In this document: positions 1 to 33,577 of the stretch, in pieces
Position numbering within the stretch: the first letter of the stretch is position 1
Layout of the letters: each line of letters starts with the position of its first letter
Virus record (IMG/VR): IMGVR_UViG_3300046167_000511
Span: 1-33,577 of that record
Direction: 5' to 3' (one strand)
Source: a virus
DNA length: 33,577 bases
The notes under the pieces: generated by a model
Told to the model about the DNA's origin: nothing
Databases searched by the model: none
The model's input: only the letters and a program-made list of their open reading frames with translations
Program-made: the position numbers and the translations under genes

Positions 1-529
1 CCAACGACAACCACTACAACACAACCATCTATATTTTATAGAATTTATCAGAAGTTTACAATCTAATTGTAGTGCAGATGATACTATTATTGAGGTTTCT
101 AATCAAACAAACTCATTTCCTTCAGTTATATCTGATGGTTTAATTTGTTATTCTTCATTGCAAGATGGAGGTGCAGGAACAAGTGGTGATGTAGATAATT
201 TCTTGGATTTTGCAGATTGTGCAGCTTGTCAAGCATACATAAGCACAACAACAACACAAGCACCAACGACTACACAAGCACCTTGTACTGAAATACAAGC
301 TAATGTATCAACATCAGCTTTAAGTGTTTGTTGTGGTGGTAAACCAGTTTTTCTTTACATAAATTCAACTTCTTTAGCAACTGCGAGTGCAGTATTTACT
401 AATTCAGATTGTACTATATTTTTACCTGCAGGTAATTTTATAAAACATAGTGAGGGATTATTCTTTTGGAATGGTAACACATTATCAAGTCAAACTTGTC
501 CAGGTTGTTCAGATGGTGCTATACAATAA
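1..529 (+). CDS. 3' part of tail-tip protein with Cys-rich domains (continues from 31073..33577)
   Basis: This is the C-terminal part of the protein that starts at 31073, joined through the window ends. From base 1 the reading frame arriving from 33577 gives a Thr/Pro/Gln linker and then stops at 64-66. The adjacent frame is open from base 2 to the stop at 527-529 and carries clearly related sequence, so one base must be skipped or is extra near 34-37. This part holds a second copy of a CxxC-ending domain (about 35-235), a second Thr-rich linker (about 239-283, TTTTQAPTTTQAP) and a Cys-rich domain with a CC pair and a final CPGC (284-510). The last domain resembles residues encoded at 32855-33100. 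The stop overlaps the next start (TAATG). Likely an exposed tail-tip or receptor-binding region; exact function unknown. Confidence 0.75.
   Translation, partial: QRQPLQHNHLYFIEFIRSLQSNCSADDTIIEVSNQTNSFPSVISDGLICYSSLQDGGAGTSGDVDNFLDFADCAACQAYISTTTTQAPTTTQAPCTEIQANVSTSALSVCCGGKPVFLYINSTSLATASAVFTNSDCTIFLPAGNFIKHSEGLFFWNGNTLSSQTCPGCSDGAIQ
31..66 (+). other. Apparent one-base frameshift in the tail-tip gene
   Basis: The frame entering from the window end reads PSIFYR and then meets TAA at 64-66. The next frame reads on as EFIRSLQSNC and matches the paralogous domain encoded near 33330. Removing one T from the TTTT run at 34-37 gives the continuous reading PSIFIEFIRSLQSNC. The joined gene is 3034 bases long, one more than a multiple of three. 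This could be a sequencing or assembly error at the contig ends, a real disrupting mutation, or recoding; an error is the simplest reading. Confidence 0.6.
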
Positions 530-1437
530 TGAGATATATTTGTTGCCAACCATCTACTATTTATTATTCGTGGCAAATAGATGCTATGATTCATAGTTTT
601 TTACAAAATGGAATAAAAGCGAAACAAATTGATATTGTTTTTGCCGATAAACCAAACAATGAATATCCTTGTTTTTATTTGACAGAAAAATATCCTGATG
701 TAAATTTTTATTTTTACCCTGATACAAGAAAAAACATAAAATACATTTCAAGTGTACGACCTCATATTTTAAAGAAACACTTTTATAAATATGCTGATCT
801 ATATAAAGGAACTTTTATGTATCACGATTGCGATATAGCATTGACAAAACCTTTAGAAATAGATAATTATTTGTGCGGTTGTAATCAAACTTGCTATTTA
901 AGCGACACCATAAGTTATATAGGACACGATTATATATTATCAAAAGGGGAAGATGTTTTAGATTTAATGTGTGATGTAGCAAACATTGATAAAGACATTG
1001 TTAAACAAAATCAAGATGTATCAGGTGGTTGTCATTATATATTGAAAAACATTGACTATACATTTTGGGAAAAAGTTGAAATAGATTGCGAAAACTTATT
1101 TACAGAGGTTGTTAAATTAAATACAAAAAAAAGAGCAAAAGATAATAGACACCACCCATTGCAAATTTGGTGTGCCGATATGTGGGCAGTTCTTTGGAAT
1201 CTTTGGAAACTTGAAAGAAAAACAGAGATAATAAAAGAATTAGATTTTACTTGGGCAACTGAAAACATAAATGCTTGGGGTAAAAATGCAATATTTCATA
1301 ATGCAGGAATAAACAACGATAATAATAACGAGTTTTATAAAGCTAAATACTTAGGAAAAAAACCACCAAAAGATTTAAAAATAAATCCAAATTTAGCTTC
1401 ATATAAGTATTACGAACTTGTAAAACAAATATTGTAA
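529..1437 (+). CDS. Glycosyltransferase-like protein (putative GT-A fold)
   Basis: A 302-residue protein starting at the ATG that overlaps the stop of the tail-tip gene (TAATG), so the two are translationally coupled. The N-terminal part (CCQPS, then SWQIDAMIHSF) is followed by alternating strands and helices. At about residues 95-105 lies YHDCDIALTKP, a DxD-type motif (D-C-D) like the metal/nucleotide-sugar site of GT-A enzymes. Later QDVSGGCHYI and IFHNAGI sit where acceptor and C-terminal His motifs fall in such enzymes. The arrangement recalls peptidyl Ser/Hyp glycosyltransferases, but this is pattern recognition without an alignment. The preceding protein has Thr/Pro-rich linkers and is an attractive substrate. 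No signal peptide or membrane segment is seen. An upstream TTG at 496 is in frame but would overlap the tail gene. Confidence 0.5.
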   Translation: MRYICCQPSTIYYSWQIDAMIHSFLQNGIKAKQIDIVFADKPNNEYPCFYLTEKYPDVNFYFYPDTRKNIKYISSVRPHILKKHFYKYADLYKGTFMYHDCDIALTKPLEIDNYLCGCNQTCYLSDTISYIGHDYILSKGEDVLDLMCDVANIDKDIVKQNQDVSGGCHYILKNIDYTFWEKVEIDCENLFTEVVKLNTKKRAKDNRHHPLQIWCADMWAVLWNLWKLERKTEIIKELDFTWATENINAWGKNAIFHNAGINNDNNNEFYKAKYLGKKPPKDLKINPNLASYKYYELVKQIL

Positions 1438-1442
1438 ATTTG
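1435..1442 (+). promoter_or_regulatory. Bacteroidetes -7 box, leaderless arrangement before 1447
   Basis: TAAATTTG matches the Bacteroidetes -7 consensus TAnnTTTG. It is followed by four bases (TGGT) and the ATG at 1447, so transcription would start at or next to the start codon. The box overlaps the stop of the preceding gene. No TTG is seen at the usual -33 distance (nearest 14 bases upstream). Confidence 0.5.
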
Positions 1443-1446
1443 TGGT

Positions 1447-2769
1447 ATGGGTACAATTAGAACAGAACAAACAAGATTACTTCAAGAAAATGGCACAGAA
1501 AATATAGAATTTTTTGTTTATGATAAAGATGGTATTGCTAAAACAACATTAAAGCAAACCAAAGATGTTTTAAAACAAGTACCAAGCAACATTACACCAA
1601 TTAATTCTGATCTTGTAGCAGAATATATAAGACCATTAAGAGATGCAATAAAAACAACTAAAACAAGTGCAATGCAGCTTTTAAATAAAAATCCAAACTT
1701 TAGATATAACTCTTTTAATTGGGATATAACTGCATCAAAAGCAACAATTCAAATACCAAGTCAAATATTGTTTGATGTAAACCCAGTGTCAGGTATTTAT
1801 TGTTTATATCAAGAGCAAATGCCAGTTGCACCTGAAAAAACAACTTATATGATTAAAAACATTTTAAGTGATACAAGAATAGTGAGTGGTCGTGATATTG
1901 AAGTTTCTTGGAATTATTATATGTTTAGTGGTGGTTTGGGTTCACCTCTTATGAATCAATTTATTAGTGTTGGTCTTGATTCGACAAATAATGGCACAAT
2001 AAATAAAATGTATGATTTTGGAGATAATAAGTTTATATCAGAATGTTCAGGTTGTGGAGAAGGTGGTGATCCAATAGCTTTTACTGATGATAGGTTTTTT
2101 AAAAAAATAGATTATACACAATTTGATTCTTGGAATAAATATAAAACAACACTTCAGTCAAACTTAACTGGCACTGAAACTAATCCTCATATTGAAGTTA
2201 AATTGTTTCAAACGACAAGTCCTGGATTTTTATTCGGTAAAGCATTTTATGATGGTATCTCGATTTCTCAAAAAGCTAATGCTATAAAATCTATTCATAC
2301 AAAAAGGAGAGGTGGAATATTTGCTTTAGTTGATGGTATTGTACAACAAATTGATGATGAAACTAATATTAGTGGTGAATACAAGCAGAAAGAAACAATA
2401 CTTTCTAATCAACTTGATTCATTAAATGTTGCTTCAATAGAGTTCACCTATGGTCGTAAAGACAGACCAAATTCATTATTTAATGCCAATACTTTAGATA
2501 AGTGTGTGCTACAAGAAATAATAAATGATTTTAGAGAACCATTAAAACGATATGAAGGTTCTTTCTATAAAGATGATTCTGATGTTGTACCAATTTATTT
2601 TTATCACAAGCTATGGGTAAACTTCGGAACTACAGTTTTACAAGAACCAGTTACTGCTATTATTGATGAAATGGAATTTGATGTAAAGCAAAATGAATAT
2701 AAAATTGTTATGCACATTCCTAATCAAGATGATGATAAAGTAACTTATGATTTATATAAATTTGAATAA
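1447..2769 (+). CDS. Putative tail/virion structural protein
   Basis: A 440-residue protein that I cannot place in a named family. Alternating polar and beta-type sequence, no membrane segment, and a Cys/Gly patch (CSGCGEGGD) in the middle. The position directly after the tail-tip protein and the glycosyltransferase-like gene, at the end of the tail module, suggests a virion or baseplate/fibre component. It has its own leaderless-type promoter box. It is followed by 38 AT-rich bases before the DNA-metabolism genes start. Function beyond 'probable structural' is not supported by sequence. Confidence 0.6.
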   Translation: MGTIRTEQTRLLQENGTENIEFFVYDKDGIAKTTLKQTKDVLKQVPSNITPINSDLVAEYIRPLRDAIKTTKTSAMQLLNKNPNFRYNSFNWDITASKATIQIPSQILFDVNPVSGIYCLYQEQMPVAPEKTTYMIKNILSDTRIVSGRDIEVSWNYYMFSGGLGSPLMNQFISVGLDSTNNGTINKMYDFGDNKFISECSGCGEGGDPIAFTDDRFFKKIDYTQFDSWNKYKTTLQSNLTGTETNPHIEVKLFQTTSPGFLFGKAFYDGISISQKANAIKSIHTKRRGGIFALVDGIVQQIDDETNISGEYKQKETILSNQLDSLNVASIEFTYGRKDRPNSLFNANTLDKCVLQEIINDFREPLKRYEGSFYKDDSDVVPIYFYHKLWVNFGTTVLQEPVTAIIDEMEFDVKQNEYKIVMHIPNQDDDKVTYDLYKFE

Positions 2770-2807
2770 AATTTTTTATTAATGAAAATATTTTTAACTT
2801 TACCGCA

Positions 2808-3065
2808 ATGTTACTAAAGAATATTTTAGAAGGTTGGGGAAATTGGGCATTAAGCCAATTTAAATTAGTTGATCCTAAAATAAAACAAATGTCAAAGATG
2901 AGATTGCTTATTTGCGATATTTGTGATATTAGAAGTGGTCATATATGTAACCCAACAAAAAAGGGAGTAAATGTTAAAACTAAACAAATAAAAAATGGTT
3001 GTGGTTGTGCAATACCACCAAAGACACTTTCCCCCTTATCTAAATGTCCTTTAGATAAATGGTAA
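2808..3065 (+). CDS. Small zinc-ribbon-like Cys-rich protein
   Basis: An 85-residue protein. The N-terminal 30 residues are amphipathic (GWGNWALSQF); the rest has Cys at 36, 39, 47, 65, 67 and 80 in an arrangement typical of small phage zinc proteins: CDIC, GCGCAIPPKT and a final KCPLDKW. Proteins ending in CGCxxxxK...CPxxKW are common in phages of Bacteroidetes and others and resemble the DUF6171 type; their role is not established. An AACTTTA box lies five bases before the ATG. The four-base gap to the next gene suggests one transcript with the HTH gene and the recombination genes. Confidence 0.6.
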   Translation: MLLKNILEGWGNWALSQFKLVDPKIKQMSKMRLLICDICDIRSGHICNPTKKGVNVKTKQIKNGCGCAIPPKTLSPLSKCPLDKW

Positions 3066-3068
3066 TCT

Positions 3069-3308
3069 ATGGATAAAATACAAACGTTTATCAGTGAGTT
3101 CGAAATAGAATTTATTGATGATTTAAGGCGATTAGGTCTTAAAAAGAAAGATGTGTTGGAAAAGTTAGAAATGACCTTGCCCACATTGAATTCAAAGATT
3201 CAAAACCCTGATACATTAACTGTTAAGGATATAAAGAATCTTATTGAATTAGAATTTAATTTAGAAACTATAAAGAATGAGTACCGAGAAATCGAAAACA
3301 ACTCCTAA
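3069..3308 (+). CDS. Small HTH DNA-binding protein
   Basis: A 79-residue protein. Residues about 18-50 (DLRRLGLKKKDVLEKL, then TLPTLNSKI) look like a Cro/CI-type helix-turn-helix: a 'xxRRxGLKKxDVxExL' first helix pair, then 'TxPTLNSKI' as recognition helix. It overlaps the following ERF gene by 32 bases, which suggests co-expression with the recombination cassette. A regulator of the early genes is plausible, but there is no divergent partner gene and no clear operator. It could also be a small adaptor protein. Confidence 0.5.
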   Translation: MDKIQTFISEFEIEFIDDLRRLGLKKKDVLEKLEMTLPTLNSKIQNPDTLTVKDIKNLIELEFNLETIKNEYREIENNS

Positions 3309-3750
3309 AAAAGTTGTTAGTAAAAAGATGGATTTTCCAAATTGGAGTATCAATCTTAAAATATTTAGAATTCAAAATGAGCTTGAAGCTATCATTAAAG
3401 ATGCTAAAAACCCTTATTTTAAATCTAATTATGCAGACATCAATGCGATGTTAGAACAATTACAACCTTTATTAAATAAATACAAAGTTGCAATTGAACA
3501 ACCAATGAGAGATGGTAAAGTTTTTACTATTTTGACTTGTGTTGAAACAGGAGATTCTAAATCATCAAGTTTAGAATTACAACCTATGTCTGATCCACAA
3601 AAACTTGGAAGTGTTATTACATATTATAGAAGATATACATTACAAGGTTTGCTTGGAATTAGAACTAAAGATGATGATGCGAATATAGCATCAGGACAAA
3701 CTATTAACGAAAGCAGAGCAACAAGTTCTGTAACAATAAATGAAATTTAA
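3277..3750 (+). CDS. ERF-family single-strand annealing recombinase
   Basis: 157 residues. The core matches the ERF superfamily: NPYFKSNYADINAMLEQLQP, a central beta region, then SDPQKLGSVITYYRRYTLQG and LLGIRTKDDDAN. ERF proteins anneal complementary single strands during phage recombination and genome circularisation or repair. The N-terminus is Lys-rich and the C-terminus short, so the protein is on the small side of the family. Two genes on lies a RecE-like nuclease, which would supply the 3' single strands; the intervening gene encodes a protein with an SSB-type tip. The three form an obvious recombination module. Confidence 0.85.
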   Translation: MSTEKSKTTPKKVVSKKMDFPNWSINLKIFRIQNELEAIIKDAKNPYFKSNYADINAMLEQLQPLLNKYKVAIEQPMRDGKVFTILTCVETGDSKSSSLELQPMSDPQKLGSVITYYRRYTLQGLLGIRTKDDDANIASGQTINESRATSSVTINEI

Positions 3751-3755
3751 AAATT

Positions 3756-4022
3756 ATGGCAGAAGAATTTGTACGTAAAGATGGTACTGGGCAACTTAAT
3801 AAAAACTCATATAAAACCACTGACAATCACCCTGATTATAGAGGTGATGCTAAAATCGATGGTAAAAACAAAGAGTTAAGTGCTTGGGTTAAAACCAATG
3901 TTAAGGGCGAAAAATACTTATCATTAAGTATTCAAGAACCTTATAAAAAAGAAGAAGTCAAAACTCAATCTATACCTGTGAAAGCAGATCAAGATATGGC
4001 AGATGATGACTTACCATTCTAA
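3756..4022 (+). CDS. Small SSB-like protein with acidic DDDLPF tail
   Basis: An 88-residue protein. A short beta-type core (HPDYRGDAKIDGKNKELSAW, then VKGEKYLSLSIQEP) resembles small phage proteins of the DUF736/SSB-like type. A flexible linker and DDDLPF at the very C-terminus follow. That tip mimics the acidic SSB tail (DDDIPF) that recruits host repair and replication proteins. The start has the recurrent TAAAAATTATGG context. It lies between ERF and the RecE-like nuclease and is followed by a terminator. Likely role: binding single-stranded DNA or tethering SSB partners during recombination; binding itself is inferred. Confidence 0.55.
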   Translation: MAEEFVRKDGTGQLNKNSYKTTDNHPDYRGDAKIDGKNKELSAWVKTNVKGEKYLSLSIQEPYKKEEVKTQSIPVKADQDMADDDLPF

Positions 4023-4028
4023 CTTTAA

Positions 4029-4051
4029 GGGGGTTAATCACCCCCTTTTTT
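4029..4051 (+). terminator. Intrinsic terminator after SSB-like gene
   Basis: GGGGGT, a five-base loop and ACCCCC are followed by six T residues, starting seven bases after the stop of the SSB-like gene. A very similar stem recurs at 10248-10266. Genes continue on the same strand, so it may act as a partial terminator or attenuator. Confidence 0.75.
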
Positions 4052-4064
4052 AATACACTATATT

Positions 4065-4205
4065 ATGAATGAACATATGTTATATCACAATGTTTTAGCC
4101 AATTTCGATAAAAAGCTAAAAGAAGAAGAAGAAAAAAATAAACAATTAAAAGAAGAAAATAAAAAACTAAAAGATGAACTTAAAAAACTTAGAGATAAAA
4201 AATGA
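4065..4205 (+). CDS. Small coiled-coil protein
   Basis: A 46-residue reading frame starting 14 bases after the terminator T-run. After MNEHMLYHNVLANF it is almost entirely Lys/Glu/Asn/Leu in heptad-like spacing (LKEEEEKNKQLKEENKKL), predicting one long charged coiled coil. Its 3' end overlaps the RecE-like gene by 32 bases in another frame. No family recognised. The heptad pattern and position argue for a real gene, but low-complexity A-rich sequence can produce such frames by chance. Confidence 0.45.
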   Translation: MNEHMLYHNVLANFDKKLKEEEEKNKQLKEENKKLKDELKKLRDKK

Positions 4206-4971
4206 TTCAATACAAGATTATCATTCTCAAAAATCAATATCAGCAAGTAGCTTAAAGTATATAGCTGAAACATCTGTTTGGCATTACTTAAATAGAAAAC
4301 CCATAAAAGAAACAAAGTTTATGAAGATTGGCAATGCCGTTCATACAATTTGTTACGAGGGTATTGAAAAGTTTGGCGAACAATATTATGTTATGCCCAA
4401 AGTAGATAAGAGAACTAAAGAGGGTAAAGAACTTAATGAAAAGTTAATTAAATGGTCAAAGGGTAAAGTAATAATTGATGAACAAGAAGATCAAATAATA
4501 AGGGGTATATATGAAAACTTTAACAAGAGTAAAAAGGCACAAATGTATGCAAAAGGCAAAGTTGAGGTTTCCCATTATGGAACATATCAAGATATAGATG
4601 TAAGGGTTAGACCTGATTGTATGGGTGATGATTGGATAAGTGATATAAAAACTTGTCAAAACAGTAGTCCTAAAAGATTTCTTCGTGATATTTTAGACAG
4701 AAACTATCATATACAAGCATATTTTTATTCTTTGATGTTGGGTTATGATCCTAAAAAATTTAGATTTATAGCTTGTGAAACCAATCACCCTTATGGTGTA
4801 GAGGTGTATGGATTAGATGAAATTTTTATTGAAAATGCAAAAGAAGATTTTGAAAAAGCATTTACTTTTTGGAAGCTATATAAAGAGAAAAACATCATTA
4901 CTGGTTATCAATCTTCAAATTTTGATAAAGATGGTTCGATTATATTGAAAGGATTTAAAAGAAAAAAATAA
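4174..4971 (+). CDS. RecE-like PD-(D/E)XK exonuclease
   Basis: A 265-residue nuclease of the RecE C-terminal/DUF3799 type. Visible motifs: SISASSLKYI near the N-terminus (the 'S.S.lk.l..sP' signature), KIGNAVHTICYEG (GxAxH motif), VRVRPDCMGDDWISDIKT (D...DxK catalytic core) and HIQAYFYSLM (QxxxY motif). Such enzymes degrade duplex DNA 5' to 3' to expose a strand for an annealing protein, here the ERF protein upstream. The ATG at 4174 overlaps the coiled-coil gene. Length fits the isolated nuclease domain of phage RecE-like proteins. Confidence 0.85.
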   Translation: MNLKNLEIKNDSIQDYHSQKSISASSLKYIAETSVWHYLNRKPIKETKFMKIGNAVHTICYEGIEKFGEQYYVMPKVDKRTKEGKELNEKLIKWSKGKVIIDEQEDQIIRGIYENFNKSKKAQMYAKGKVEVSHYGTYQDIDVRVRPDCMGDDWISDIKTCQNSSPKRFLRDILDRNYHIQAYFYSLMLGYDPKKFRFIACETNHPYGVEVYGLDEIFIENAKEDFEKAFTFWKLYKEKNIITGYQSSNFDKDGSIILKGFKRKK

Positions 4972-4988
4972 TTATTAAATAATATAAA

Positions 4989-5663
4989 ATGAAAGATTTA
5001 AAAATTATCAAAGACATTGTTAATGAATATTTTCAAATTGACATTGCTAAAAAAACAAGAATGCAAGTTTATGTTGATGCAAGGGGTATTTATTATAGTT
5101 TATCAAGGGAATTAGTTCCAGGTGCAACCTATGAAAAATTAGGTCAATCTGTAAACTTAAACCACGCAACAGTAGTTAACGGAATGAAACAATTTAATTT
5201 TTTAATTGAATATAATAAATCAACCCAAAATAATTACTTAACTTTAAAAGCAATATGTTTAAAAAATATAGATAAGTTGGCAAATCCATTTGAAAAATAT
5301 TTAAGTAAAGAGGATAAAATGCAACATAGTGTAATGGAATATTTAGCATTCCAATATCCTAATGTTTATGCTATTCACGTTGCAAATGAAGGAAAAAGAA
5401 GTCCATTTGAAAGATTTAAGTTTAAATATTTAGGTGGAAAAGCAGGTGTTCCTGATATACTTATATTTAGAGGAGGTGGAACTGGTAGGTATGGTCTTGC
5501 TATTGAACTTAAGATTGGTTATAACAAGCCAACCGATAGCCAAAAAGATGCTTTAGAAAGATTAAGAAAAGAGAATTGGGAATGTCATTGGACAAATGAC
5601 TATGATAAAACTATTGAAATTATAGACCTTTATTTATCTAAACCCAATGATTCAGAGTTATAA
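4989..5663 (+). CDS. DnaA domain IV-like HTH fused to VRR-NUC nuclease
   Basis: 224 residues in two parts. Residues about 25-72 (ARGIYYSLSREL, then NLNHATVVNGMKQF) follow the pattern of DnaA domain IV: a basic helix, then the (D/N)HxTV recognition helix. Residues about 110-215 match VRR-NUC (PD-(D/E)XK superfamily): E134 in ANEGKRS, GVPDILIF with D156, and AIELKIG with E173 and K175, followed by SQKDALERLRKENW. VRR-NUC enzymes act on branched or flapped DNA, and phage members are often resolvase-like. The DnaA-like part would direct the nuclease to specific sites. No ATPase domain is present. Neighbours are recombination and replication genes. Both halves look intact; the fusion is the unusual point. 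Confidence 0.75.
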   Translation: MKDLKIIKDIVNEYFQIDIAKKTRMQVYVDARGIYYSLSRELVPGATYEKLGQSVNLNHATVVNGMKQFNFLIEYNKSTQNNYLTLKAICLKNIDKLANPFEKYLSKEDKMQHSVMEYLAFQYPNVYAIHVANEGKRSPFERFKFKYLGGKAGVPDILIFRGGGTGRYGLAIELKIGYNKPTDSQKDALERLRKENWECHWTNDYDKTIEIIDLYLSKPNDSEL

Positions 5664-5664
5664 A

Positions 5665-5901
5665 ATGGTTTACTGGTCAGAATCTAAACAAAGGATTCGA
5701 TATACTGTTGTTCATAATTTTGAGGATTTTGAAAACTATACTTATATCGGTTCGCTTACAAAGGTTGAATTTGATTTACTTATTGAAGCATTATTCTTAA
5801 AGTTTCAAGATGAGGAAATATCTAATGAAGATGTTCAATTAATGTATGATCGATTGAGAAAGTTTTGCAATGAAATAAAGAATATTACCGAGAACTTATA
5901 A
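5665..5901 (+). CDS. Hypothetical protein
   Basis: 78 residues from the ATG that follows the previous stop by one base; an in-frame ATG at 5647 would add six residues and overlap the nuclease gene. It begins MVYWSESKQRIRY and has an acidic helical C-terminal half (LTKVEFDLLIEALFLKF). No family recognised. Its place between the VRR-NUC fusion and a winged-helix replication protein suggests an accessory early function. Confidence 0.6.
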   Translation: MVYWSESKQRIRYTVVHNFEDFENYTYIGSLTKVEFDLLIEALFLKFQDEEISNEDVQLMYDRLRKFCNEIKNITENL

Positions 5902-5906
5902 ATTAA

Positions 5907-6590
5907 ATGAAAAAAAGTTATTATGCTATCATACCTGCATTTGTCAGATATGACCAAACACTAACCCCTAATGCCAAATTATTGTATGGCGAAATTACTG
6001 CTCTATGCAATGAGAAAGGTTTTTGTTTTGCAAGAAATAAATATTTCGCTGACCTATATAATGTAAAAACAAGATCAATTACCGATTGGATAGCACAATT
6101 AAAAACTCAAGGATATATAAAGTTAAAAATGACTTATAAGGAAAATTCAAAGGAAATTGAAAGTCGTGAAATATATATCACAAATTTTCTTGAGGTAGTG
6201 AAAAAAAATGCACCCCCTATGGAAAATAATCACCAGGATAATATATATAATAATATAAATAATAATACAGAAGAATATAAAGGGAAAGAATTTTCAGATA
6301 TGGTTTTAAAATCTTTTAAGCCAATATGTGATTTATTTCCAATTCAAACACAACCAAAAACACAAGCCGATAAAAAGGCTTGGATTGATTGTATAGATAA
6401 ACTTGAAAGGTTAGATGGATATTCACCAAGAAAAGTTTATTACATAGTCCAAAAAGTTAGAACAGATGATTTTTGGAAAAACAATTTTTTGACCATTTTA
6501 AAACTTAGAAAGAAAAATAAAGATGGTTTGAAATACATTAACCTATTCGAAGCCAAATTTGGTAAGAATCTAAAACAAATAAATATATGA
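5907..6590 (+). CDS. Winged-helix replication initiation protein
   Basis: 227 residues. The N-terminal third (YYAIIPAFVRYDQTLTPNAK, then LLYGEITALCNEKGFCFARN and ITDWIAQLKTQGYIKL) is a winged-helix domain of the HTH_36/phage replication O type. A low-complexity Asn/Tyr-rich linker (around residues 105-125) separates it from a helical C-terminal region that may bind helicase or DNA, as in DnaD/O-like proteins. The stop overlaps the next start by ATGA. With the primase-helicase downstream it probably marks the origin or loads the helicase. No iterated binding sites were recognised inside the gene. Confidence 0.65.
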   Translation: MKKSYYAIIPAFVRYDQTLTPNAKLLYGEITALCNEKGFCFARNKYFADLYNVKTRSITDWIAQLKTQGYIKLKMTYKENSKEIESREIYITNFLEVVKKNAPPMENNHQDNIYNNINNNTEEYKGKEFSDMVLKSFKPICDLFPIQTQPKTQADKKAWIDCIDKLERLDGYSPRKVYYIVQKVRTDDFWKNNFLTILKLRKKNKDGLKYINLFEAKFGKNLKQINI

Positions 6591-6892
6591 GTAAAAAGAA
6601 TAAACATCAAGAAAGAAAAGAAATTCCTGTTTTTTCAGGAGTTCTAAAATATTTTCCAAAAGCAATTAGATATGTTTCTAAAGTTAGTTATGTTGGAAAT
6701 GAACAACACAATCCAGGAACACCACTTCATTGGGATAGGGAAAAATCTAAAGATGAATTAGATGCTTGTGTAAGGCATTTAATAGATCACACGGAACAAC
6801 CAGTTGATGATGATGGATTATTACATCTTGGTAAAGCTGCTTGGAGAACACTTGGTGCATTGGAGAAATTTTTAGAGATGAACGATGAATAA
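6587..6892 (+). CDS. dGTP_diPhyd_N (DUF5664)-type nucleotide hydrolase
   Basis: 101 residues. FSGVLKYFPKAIRYVSKVSY, then GNEQHNPGTPLHWDR, DELDACVRHLIDH and HLGKAAWRTLGALE match the small phage family annotated as dATP/dGTP diphosphohydrolase N-terminal domain. Its conserved E/H residues resemble all-alpha NTP pyrophosphohydrolases. The family is implicated in trimming deoxypurine triphosphate pools, and related enzymes accompany PurZ in 2-aminoadenine phages. No purZ-like gene is visible here, so a general pool-shaping role is more likely. Start by ATGA overlap; the stop overlaps the next start. Confidence 0.7.
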   Translation: MSKKNKHQERKEIPVFSGVLKYFPKAIRYVSKVSYVGNEQHNPGTPLHWDREKSKDELDACVRHLIDHTEQPVDDDGLLHLGKAAWRTLGALEKFLEMNDE

Positions 6893-7214
6893 ATCTCTTG
6901 TTAAAGAACTAAAAGCAAAAGCTGAAATCGTAGCCGATAACTTTTCCAAAAAGAATCGTGAAGGTAATTTTAACAATGAAATATTTAAAGTTGTTGAGGT
7001 TATTCCAATGTCAGATCATACGGCTTCGGTTATATTTAAAAAGAACACTGGAAAGAAAGCAGTTTTCTTTTTCTACTATCTCAATAGAGGTATGTCAAAG
7101 GGTTGGCAATATTTTGTACCAACCGATGCCCATATTATTGGTATGCAATCATTTAATTTTTATAAATTAGAAGTTGAAAGGAATAATTATAAAGAAAACT
7201 TTAATGAAAGATAA
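6885..7214 (+). CDS. Hypothetical protein
   Basis: 109 residues. Basic N-terminal helix (MNKSLVKELKAKAEIVADNF), then a beta-rich segment (VEVIPMSDHTASVIFKKN, KAVFFFYYLNRG) and a Trp/Tyr-containing end. No family recognised. It overlaps the previous gene by eight bases and the primase-helicase gene by 11, so it belongs to the replication operon and may be an accessory factor. Confidence 0.65.
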   Translation: MNKSLVKELKAKAEIVADNFSKKNREGNFNNEIFKVVEVIPMSDHTASVIFKKNTGKKAVFFFYYLNRGMSKGWQYFVPTDAHIIGMQSFNFYKLEVERNNYKENFNER

Positions 7215-8877
7215 ATTTTTAGATTTTGGAATCGACATTGGTTTCAAACAAGGGGAGTTCCACACTACTTGTCCAAAATGTAGTAGTACAAGAAAAAAGA
7301 AAACCGAAAGGTGCTTATCAATTAACGAACCAAAAGGTTTATTTAATTGTCATCATTGTGGATATAGTGGTAATGTAAATCTTCAACCAAAAAAAGAATA
7401 TGTAAAACCAATAGAGGTTCAATCAGAACTATCGGATAAAACTTTAAAGTGGTTTGCAAAAAGAGGTATATCCGAAACCACAATCGTTAATTGGAAAATA
7501 AGTGAATCCATAGAGTATTTTCCACAAGTCAAAAAAGAAAGAATTGCAATCAACTTTAATTACTATCGTGAAAAGCAATTAATAAACATAAAGTATCGTG
7601 ATGGTCAAAAGAACTTTAAACTATTTAAAGATGCTGAACTAATCTTCTATGGTCTTGATAATATCAAGGAAATGGAAAAGATTTATATTGTAGAGGGTGA
7701 AATAGATGCTTTGTCTTTACACGAAGCAGGTCTTTATAGTGTTTGTTCAGTTCCTAATGGTGCATCTAAAGGATCTCAACGATTAGAATATCTTGATAAT
7801 TGTTGGGAATACTTTGTGGATAAAACCGAGATTATATTATGTACCGATAATGACCAAGCAGGATTATCACTACGAGGTGAACTTGCACGAAGATTTGGAC
7901 AAGGTAGGTGTAAGTATGTAGAATTTGGCGATTATAAAGATGCTAACGACATATTAATCAACAAAGGTGCAAGTGAACTTCGAGAAGTTGTTAGTAATGC
8001 AAAGAACTTTCCGATTGAAGGTGTGTTAAATATTAACGATATTTGGGATAGTGTTTTAAACTTTAACGAGAATGGGATTAAGAATTATAGTGTGCGATTG
8101 GGAAACTCTAATGAGTATTATAACATTAGCTTCGGAGAATGGACTGTATGCACAGGGATTCCAAATGCAGGAAAGTCAGATGTCATCGACCAAATATGTG
8201 TTAATCTTGCATTACAGGAGGACTTTCGAGTAGCAATGTTTTCACCTGAAAGCTACCCTTATGAATCCCATATTAAAAGGTTAGCAAACAAGGTTAATGA
8301 GAGAGAATGTAACACTCAAGATTTAAACAACACAAAAGCATTTATAGAGGAACACTTTTTCTTTGTTCGAATAGACATTGAAAACTTAACCCTAAAAGGC
8401 ATTTTAGATGCTTTTAAGCAACTTGTATTTCAAAAAGGTGTAAATGTATGTGTGATTGATCCATACAATATGTTAGACCATTCTGCTCAACGAGATTTTA
8501 CTTATGTTGGAAAGCTACTTTCAGAGATCACACAATTCTGCCAACAAACAAACACTCATTTGTTTTTAGTAGCACACCCAAGAAAAATGGAAAGCATAGA
8601 TGGAAAGTATAGAGTTCCCAACCCCTATGATATTTCTCAATCAAGCGATTTCTTCAATAAAGCATATAATTGTATCACGGTTTATAGGAATCTTGGACAA
8701 AAAACTATTTATGGAAGTGATAGTGTTCAAGTATATGTTCAAAAGGTTAAGAGGAAAGAGAATGGTAAACAAGGCGATTTTATGGTAGCACCTGACTTTC
8801 ACAATGGAGGTGTATATAAAGAAATAGATAAAGACAAACAAAGGTTTGAAGTAATAAAAGATAATATACCTTTTTAA
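7204..8877 (+). CDS. Bifunctional primase-helicase (T7 gp4-like)
   Basis: 557 residues from the ATG at 7204 (the frame is open further upstream, but that would extend into the previous gene). N-terminal zinc ribbon C23-P-K-C26 ... C49-H-H-C52. TOPRIM primase core with IYIVEGEIDAL (residues 160-170) and ILCTDNDQAG (about 215-225). C-terminal DnaB/T7-type helicase domain with Walker A GIPNAGKS at 318-325, VNVCVIDPYNML as Walker B, and LFLVAHPRK as the H3/H4 region. It would unwind the fork and synthesise primers. No DNA polymerase gene is present, so it presumably works with the host replicase. Confidence 0.92.
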   Translation: MKDKFLDFGIDIGFKQGEFHTTCPKCSSTRKKKTERCLSINEPKGLFNCHHCGYSGNVNLQPKKEYVKPIEVQSELSDKTLKWFAKRGISETTIVNWKISESIEYFPQVKKERIAINFNYYREKQLINIKYRDGQKNFKLFKDAELIFYGLDNIKEMEKIYIVEGEIDALSLHEAGLYSVCSVPNGASKGSQRLEYLDNCWEYFVDKTEIILCTDNDQAGLSLRGELARRFGQGRCKYVEFGDYKDANDILINKGASELREVVSNAKNFPIEGVLNINDIWDSVLNFNENGIKNYSVRLGNSNEYYNISFGEWTVCTGIPNAGKSDVIDQICVNLALQEDFRVAMFSPESYPYESHIKRLANKVNERECNTQDLNNTKAFIEEHFFFVRIDIENLTLKGILDAFKQLVFQKGVNVCVIDPYNMLDHSAQRDFTYVGKLLSEITQFCQQTNTHLFLVAHPRKMESIDGKYRVPNPYDISQSSDFFNKAYNCITVYRNLGQKTIYGSDSVQVYVQKVKRKENGKQGDFMVAPDFHNGGVYKEIDKDKQRFEVIKDNIPF

Positions 8878-8879
8878 AT

Positions 8880-9602
8880 ATGGAATTAAATAAAATATAT
8901 AATGAAGATTGTTTAGAAACAATGTCAAAAATGCCAAATGATTTTGTAGATTATTCACTTATATCACCACCATATAATGTTGGAAATAATCAATTAAATG
9001 GCGAGGGTAAAAAGTATGAATCTATTAATGATAAGATGACTAAAGATGAATATTTTGAAAATCAAAAACAAGTCATTGAAGAATTATTAAGAGTAACTAA
9101 ATATCATTTATTTTACAACATACAAATGCTTTCAAATAACAAACAAAGTGTTTTAAAACTTATGGGTTATTTTAACGATAAAATTAAAGAGATTATTATT
9201 TGGGATAAAAACTTTGGAGTACCTGCTATGGAACCTGGTGTTTTTAATAGTGCATACGAATACATAATCATATTTAGCAACGATCAACCAAGCAAAAGGA
9301 AGTTTTATGATGTAGATTTTAAAGGTACACAACCAAATGTGTTTCGTACAAAAAACAAACACTCTAATCCATTTGCTGATAAACATAAAGCAATATTTCC
9401 CCTTGATATACCAAGATATTTTATGCAAGTATTTGGAAAGGAAAATGATATTTGGTATGATTGTTATATGGGAACTGGCACAACTGCTGTTGCTGCAATA
9501 GAAGAAAAAAAGCAATTTATCGGATCTGAAATATTTGATGAATATTGCGACCTTGCAAACAATAGATTAAAACCATATTTAACACAAATTAAATTGTTTT
9601 AA
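8880..9602 (+). CDS. DNA methyltransferase, N4-cytosine/N6-adenine type
   Basis: 240 residues. Motif IV SPPY at residues 29-32 precedes motif I DCYMGTGTT at 194-202, the beta-class order of amino-methyltransferases (N6-A or N4-C). FIGSEIFDEYCDLANNRL gives the adjacent SAM-binding strand/helix. NEDCLETMSKMP at the start is typical of the DpnA/YhdJ-like family. No restriction endonuclease partner is seen, so it is an orphan enzyme that probably protects phage DNA from host restriction or marks DNA. The target sequence cannot be read from the gene. Confidence 0.9.
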   Translation: MELNKIYNEDCLETMSKMPNDFVDYSLISPPYNVGNNQLNGEGKKYESINDKMTKDEYFENQKQVIEELLRVTKYHLFYNIQMLSNNKQSVLKLMGYFNDKIKEIIIWDKNFGVPAMEPGVFNSAYEYIIIFSNDQPSKRKFYDVDFKGTQPNVFRTKNKHSNPFADKHKAIFPLDIPRYFMQVFGKENDIWYDCYMGTGTTAVAAIEEKKQFIGSEIFDEYCDLANNRLKPYLTQIKLF

Positions 9603-9607
9603 CTTTG
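9600..9607 (+). promoter_or_regulatory. Bacteroidetes -7 box, leaderless arrangement before 9612
   Basis: TAACTTTG fits TAnnTTTG and is followed by four bases and the ATG at 9612, the same spacing as at four other starts. It begins inside the stop codon region of the methyltransferase gene. No convincing -33 element. Confidence 0.45.
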
Positions 9608-9611
9608 TTTA

Positions 9612-9785
9612 ATGTTTGAGATTAGTGTATCGGTAATGAGGGGTTTTGGAATAGGTTTTAACTACTCTAATGAAGATATTGAGGGTTTAGAACCATTAGC
9701 CGATGATCTTCGACATACTATCCAAATAATCTTTTTTTTCGTAATAATCAACATAAATTACTATACTCCCAACGAAGAAGAATAA
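9612..9785 (+). CDS. Hypothetical small protein (57 aa)
   Basis: A 57-residue frame: MFEISVSVMRGFGIGFNYSN, an acidic middle (EDIEGLEPLADDL) and a hydrophobic stretch (IIFFFVIINI) near the C-terminus. The exact -7 box plus four bases in front of the ATG and the sensible amino-acid composition support a real gene. No family assigned; the hydrophobic stretch is short for a membrane helix. Confidence 0.5.
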   Translation: MFEISVSVMRGFGIGFNYSNEDIEGLEPLADDLRHTIQIIFFFVIININYYTPNEEE

Positions 9786-9908
9786 AATTTTTCTTATTGA
9801 TTATCAATTAGTTAGCAATTATTTACTAATTATTTACATAAAATATTTTTTATATTGTAAAATATTCTTTATATTTGAGTATTATTAAAAACAACTAAAT
9901 TAAAAATT
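9786..9908 (+). promoter_or_regulatory. AT-rich control region with inverted repeat and -7 box
   Basis: A 123-base non-coding, extremely AT-rich stretch. It contains the inverted repeat AATTAGT (9806-9812) / ACTAATT (9825-9831), a possible operator, and TATATTTG at 9870-9877 as a -7 box 31 bases before the ATG at 9909. No gene or strong hairpin seen. It could be a regulated promoter, and its composition would also suit a strand-opening region. Confidence 0.4.
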
Positions 9909-10238
9909 ATGGAAAAAAGTAAAAACTTAAAATTGATAAAAAAAGAAGATTTTGGAAATTCACAATATTTTGAATTTGCAAGAGAAACACAAATCACACA
10001 ACACTATTTTACATTAGAGCAAAAAGATGGTTATGTTTTAAAAGCTAAAATATATAAAGTTGTAACTGATCAAGGTAATACTTATTACAGAGTTTGGTCA
10101 TTAAAAGGTTCATCATTTCCTTATGATGCAAATAATTTTAAAACTTATGATGAGTTAATTGAAATGTATTCAATATGGGCAGATGATATAGAGAATGATA
10201 CATTAATGGGACAAATAAGAATAGGGCAAACAATTTAA
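9909..10238 (+). CDS. Hypothetical protein
   Basis: 109 residues, start in the recurrent TAAAAATTATGG context. Composition is globular: a charged N-terminus, beta-type YVLKAKIYKVVTDQG, aromatic-rich YYRVWSLKGSSFPYD and an acidic C-terminal helix. No family recognised. It sits alone between the control region at 9786-9908 and a GGGGGT/ACCCCC hairpin, so it may be expressed separately from its neighbours. Confidence 0.6.
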   Translation: MEKSKNLKLIKKEDFGNSQYFEFARETQITQHYFTLEQKDGYVLKAKIYKVVTDQGNTYYRVWSLKGSSFPYDANNFKTYDELIEMYSIWADDIENDTLMGQIRIGQTI

Positions 10239-10247
10239 AACAATCAA

Positions 10248-10266
10248 GGGGGTGAAAATCACCCCC
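10248..10266 (+). terminator. GGGGGT/ACCCCC hairpin, weak terminator or attenuator
   Basis: GGGGGT (10248-10253), a seven-base loop and ACCCCC (10261-10266) form a six-pair stem ten bases after the stop at 10238. Only ATTT follows, so termination is probably partial. The stem equals that of the terminator at 4029. Confidence 0.45.
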
Positions 10267-10288
10267 ATTTAACCTTAAATAAATTAAA

Positions 10289-10624
10289 ATGAGTATTGAA
10301 AAATTATTAAGAGAAGTAAATAAAATTAAAAATAATGAACCTTTAGATGTTAATTCATTTGAGGAACTAACATTCAAAACTGGAATGTTTGGAGAAAAAA
10401 GATCAAGATATACTTTTGACAATGGACTAACATTATCTGTTGCAGGTGGTGATGGTTTTTACGGAGATGGTATAATAGATTTTGAAATCGCTATATTAGA
10501 TAGTTACGATGAACTTATGTCATTGAATATATTTTCTGATGAGTATGGTAATGTTTCAGGTTGGCAAACCAAAAAAGATATTACCGAATGGATCAAAAAA
10601 ATTAAAAAATATAGTGTCGAATAA
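10289..10624 (+). CDS. Hypothetical protein
   Basis: 111 residues. N-terminal helix (MSIEKLLREVNKIKNN), then a beta-rich segment with FDNGLTLSVAGGDGFYGDG and DFEIAILDSYDEL, and a C-terminal TKKDITEWIKKIKKY helix. This 'display-like' order (…NG.tlSV…G…YG.g.yE.Ai…) occurs in small phage proteins near terminase genes, but no function is known to me. It is followed by a structured intergenic region and a terminator before the packaging genes. Confidence 0.65.
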   Translation: MSIEKLLREVNKIKNNEPLDVNSFEELTFKTGMFGEKRSRYTFDNGLTLSVAGGDGFYGDGIIDFEIAILDSYDELMSLNIFSDEYGNVSGWQTKKDITEWIKKIKKYSVE

Positions 10625-10679
10625 AACCACTTTCCGACATAAACTGTGAAAGATAATAGGAAGTTATGAAACCTGGTTT
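10624..10679 (+). other. Extended intergenic hairpin upstream of terminase genes
   Basis: AAACCA (10624-10629) pairs with TGGTTT (10674-10679), and CTTTCC (10630-10635) can pair with GGAAG (10659-10663). An alternative pairing is CTTTC (10630-10634) with GAAAG (10648-10652). There is no reading frame here. It could be an RNA regulatory element or, being next to the terminase genes, part of a packaging recognition site; neither is shown. Confidence 0.3.
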
Positions 10680-10681
10680 TT

Positions 10682-10710
10682 AACCCTGCTTGTTTAAGTG
10701 GGGTTTTTTT
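10682..10710 (+). terminator. Intrinsic terminator before packaging operon
   Basis: AACCC ... CTT GTTT AAG ... GGGTT forms an imperfect stem-loop followed by seven T residues. It ends transcription of the early region just before the promoter box of the small terminase gene. Confidence 0.6.
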
Positions 10711-10713
10711 ATG

Positions 10714-10721
10714 TATTTTTG
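10714..10721 (+). promoter_or_regulatory. Bacteroidetes promoter for packaging/head operon
   Basis: TATTTTTG fits TAnnTTTG, with TTG at 10690-10692 (21-base spacing) as a possible -33 element inside the preceding terminator. The box is followed by TAAA and a GTG start at 10726, implying a leaderless message. Confidence 0.6.
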
Positions 10722-10725
10722 TAAA

Positions 10726-11169
10726 GTGAAAACAAACAAAAAGCAACACACTAAAAAAGCAATTCTTGAAGCATTAGAAAAATCACTTGGAGTTGTTACA
10801 ACTACTTGTAAGAAAGTTGGAATCAATAGAACTACCTTTTACAAGTATCTAAAAGAAGATGAGGAGTTTGCAAAGCAAGTAAAAGATATTGAGAACATTG
10901 CTCTTGATTTTGCTGAATCACAACTCCATAAACAAATAAGTGAGGGCAATACAACTGCTACAATCTTTCTCTTAAAGACAAAAGGAAAGAAACGTGGTTA
11001 TGTTGAGAGAAGCGAAATAATCCACGACAATCAAATTAAATCAACCATTATAGAATGGACACCACCAAGAAAGTTGAACAAAGATGCAATAGACAATTCT
11101 ACGACCTTATTAGATCAAAGAAAAGATTCAAAGTCCATCAAGGAGGAACAAGGTCAGGAAAAACAGTAG
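10726..11169 (+). CDS. terS: Terminase small subunit
   Basis: 147 residues from the GTG at 10726, four bases after a -7 box; starts further upstream would lie in the terminator. The N-terminal helix-turn-helix (KKAILEALEKSLGVVTTTCK, then VGINRTTFYKYLKEDEEFAK) is typical of small terminases that recognise the packaging site. A helical oligomerisation region follows (LDFAESQLHKQI, TIFLLKTKGKKRGYVER). The C-terminal 38 residues are encoded in a 115-base overlap with the large subunit gene and are hydrophilic. The partner is the ATPase/nuclease encoded next. Confidence 0.85.
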   Translation: MKTNKKQHTKKAILEALEKSLGVVTTTCKKVGINRTTFYKYLKEDEEFAKQVKDIENIALDFAESQLHKQISEGNTTATIFLLKTKGKKRGYVERSEIIHDNQIKSTIIEWTPPRKLNKDAIDNSTTLLDQRKDSKSIKEEQGQEKQ

Positions 11170-12239
11170 CCGTTTGTCAATACCTGGTTTATCTAATTAC
11201 AACATCTGAAAAACCTTTGACTATCTCTATTGTTCGTAAGACACTACCTGCATTAAGAGGAAGTGTGATGAGAGATATAATGATAGTACTACAAGAAACT
11301 GGAATCTACTATTCAGGAGTCCACAATAAAGCTGATAACACTTTTAAATACAATGACCACTTAATTGAGTTTCTTTCGGTAGATGAACCTCAAAAGATTC
11401 GTGGTCGTAAAAGAAACATTGCATTCTTAAATGAGGGCAATGAATTAAACATAGAGGATTTTCGCCAAATCAATATGAGAACTACCGATATGGTCATTGT
11501 TGATTTTAACCCATCAGATCCTATCCATTGGATTTATAATGACCTAATTCCAAGAGAAGATTGCGATACTTGGGTAACAACATACAAAGACAATAATTTC
11601 TTGTCTAAAGAACTTGTAAACGAAATTGAAAGAATGAAACTTCGTGATCCTGATTACTGGAGAGTATATGGTGAGGGATTACAAGCAATCTTTAGTGCAA
11701 GACAAATATTTAATAACTGGACTTTTATTAATTACGATGAGTTTCCTGAATTTGATTTAGAGGTAGAAGGTATTGTGGGGATTGACTATGGGTATAGTAA
11801 TGATCCAACCGCTTGTGTTCTTGTCTTTAAAAAGAACGACAAGGTGTATTTGCACGAGATACTTTATCAAAAAGGTTTAACCAATAGCGATATTGTAGAT
11901 ATATTAAAAGCGAAAGGATATGGTGAAGTGATTACTTATGCTGATTCTGCTGAACCTAAATCTATTGAGGAGATGAGAAGATTAGGATTGTACATAAAAC
12001 CTGCGACTAAAGGTCAAGGAAGTATAAATGCAGGAATATCTAAATTGAAAGAGTACGATATTATTGTTAGCAATGAATCAAAGAATATATTAAGAGAATA
12101 TCAAAGCTATTATTGGGAACAATTAAAAGATGGAACGATAATAAACAAACCACAAGACAAGGAAAATCACTTAATGGATTCTATTCGTTATGCCGTTTAT
12201 TCTTCCTTTGGTAAGAAAGAAAACTTTTTTGTAATTTAA
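11055..12239 (+). CDS. terL: Terminase large subunit
   Basis: 394 residues. ATPase: Walker A GGTRSGKT (residues 30-37), Walker B NIAFLNEG (about 127-134). Nuclease: GIDYGYSNDP, TYADSAEPKSIEEMRRLG and the C-terminal NHLMDSIRYAVYSSFG carry the RNase H-like acidic residues. It powers DNA packaging into the prohead through the portal and cuts concatemers. The ATG at 11055 is the only standard start codon in frame before Walker A, so the 115-base overlap with the small subunit is forced. The length is at the short end for the family but all motifs are present. Confidence 0.95.
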   Translation: MDTTKKVEQRCNRQFYDLIRSKKRFKVHQGGTRSGKTVAVCQYLVYLITTSEKPLTISIVRKTLPALRGSVMRDIMIVLQETGIYYSGVHNKADNTFKYNDHLIEFLSVDEPQKIRGRKRNIAFLNEGNELNIEDFRQINMRTTDMVIVDFNPSDPIHWIYNDLIPREDCDTWVTTYKDNNFLSKELVNEIERMKLRDPDYWRVYGEGLQAIFSARQIFNNWTFINYDEFPEFDLEVEGIVGIDYGYSNDPTACVLVFKKNDKVYLHEILYQKGLTNSDIVDILKAKGYGEVITYADSAEPKSIEEMRRLGLYIKPATKGQGSINAGISKLKEYDIIVSNESKNILREYQSYYWEQLKDGTIINKPQDKENHLMDSIRYAVYSSFGKKENFFVI

Positions 12240-12243
12240 TTAG

Positions 12244-12251
12244 TATTTTTG
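12244..12251 (+). promoter_or_regulatory. Bacteroidetes -7 box before portal gene
   Basis: TATTTTTG lies 18 bases before the ATG at 12270, followed by an A-rich stretch. No TTG at the ideal distance upstream, so strength is uncertain. Confidence 0.4.
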
Positions 12252-12269
12252 TAAAATAAAAGTTATTCG

Positions 12270-14480
12270 ATGGCATCAATATTATCAAGATTTCAGAAAC
12301 TCATTTCAAAGAATTTTCAACAAACTAATGCAGAGTTTAATAAAGCGATATACAACTATATTGGAAATAGTATTATTTGGAATGCTGAAAACGATAACAC
12401 TTACATTGAAAAAGGGTATCAATACAACACAACGATTTATTCTATTGTAAATCTTATAGCTAAAACTGCAGCGACAATTCCATTTCAGATATATGAGGTT
12501 AAAAATGAGAATGAGTTAAAGAGATACAAAGCAATGACAAGTGGTATCGCTAATGGTTCTGCATTACATAAAGCAGAGGTGTTAAGAAAACACGCACTTG
12601 AAGAAGTAGCAGATACTGAATTACACGAATTACTTTCAAGACCTAATCCTGCACAATCATACAATGCTTGGATTCAAGAAATAATTGCTTTTGGTAAACT
12701 AACTGGTAATCGTTACATCTATGGTTTAAAACCTGATACAGGTGCTAATCAAGGTAAATTCAAAGAATTATATGTATTGCCAAGTCAAAAGGTAGAAATT
12801 AATAGTGGTGGAATATTTGAACCAGTTAAATCATATTCATTAGACTATAATGGTCAATATAAGATGGAAGCTGAAGATATTTGCCATATAAAAGATTTTA
12901 ACCCTTATTATGATGGAACTGGTAGTCATTTATACGGAATGTCGCCACTTAAAGCAGGTTTAAGATCATTAGATACAAATAACGAAGCAATTACAACTGG
13001 TGCGAAGTATTTACAGAATCAAACTGCAAGAGGTGTACTTATGAGTGATGAGGGGGATATTAATGAAGTTCAAGCACAACAATTAAAAGAGAAGTTTAGA
13101 CAAAACTATCAAGGTTCTAATAGTGCAGGTGATATTGTAATAACACCAAAGAAATTATCTTGGATTAACTTTGGAATGTCAGCATCTGATCTTTCTCTAA
13201 TAGAACAATACAATGCAAGTATTAAGGACTTATGTAATATATATTCAGTACCTGCAGTTCTTTTAAACAACACGGAATCTTCTACTTATAACAATGTAAT
13301 TGAAGCTAAAAAGACATTGTATCAAAATGCAGTTATTCCTGAACTTAACAAAATCAAAGATGAGTTAAACAGATGGTTAGTTCCTGCTTATGGTGATAAA
13401 CTATACATTGACTTTGATTACACAAGTATTTCTGAAATGCAAGAGGAAATGGACAAAGTGGTTGGGCAAATGAGTCAGGCTTGGTGGCTAACTCCAAACG
13501 AGAAAAGACAAGCGATGAGTTATGGTGTTGAAGCCGACAACGAAAAACTTAACGATTACTATATTCCAATGAATCTTGTTCCATTACAAGATGAGGTTAT
13601 TAGTGAGGACTTTAAAAGTGTAAGAGTTAATTATGATGAACTACTTAATGTTAAGAGGGAAGTTCGCAGAGATGTTTACACAAGCGAAACAGAAGCAAGT
13701 GAAAGAGCAGAAGCGATTGGTTGTTCAGGTGTTCATTCACACGATGAGAATGGAAATAAAATTTATATGCCGTGTGCATCGCACGAAGATTATATCGCAA
13801 TCATTGGACAAGATGTTAAAGATGAATATATTGACAAACCAGTTAAACCTGGTAGTGCCGTAGAAACTGGTCTTAAAAACAAGGTAGAGGAACATAATGA
13901 GAAAGTTGGTGATGATAAATCAAAAAGAACTTCATATAGAACATTACAAACTGTATTCAATCGTGGTGTTGGTGCATATAGAAATAATCCATCATCGGTT
14001 AGACCAAGTGTTACAAGTGAAGATCAATGGGCTTATGCAAGAGTAAACTCATTTTTATATGTTCTTCGTAATGGTAAATTTAGAGGTGGCAAACACGACA
14101 CCGACCTTTTACCAAGTGGACACCCAATGTCAAGCAAGAAATCAATAACTAAAGCTGAAAGCTATACTAATTACCCACAAGGTGCTACTAACAATGCAAA
14201 AAGAATGTTGGAGTGGAGAGAAAAGTATGGTCGTGATGTTGTGAAAGGTGGAACTGAAGTTGGTTGGAAAAGAGCAAATCAATTAGCTAATAGAGAACCT
14301 TTATCACTTGATACTGTGAAAAGAATAAATAGCTTTTTAGCAAGACACGAGGATAATGCAAAAATATCTGAAGAATACAGAAACGAACCTTATAAAGACA
14401 AAGGTTATGTAGCTTATAATCTTTGGGGTGGTAAAGCAATGATTTCTTGGGCTAAAAGGATTTCTCAAAATGCTGACTAA
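12270..14480 (+). CDS. Portal protein with multidomain C-terminal extension
   Basis: 736 residues. Residues 1 to about 445 are an HK97-type portal: YQYNTTIYSIVNLIAKTAAT, LLSRPNPAQSYNAWIQ, GNRYIYGL, HIKDFNPYYDG, GMSPLKAG, and SVPAVLLNNTESSTYNNVIE. The remaining 290 residues hold three further conserved blocks: ASERAEAIGCSGVHSH ... YMPCASHEDYI (about 475-505), RGVGAYRNNPSSVRPSV plus QWAYARVNSFL (about 560-590), and GATNNAKRMLEWREKYG, VGWKRANQLA, TVKRINSFLARH (about 634-690, ending at GYVAYNLWGGKAMISWAKR). Such blocks are usually seen in phage head-maturation proteins or XkdF-like proteases, not in portals. The 3' end overlaps the MuF gene by 11 bases. Confidence 0.9.
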   Translation: MASILSRFQKLISKNFQQTNAEFNKAIYNYIGNSIIWNAENDNTYIEKGYQYNTTIYSIVNLIAKTAATIPFQIYEVKNENELKRYKAMTSGIANGSALHKAEVLRKHALEEVADTELHELLSRPNPAQSYNAWIQEIIAFGKLTGNRYIYGLKPDTGANQGKFKELYVLPSQKVEINSGGIFEPVKSYSLDYNGQYKMEAEDICHIKDFNPYYDGTGSHLYGMSPLKAGLRSLDTNNEAITTGAKYLQNQTARGVLMSDEGDINEVQAQQLKEKFRQNYQGSNSAGDIVITPKKLSWINFGMSASDLSLIEQYNASIKDLCNIYSVPAVLLNNTESSTYNNVIEAKKTLYQNAVIPELNKIKDELNRWLVPAYGDKLYIDFDYTSISEMQEEMDKVVGQMSQAWWLTPNEKRQAMSYGVEADNEKLNDYYIPMNLVPLQDEVISEDFKSVRVNYDELLNVKREVRRDVYTSETEASERAEAIGCSGVHSHDENGNKIYMPCASHEDYIAIIGQDVKDEYIDKPVKPGSAVETGLKNKVEEHNEKVGDDKSKRTSYRTLQTVFNRGVGAYRNNPSSVRPSVTSEDQWAYARVNSFLYVLRNGKFRGGKHDTDLLPSGHPMSSKKSITKAESYTNYPQGATNNAKRMLEWREKYGRDVVKGGTEVGWKRANQLANREPLSLDTVKRINSFLARHEDNAKISEEYRNEPYKDKGYVAYNLWGGKAMISWAKRISQNAD

Positions 14481-16008
14481 AAAATTCAAAAAAACTTATC
14501 ATAAGGATTGGCTTAATCAATTAGACATTGAAGAAGCGAAACAAGACAAGAAATGGGTTAAATACTTTAAAAAGGAAAGTAGTGATATTATCAATGAGTT
14601 TCTAAAAGCCAATAAACAAATACCTGATTTACAATTTAAGTTTAAGGATAGCGACTTAATAACTCTTTATGTTGAACTATATCAAGAGGTTGGAAATAAG
14701 TTTGCTAAGTGGTATGCTCAAAACTTTGAGAAATACATTACTAAAAATACCCATATTGAATATGAGGATATTTGGAATGAAAAGTTTGCATACATAGGTA
14801 ATGAAGTAGCAGGTGCAAGAATAGTTAGTGTAGGTGGTAATCGAAGAAAAGAATTTATTAAGACATTAAAAAGATATATGGCAGATCCTGACTTTCAATC
14901 AATGGGTGAGGTACAAGCATCAAGAATACTGCGAAAGAAGTTTAATGATATGTCGGTTGTTAATGCAAAACGAATTGTAAGAACAGAAAGTGTTAATGCA
15001 GCCAATTATGCGACTAATCAAAGTGCTACTGATGTTTTTGGAAAAGAGAATCTTCAAAAAGAATGGATTGCAACTTTTGATAATAGAACAAGAATAGATC
15101 ATATACAAGCCAATGGACAAATAGTTGATATGGATAAAAACTTTTTAGTGGGTGGTGAGGAATTAAGTTATCCAGGTGATAGTAGAGGAAGTGCTGCTAA
15201 TGTAATTAATTGTAGGTGTACCAATGCACCATTTCCTAAAGAAGAAATTATTGAGGGTGCAATACCGCAAAGAATTGAGCCAATGCCAGTAAGAGTTCCA
15301 AGACAAAGAGTAGTGCAAGAAGGAAAACCAAACTTTTATCCAAAAGAAATTGATGATCTTAAAAAACAAGGTTATGAGATTGATGATAAAGCAATGGAGA
15401 TAACAAGTTTGTTAAATAAACCTATAAGTGTTAAATTTTTAAGAAAGGGAAGATCGTTTGCAAACGAAGATGGTATTACAATTAACATAAGAGATTATAA
15501 TACTAAAGTAGCATTAAACAGAGCATTAGTTCACGAGATAGGTCATATGGCACATAAACAAAATAATTGGGCAAAATGGAATATGAGAAATAAATCTAAA
15601 CCAATTTTAGATGATGATGTTAAAAATGCTTTTGAAAAATGGAGAAAACAATTAGGTTATAGGCAAAGTGCAAGTGTGCAAAATGAAGCATTGAAACCAT
15701 ACAAAAGATTATGGGATTTTGAGGATTTCGGAAGTTTAAAAAAACAATTTCCATCTCTTTCAGAAAAAGATTTTCAACAATTTCACGGAGCAATGGCAGA
15801 TTTTTTTGGTGCATTGACAAGAAACAAAGTTGGATATGGTCACCCTAATGCTTACTATACAAGAGGTGGTCTTTATTCACAAGTAGCTGAAGTTTTAGCT
15901 CATTCATTTGAAAATTTATATTTCGGCAACCCCATATTTAGAAGATTATATCCTGAGATTTATTATGAATCAAGAGAACTTATAAGAAAATTACAAAATA
16001 AAATATAA
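14470..16008 (+). CDS. MuF head morphogenesis protein fused to HEIGH metallopeptidase
   Basis: 512 residues. Residues to about 255 form a MuF/SPP1 gp7-type domain: RIVRTESVNAANYATNQ, WIATFDNRTRIDHIQANGQ, YPGDSRGSAANVINCRC. After a Pro-rich linker (PMPVRVPRQRV), the C-terminal half looks like a zincin: RALVHEIGHMAHKQ with H355-E356 and H359 as zinc ligands and base, and a later VAEVLAHSFENLY helix that can supply the third acidic ligand. MuF proteins are minor head proteins carried in the virion, and C-terminal enzymatic or toxin domains on them are known (MuF polymorphic toxins). The peptidase could mature head proteins or be injected to act in the host. Confidence 0.85.
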   Translation: MLTKKFKKTYHKDWLNQLDIEEAKQDKKWVKYFKKESSDIINEFLKANKQIPDLQFKFKDSDLITLYVELYQEVGNKFAKWYAQNFEKYITKNTHIEYEDIWNEKFAYIGNEVAGARIVSVGGNRRKEFIKTLKRYMADPDFQSMGEVQASRILRKKFNDMSVVNAKRIVRTESVNAANYATNQSATDVFGKENLQKEWIATFDNRTRIDHIQANGQIVDMDKNFLVGGEELSYPGDSRGSAANVINCRCTNAPFPKEEIIEGAIPQRIEPMPVRVPRQRVVQEGKPNFYPKEIDDLKKQGYEIDDKAMEITSLLNKPISVKFLRKGRSFANEDGITINIRDYNTKVALNRALVHEIGHMAHKQNNWAKWNMRNKSKPILDDDVKNAFEKWRKQLGYRQSASVQNEALKPYKRLWDFEDFGSLKKQFPSLSEKDFQQFHGAMADFFGALTRNKVGYGHPNAYYTRGGLYSQVAEVLAHSFENLYFGNPIFRRLYPEIYYESRELIRKLQNKI

Positions 16009-16208
16009 TGGAAAGATTGTTTAGATTATCACAAGAGTACGAAAAATTACACCCAAATTCAGAATCACCAAGAACTTGGCTAATGTTATTTAGTATCGAA
16101 GAACTAATTGTAATGTTAGAAAATGCAGATGGAAGAAGAATAGATGTCTTAATAACTGATTCACCTGAAGTGAATGGTGGTGGTGAATTAATATATATAG
16201 AAAATTAA
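16008..16208 (+). CDS. Hypothetical small protein
   Basis: 66 residues, coupled to the MuF gene by TAATG. Two helices (MERLFRLSQEYEKLHPNSES, FSIEELIVMLENADG) and a beta-like acidic end (RIDVLITDSPEVNGG). No family recognised. Because it is coupled to the MuF-zincin fusion it could be a chaperone, inhibitor or immunity-like partner of that protein, but nothing in the sequence shows this. Confidence 0.6.
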   Translation: MERLFRLSQEYEKLHPNSESPRTWLMLFSIEELIVMLENADGRRIDVLITDSPEVNGGGELIYIEN

Positions 16209-16216
16209 TATCTTTG
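16209..16216 (+). promoter_or_regulatory. Bacteroidetes -7 box, leaderless arrangement before protease
   Basis: TATCTTTG plus TAAA precedes the ATG at 16221, giving the four-base spacing seen at other leaderless-type starts. It would give separate high expression of protease and capsid genes. No -33 element recognised. Confidence 0.5.
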
Positions 16217-16220
16217 TAAA

Positions 16221-16922
16221 ATGGAAAATATAATATATAAGTCAAGCCCAATCGGTGAATTAGTTGATGCCGATGAAAAGAGTGGAATCGTAAAAGGATA
16301 TGGTTCTGTATTTAATAATGTTGATAGCGATGGTGATATAATTACACCAGGTGCATATACAAAAACGATTATGGAGAATGGAAGTCGTGTTAAATACTTA
16401 TATCAGCACAATATGGATCAACCATTAGGAAAAATGGTGAACTTATATGAAGATGATAAAGGATTGATGTTCGAAGCGAAAATACCAAAAACTCAACTTG
16501 GAACTGATGTATTAGAACTTATGAAAGCAGGGGTGATTACTGAAAACAGTGTAGGTATATTGCCACTTCAAAAGGAAGCAGGAATGGGTGATGGATATAA
16601 CAGAAAATTAACGGAAGTAAAACTTTATGAGATTTCTGCCGTTACACTTGCTGCAAATGATGAAGCAATGATATTAGATGTAAAAGGGAATGTAGATAAG
16701 GAGAAAGTATTGAAAAGATTTGATAAACTTGTGAAATTAATTCGCAAGGGTAACATTTCTGACAATATGGGTTATGCTATTGAAGCAGAACTCATCAAGC
16801 TAAAATCTATTTTTAACGATAGTGCCACTCTGCCAACTGAAATTGATGTTACAGAGCCGACAGAGATTAAAACTGATAATAGTGATATATATAATTATTT
16901 GTTTAATAAATTAAATTCGTAA
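16221..16922 (+). CDS. HK97-type prohead maturation protease
   Basis: 233 residues. GIVKGYGSVFNNVDSDGDII at the N-terminus, catalytic His in YLYQHNMDQPLGKM, catalytic Ser in VITENSVGILPL, and EVKLYEISAVTLAAND are the standard prohead protease (peptidase U35/S78) motifs. It cleaves the scaffold-like N-terminus of the capsid protein during maturation. The C-terminal 80 residues are Lys/Asp-rich and variable. It directly precedes the capsid gene (three-base gap), the usual HK97 order. Confidence 0.93.
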   Translation: MENIIYKSSPIGELVDADEKSGIVKGYGSVFNNVDSDGDIITPGAYTKTIMENGSRVKYLYQHNMDQPLGKMVNLYEDDKGLMFEAKIPKTQLGTDVLELMKAGVITENSVGILPLQKEAGMGDGYNRKLTEVKLYEISAVTLAANDEAMILDVKGNVDKEKVLKRFDKLVKLIRKGNISDNMGYAIEAELIKLKSIFNDSATLPTEIDVTEPTEIKTDNSDIYNYLFNKLNS

Positions 16923-16925
16923 AAA

Positions 16926-18131
16926 ATGAACGATGAAATCAAAAAAGAATTAGACCAAATCGGAGATTTAGTTGATTCTAAAATTGAAAAAGCATTCAAT
17001 TCGGCTCAAGATAATGCGAAAGGTGAGATTGAAGAATCACTTAAAAGTGAAATTTCAAACCTATCTAACGACTATCTTGCAAAGAATGATGAAATGCAAA
17101 AAAGAATGGACACTATCGAAATGGCAGCTAAAAAAAATGCTATCGAAAGTAAGCCAGTAAACTTTAAAGGTGCTTTAAAAGAAGCTATCGAAGGTGGTGC
17201 TATTGAAGGTCTTAAAAAAGGACAATCAAGAGCAGCTTCATTCGAAGTAAAAGCTGATATGACAACTGGTGCAGATTATACTGGTGAGGTTATCGCTGCA
17301 ACAAGAGTACCTGGTATAAAGTATGATCCTGCAAATGCAGTTCACATTAGATCAATCGTACCTGTTGGAACTACAAACTCTGACACAATAAGATATATTA
17401 AAGAATCTGCATATACACAAGGTGCTGCTGCTAAAGCAGAAGGAACTGCACTTGGACAAACTGACTTTAACTTAACTGCTTCTACTGCTAATGTAGAGTT
17501 AATTGGTACTTACTTAAGATTATCAAAGCAAATGCTTGATGATACTGAGCAATTAACTTCTTACATCTCGGCAAGAGTACCAAGCAAGTTAATGGCAGTT
17601 GAAGATGACCAATTATTAGGTGGTAATGGATCTGCACCAAATTTAGAAGGATTGAGAAATTCTGCTACTGTTTGGTCTAATTCTGCTTCAGGATTCGCTG
17701 ATGGTGTTATTGCAAACCCACAAAACATTGATGTATTAATTACTGCACTTAACCAAGTTGCAAAAGCTAATTATACTTCAGATGGGATTTTAATGCACCC
17801 AACAGATTTCCACAAGATTCTTGCACTAAAAGATGGTGACAGTAGATACTTAAAAGATCAAGTTTATCAAGGATTACAACCTACATTTATGGGAGTACCA
17901 TTTAGAATCTCAACTGCAATGGCAGAAGGAGAGTTTATCGTAGGTAATTTCTCACAAGCTGCTCAAATTTGGCAGAGAGAGAATGTAAGTGTTGAGTTCT
18001 TTGAGCAAGATTCTGACAATGTTCAAAAGAACTTTGTAACAGTAAGAGTTCAAGAAAGGTTAGCAATGACTACTTACTTACCAAATGCACTATGTAGAGG
18101 TTCATTCGCTACAGTGGTTGCAGCTCTATAA
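16926..18131 (+). CDS. HK97-fold major capsid protein
   Basis: 401 residues. The first 100 or so form a charged coiled-coil 'delta' scaffold region (MNDEIKKELDQIGDLVDSKI onward) likely removed by the upstream protease. The rest is the HK97 coat fold: VPGIKYDPANAVHIRSIVPV, TIRYIKESAYT, EGTALGQTDFNLT, LSKQMLDDTEQLTSYI, DDQLLGGNGSAPNLEGL, DGILMHPTDFHKI, and a C-terminal RVQERLAMTTYLPNALCRGS. It assembles the icosahedral shell. A strong terminator follows 21 bases downstream, so it closes the packaging/head transcript. Confidence 0.95.
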   Translation: MNDEIKKELDQIGDLVDSKIEKAFNSAQDNAKGEIEESLKSEISNLSNDYLAKNDEMQKRMDTIEMAAKKNAIESKPVNFKGALKEAIEGGAIEGLKKGQSRAASFEVKADMTTGADYTGEVIAATRVPGIKYDPANAVHIRSIVPVGTTNSDTIRYIKESAYTQGAAAKAEGTALGQTDFNLTASTANVELIGTYLRLSKQMLDDTEQLTSYISARVPSKLMAVEDDQLLGGNGSAPNLEGLRNSATVWSNSASGFADGVIANPQNIDVLITALNQVAKANYTSDGILMHPTDFHKILALKDGDSRYLKDQVYQGLQPTFMGVPFRISTAMAEGEFIVGNFSQAAQIWQRENVSVEFFEQDSDNVQKNFVTVRVQERLAMTTYLPNALCRGSFATVVAAL

Positions 18132-18152
18132 TTAATTAGAGTTTATATAATT

Positions 18153-18177
18153 AAAGGGGCTTCATGCCCCTTTTTTT
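18153..18177 (+). terminator. Strong terminator after capsid gene, probably bidirectional
   Basis: AAAGGGGC (18153-18160), loop TTCAT, GCCCCTTT (18166-18173), then T residues to 18177. The stem is flanked by A on the left, so the same hairpin can also serve the minus-strand gene that ends at 18176. Confidence 0.85.
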
Positions 18178-18316
18178 ATTTTACTTTCTTAATAAATCTT
18201 TCTGCTTGATCTTTAGTCCAAAATGTCCTGCCGAGTTCAGTACCTTCGAAATCATAATTTACAAGCCAAAGACCACCTTCTAATTGTAAAGGTTTGTATT
18301 TAATTGTCTTTTTCAT
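18176..18316 (-). CDS. Small minus-strand protein (46 aa)
   Basis: The only minus-strand gene I support. 46 residues starting MKKTIKYKPLQLEGGLWLVN and ending TKDQAERFIKKVK. The composition is that of a folded small protein (two beta strands then a basic helix), unlike the Phe/Ile/Ser-rich noise of antisense frames elsewhere; the open frame upstream of this Met (to 18541) is such noise and is excluded. It converges on the capsid gene and stops at the shared terminator. Its promoter would lie in the AT-rich 18317-18404, divergent from the next gene cluster. Function unknown. Confidence 0.55.
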   Translation of the reverse strand: MKKTIKYKPLQLEGGLWLVNYDFEGTELGRTFWTKDQAERFIKKVK

Positions 18317-18352
18317 ATTAACAATATATAAAAAAATATTAATAATGTAAAA

Positions 18353-18360
18353 TATATTTG
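18353..18360 (+). promoter_or_regulatory. -7 box in divergent intergenic region
   Basis: TATATTTG on the + strand lies 44 bases before the ATG at 18405, in the 88-base AT-rich gap between the minus-strand gene and the small + strand genes. No -33 element seen. Confidence 0.35.
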
Positions 18361-18404
18361 TGTATATGAAATAAATTGTTTTACTTTGAAGAAAATTAGA
18401 AAAT

Positions 18405-18512
18405 ATGAATAAAGAACAATTTAAAGAATTTCTAACATTTGTAAGTTTTATGGTTTTAGGCATTGGTATATTTTTTTGCTTATGGTCAATCTCTGAAATA
18501 TTTAGCATATAA
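18405..18512 (+). CDS. Single-span membrane peptide (35 aa)
   Basis: 35 residues: a short charged N-terminus (MNKEQFKEFL) followed by a hydrophobic segment (FMVLGIGIFFCLWSI) long enough to span a membrane. The stop overlaps the next start (TAATG). It may be a holin-like, superinfection-exclusion or host-takeover peptide; nothing distinguishes these. Its place in a chain of coupled small frames supports it. Confidence 0.5.
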   Translation: MNKEQFKEFLTFVSFMVLGIGIFFCLWSISEIFSI

Positions 18513-18667
18513 TGAAAGTAATATACAAAGCAACAAATCAAGATATTAATATGCCAGTTGATTTAAACTTGCAAAAAAGAATACTGAAATATTGTTGTTG
18601 GGGATTAGGATTGTTTACATTTTGGGCAACATTAGGAATTAACTTTTTATTTTGGTTAGTAAGATAA
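18512..18667 (+). CDS. Small membrane protein (51 aa)
   Basis: 51 residues. The N-terminal 25 are polar (MKVIYKATNQDINMPVDLNL); the rest is a hydrophobic segment rich in Trp, Phe and Gly (CCWGLGLFTFWATLGINFLF). Coupled by TAATG to genes on both sides. Likely inserted in the host membrane and possibly pairs with the preceding 35-residue peptide. No family recognised. Confidence 0.5.
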   Translation: MKVIYKATNQDINMPVDLNLQKRILKYCCWGLGLFTFWATLGINFLFWLVR

Positions 18668-18837
18668 TGTCAGTAAACAAAAAAATAGCACCAAAAATAA
18701 TGAAGATTATATCTAATCATTGGGATATAAAAAACATAACCCAAGATGATTATTTCAAGGTTTTGAGTTATGCTTATGGAATAGAAGATACAATAATTGA
18801 AAGTAAAAAGAAAAAAGATGGATCACTTAGAGATTGA
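18667..18837 (+). CDS. Hypothetical small protein (56 aa)
   Basis: 56 residues from the ATG overlapping the previous stop (TAATG); an in-frame TTG at 18652 is less likely. Helical, basic ends (MSVNKKIAPKIMKIISNHW; ESKKKKDGSLRD) and an acidic middle (ITQDDYFKVLSYAYGIED). The next gene begins 20 bases before its end. No function assigned. Confidence 0.5.
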   Translation: MSVNKKIAPKIMKIISNHWDIKNITQDDYFKVLSYAYGIEDTIIESKKKKDGSLRD

Positions 18838-18961
18838 AAGATACCAAAGAGAAGAAATAGAAACAAAGGAGTGTTTAAATTGTGGTGTTGAGTTTAAAAG
18901 CCATATTGATATTCCAAAACAGTATTGTTCTAATGTTTGTTATTATAGTACATTAGGATAA
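18818..18961 (+). CDS. Zinc-finger peptide (47 aa)
   Basis: 47 residues. Charged N-terminus (MDHLEIERYQREE), then C19-L-N-C22 and C37-S-N-V-C41 separated by 14 residues that include a His, a compact treble-clef/zinc-ribbon pattern (ECLNCGVEFKSH ... QYCSNVCYYS). The pattern resembles the C-x2-C ... YCS-x2-C 'CGxxF ... YCSxxC' fingers of small DNA-associated phage proteins. It overlaps the preceding gene by 20 bases and ends 32 bases before the terminator at 18994. Confidence 0.6.
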   Translation: MDHLEIERYQREEIETKECLNCGVEFKSHIDIPKQYCSNVCYYSTLG

Positions 18962-18993
18962 TTTTTTTTTCATATTAGTTAGTTTTATTAGTC

Positions 18994-19024
18994 AAGTGGT
19001 TAATTTCGGTTAGCCACTTTTTTT
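18994..19024 (+). terminator. Intrinsic terminator before the PD-(D/E)XK gene
   Basis: AAGTGG, a T-G wobble, TAA, loop TTTCGG, TTA and CCACTT form a ten-pair hairpin that runs into seven T residues (19018-19024). It ends the small-gene transcript. Confidence 0.8.
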
Positions 19025-19038
19025 GTAACTTTATTTTC

Positions 19039-19401
19039 GTGGATTCCAATGCAAAAGGTTGTATTGCTGAATATAAATTTGGTATTGAATGTCTTAAACG
19101 AGATATAAAAGTTTCTTACCCCCTAATCCATACTTCTTTTTATGATTGTGTGGCGGATACAGGAGAAAATATGTATCGTATTCAAATTAAATCTACAACT
19201 CAAGGATTTCAAAAAAACAGGAAAACTGTTCATATACAATGGAAACATAGTTACGAAAAAAAAGATGTAGATTATTTTGCAATTTGGGTAGAGAAGTATG
19301 AAGGGTTTTTTATTTTTAAAAATGATGGTAAAAGATTAGCGGTTAGATTAAGTCAAACAAATGCTTATTCAAAATTTTTTAATAACTTTGACTTCAAATA
19401 G
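19039..19401 (+). CDS. PD-(D/E)XK endonuclease (I-Ssp6803-like, PDDEXK_5 type)
   Basis: 120 residues starting at GTG. NAKGCIAEYKFGIECLKRD, then VSYPL ... YDCVADTG and YRIQIKST give the PD-(D/E)XK core with E11, D36 and Q49-x-K51. Gln in place of the usual Glu is also seen in I-Ssp6803-type homing enzymes. Next come VDYFAIWVEKYEGFFIF and RLAVRLS strands. An AACTTTA box sits five bases before the GTG. The gene stands alone between two terminators, within the head genes, which is typical of a mobile or accessory nuclease cassette. A role in host DNA breakdown is an alternative. Confidence 0.75.
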   Translation: MDSNAKGCIAEYKFGIECLKRDIKVSYPLIHTSFYDCVADTGENMYRIQIKSTTQGFQKNRKTVHIQWKHSYEKKDVDYFAIWVEKYEGFFIFKNDGKRLAVRLSQTNAYSKFFNNFDFK

Positions 19402-19430
19402 TTTTTTCTTTCTTTATTCTTTTTCAATCA

Positions 19431-19463
19431 AATGCACTGTAAACTTTATGGTGCATTTTTTTT
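19431..19463 (+). terminator. Intrinsic terminator after the nuclease gene
   Basis: AATGCAC (19431-19437) pairs with GTGCATT (19451-19457) across a 13-base loop and is followed by a T-run to 19463. Confidence 0.7.
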
Positions 19464-19464
19464 G

Positions 19465-19472
19465 TATTTTTG
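19465..19472 (+). promoter_or_regulatory. Bacteroidetes -7 box for connector/tail operon
   Basis: TATTTTTG directly after the terminator T-run, 16 bases before the ATG at 19489. It would restart transcription for the connector genes. No -33 TTG in the usual window. Confidence 0.5.
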
Positions 19473-19488
19473 TTTTAAATAATAAATT

Positions 19489-19602
19489 ATGTTAGAAGAT
19501 ATATTAGAGTTTTTAGGAATCATAGAAAGGGAAACTAAAAAGACAAAAGAAACAAAGGAATTAAAACAAGCATACAAGAAAAAAATCAAAAAAAATAAGT
19601 AA
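19489..19602 (+). CDS. Small basic helical protein (37 aa)
   Basis: 37 residues: MLEDILEFLGIIERETKKTK, then a run of Lys/Glu/Gln ending KKIKKNK. Probably a single charged helix. It has a promoter box in front and is coupled to the connector gene by TAATG, so it may serve mainly as a leader frame for that gene or be a minor virion/assembly peptide. Confidence 0.5.
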   Translation: MLEDILEFLGIIERETKKTKETKELKQAYKKKIKKNK

Positions 19603-20147
19603 TGAAATATTATAGTAATCCTTTAAATCGCTTTCATACACAAATCAAGATAACTGCTACGACAGGATCAGAGATAATTAACACGGCAACGGCTAAATCA
19701 TATTTAAGGGTTGATACAAGTGCTGATGATACCTTGATTGGTCAAATGATTACACAAGCCAGGATTATAATTGAAAATTACATTACTAAAGATATAGTGG
19801 CTAAAACAAGGAAATTATATTTAGCAAATGTTGATGAAAGGTTTGTTTTGCCATTTTCACCAATAGCTTCTGTACAATCAATAACTGTAGATGGAACTGC
19901 TACAACTGACTATACCACTTATGGTTTAGATGATACAATTATTGAATTGGGGAGTTTGCCATCAAAAGAGGTTATTGTAAGCTATACAACGGCAGGAATG
20001 AATGATAGTTTTTTAATAGAAGCAAATCTTCAGCTTGTTTCAACACTTTATGACAATAGAACTGATTTTGTAATTGGTCAAAATGTTACTGATCTTCCTA
20101 CAAGTGTTAAAGAAATATTAAGTGGTTATAAAACAATGTTTATATAA
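19602..20147 (+). CDS. Head-tail connector (HK97 gp6-like adaptor)
   Basis: 181 residues. TATAKSYLRVDTSADDTLIG and MITQARIIIENYITKDIVAK, a central beta region (VLPFSPIASVQSITVDG), and a C-terminal FLIEANLQLVSTLYDNR are the features of gp6-type adaptors. These form the ring below the portal. Start by TAATG; followed by stopper, gp10-like and tail-terminator genes in canonical order. Confidence 0.85.
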   Translation: MKYYSNPLNRFHTQIKITATTGSEIINTATAKSYLRVDTSADDTLIGQMITQARIIIENYITKDIVAKTRKLYLANVDERFVLPFSPIASVQSITVDGTATTDYTTYGLDDTIIELGSLPSKEVIVSYTTAGMNDSFLIEANLQLVSTLYDNRTDFVIGQNVTDLPTSVKEILSGYKTMFI

Positions 20148-20473
20148 TGAATGCAGGTAAATTAGATAAAAGAGTTTTAGTTAAAAGACAATCTAAATCT
20201 GTTGATGGTTTTGGTGGGTTTACATCTACTCTTGGAACTCAAACAACCATTTGGGCAATGGTTAATTATACTGGTGGTGATATTACCACAAAGAATGGGA
20301 AAAGAGATAGGAATTTAGTTATTGAATTAACTGTTAGGAAAAAAACTGCTGATGATATAAATACGACAGATCTGTTAGAAATTGAAAATGAAAGTGGACA
20401 ATTTCAAATAAACAATATGTTTAATAGCAATTATAAATATTACACAACAATAACGGCAACAAAAAGGGAATAA
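20147..20473 (+). CDS. Head-tail stopper (SPP1 gp16/HK97 gp7-like)
   Basis: 108 residues. GKLDKRVLVKRQSKSVDGFG, then TIWAMVNYTGGDI and ELTVRKKTADDI match the head-tail joining protein family, a small beta barrel that closes the head after packaging. Coupled by TAATG to genes on both sides. Confidence 0.85.
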   Translation: MNAGKLDKRVLVKRQSKSVDGFGGFTSTLGTQTTIWAMVNYTGGDITTKNGKRDRNLVIELTVRKKTADDINTTDLLEIENESGQFQINNMFNSNYKYYTTITATKRE

Positions 20474-20850
20474 TGGCAGAAAAAGACATTCAAATAGTGT
20501 TAAATAAATCTGATGCAAGAAAGGTTGAGCAGCTTTTTAACAAATTATCTTCATTAAGTAATAAAGGAGTTGATATGATAATAGCTAAAAGGGCATCGTT
20601 TATTGTTAGAGATATGAAAGGAGATGCACCAGTTAAAACAGGTAATCTTATGAATAATATAGTTTACAACCATCAAAATTTATCAATAGAATCTAAAGCA
20701 CCATACAGTGCTGCAGTTGAAGAAATGACAAGTTCTAAAGCGAAAGGAAGTGTTAAGGGTGCATATCAATTTTTCTACAAGAATATTAACAAAGGTTTGG
20801 TTAAATTAAAATTAGATTTAAACAATGCAATTAAAAGAAGTTTAAGATGA
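20473..20850 (+). CDS. HK97 gp10-like tail component
   Basis: 125 residues. A long N-terminal helix, RDMKGDAPVKTGNLMNNIVY and ESKAPYSAAVEE are the signature of the HK97 gp10 family ('aPv.TG.L..si...........pYA..vE'). The family acts in head-tail joining or tail assembly. Position between stopper and tail terminator agrees. The stop overlaps the next start by ATGA. Confidence 0.87.
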   Translation: MAEKDIQIVLNKSDARKVEQLFNKLSSLSNKGVDMIIAKRASFIVRDMKGDAPVKTGNLMNNIVYNHQNLSIESKAPYSAAVEEMTSSKAKGSVKGAYQFFYKNINKGLVKLKLDLNNAIKRSLR

Positions 20851-21284
20851 AAGAACCAATACGATTTATAAGACAAAAGATATTTACACTCTTAAATGGT
20901 AATGTAAGTTATGGTGGTGCAAATGTACCTGTATATAATCGTGTTCCATCTACACAAAGTGAACCATATATAATTGTGTATTCTGCAGATACTGCTCAAA
21001 CAAATCAAAATCAAAGTGACTTCATAGTTGAATGTATTACAAGAATCGAAGTAGTTACGGCTTTCTTTTCTGATGATGGCGGAGAACTACAAGTAAATGA
21101 TATTGTAGAATCAATTTTAGAGTTAATTAAAACATCTACAACTGATTACTTTGACCTTACATCTAACAACTTTAATGTCTTTACAAGTAACATTAATGGG
21201 GTTGCTTATAGTGAAGAAAATGATGATGAAAAAACTTATTTTAGAGCAATCATTGATATTGCGAATAGAGTTCAACAAAATTAA
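20847..21284 (+). CDS. Tail terminator/completion protein (DUF3168-like)
   Basis: 145 residues. IRQKIFTLLNGNVSYGGANV, then VPSTQSEPYIIVYSADTA, CITRIEVVTAFFSDDGG and YFRAIIDIANRVQQN follow the layout of tail completion proteins: an N-terminal helix, 'vP....PYI.i', a central strand pair and a final strand. It would cap the tail tube at the head side. It ends six bases before the endolysin gene. Confidence 0.75.
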   Translation: MKEPIRFIRQKIFTLLNGNVSYGGANVPVYNRVPSTQSEPYIIVYSADTAQTNQNQSDFIVECITRIEVVTAFFSDDGGELQVNDIVESILELIKTSTTDYFDLTSNNFNVFTSNINGVAYSEENDDEKTYFRAIIDIANRVQQN

Positions 21285-21289
21285 AAATT

Positions 21290-21790
21290 ATGGCAAAATC
21301 TAAAAAAGAAAATTTTAGTAAACATATATCTTGGAAAGAAGCATTTGGTTCTGCAACTGCAAAAAAACTTAAAATAAAAAACACACCTAACGAAGAACAA
21401 TTAGCCAATATGAAAACATTAGCTGATAACTTATTCGAACCATTAAGAGAAATAGTAGGTGAACCAATCATTGTAAATAGCTTTTTTAGATCAAAGGAAT
21501 TAAATAATGCTATTTCAGGTGCTGCAACTACATCTCAACATATAGATGGTTGTGCCATAGATTTAGATGCCACAGGTGTTACAAATTGCGAATTATTTTA
21601 CATAATTAAAAATGAATTAGATTTTGACAAACTTATTTGGGAATTAGGTGATGATAATAACCCTGCTTGGATTCACGTTTCTTATGTAGAGGGGAAAAAT
21701 AGAAAACTTTGCTATCAAGCTAAAAGAAAAGAGGGTAAAGGTTATTCTACATATCATTCTTTTAATTTAGATAAAATTCAAGATGCTTAA
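21290..21790 (+). CDS. Endolysin, M15-type peptidase
   Basis: 166 residues. IIVNSFFRSKELNNAISGAA, then TTSQHIDGCAIDLDAT (SxHxxGxAxD, first zinc His and Asp) and PAWIHVSYVEG (second zinc His) define a peptidase M15_3 domain. It cleaves cell-wall peptide stems, and its role is host lysis. No signal peptide, so it needs the holin encoded next, whose start overlaps its end by eight bases. The start has the TAAAAATTATGG context. Its location between tail-terminator and fibre genes is unusual but seen in marine phages. Confidence 0.88.
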   Translation: MAKSKKENFSKHISWKEAFGSATAKKLKIKNTPNEEQLANMKTLADNLFEPLREIVGEPIIVNSFFRSKELNNAISGAATTSQHIDGCAIDLDATGVTNCELFYIIKNELDFDKLIWELGDDNNPAWIHVSYVEGKNRKLCYQAKRKEGKGYSTYHSFNLDKIQDA

Positions 21791-22157
21791 ATTATTAAAA
21801 AGATTATTAGGTTTTTCAGATAAAAATGACATTGGTGGTCTTGGTCTTGAAATAAGGGAACTTATAAAAGGGAAAGAGATTGATCCACAAAAGTTAATTG
21901 AATTACAAGCACAAATTAACGAACAAGAAGCCAAGCACAGAACAATTTTTGTTGCAGGTTGGCGACCTTTTATCGGTTGGGTTTGTGGATTTGCACTTGC
22001 ATATAATTTTGTACTAAGAGATTTGCTTGTATGGTATGTTGGAGTTGAATCAGCACCACCTGCCCTGCAAATGGAACATTTAATGACTGTTTTAATCGGT
22101 ATGCTTGGACTTGGTGGAATGAGGACTTTTGAAAAGTTTAACAACAAATCAAACTAA
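21783..22157 (+). CDS. Holin, GTA/3TM type
   Basis: 124 residues. A cytoplasmic amphipathic region (LKRLLGFSDKNDIGGLGLEI) and a coiled stretch precede AGWRPFIGWVCGFALAYNFV, a second hydrophobic part with DLLVWYVGV, and HLMTVLIGMLGLGGMRTFEK. The 'WRP..GW..g.a.......TvlIGmLGlgg.RT.EK' pattern is that of the GTA_holin_3TM family. It would permeabilise the inner membrane for the M15 endolysin. Coupled by TAATG to the next small gene. Confidence 0.85.
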   Translation: MLKLLKRLLGFSDKNDIGGLGLEIRELIKGKEIDPQKLIELQAQINEQEAKHRTIFVAGWRPFIGWVCGFALAYNFVLRDLLVWYVGVESAPPALQMEHLMTVLIGMLGLGGMRTFEKFNNKSN

Positions 22158-22288
22158 TGGCACAAAAAGTATTCATTTCTTATGTTGAAAAACCAAAGAA
22201 AAAAAGACCTGGTCGCCATAGTAAAAATGCAAGTAAAGGTCAATCAGGTTACAAAAAAAAATATCGTGGACAAGGTCGAAACCATTAA
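22157..22288 (+). CDS. Small basic conserved phage protein (43 aa)
   Basis: 43 residues, strongly basic: MAQKVFISYVEKPKKKRPGR, then HSKNASKGQSGYKKKYRGQG and a short end. The RPGRH-K/S ... YKK(K)Y-GQGR pattern recurs in small proteins of marine podo-, sipho- and myoviruses, so I regard it as a real conserved gene. It may bind nucleic acid or a virion surface; function unknown. Coupled to the holin gene by TAATG. Confidence 0.6.
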   Translation: MAQKVFISYVEKPKKKRPGRHSKNASKGQSGYKKKYRGQGRNH

Positions 22289-22300
22289 TTTATAATTTAT

Positions 22301-22308
22301 TATTTTTG
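22301..22308 (+). promoter_or_regulatory. Bacteroidetes -7 box before fibre-type genes
   Basis: TATTTTTG 16 bases before the ATG at 22325, in an AT-rich gap of 36 bases. No -33 element recognised. Confidence 0.45.
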
Positions 22309-22324
22309 TAGTAAATTATTACTT

Positions 22325-22597
22325 ATGTCAAACGATTTATTTTATTCAGGAAATTATCAAAAAGCAGCTTTTGGAGAATTTGGTTTAAGAATCATTGCTT
22401 CAAGTGGAACAAGTACAGTTGGTGAAAAATACAATGCAATTCAAGCAATGGAAGATTCAACAATAACTTGTACAAATGCAGCAACTGGTGGTGATACATC
22501 AATAACAAGTTTAGAATTAAGTGCAGGATTAATTATATATGGAACATTCCATACGATAAGTTGTGCAGCAGGTAAAGTTATTGCTTATATAGAATAA
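22325..22597 (+). CDS. Putative virion structural protein
   Basis: 90 residues, Ser/Thr/Gly/Ala-rich and beta-type (FGEFGLRIIASSGTSTVGEK, then GDTSITSLELSAGLIIYGTF). Two Cys residues (TCTN, SCAA). Resembles small decoration or fibre-associated proteins found beside fibre genes in marine phages; no named family. It has its own promoter box. Confidence 0.6.
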   Translation: MSNDLFYSGNYQKAAFGEFGLRIIASSGTSTVGEKYNAIQAMEDSTITCTNAATGGDTSITSLELSAGLIIYGTFHTISCAAGKVIAYIE

Positions 22598-22598
22598 T

Positions 22599-22730
22599 AT
22601 GTTAGGACTTGGGTTGAATATAGCGAAAATGGGTAACAAGGTTGCAATTGCTATACAAAAAATAAGACAATATTGGAATAAGAATCAACAACAATGGCAA
22701 AACGTAAATAAAAATTGGGAATCATTATAA
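22599..22730 (+). CDS. Small hypothetical peptide (43 aa)
   Basis: 43 residues: MLGLGLNIAKMGNKVAIAIQ, then a Trp/Asn/Gln-rich C-terminus (QYWNKNQQQWQNVNKNW). Starts one base after the previous stop. The amphipathic first half may associate with membrane. A similar layout (short amphipathic start, Trp/Asn end) is seen in the 34-residue frame at 27861. No family recognised. Confidence 0.45.
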   Translation: MLGLGLNIAKMGNKVAIAIQKIRQYWNKNQQQWQNVNKNWESL

Positions 22731-22740
22731 ATAAAAAATT

Positions 22741-23541
22741 ATGGCAAGTTTAACAGGTAATAAAATAAAAGATACTTATACATCACTACTTAAAGTAGGC
22801 GATAATGGTGCTATTGATAGTTCAGCACAAGCACTAACTGATGGTGCAGGTAATGCATTAGGATTAACACTTACAAATACAGGTGTAATTGTTTCCACTG
22901 CAAAAGGTACATTAGTAGGTACTTCATCAACTGGTGAGGTTACAAGTGCGATGATCGTGGATAATGGTGTTGATGCTCAAAGATTAAATGTATCAGGTAA
23001 TGGAACTGCAGGTCAATATCTTATAAGTGATGGTGATGGTAGTTTTTCTTGGCAAACTTTATCTGCAGGTGATATTACAAGTGTGGTTGCAGGTGATGGT
23101 TTAACAGGTGGTGGTACGAGTGGTGATGTAACTTTGACAGTTAGTGTTGATGATTCTACAATAGAAACAAATGCAGATGCGTTAAGGATAAAAGATTTAG
23201 GTGTAACTACTGCAAAGATTGCTAATGATGGTGTTACCTATGCTAAATTAGGTGCAGAGTTTACTACTGCAGCAGCATTAAGTGGAACTTCAGTAGATTG
23301 GGCAACTGCTACAACATTTACTAAAACAATAAGTGGAGATACAACATTGACTTTTGCTAATGTATCAACAGGTATGCAAATCAATTTAGTTATAAGTGGT
23401 AATCACGCTTTAACTTTACCTGCAAGTGTAAAAGAACTTACAAATGCTTCAACGTATGATGGAAGTGGAGAAAATTTAATTAGTATAGTTTCTACAAATG
23501 GAAACACAGAACAATTCGCAACAATAAATAAAGTAGCATAA
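22741..23541 (+). CDS. Fibre-like structural protein
   Basis: 266 residues, Gly/Thr/Ser/Val-rich with repeated beta-strand units (LTNTGVIVSTAKGTLVGTSS; VAGDGLTGGGTSGDVTLTVS; IKDLGVTTAKIANDGVTYAK). The units are typical of phage fibre shafts that fold as trimeric beta-helices. An AAAAAATTATGG start context. It lies before a probable fibre-assembly gene and a giant repeat protein, so a tail-fibre or whisker part is likely. Confidence 0.7.
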   Translation: MASLTGNKIKDTYTSLLKVGDNGAIDSSAQALTDGAGNALGLTLTNTGVIVSTAKGTLVGTSSTGEVTSAMIVDNGVDAQRLNVSGNGTAGQYLISDGDGSFSWQTLSAGDITSVVAGDGLTGGGTSGDVTLTVSVDDSTIETNADALRIKDLGVTTAKIANDGVTYAKLGAEFTTAAALSGTSVDWATATTFTKTISGDTTLTFANVSTGMQINLVISGNHALTLPASVKELTNASTYDGSGENLISIVSTNGNTEQFATINKVA

Positions 23542-23542
23542 T

Positions 23543-24022
23543 ATGAAAGCAGTAAATAACGCAGGTGTAATAACTTTTTATCAATCATTACCTAATTCAT
23601 TTAGGTCATCAACTGGATTGCATTTAAACGTAAAAGGTTGGTCTAACCAAGATATGAAAGACAATGGGCTTTTTGATGTAATCATAGATGATAATTATGA
23701 TGAAAGAATACACGATTTAGGTGAGATATATTGGGATACAGGGGCAACTTGTTTTAGAAAAGACATATCTAATAAAACATTTGATAAATCAGTAAGCGAA
23801 TTAAAAGAACAAGCAATTAGCAACTTTAAAAGTAGAATAGGAAGCGAACTTGCAAAAACAGATTGGTATATAATTAGAAAAGCTGATAATGGAACAGAAG
23901 TGCCACAAGAAATAACTGATGCAAGAGAAAATTTAAGAGAATTATCTGATACAACTGAAACTGAGATCAATGAACTAACTACTAAAGAAGGTGTTATTAC
24001 ATACGATTTCCCAAACATTTAA
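23543..24022 (+). CDS. Tail fibre assembly/baseplate-associated protein
   Basis: 159 residues. The N-terminal part (GVITFYQSLPNSF) has beta/aromatic character; the C-terminal half LKEQAISNFKSRIGSELAKT and TDWYIIRKADNGTEVPQEIT resembles the helical 'L..tDWy.iR..e.g..iP.ei...R..lR' motif of DUF4376/tail-fibre assembly proteins. Such proteins are chaperones or base-of-fibre components. It directly precedes the giant repeat protein, its likely client. Confidence 0.6.
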   Translation: MKAVNNAGVITFYQSLPNSFRSSTGLHLNVKGWSNQDMKDNGLFDVIIDDNYDERIHDLGEIYWDTGATCFRKDISNKTFDKSVSELKEQAISNFKSRIGSELAKTDWYIIRKADNGTEVPQEITDARENLRELSDTTETEINELTTKEGVITYDFPNI

Positions 24023-24025
24023 TAA

Positions 24026-27000
24026 ATGGGTTTAAATAAAAGATTAATTGGTGCAGGTGCTACTGCAAGTGGTGCATTAACTCCAAGTGAAAACTTTAAG
24101 GCAGTTATTTATACAGGTAATGGTGGAACTCAAGCTATTACTGGAGTGGGGTTTCAACCTGACTTTATTTGGTGTAAAGCAAGAAGTCAAGCACACGACC
24201 ATAATGCTACTGATTCAACAAGAGGAGTTTCAAAAGGGTTAAATCCAAACACTACTGCAGTAGAGGGTAATCAAGCACCATTAGGTGTTACTGCTTTTGG
24301 AACAGATGGATTTACTGTAGTTGATAATTCAGGTGGTGGTGCAAGTGTAAATGGAAGTGGAATTACCTATGTAGCTTGGTGTTGGAAAGCAAACGGTGGA
24401 ACTACAAGCAGCAATACTGATGGAAGTGTTACAAGTACAGTACAAGCAAATACTGCAGCAGGATTTTCAATAATTAAATATACTGGAAATGGCGTTATAA
24501 ATCAATCTATTGGACACGGATTAGATAGCACTCCTGAATTATATATTACAAAAAATTTAGACACAGGTGGAACAGGTTGGTTTACAAAAACAACAGTCAT
24601 TGATGGAAGTTTAGATGAATTAGCTTTAAACACAACCGATGCGGCAAGTAATGTAAGTAACACAAATTTACCTACATCAAGTGTAATCTATCAATATAAT
24701 AACACAAATTTGGGTGCAAATGGTCAGAACTATATAGTTTATGCTTTTCATTCAGTTGATTCATTCTCAAAGATTGGTACATACACAGGTAATGGTTCAG
24801 ATAACGGACCGATTGTAGAAACAGGATTTGAACCTGCATTTGTAATGATAAAAAAAGCAACAGATGATGGACTTGGTGCTGGTCCTTGGCAGATACACGA
24901 CAATAAAAGAGATTTAACTAACCCAAGAAAAAAATATCTTTTAGCAAATTCAAGTAATGTAGAAGCAGCAGATTTAAATGGAATTGACTTTTTATCAAAT
25001 GGATTTCAAATTAAAGATGATTACAAACATTACAATAGTAATGGAACAACATTTTTATACATAGCATTTGCAGCAGATCCTGACACAGAAGCACCAACAC
25101 TTGCAAGTAGTTTTAATATAGAAACTTGGTCAGGTACAGGAAGTTCTAATAGTATTACTGGTTTAGGATTTGCACCTAATTTAGTTTGGCTGAAACAAAG
25201 GGGTGGTACTACTTGGCACAATATTCAAGATACAATAAATGGTGCTACTAAACATTTATATACAAATGCTACTAATGCTTTAGACACAACTTCTGATGGT
25301 TTAACAAGTTTTGATACTGACGGATTTACACTTGGTAGTGCAAATGGATTTAATGGAAGTGGTCAAAATATGGTTGCTTGGTCTTGGAAAGCTGATGATA
25401 ACGAACCGACACTTTTTGGAGGACCAGCTGCTGCAGTTTATAAATTTGAAGATAATTATAATGATGTAACAGGTACTTACAATGGTTCAGGAACATCAGG
25501 AACATCTTTTATATCAGGTGGTAAATTTAACAAAGCAGTAGCTTTTTCAGGCACTTCATCTAATATGGATACAGGAATTACTGCAGGAAATTTTGAATCT
25601 TGGTCTTTTTGGTTTAAACCTGGAAGTTCAAATACAGGATATAGAGTATTAGTTAGCACTAATACAAGTGGTGATGTAGGTCAGAATTTTGAATATAGTA
25701 GCAGTAATAGTTTTTATATTGTAGATATATTAGGTGGTGCAACAAATAATTCTGCATCTGTTACAATAGATTTAAGAGATGGTAATTGGCATCACGTTGT
25801 ACTTACTAAAACTGCAACAAAATTTACTGCATATTTAGACAAACAAGAAAAAATATCTGTAACTAATGCAACTGGTAGTTCATTGCAAAAAGGTAACGAA
25901 TGGTCTTTTGGTAAAGGTAATTATGGTGATGCAAATAGTGATTTTAAAATAGACCAAGCAAGATATTTTAAAAGTGTTTTAGAACAAGAAGATATAGATA
26001 AATTATATGCAGAAACTGAACCAGATAATGATGATTTAAGTTTTGGCGCTCCAAAAGAAACTATAATTAGTGCAAATGCTAATGCAGGGTTTAGTGTTGT
26101 TAAATATACTGGGACTTATCCGACACATCAAAAAATACCACACGGGTTATCAGCAGCACCAAATGTAATAATAATTAAAAATTTAGCTGATAGTGCTGAT
26201 TGGGAAGTTTATCATAGTGGTGTTGGTGCAACAAAGAATTTTGTATTAAATGATACTGCTGCACCTGCTACTAATTCAGGATTTATGGCAGATACTTCAC
26301 CAACTGCAACTGTATTTACTGTTGGTAATGATGGATATGTAAATGGTGCAGGTGATGAGCATATTGCTTATTGTTTCCACGATGTATCAGGATATAGTAA
26401 ATTCGGAACATATACAGGAAATGGAAGTGCAGGACAAGCTATTACAACAGGATTTAAACCTGACTTTGTCTTAATAAAAAGTACAGTAGGTGCTGATAAC
26501 TGGAGATTATATGATACAAGGAGAGGTATTACTGGTGGTGGTTATTTAGAACCAAACAGAAGTGATGCTGATGATACAAGTAACGCACCTAACCTTACAA
26601 TGACATCTACTGGGTTTACGATAACATCAGGTGGTGTAACCGCAGGTAATAATGCAAATGGTAATTTATATACATATTATGCTTTTGCTAAAAATGTACC
26701 AAGCAACACAACATTAGCGAATAGCTTTAAAGCAGTAACATATACTGGAAATGGTAGTAGTCAATCAATAACTGGTACTGGTTTTAAACCTGATTTAGTA
26801 TGGATAAAGCAAAGAAGTGGTACACAAGACCAAATGTGGTATGATAATAACAGAGGTGCAGGTCATTATTTATCGTCTAATAATGCTAATGCTCAAGGAT
26901 ATGCTAATACAACATTAACATCATTTGATGCAGATGGTTTTAGTGTTGGTTCAAGTAATAGTGAAAATCAATCTGGACAAACATTTGTAGCTTGGTGTTG

Positions 27001-27700
27001 GAAAGCAGGTAATACTTGGCAATCTAATATTGAAGGTTCAATACCAAGTATAACAAACACAAATACAGCAAATGGTTTCAGTATCGTTAAATACACTGGA
27101 ACTGGTGCAAATACAACAGTAGGGCATAATTTAGGGGCTGCACCTGAAGTAATGATTATTAAAGATTTAGACAACACAAGAGATTGGGCGGTGTATCATA
27201 TAGGGAACACGGGTTCAAGTGGTAATGCAAATGAAGAAAGATTAAAACTAAATTTAGATGTTGCTACAACTACCTATGCACCATATTGGAACGGTACAAC
27301 TCCAACATCAACTGTATTTAGTTTAGGGAATGAGGGCAATGTTAATACATCAGGTCAAAATTATATAGCTTATTGTTGGACACCAAAATCAGGATATAGC
27401 AAGTTTGGAAGTTATACTGGAACAGGAAGTTCAGGTAATGCACAAGATATTGGATTTCAACCTGACTTTGTAATGATTAAATCTACAGCACAATATGGTT
27501 GGAATATTTACGACAGTAAAAGACCATCAGGTTCTATAACAGGTAGATATATGTTAATTGCAAATTCTTCTGATACTGAATATACAACAAGTGCAGTTCA
27601 TATTGATTTAACATCAACAGGATTTAGTTTTCCAAATGGTTATGATGGAACTAACAAATCAAGTCAAGATTATATATATATGGCATTTAAAATGAATTAA
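24026..27700 (+). CDS. Giant fibre/adhesin with nine repeats and LamG-like insert
   Basis: 1224 residues. Nine repeats begin with YTGNG/YTGTG-like motifs and end in 'PDFVxIK': residues about 24, 147, 247, 363, 687, 790, 901, 1017 and 1125. They fall into three types in the order A-B-C three times: A (FKAVTYTGNGSSQSITGTGF), B (GFSIVKYTGTG, then GHNLGAAPEVMIIKDLD) and C (YSKFGTYTGNGSAG). A LamG/concanavalin-like domain (about 469-660; YKFEDNYNDVTG, SWSFWFKPGSS, NWHHVVLTKT, KIDQARYFKSVL) interrupts the second triplet after its A unit. The YTGNG/PDLVWIK repeats match DUF7483-like phage fibre domains. Likely a carbohydrate-binding tail fibre. Confidence 0.8.
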   Translation: MGLNKRLIGAGATASGALTPSENFKAVIYTGNGGTQAITGVGFQPDFIWCKARSQAHDHNATDSTRGVSKGLNPNTTAVEGNQAPLGVTAFGTDGFTVVDNSGGGASVNGSGITYVAWCWKANGGTTSSNTDGSVTSTVQANTAAGFSIIKYTGNGVINQSIGHGLDSTPELYITKNLDTGGTGWFTKTTVIDGSLDELALNTTDAASNVSNTNLPTSSVIYQYNNTNLGANGQNYIVYAFHSVDSFSKIGTYTGNGSDNGPIVETGFEPAFVMIKKATDDGLGAGPWQIHDNKRDLTNPRKKYLLANSSNVEAADLNGIDFLSNGFQIKDDYKHYNSNGTTFLYIAFAADPDTEAPTLASSFNIETWSGTGSSNSITGLGFAPNLVWLKQRGGTTWHNIQDTINGATKHLYTNATNALDTTSDGLTSFDTDGFTLGSANGFNGSGQNMVAWSWKADDNEPTLFGGPAAAVYKFEDNYNDVTGTYNGSGTSGTSFISGGKFNKAVAFSGTSSNMDTGITAGNFESWSFWFKPGSSNTGYRVLVSTNTSGDVGQNFEYSSSNSFYIVDILGGATNNSASVTIDLRDGNWHHVVLTKTATKFTAYLDKQEKISVTNATGSSLQKGNEWSFGKGNYGDANSDFKIDQARYFKSVLEQEDIDKLYAETEPDNDDLSFGAPKETIISANANAGFSVVKYTGTYPTHQKIPHGLSAAPNVIIIKNLADSADWEVYHSGVGATKNFVLNDTAAPATNSGFMADTSPTATVFTVGNDGYVNGAGDEHIAYCFHDVSGYSKFGTYTGNGSAGQAITTGFKPDFVLIKSTVGADNWRLYDTRRGITGGGYLEPNRSDADDTSNAPNLTMTSTGFTITSGGVTAGNNANGNLYTYYAFAKNVPSNTTLANSFKAVTYTGNGSSQSITGTGFKPDLVWIKQRSGTQDQMWYDNNRGAGHYLSSNNANAQGYANTTLTSFDADGFSVGSSNSENQSGQTFVAWCWKAGNTWQSNIEGSIPSITNTNTANGFSIVKYTGTGANTTVGHNLGAAPEVMIIKDLDNTRDWAVYHIGNTGSSGNANEERLKLNLDVATTTYAPYWNGTTPTSTVFSLGNEGNVNTSGQNYIAYCWTPKSGYSKFGSYTGTGSSGNAQDIGFQPDFVMIKSTAQYGWNIYDSKRPSGSITGRYMLIANSSDTEYTTSAVHIDLTSTGFSFPNGYDGTNKSSQDYIYMAFKMN

Positions 27701-27701
27701 A

Positions 27702-27857
27702 ATGGAAGGATTTAAACCAACAATAATAGGATTAGGAGTTTATATAGTAAGTATGACACAAATAAATGAAGCACTACAAGCACTCTTAATAATAGCAACG
27801 TTGGTTTATACAGTTATCAAGACAATACAACTTTTAGATAAATACGATAAAAAATAA
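27702..27857 (+). CDS. Small membrane protein (51 aa)
   Basis: 51 residues with two hydrophobic segments (PTIIGLGVYIVSM; ALLIIATLVYTVIKTI) separated by a short polar turn, ending in a basic KYDKK tail. This hairpin form suits a small pinholin/antiholin-like or superinfection-exclusion peptide; the canonical holin is encoded at 21783. Starts one base after the fibre gene stop. Confidence 0.5.
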   Translation: MEGFKPTIIGLGVYIVSMTQINEALQALLIIATLVYTVIKTIQLLDKYDKK

Positions 27858-27860
27858 ATT

Positions 27861-27965
27861 ATGGCAAGAATATTCGAATATTTAGCACAAAAGATCAGAA
27901 ATTTCAATAGTTGGTTTACGACTGGTTGGAATAATATCATTAGAAAATTATTAATCAAAAATTAA
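27861..27965 (+). CDS. Small hypothetical peptide (34 aa)
   Basis: 34 residues: MARIFEYLAQKIRNFNSWFT, then TGWNNIIRKLLIKN. Predicted amphipathic, basic and Trp-containing, so it may associate with membrane. Start context AAATTATGG, three bases after the previous stop. Short, so support is mainly from spacing and composition. Confidence 0.4.
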   Translation: MARIFEYLAQKIRNFNSWFTTGWNNIIRKLLIKN

Positions 27966-27966
27966 T

Positions 27967-27974
27967 TATATTTG
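27967..27974 (+). promoter_or_regulatory. Bacteroidetes -7 box before tail tube gene
   Basis: TATATTTG 20 bases before the ATG at 27995, overlapped at its start by the region just after the preceding stop. The highly expressed tail tube gene follows. Confidence 0.5.
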
Positions 27975-27994
27975 TAGTATAAAAATTATAAGTT

Positions 27995-28414
27995 ATGGCT
28001 TCAACAGTTTTCAATGGTACTAACCTTTTAATCAAAATCGCAGATGATGCAGGTTCACCTGCTACAATAGGACACACTACATCGTGTTCAATTTCATTTA
28101 CTAACGATATGGCAGCTGCCACTACAAAAGATTCAGCAGGATTTTCTGAATCAATCGCAGGTTTAAGATCAGCAGAAATATCTTTTGATGGGTTAGTTGA
28201 TTATACTGATGCTAATGGTGGTAAAGAAATCGCACACAAGCTACTTACAAGACAGAAGTGTGATTTTACATTTGGAACTGCCGCTACTGGCGACACTATT
28301 TACAGTGGAGAGGGGTTTGTTTCTTCTTGTGAAATAAGTGGTGCAATGGAAGAAGCAGTTACTTATTCAGGAACAATCACAGTTACTGGTGCAATCACAG
28401 AATCTACAAACTAA
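27995..28414 (+). CDS. Major tail tube protein (TP901-1-like)
   Basis: 139 residues. GTNLLIKIADDAGSPATIGH, then CSISFTNDMAAATTKDSAGF, RSAEISFDGLVDYTDANGG and VTYSGTITVTGAI match the phage major tail protein family (Phage_tube_2/TP901-1 MTP): 'iGh.ts.si.fs...ieattKdS.gw.e.iaG.rs...sfegl'. It polymerises into the tail tube, with length set by the tape measure protein. Confidence 0.88.
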   Translation: MASTVFNGTNLLIKIADDAGSPATIGHTTSCSISFTNDMAAATTKDSAGFSESIAGLRSAEISFDGLVDYTDANGGKEIAHKLLTRQKCDFTFGTAATGDTIYSGEGFVSSCEISGAMEEAVTYSGTITVTGAITESTN

Positions 28415-28417
28415 CAC

Positions 28418-28447
28418 TTGATTTTCAAATTGTAATTACTATATTTG
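28418..28447 (+). promoter_or_regulatory. Complete Bacteroidetes promoter for tail chaperone genes
   Basis: TTG at 28418-28420, 19 bases, then TATATTTG at 28440-28447: the best -33/-7 pair in the window. The ATG is 19 bases further on at 28467. Confidence 0.65.
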
Positions 28448-28466
28448 TTATTATAAACTATTTTAA

Positions 28467-28838
28467 ATGACAAAACAAAGAGGATATTACACTCTTAAAA
28501 TCGGAGGAAAGAATCGTACATTACACTTTAGTATGAACTTTTGGGCAACTTTTACAGATATGCTTGATGTTTCTCTTGATGAAATTGGAGGTATTTTTGA
28601 AAAAGGTGTTTCACTTAAAGCTATTATTACAATAGTATATGCAGGAATTTTAACTTACGATCAAGAAAGTAAAAACGATATTGACTATGATAATTTCGAT
28701 GTTGGTAATTGGCTTGAAGATATTACTTCAGAAGATATTGAAAAGATTATCAAGGCAATGACAGAATCAAGAATCTTGGGTAATGATTTAAATGCAGGTT
28801 TAAATAGAAATCCACAAACTGATTCAAAAAAAAAATAA
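28467..28838 (+). CDS. Tail assembly chaperone, short form (gpG-like)
   Basis: 123 residues. YYTLKIGGKNRTLHFSMNFW, ATFTDMLDVSLDEIGG, IITIVYAGILTYDQES and WLEDITSEDIEKIIKAM match gpG-type tail assembly chaperones of Bacteroidetes phages. It ends in a Lys run coded by an A10 stretch and TAA. Located between tail tube and tape measure as expected. The ribosome can slip at the A-run to make the longer form. Confidence 0.8.
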   Translation: MTKQRGYYTLKIGGKNRTLHFSMNFWATFTDMLDVSLDEIGGIFEKGVSLKAIITIVYAGILTYDQESKNDIDYDNFDVGNWLEDITSEDIEKIIKAMTESRILGNDLNAGLNRNPQTDSKKK

Positions 28839-29164
28839 CCGATAAAACTTCTTGGGAGGACATAACCGATTTTTACATTGGTTATTGTGGTATTAATCCT
28901 AACGACTTTTGGACTAATACATTTAAGGAAAACAAACTAATGTCGGAATCGTATGTAATCCAAATAAATGCACTTTGGGAACAACATCGTTTTGTTGCAA
29001 CTATGATTCACAATGTTAATGTTGGCAAGAAATCTGATATGATAAAACCCCACCAACTCTTTGAATTACCACAAGACAACATAAAGAGAAATACGGCTAA
29101 AACATCAAGAGAAGATTTTGAAAAGTATCAAGAACTCATTAATAGTAAGTTGAATAAAAAATAG
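28467..29164 (+). CDS. Tail assembly chaperone, frameshifted long form (gpGT-like)
   Basis: A -1 shift within the A10 run joins the short chaperone to the downstream frame. That frame is open without its own start from 28835 and continues through ITDKTSWEDITDFYIGYCGI, NPNDFWTNTFKEN and IQINALWEQHRFVATMIHNV to the stop at 29164. The fusion would be 232 residues. The fused part has the 'DFW..T..E' and W-rich pattern of gpT regions. The internal ATG at 28940 starts only part of this, so the G/GT arrangement explains the sequence better than a separate gene. Confidence 0.75.
28826..28838 (+). other. A10 slippery site for -1 frameshift, followed by stop
   Basis: Ten consecutive A residues at 28826-28835 immediately precede TAA. 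Reading shifts from frame AAA AAA AAA TAA to AAA AAA ATA ACC. Both ribosomal slippage and transcriptional slippage are possible at such a run. Confidence 0.7.
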
Positions 29165-29165
29165 T

Positions 29166-29173
29166 TATTTTTG
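29166..29173 (+). promoter_or_regulatory. Bacteroidetes -7 box, leaderless arrangement before tape measure
   Basis: TATTTTTG followed by TACT and the ATG at 29178, the same four-base spacing as at 1447, 9612, 10726 and 16221. No TTG 17-23 bases upstream; the nearest is 13 bases away. Confidence 0.5.
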
Positions 29174-29177
29174 TACT

Positions 29178-31073
29178 ATGGCAGAACAAAATTACAAGTT
29201 ACTTTTTGAGTTTATAGCTAAAACTGCACAGTTTAACCTTAACATTGACAGAGCAAAGGGAAAGATTGCAGGATTTAGCCAACAAGCAGTAAAAACAGGA
29301 AAGTTTTTGTCCACAAGGTTATCGTTACCATTATTAGCAGTTGGTACTTTAGCGGTTAGACAAGCTGCCAAGTTTGAAAGATTACAAGTTACATTAAATA
29401 CATTAAATGGATCAGCAGAGGAGGGTGCAAAAGCATTTGAAAGATTGGTGCAATTTAGTGCAGAAACACCACTACAATTAGAGGAACTTACAAGAGTGAA
29501 CAATATGTTAATGGGATTTGGGCAGACATCAGATGATGCTTTTAAATCTCTTAAAATGTTGGGTGATGTTGCAGCAGTTTCAGGCGGTAATCTTACAGGT
29601 ATAGCCGTAGCATTTGGTCAAGCAGCTGCAGAGGGTAGAGTAATGACAAGGGATTTAAGGCAGTTTATAAACAATGGTGTACCTATACTTGATATACTTT
29701 CAAAGTCAATGGGAGTTGCAAGGGGTGAAATAAGCAATATGGCATCAGAGGGTAAATTATCTTTTAAAATTTTACAAGATGGTTTTAAATTTGCAACAGG
29801 CGAGGGTGGTCGTTTTAATGATGGTTTAAAGGTTCTTTCACAAACATTAGAGGGATTATTTAGTACATTAAAAGATAATGTAAATATAGCACTTGCAGAG
29901 CTTGGTCAAGAAATAGCAGATACATTAAATTTAAAAGAGGGTATTCCTGCTTTATCTAAAAGTATTAAAGAATTGACAGATGCTTTTGTAGGACTAAATG
30001 AAAATCAACAATCAACAATACTTGGTCTTGGTGCTTTAGGGATTGCAATTTACCCAATTACTATTCTTTTAGGTGCTTTTTCAGCAGCTGTTACTGCAAT
30101 AGGAACGGTAATATCTGCTACAACTGGATTCATTATTTTGTTATCTTCTGCATTAGCAGGATTAGCAATATTTAGTTCATCTAAAGGTGTATCAGGTCAA
30201 ATGGGAATTTTTGAAGGTTCAAGTTTAGATCCTGTTAAATTGAGTGAAACAAATAAAGAATTACAATTATTACAAAACAATATAAATGCAATAGCTAAAA
30301 ATGATTTTATTGGTGCATTAGGTAAAAATCAAAGTAGGCAACCTTTTTCTTTAGTACAACCAAAAGGAACTTTTGATACACCAACAACAACTTTAACTAC
30401 ATCAGGAGATGAAGCAATGGGTGGTGGATTTTTAGGAATTAATCCATTTAAATTAGGAACAGGTTTTCAATCACTTGCAGGTATTATAAAAACAGAGTTG
30501 CCAAAAATGACTAATGTAACAAATGGTTTTTCATTATCACTTGAAAATATGTCTGCAAAGTTTCAAGATTTTGAAGAAAATGCAATAGTACCAATTGCTG
30601 AAGCAACAAAAACATTTGGAGAACAAATAATTCCACAAATCGGTATTGCATTACAAGAGGGGTTTGCTGCAATTGCAGAGGGTGAAAACCCATTAAAAAG
30701 ATTAGGAACAATATTAAAAGGATTAATTACAAGATTACTTGCAGCAGCAGCAGCAGCAATGTTGCTTGGTGCATTTTTAGGAGGTGCAGCTGGAGGATCT
30801 GCAATTCTAACTAAATTAGGTGGAATTAAAGGATTATTTACTTCCTTTTCAGGAATCGAATTTGCAAAAGGTGGTATTGTATCAGGACCAACAAATGCTT
30901 TAATTGGAGAATATCCAGGTGCAAGATCAAACCCTGAAGTAGTCGCACCATTAAATAAATTAAAAAATATGTTAGGGACAAGTGGTGCAATGCAAGGAGA
31001 GTTTGTTTTAAGAGGTCAAGATTTAGTAGTTGCTTTACAAAGAGCAGAACGAAACAGAAATAGATTTAAATAA
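29178..31073 (+). CDS. Tape measure protein
   Basis: 631 residues. FIAKTAQFNLNIDRAKGKIA, then FERLQVTLNTLNGSAEEGAK, RLVQFSAETPLQLEELTRV and MTRDLRQFINNGVPILDIL are the TIGR02675-type tape-measure N-terminal domain. Three hydrophobic stretches follow (ILGLGALGIAIYPITILLGA; GFIILLSSALAGLAIF; RLLAAAAAAMLLGAFLGGAA). The C-terminal FAKGGIVSGPTNALIGEYPG and PEVVAPLNKLKNML are typical. By the usual rule of about 0.15 nm per residue the tail would be roughly 95 nm. Its promoter has no leader. Confidence 0.93.
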   Translation: MAEQNYKLLFEFIAKTAQFNLNIDRAKGKIAGFSQQAVKTGKFLSTRLSLPLLAVGTLAVRQAAKFERLQVTLNTLNGSAEEGAKAFERLVQFSAETPLQLEELTRVNNMLMGFGQTSDDAFKSLKMLGDVAAVSGGNLTGIAVAFGQAAAEGRVMTRDLRQFINNGVPILDILSKSMGVARGEISNMASEGKLSFKILQDGFKFATGEGGRFNDGLKVLSQTLEGLFSTLKDNVNIALAELGQEIADTLNLKEGIPALSKSIKELTDAFVGLNENQQSTILGLGALGIAIYPITILLGAFSAAVTAIGTVISATTGFIILLSSALAGLAIFSSSKGVSGQMGIFEGSSLDPVKLSETNKELQLLQNNINAIAKNDFIGALGKNQSRQPFSLVQPKGTFDTPTTTLTTSGDEAMGGGFLGINPFKLGTGFQSLAGIIKTELPKMTNVTNGFSLSLENMSAKFQDFEENAIVPIAEATKTFGEQIIPQIGIALQEGFAAIAEGENPLKRLGTILKGLITRLLAAAAAAMLLGAFLGGAAGGSAILTKLGGIKGLFTSFSGIEFAKGGIVSGPTNALIGEYPGARSNPEVVAPLNKLKNMLGTSGAMQGEFVLRGQDLVVALQRAERNRNRFK

Positions 31074-33577
31074 TGGCTTACGGAGTTAAATATGAACTTG
31101 ATTTTTCAGACATCAAGGGAAATAAAAGAAGTGTCCAAATTCTAAAAAAGGATTATGTTGGCGATGTATTTGCTATTGTAGGAACTGACAATCCAGTTAT
31201 AATTAAATACACAAATGATGATGATTTTTATAATCCGATTATAGGTTCATCTTGTGTGCTAAATATTAAAACCACCGACACAATATCGTATGATGAGTTT
31301 ACAAATTTTGATGAAAGAGAATATAAGGTTAGAGTTAATATTGGAGTTGAAGATGAAGCAGCTGATATTAATTCACCTCTTTGGCAAGTTGCAGACACAA
31401 ATTGGCAAGAAACAGATTATAATTGGGCAGCATCAACAGTATTTCAAGTTTATTGGGAAGGGTATTTAGTTTCAGATACATTTAGGGAAGCCATACAATC
31501 AAAACCTTTTGATATAAGTTTAAGAGCAATTGATAATTTAGGAACTCTTGATTCATATTTAGTTCCTGATGGTGATATTGCAACCAATGCAGATGGTACA
31601 ATCAAAACTGTTGCAAGTGAGCAAACCAATAACGATAGGGCTTGGTATTATCTTCATAAAATATTAAATTTTACAGGTCTTGATTTTGATATATATGTTC
31701 AAAACAATATTAGAAAAGTTGATCCAGTTTCAGGATTGGTTGTAAACTCTAATAACAATTTATATCAAGATATATTAATTAATGAATTTGCTTTTACTGA
31801 AAATTTTGCTAAAAAAAGTTCAAAAGAAGTATTAGAAAACATATTAAGATTAACAAATTCAAGAGTTTATCAGGCAAATGCGAGTTGGTATGTTGTGTCG
31901 AATAGCAATTATTATGATAATGCAGTTTCAGGTAGCTTAACTGATGATACAGGGGAAGATCAAGACCAAACAATAACAAATCCAATAGTAACAACTGATT
32001 CTGTAAGCAATGCAACATCAACAAGTGTTACATTAAATGGTACAATAACAAATGACAGAGGACTTGCTATTATTGAAAGAGGTTTTTATTTTGGAACGAA
32101 TCCTTTAATATTGGCAAATCCAAAAGTTGCAGGATCTGTTGCTACAAGTTTTACATCAAATCAAACATCTTTGGTGGCAGGAACAACTTATTATATTGCT
32201 GCTTATGCAAAAAATAATACAATAACTGAAGGAAGGGGTGGGACAATACAATTTACTCCTGGTGCAGTTGCACCACCAATAGTTCCACCATCTGCAAGTC
32301 CAAGTGTAACTAATGAAATTCTTGCTAACAGTGATGTAAAAAATACATCTATGACTGTAAAAGGTAAAATTACAGATGTAGGTACAAGTAATGTTACTGA
32401 ATATGGTTTTTATTTTGGAACTGATGGAAACGATTATACAAAAAATAGAAAAATACCAGTTGCAACAGGTCAAAACATATCAGGTGTTTTAAGTTTTAGC
32501 TTAAATACAACAAGTGTTACAAGTCCAACACTTACATTAACTGCAGGTGTTGCACACTATTTTAACGCTTATGCAATAAACACGACAGGTGAAAGTGTAC
32601 CAACGGCAGGACAAAGAGAACAATATACTTGGAATTCTTGGAGATTGAGAAAATTATTAGATAGCACTTCTGTTTCAGTTCCTTATGATGCTTCTAAAGC
32701 AGTAGGAGATGAGGTTACAATTTCATCAACAGGTAATGATTGTTATGTAATATCAATAGGTCAATCATTAATAAGTTTATCAGGTCTTGCAACAATTAGT
32801 GGTGCTTGTGCTGATACCCCTGAACCTGATATTACTCCTGATATTCCTGACACTTGTAAAGCAATTACACTTTATCGAAGTGATACTGCATTTAATTTAT
32901 GTTGTAGCACTCCAACATCAAGAACATTTTATATTAATGGTGAATCTTTTACTGACAATACAAATACAACTAAAGTGTATATAAATGATACTTGTACAAC
33001 TTTAACGAATGCACAATTTTTATCAGAAGATTTAGTTAATTATAGATATTTTAATGGCACTAATTTACAAAACACGGCAAGTTGTCCTGAGTGTGATCCT
33101 GATGTTGTAACACCTGATGGATTTTTAGTTGAAAGAGATAATTCACAAGATACATTAAGGGTAGATTATAATGCGAGTTTTAGTGTAGGCGAAAGAGTTG
33201 TTTTGAATGTTCAAACACAAGATTGTTTTACTATTCTTGAAGAAATAACAACTTCTGATGATTTGTCTGCAATTACAATTAATGCTTCTTGTAACACTGT
33301 AAAACCAACACCAAGTGAAACTTGTCCAACGATGACATTTTTTGCAAGATATTTAAAGTGTGGTGATGATAGAATTGAGGTAATTGGAAATAATGTAGAT
33401 AATTTTCCTCAATTTATAAAACAAGTTTCCAATAATGATTGTTGGGAATTTATAGATAGAACACCAAATACACAAAGTGATAATGAGTTTAATTTAGGTT
33501 GTTTCCCTACAAGTAAATTTGCAACTGGATTTTCTACTTGTGATGATTGTTTAGGAATATCTACGACAACTCAAGTG
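31073..33577 (+). CDS. Tail-tip protein, 5' part (continues at base 1)
   Basis: 835 codons to the window end, still open, coupled to the tape measure gene by TAATG. The N-terminal 300 residues (YELDFSDIKGNKRSVQILKK; DNPVIIKYTNDDDFYNPIIG; VYWEGYLVSD; KPFDISLRAIDNLGTLDSYL) look like a baseplate/tail-hub protein common after the tape measure gene in Bacteroidetes phages. Two Ig/FN3-like repeats follow, each with GFYFGT (about 31979-32270 and 32300-32630). Then a Cys-rich domain (32855-33100), a domain with CPTMTFFARYLKC ... TCDDC (33323-33550) and the Thr linker ISTTTQV. The gene continues at base 1 with PTTTTTTQPS, giving about 1010 residues in total. Likely a receptor-binding tail tip. Confidence 0.85.
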   Translation, partial: MAYGVKYELDFSDIKGNKRSVQILKKDYVGDVFAIVGTDNPVIIKYTNDDDFYNPIIGSSCVLNIKTTDTISYDEFTNFDEREYKVRVNIGVEDEAADINSPLWQVADTNWQETDYNWAASTVFQVYWEGYLVSDTFREAIQSKPFDISLRAIDNLGTLDSYLVPDGDIATNADGTIKTVASEQTNNDRAWYYLHKILNFTGLDFDIYVQNNIRKVDPVSGLVVNSNNNLYQDILINEFAFTENFAKKSSKEVLENILRLTNSRVYQANASWYVVSNSNYYDNAVSGSLTDDTGEDQDQTITNPIVTTDSVSNATSTSVTLNGTITNDRGLAIIERGFYFGTNPLILANPKVAGSVATSFTSNQTSLVAGTTYYIAAYAKNNTITEGRGGTIQFTPGAVAPPIVPPSASPSVTNEILANSDVKNTSMTVKGKITDVGTSNVTEYGFYFGTDGNDYTKNRKIPVATGQNISGVLSFSLNTTSVTSPTLTLTAGVAHYFNAYAINTTGESVPTAGQREQYTWNSWRLRKLLDSTSVSVPYDASKAVGDEVTISSTGNDCYVISIGQSLISLSGLATISGACADTPEPDITPDIPDTCKAITLYRSDTAFNLCCSTPTSRTFYINGESFTDNTNTTKVYINDTCTTLTNAQFLSEDLVNYRYFNGTNLQNTASCPECDPDVVTPDGFLVERDNSQDTLRVDYNASFSVGERVVLNVQTQDCFTILEEITTSDDLSAITINASCNTVKPTPSETCPTMTFFARYLKCGDDRIEVIGNNVDNFPQFIKQVSNNDCWEFIDRTPNTQSDNEFNLGCFPTSKFATGFSTCDDCLGISTTTQV
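33560..33577 (+). repeat. Thr/Pro linker at the contig junction (continues at 1-30)
   Basis: The last bases encode ISTTTQV and the first 30 bases encode PTTTTTTQPS in the same phase. A second linker of the same make-up, ISTTTTQAPTTTQAP, is encoded at about 239-283. In both cases a CxxC domain precedes the linker. Confidence 0.7.

Follow-up and report, generated by a model that had tools for sequence, protein, structure and literature searches.

The window, that is, the whole stretch of 33,577 nucleotides analysed here (IMG/VR record IMGVR_UViG_3300046167_000511, positions 1 to 33,577), carries a gene whose 224-aa product combines a DnaA domain IV fold at about residues 2-93 with a complete VRR-NUC nuclease at residues 97-217, a division supported alike by Pfam, by profile searches of the PDB and by AlphaFold modelling (Table 1). 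The gene lies among recombination and replication genes, and the replication setting proposed for it in a preliminary description of this DNA was right. The order of genes is kept among relatives: a small HTH-like ORF, Erf, a protein with a DDDLPF tail, a RecE-like exonuclease (DUF3799), the fusion, ORF84, HTH_36 and a primase-helicase. The small protein between Erf and the exonuclease is SSB-like by its DDDLPF tail only. Between its gene and that of the exonuclease, positions 4030-4053 contain a G/C hairpin with T's behind it (gggggttaatcaccccctttttt), which resembles an intrinsic terminator within the cluster. Positions 6587-6892 encode a 101-aa protein whose match to dATP/dGTP diphosphohydrolases is confined to their N-terminal domain; this gene is missing in some relatives, or other genes are inserted there.

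Table 1. Features of the fusion locus, with positions in the window unless another contig is named, and the evidence for each.
Feature	Position	Strand	Evidence or remark
Erf-family single-strand annealing protein	3277..3750	+	Pfam ERF 2.6e-21
RecE/exonuclease VIII-like exonuclease, DUF3799	4174..4971	+	Pfam 1.5e-17, PHROG 4e-51
Fused CDS, DnaA domain IV-like reader and VRR-NUC nuclease	4989..5663	+	ATG start, 224 aa; Pfam, PDB, model
DnaA domain IV-like domain, residues 2-75	4992..5213 (Pfam match 5004-5189)	+	Pfam, PDB profile, genome search, fold
R24, equivalent of E. coli DnaA R399, minor-groove Arg	5058..5060	+	Alignment; Arg in 59/61 modules
R32, equivalent of E. coli DnaA R407	5082..5084	+	Arg in 61/61 modules
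N58-H59-A60, start of recognition helix (E. coli D433-H434-T435; Bacteroidota DnaA D-H-A)	5160..5168	+	Alignment
Linker helix, residues 77-93	5217..5267	+	Secondary structure of AlphaFold model
TTG of L97, probable internal translation start, aligned with the ATG of free VRR-NUC	5277..5279	+	Conservation, context, L197
Predicted second product, free VRR-NUC, 128 aa	5277..5663	+	Inferred from conserved internal start and stand-alone relatives
Catalytic PD-Xn-EXK site: D156 (5454-5456), E173 (5505-5507), K175 (5511-5513)	5454..5513	+	Invariant in 31 fused proteins
ORF84, small conserved neighbour, overlaps 3' end of fusion by 17 nt	5647..5901	+	Beside fused and split forms
HTH_36 replication initiator-like protein	5907..6590	+	Pfam 9e-11, PHROG 4.5e-30
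Toprim primase / DnaB-like helicase	7204..8877	+	Pfam, PHROG 4e-83
Module-exchange pair	L095:1895-2545 (fused) vs L109:1936-2662 (split)		Near-identical nucleases, different DnaA-IV partners

DnaA domain IV is normally the DNA reader of the replication initiator. In the 224-aa protein, the Pfam family Bac_DnaA_C matches residues 6-67 with an E-value of 2.3e-7 and 31.2 bits, marginally below the cut-off of 31.5 bits; the corresponding score in the genome search was 33.7 bits, above the cut-off. With a profile made from ten relatives, the five best PDB hits to this half are all DnaA (1j1v, E = 5e-6), and the modelled half superposes on the DnaA-DBD/DnaA-box structures 1j1v and 3pvp at 1.4-1.5 Å over the whole domain (TM 0.82-0.85). 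The model used was computed with 31 diverse relatives (pLDDT 87), as opposed to a poor one computed with ten close relatives (pLDDT 67). The assignment of the N-terminal half to DnaA domain IV, made earlier from the letters alone, is borne out by Pfam, PDB profile and fold alike. A pairwise identity to DnaA of 21-27% for the window copy is low, as it might be for an unrelated helix-turn-helix that merely resembles domain IV, but all 31 diverse fused relatives match both TIGR00362 DnaA and Bac_DnaA_C, the PDB profile hits are DnaA proteins, the fold agrees over the whole domain and the contact residues are retained, and we consider such a mere resemblance extremely improbable. The 224-aa protein gave no AAA match that would correspond to the AAA+ ATPase domain III, and it is not a DnaA replication initiator. 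Nor did PADLOC, which was used to look for a role in defence, give a hit for it.

The C-terminal half is matched by the Pfam family VRR_NUC at residues 131-197 (E = 6.8e-5; 23.3 bits, where the cut-off is 23.8), by the VRR-NUC structure 4qbl in the PDB search by sequence (E = 4.7e-9), and by the same structure in the comparison with the model (TM 0.70-0.75). Both Pfam families are found separately in 31 of the 31 diverse fused relatives, and the identification of this half as VRR-NUC stands. P155, D156, E173 and K175 are unchanged across these proteins and form the PD-Xn-(D/E)XK active site of VRR-Nuc enzymes (PMC4103454); among the other nuclease residues named in the preliminary description, E134 and G153 are likewise invariant and L174 is nearly so, whereas V154 varies. 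Stand-alone VRR-Nuc proteins are dimers that act as four-way junction (Holliday) resolvases (PMC4103454). The fusion shares with the resolvases psNUC (4QBL), stNUC and saNUC the fold, the PD-Xn-EXK site and a phage-type size (PMC4103454), but differs from them by the additional N-terminal DNA reader, and its resolvase activity is predicted. Judging from the Erf and RecE neighbours, the nuclease is most likely to be read as a branch resolvase of the phage recombination cassette.

A search for the same architecture, suggested earlier as a check, recovered 51 distinct fused proteins, 33 of them at less than 95% identity, in three IMG/VR scans, on marine viral contigs. Chance or mis-assembly as the source of the fusion was ruled out, because independent contigs from many metagenomes carry it. 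Three fused proteins were used as queries against 50,697 GenBank phage records, and in no record was 80% of a query covered; the literature library searched contained no paper that describes a DnaA-IV-VRR protein. Stand-alone DnaA-IV proteins do occur in GenBank phages of Flavobacterium, Olleya, Cellulophaga and Tenacibaculum; the DnaA-HTH proteins (PF08299) of the first three contain the same module, some of them in replication or recombination clusters, but they are not joined to a nuclease. In bacterial genomes, a first scan for relatives returned none and a second returned only two phage-like MAG contigs, one with VRR alone and one split. Phage contigs of this kind lie within MAGs labelled Gammaproteobacteria and Woesearchaeota (L200, L201), where they are probably mis-binned. 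The GC content of 26-37%, the relatedness of the DnaA-IV module to proteins of flavobacterial phages and a terminase whose nearest counterparts are those of Bacteroides and Phocaeicola phages suggest that the hosts of the fusion-bearing phages are probably Bacteroidota.

In more distant relatives, two genes occupy this locus: the first encodes a DnaA-IV protein of 122-150 aa and the second a VRR-NUC of about 123 aa, with either a short gap between them or an out-of-frame overlap of 11 to 113 nt. Comparison of these sequences indicates that the fusion gene arose from two formerly adjacent genes. In L183 (4998-5712), L186, L187, L189 and L193, the DnaA-IV and VRR-NUC genes overlap by 77 nt out of frame, and the tail of DnaA-IV encoded over this overlap is conserved (IHPGFLRYADKKSIRKVFNKRG-like). 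The ATG of the split nuclease genes falls where the joint lies in the fusions, and the fused genes themselves have a potential start there: ATG, GTG or TTG occupies the joint column of the alignment or its left neighbour in 33/33 fused representatives, a count that is equalled by no other codon pair (the next best, 28/33, is a conserved Met). Leucine at the joint column is encoded by TTG in 14 of 14 cases, against 11% overall and 36% at most for other leucine columns, and in columns elsewhere that exchange Met with Leu or Val, most of the Leu and Val residues are encoded by codons that could not serve as starts. Six further fused genes from another clade have TTG one codon earlier. On the tree, the start codon at the joint has changed at least five times, always within ATG/GTG/TTG.

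The context of the joint codon also resembles that of a start. An A is present at position -3 in 73% of the joints, compared with 85% of the fused genes' own starts and 32% of control codons, and the 18 nt upstream of the joint codon are A-rich and C-poor. In Flavobacterium johnsoniae, whose mRNAs are without Shine-Dalgarno sequences, initiation is favoured by an A at this position (PMC6847099). One relative is a natural deletion (L197:4962-5432), in which the DnaA half is gone and the exonuclease gene continues straight into the end of the linker, followed by the TTG and a complete VRR-NUC, with the limit that an upstream ATG could there serve as start instead of the joint TTG. Together, the conservation of the start, the TTG bias, the changes on the tree, the A at -3 and this deletion make it likely that the gene yields both fused and free nuclease, as far as products can be predicted from sequence; in shallow clades, the joint start codons could be inherited relics. 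Long and short in-frame products of one gene have a precedent in mcrB, which makes McrB-L and McrB-S (PMC3874153). The fusion resembles this type of gene in that an initiation codon is conserved where its two domains meet, with surroundings like those of a start; the proteins are unrelated, however, and McrB-S was shown by experiment whereas the phage short form is predicted.

To assess what the reader may recognise, we compared the DNA-contact residues of 61 distinct phage DnaA-IV modules (<90% identity, residue numbering counted from S467) with a published list of the base-contact positions of DnaA (PMC5043019) and with the role described for R399 (PMC5742627). Loss of the DnaA-type arginines and recognition residues, which would have spoken against the domain assignment, was not observed, with Arg at the R399 equivalent in 59/61 modules, Arg at that of R407 in 61/61 and His at that of H434, H59 in the window copy, in 61/61. 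The module thus shares with DnaA domain IV (PF08299; 1J1V, 3PVP) the minor-groove Arg, the helix Arg and the recognition His as well as the fold, but it occurs in a phage protein without the AAA+ ATPase or other DnaA domains, it is joined to a nuclease, and in the window copy several base contacts are changed. Position 435 is Thr in E. coli, mostly Ala in the phage modules, and Ala in both Bacteroidota DnaA proteins compared, those of Parabacteroides and Phocaeicola. A reading of this Ala as altered specificity was dropped, since its presence in both of these proteins marks kinship with Bacteroidota DnaA rather than a new specificity. At positions 399, 433, 434, 435, 438 and 439, 17 of the 61 modules, including five from fusions, share the residues of Bacteroidota DnaA. 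Some relatives, L095 among them, agree with the two proteins at 433, 435, 438 and 439, and the window copy differs from them at 423 (E), 432 (L), 433 (N), 438 (V) and 439 (N), so that among positions 423, 432, 433, 435, 438 and 439 it matches at 435 only.

The preliminary description had proposed that the protein could target DnaA-box DNA and nick a phage origin or attack or occupy the host oriC. On this reading, the fusion alone would be active, guided by DnaA boxes either to the phage origin, for nicking, or to host oriC, for cutting or occupation, and the start at the joint would be a relic. The retained equivalents of R399, R407 and H434, and the 17 modules that equal Bacteroidota DnaA at six contact positions, speak for such a nuclease. 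However, DnaA boxes were not enriched in the window relative to shuffles or permuted patterns, and in 21 loci of fused phages (218 kb) they were at the level of chance, with 34 seen against a permuted-pattern mean of 30.5. Neither the window nor the fused-phage loci contain convincing iterons, tandem repeats or clusters of 7-8-mers of the kind expected of a phage origin. Because DnaA boxes are not enriched in the fused phages, origin nicking or attack on oriC is not supported. The divergence of the window copy at five contact positions and the retention of a start codon at every joint also argue against this reading, as does the fact that the known substrates of VRR-Nuc enzymes are branched DNA rather than specific duplex sites (PMC4103454), and we regard it as quite unlikely. 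An apparent avoidance of DnaA boxes was rejected as well, because the depletion seen against shuffles disappeared against permuted patterns.

Over all pairs, mean identity is 33% for the reader half and 58% for the nuclease half. When fused or split status is placed on the VRR tree, parsimony requires four changes, two of which are forced by well-supported branches. Between the fused L095/L098 and the split L109/L110, the nucleases are 94% identical and the DnaA-IV parts 42% identical, and because nearly the same nuclease thus carries different readers, we conclude that the reader has been exchanged between phages. Stand-alone DnaA-IV proteins of about 150 aa are encoded directly upstream of terS-terL in other marine phages (L086:3992-4456 and many of L069-L121), and are candidate late-gene regulators.

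DnaA itself can act as a transcription regulator. The occurrence of stand-alone DnaA-IV without an adjacent VRR-NUC indicates that the job of the module need not be nuclease targeting, and the position of these genes just before terS-terL, at the boundary of early and late genes in many related phages, makes it a serious rival that the DnaA-IV module is a transcription regulator, joined to the nuclease for the sake of co-expression or dosage and not of targeting. Gene overlap and fusion are two forms of translational coupling, and the loss of the reader in L197 is consistent with this reading. On the other hand, divergent phages with the split pair keep the reader beside the nuclease within the recombination cassette, and fused or split status has changed more than once; these two observations suggest a shared task of reader and nuclease, and we consider the regulatory explanation unlikely.

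The reading that we favour, with moderate confidence, is a two-gene fusion in which a VRR-NUC branch or Holliday nuclease is in part tethered by a DnaA-type reader and in part free by way of the start at the joint. The nuclease would have kept its own start there, and hence one mRNA would probably yield two in-frame products, a tethered DnaA-IV-VRR of about 26 kDa and a free VRR of about 15 kDa. The VRR half is expected to act as a dimer; free homodimers would resolve the recombination or replication branches made by the adjacent RecE-like exonuclease and Erf annealase, whereas a full-length chain, present once or twice in a dimer, would keep that dimer at duplex sites read by the DnaA-type half. 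The sequences themselves show the architecture, the intact catalytic and principal DNA-contact residues, the relatives with separate genes, and the conserved start codon with its context; we infer that the internal start is used, that the dimers mix and that the reader binds a specific site. A more far-reaching proposal is that many phages have captured a DnaA reader of host type and use it to tether a junction nuclease to origin-type sites (host oriC or phage origin), with the internal start deciding how much of the nuclease is tethered and how much is free, and with exchange of the reader between phages in the manner of a specificity subunit; this we put forward tentatively, as possible but doubtful.

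Beyond what the preliminary description had noted, the present analysis identifies a family of such fusions, relatives in which reader and nuclease are encoded by two genes, and the conservation of a start codon at the joint. The fusion is built of known parts and is not a new kind of system. What it illustrates is that DnaA domain IV recurs in Bacteroidota-type phages as a portable DNA-reading module, and that its fusion with a nuclease of resolvase type has happened repeatedly. Because the joint has kept a start codon, the production of a tethered and a free nuclease from one phage gene can be tested directly, and the fast-changing reader offers a natural series for the evolution of DnaA-type specificity.

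Follow-up and report, generated by a model that had tools for sequence, protein, structure and literature searches.

The 33,577-base IMG/VR virus record analyzed here (the window, by which we mean the whole stretch) contains an HK97-type head module in which several ORFs stand between the capsid gene and the next unit. The gene for the major capsid protein (MCP), the conserved upstream neighbor (plus strand, positions 16926 to 18131; HK97 fold, PF05065, E = 4.8e-37; phrog_10), ends at position 18131, and the next unit starts at position 19489. An earlier note on this DNA had seen in the interval one insulated accessory cassette with a minus-strand gene, two membrane peptides, a 56-residue protein, a zinc-finger peptide, and a nuclease. 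All of these genes are present at this place. The interval from 18132 to 19488 is, however, not a single cassette but at least three separate units, divided by hairpins and promoter-like boxes.

In order, the MCP gene and a hairpin are followed by four small plus-strand ORFs and a hairpin, the nuclease gene and a hairpin, and a box ahead of a 37-aa ORF and the connector gene. The first terminator-like hairpin (18153 to 18173), which had been called bidirectional, satisfied the rule of the hairpin scan on the plus strand only. Next to it, the ORF list has a 46-aa minus-strand ORF with no assigned role (18176 to 18316). The small-ORF unit, all on the plus strand, has a possible −7 box (TATATTTG, 18353 to 18360), placed by a Bacteroidota-type consensus whose motif is not enriched across the window, and encodes hydrophobic membrane peptides of 35 aa (18405 to 18512) and 51 aa (18512 to 18667), a 56-aa protein with no assigned role (18667 to 18837), and a 47-aa zinc-knuckle peptide (CxxC/CxxxC; 18818 to 18961) with matches to phrog_2308 (8.4e-6) and the HNH endonuclease family phrog_1271 (8.1e-4). 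A second plus-strand hairpin (18994 to 19019) leads to the nuclease gene (19039 to 19401, plus strand), which has a GTG start and encodes a 120-aa PD-(D/E)XK protein of the I-Ssp6803I/PDDEXK_5 family (PF11645, E = 1.3e-12). Five nucleotides upstream of its start is a promoter-like −7 box (TAACTTTA, 19026 to 19033, plus strand), a near match to TAnnTTTG, and downstream lies a third plus-strand hairpin (19430 to 19458). The motif scan then gave the promoter-like −7 box of the connector unit (TAnnTTTG; TATTTTTG, 19465 to 19472, plus strand), ahead of a conserved 37-aa ORF (19489 to 19602, plus strand) that overlaps the start of the head-tail connector gene (TAATG). The latter is the downstream conserved neighbor (19602 to 20147, plus strand; PF05135, 3.4e-7; phrog_442).

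Terminator-like sites between 16500 and 21500 numbered four, one of them being the first site again in a shifted form; shuffles gave 1.4. Among relatives, the hairpin 3′ of the MCP gene recurred in 91 of 92 (0.5 in shuffles; 49 different sequences), that 5′ of the nuclease in 77 of 92 (1.4 in shuffles; 43 different sequences), and that 3′ of the nuclease in 91 of 92 (0.9 in shuffles; 52 different sequences). Recurring at so many loci with so many sequences, the hairpins have been kept while their letters changed. The two terminators previously noted on either side of the nuclease are thus confirmed as terminator-like hairpins, and with the gene's own box they bear out its insulated transcription.

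Sigma-70-like promoters occurred at the chance level (28 found, 27.5 expected) and were dropped as candidates in the interval for that reason. We take TAnnTTTG to be a Bacteroidota-type −7 box. The Bacteroidota-type host is one that we infer because the best-ranked terminase matches are Bacteroides and Phocaeicola phages (about 38%); by record number, terminase matches are mostly Streptococcus and Staphylococcus phages. Of 92 relatives, 79 had TAnnTTTR no more than 40 nt upstream of the nuclease start (shuffle mean 14.4, largest 23), 63 of these boxes lying 4 to 5 nt from the start. The stretch separating nuclease from connector had it in 84 of 88 (shuffle mean 35, largest 48). At control positions it preceded the MCP start in 2 of 91 relatives, the connector start in 6 of 92 (shuffle largest 6), and the gene after the connector in 27 of 89, a count itself above chance (shuffle mean 14.3, largest 24). 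Across the whole window TAnnTTTG was not enriched (43 found, 62 expected). We read the box upstream of the nuclease as a candidate promoter of its own, from which the mRNA would be nearly leaderless. The new promoter of the earlier note would correspond to the promoter-like Bacteroidota-type box of the connector unit.

The nuclease scored 48.3 bits against PF11645 (PDDEXK_5), for which the curated cutoff is 26.1, making it a member of the family. PHROG 5018 matched 21 of 21 nuclease family members and the PADLOC "HEase" model 19 of 21. A profile built from 21 divergent members had a single match among PDB sequences, I-Ssp6803I (2ost; E = 4.4e-9), which the window nuclease alone reached at just E = 0.052. 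The AlphaFold2 model (mean pLDDT 90) gave 2ost in Foldseek ranks 1 to 4 (best 3.6e-8) and superposed on it with Z 15.7 and rmsd 2.1 over 118 residues. Resolvases and restriction enzymes have a similar fold as well: the archaeal Holliday-junction resolvase Hjc is second in the structural ranking (Z 12.0). SPARDA nucleases, NhoI, EcoRV, and others are on the same structure list.

Residues E11, D36, Q49, and K51 were invariant in 95 of 95 distinct nuclease proteins, as well as in 48 of 48 proteins of a further set and 5 of 5 of a second lineage described below. From the motif and the I-Ssp6803I alignment, we regard them as a putative catalytic set; D36 and the QxK motif align with I-Ssp6803I, the solved chain of which has Q where the window nuclease family has E11. 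I-Ssp6803I, the only relative among PDB sequences and of the same fold, is larger (151 aa versus 120 aa) and comes from a group I intron in the tRNA-fMet gene of a cyanobacterium (PMC1995217), and a review places PD-(D/E)XK enzymes in protist and cyanobacterial genomes in the part of its text available (PMC3943268). The window nuclease, unlike I-Ssp6803I, is free-standing and in a phage. The window had no Rfam match, and an intron or structured RNA at the locus, including a group I intron around the nuclease, was rejected on this basis. The gene therefore has what is expected of a free-standing homing gene in that it belongs to a homing family, lies outside any intron, and stands between two conserved genes, capsid and connector. 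A restriction-modification pair was rejected as well for the one methyltransferase examined (8880 to 9602), which is not kept with the nuclease: of 20 related records, all with the nuclease region, just 5 gave a match to it, each of them weak and at best 33% over a part. The nuclease is under purifying selection, with a median dN/dS of 0.15 compared with 0.07 for the connector, 0.09 for the MCP, and 0.14 for the neck gene.

A homing gene would be expected to be gained and lost repeatedly. Among relatives fetched by the nuclease, the MCP (best 80 of 273 matches), and the connector, the nuclease was nevertheless present in 72 of 72 distinct MCP-to-connector regions among the matches listed. Because part of this set had been collected with the nuclease itself as query, the search was repeated with a divergent MCP alignment (best 80 of at least 550 matches), and here too all distinct spanning regions among the matches listed, 55 of 55, had the nuclease; the two sets share the contigs of L327 and L335. 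Loci L273 and L274 lie outside the loci analyzed here. One further locus, L322, shows 1,907 bases after the MCP gene up to the contig end with neither nuclease nor connector, and it decides nothing because the MCP-connector spacing elsewhere reaches 2.6 kb. With 72 of 72 and 55 of 55 spanning regions carrying it, the nuclease is not an accessory moron in the window's lineage.

The tiny ORFs 5′ of the nuclease belong to another unit, which varies. With small-ORF clusters formed at E = 1e-4, a cutoff that divergent tiny peptides escape, the clusters of the 35-aa, 51-aa, and 56-aa proteins were found in 23, 37, and 54 of 92 loci, respectively, and another membrane peptide cluster in 40 of 92. The zinc-knuckle cluster of the window occurred in 8 of 92 loci, and 23 had a zinc-knuckle peptide that falls into a different cluster. 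The 46-aa minus-strand ORF was present in 5 of 72 distinct regions among the matches listed. The 37-aa ORF 3′ of the nuclease, in contrast, is nearly constant (84 of 92 loci). Conservation of the gene set among relatives, by which the single cassette was to be judged, is thus true of the nuclease, nearly so of the 37-aa ORF, and untrue of the other small genes.

The nuclease, although constant in place, exchanges alleles. Near-identical backgrounds carried nucleases just 55 to 63% alike, and the breakpoints coincided with the ends of the ORF; conversely, divergent backgrounds could share almost the same nuclease. Between L010 and L111, for example, the protease (100%), MCP (99%), and connector (100%) are virtually the same and the nuclease is 55% alike; at the DNA level, identity is 98% upstream, about 67% in the nuclease ORF, 97% in its last 33 bases, and 100% downstream, with an additional difference over about 190 bases among the small ORFs. 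The same kind of swap, with another allele pair, separates L049 from L058 (nuclease 63%). In a scan for pairs with both 200-base flanks at least 85% alike and the ORF at most 75% alike, swaps were seen in 23 of 125 nuclease pairs from five backgrounds (our grouping) and 28 of 202 pairs for the neck gene (20473 to 20850), compared with none for the protease (0/134), MCP (0/98), connector (0/249), gene after the connector (0/127), and g4 (0/169). Under a looser cut (ORF at most 85% alike) they also appeared for the MCP (15/98) and connector (50/249), alongside 33/125 for the nuclease. The converse scan for moves (ORF at least 92% alike, both 200-base flanks below 75%) gave 20/106 pairs for the nuclease, 3/322 for the protease, and none for five other genes.

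Because noncoding flanks diverge fast, the scans were repeated with coding neighbors, and the contrast between the nuclease and the other head genes shrank. The nuclease had moved in 8 of 55 pairs and been swapped in 11 of 63; the corresponding counts were 14/82 and 0/60 for the MCP, 37/149 and 0/45 for the protease, 0/55 and 15/65 for the neck gene, and zero in both for the connector. With the nuclease as its neighbor, the MCP showed both patterns (moved 11/82, swapped 2/46). Recombination is hence common to the head region as a whole. Both patterns are clearest for the nuclease, and no smaller unit has both with breakpoints observed at its ends. The nuclease tree also conflicts, with strong support, with that of the connector and next gene, and four AU tests rejected clades of either tree in the other's data (p from 1.9e-56 to 3.3e-5), the tested clades having been picked after the trees were seen. 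The backbone data rejected the nuclease clade L171+L175+L179 (p-AU 1.9e-56) and the nuclease data the backbone pair L171+L159 (p-AU 2.9e-6). As in a free-standing homing gene, then, the history of the nuclease is independent of its flanks, more weakly so when these are coding neighbors. One record (G031) has MCP, nuclease, and connector twice, the copy near the contig start being 91 to 97% identical in DNA to the other; considered as a second insertion, it was read instead as an assembly overlap of two strains. The block upstream of the nuclease start was found just once when the window was searched directly for further copies.

In a second lineage the gene has a different place: at four loci retrieved with the nuclease alignment (L172, L177, L178, and L180), it lies between a 43-aa RG-rich ORF that follows a holin-like gene and an M15 peptidase gene. 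The same interval also holds a Mom gene in L172 and two small ORFs in L180. No PF05065 capsid was found in three long records of this lineage or in 15 further or overlapping ones, and no flanking hairpins accompany the nuclease there. An M15 peptidase search gave 43 loci, 39 of which show at least 500 bases upstream, and the nuclease was in 6 of these 39; at L229 the copy is cut by the contig end. Among 15 long records, the two known carriers have the nuclease and the other 13 lack it throughout. Where the nuclease is absent, as in L257, the RG-rich ORF is directly followed by the purine-rich sequence that carriers have after the nuclease stop. The second-lineage nuclease is thus a one-gene insertion with base-precise empty sites, optional in this lineage and constant, among the matches listed, in that of the window. 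Its members form one clade (100/99) placed among the capsid-locus nucleases in a midpoint-rooted tree of a short alignment with the bootstrap not settled. The window itself has a 43-aa RG-rich ORF (22157 to 22288, plus strand; phrog_17967, 1.6e-4), with no nuclease after it, which by eye resembles the ORF directly 5′ of the second-lineage nuclease.

Given its family and fold, the constancy of its putative catalytic residues, its occurrence in every spanning relative examined, and its flank-independent exchange, the nuclease is, in our judgment, reasonably likely to be a free-standing homing-type endonuclease of the PD-(D/E)XK (I-Ssp6803I, PF11645) family, in a promoter-gene-terminator unit of its own between capsid and connector. 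It would be fixed there while still exchanging alleles, probably by cutting the DNA of rival phages. In a mixed infection, the nuclease would cut DNA of a related phage with a different allele or none, and the phage ERF/exonuclease system would repair the break from the nuclease-bearing genome, thereby replacing the rival allele; alternatively, the cut would simply disable the rival. Intronless homing as described for T4 (PMC2988022) would account for the replacement. What donor-templated repair of the cut needs would be supplied by the phage's own recombination genes, for an ERF annealing protein (3277 to 3750), an SSB-like protein (3756 to 4022), and an exonuclease VIII-like protein (4174 to 4971), all on the plus strand. 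Since swapped pairs have near-identical flanks, the site that is cut or protected would fall within the swapped ORF, unless both lack it. Against homing, no spanning relative in the window's lineage, among the matches listed, is without the nuclease, and free-standing homing genes are usually optional, according to the available text of PMC6083498. That the gene has been retained, its putative catalytic residues intact, suggests that the carrier profits from it over and above its selfish spread; it resembles a mobile gene that has settled and may be of use in competition between phages.

Known systems offer partial parallels. The T4 seg/mob homing endonucleases are likewise separate genes between conserved genes, and segB, mobE, and seg43(25) have an RNA hairpin upstream of the start codon (PMC2988022); they differ in being GIY-YIG or HNH enzymes with proven cleavage and biased inheritance. 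Phage homing genes have been described near terminase, capsid, reductase, and polymerase genes (PMC10448857). Those of ICP1 and other phages in the same source, near capsid and terminase genes, shift in content while their surroundings stay nearly unchanged, but they are of the HNH and T5orf172 types, and neither PDDEXK nor I-Ssp6803I figures in the available part of that text. PhiPA3 gp210 and the Skunavirus endonucleases are models for a nuclease directed against coinfecting phages, although they are HNH enzymes tested in culture; the corresponding accounts, of interference competition (PMC11620839) and marker exclusion (PMC12724721), are, as excerpted, precedents for a benefit to the nuclease carrier. 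In the open-licence PMC literature, nothing was found that joins a flavobacterial phage, a capsid, and a free-standing homing endonuclease, which is no proof of novelty, and among the matches listed for PDDEXK, homing endonuclease, and phage, none was on the subject, judging by titles and abstract starts.

Other explanations have to be weighed against free-standing homing. The moron cassette for host takeover or anti-defense proposed in the earlier note agrees with the insulated units and with small ORFs that differ between relatives, and that part of the proposal stands. A moron, however, is both insulated and absent from close relatives, and the nuclease is in every relative found to span the site among the matches listed. 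Nor did any match favor takeover or anti-defense. The six small ORFs had none to the PADLOC models at E = 0.1, which cover defense rather than counterdefense families, and no defense family was found among them in Pfam, PHROGs, or PADLOC, which hold few counterdefense models; the nuclease for its part matched "HEase" in PADLOC, and its family, fold, and population pattern point to a homing-type enzyme. For the interval as a whole, we consider the cassette highly improbable. The constant place in the head module could instead mark an essential packaging or recombination nuclease, an Hjc-like resolvase debranching DNA before packaging, with alleles shuffled by homologous recombination through the conserved hairpins. 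The structural rank of Hjc, the purifying selection, and the recombination of the MCP and neck genes all fit, yet the sequence profile matches I-Ssp6803I only, and the recombination region of the window already has a VRR-NUC-like gene (4989 to 5663; PF08774, 6.8e-5, just under the cutoff; phrog_5702, 3.9e-9) with a weak resolvase match. An essential resolvase would also sit poorly with a gene that is optional in the second lineage and whose distant relatives lie in tRNA clusters of the T5-like phages Pylo (PF11645, 2.2e-18) and My1 and right after a DNA polymerase-like ORF (named by eye) of a gut phage. We judge this reading unlikely.

Closer to the homing interpretation is a weapon diversified in specificity rather than a homing gene, which would cut coinfecting phages or satellites, would be retained because this pays, and whose allele swaps would reflect selection for new specificity. 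Catalytic residues kept intact alongside allele turnover are what such a weapon would display, and there are precedents in the gp210 and Skunavirus exclusion data (PMC11620839, PMC12724721) and in origin-directed nucleases (PMC10448857), so far as the excerpts of these sources go. No target was found, though, and the proposal overlaps the homing reading, differing just in the beneficiary; as a separate explanation it seems to us quite doubtful.

Free-standing homing can also be carried a step further, tentatively and with the odds against it, to a compatibility locus at which each member of the uncultured phage clade has one of several mutually hostile alleles and coinfecting relatives with another allele are cut and converted. 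The allele itself would decide what is spared: as the swapped segment ends at the ORF, the target or immunity would reside in the rival nuclease gene or be lost with it. If true, a homing enzyme fixed at the capsid junction would have been turned into a weapon of phage against phage. The locus in any case presents one homing-type gene at a single place in every examined spanning member of a broad phage clade, with its putative catalytic residues kept, and extends PD-(D/E)XK homing-type enzymes to free-standing phage genes. Allele-for-allele exchange in near-identical genomes, together with a related clade that is sporadic, with clean empty sites, in another phage lineage, opens to direct test how a selfish gene turns into a useful weapon or a core gene.

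Isolated phages contributed six records with weak nuclease matches at an E cutoff of 0.01, and the genome collection contributed one relative, on a contig binned as a Woesearchaeota MAG; phage head genes adjoin the nuclease there, and the contig is probably a misbinned phage.

In otherwise similar backgrounds, the relatives carry strongly unlike versions of the major capsid protein gene (16926-18131), with about 54% identity between them. An example is the pair of loci L010 and L072, which match at 97% in the protease and at 93% in the connector. The neck or tail-completion gene at 20473-20850, assigned on the basis of phrog_5, was found swapped within near-identical flanks in 28 of 202 pairs in a pairwise scan of relatives (ORF ≤75% alike, both 200-b flanks ≥85%); the reverse scan, for a near-identical ORF (≥92%) with both flanks divergent (<75%), returned none among 77 pairs.

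Immediately 5′ of the connector lies a 37-aa lysine-rich ORF (19489-19602), the stop of which overlaps the connector start and which is kept in this position in 84 of 92 loci. The portal ORF (12270-14480) has a C-terminal extension beyond the portal domain, with matches to DUF3721 and DUF5824.

In the second lineage, i.e., phages in which no PF05065 capsid was found, the junction used by the PD-(D/E)XK nuclease holds other small basic ORFs in loci L234, L258, and L180, suggesting that it is a general insertion site for small genes.

The window also encodes an N6/N4 DNA methyltransferase (8880-9602; PF01555), with matches, all weak, in 5 of 20 related records. In one second-lineage phage, a Mom-family DNA modification gene (L172:2588-3256) is located immediately 3′ of the nuclease.
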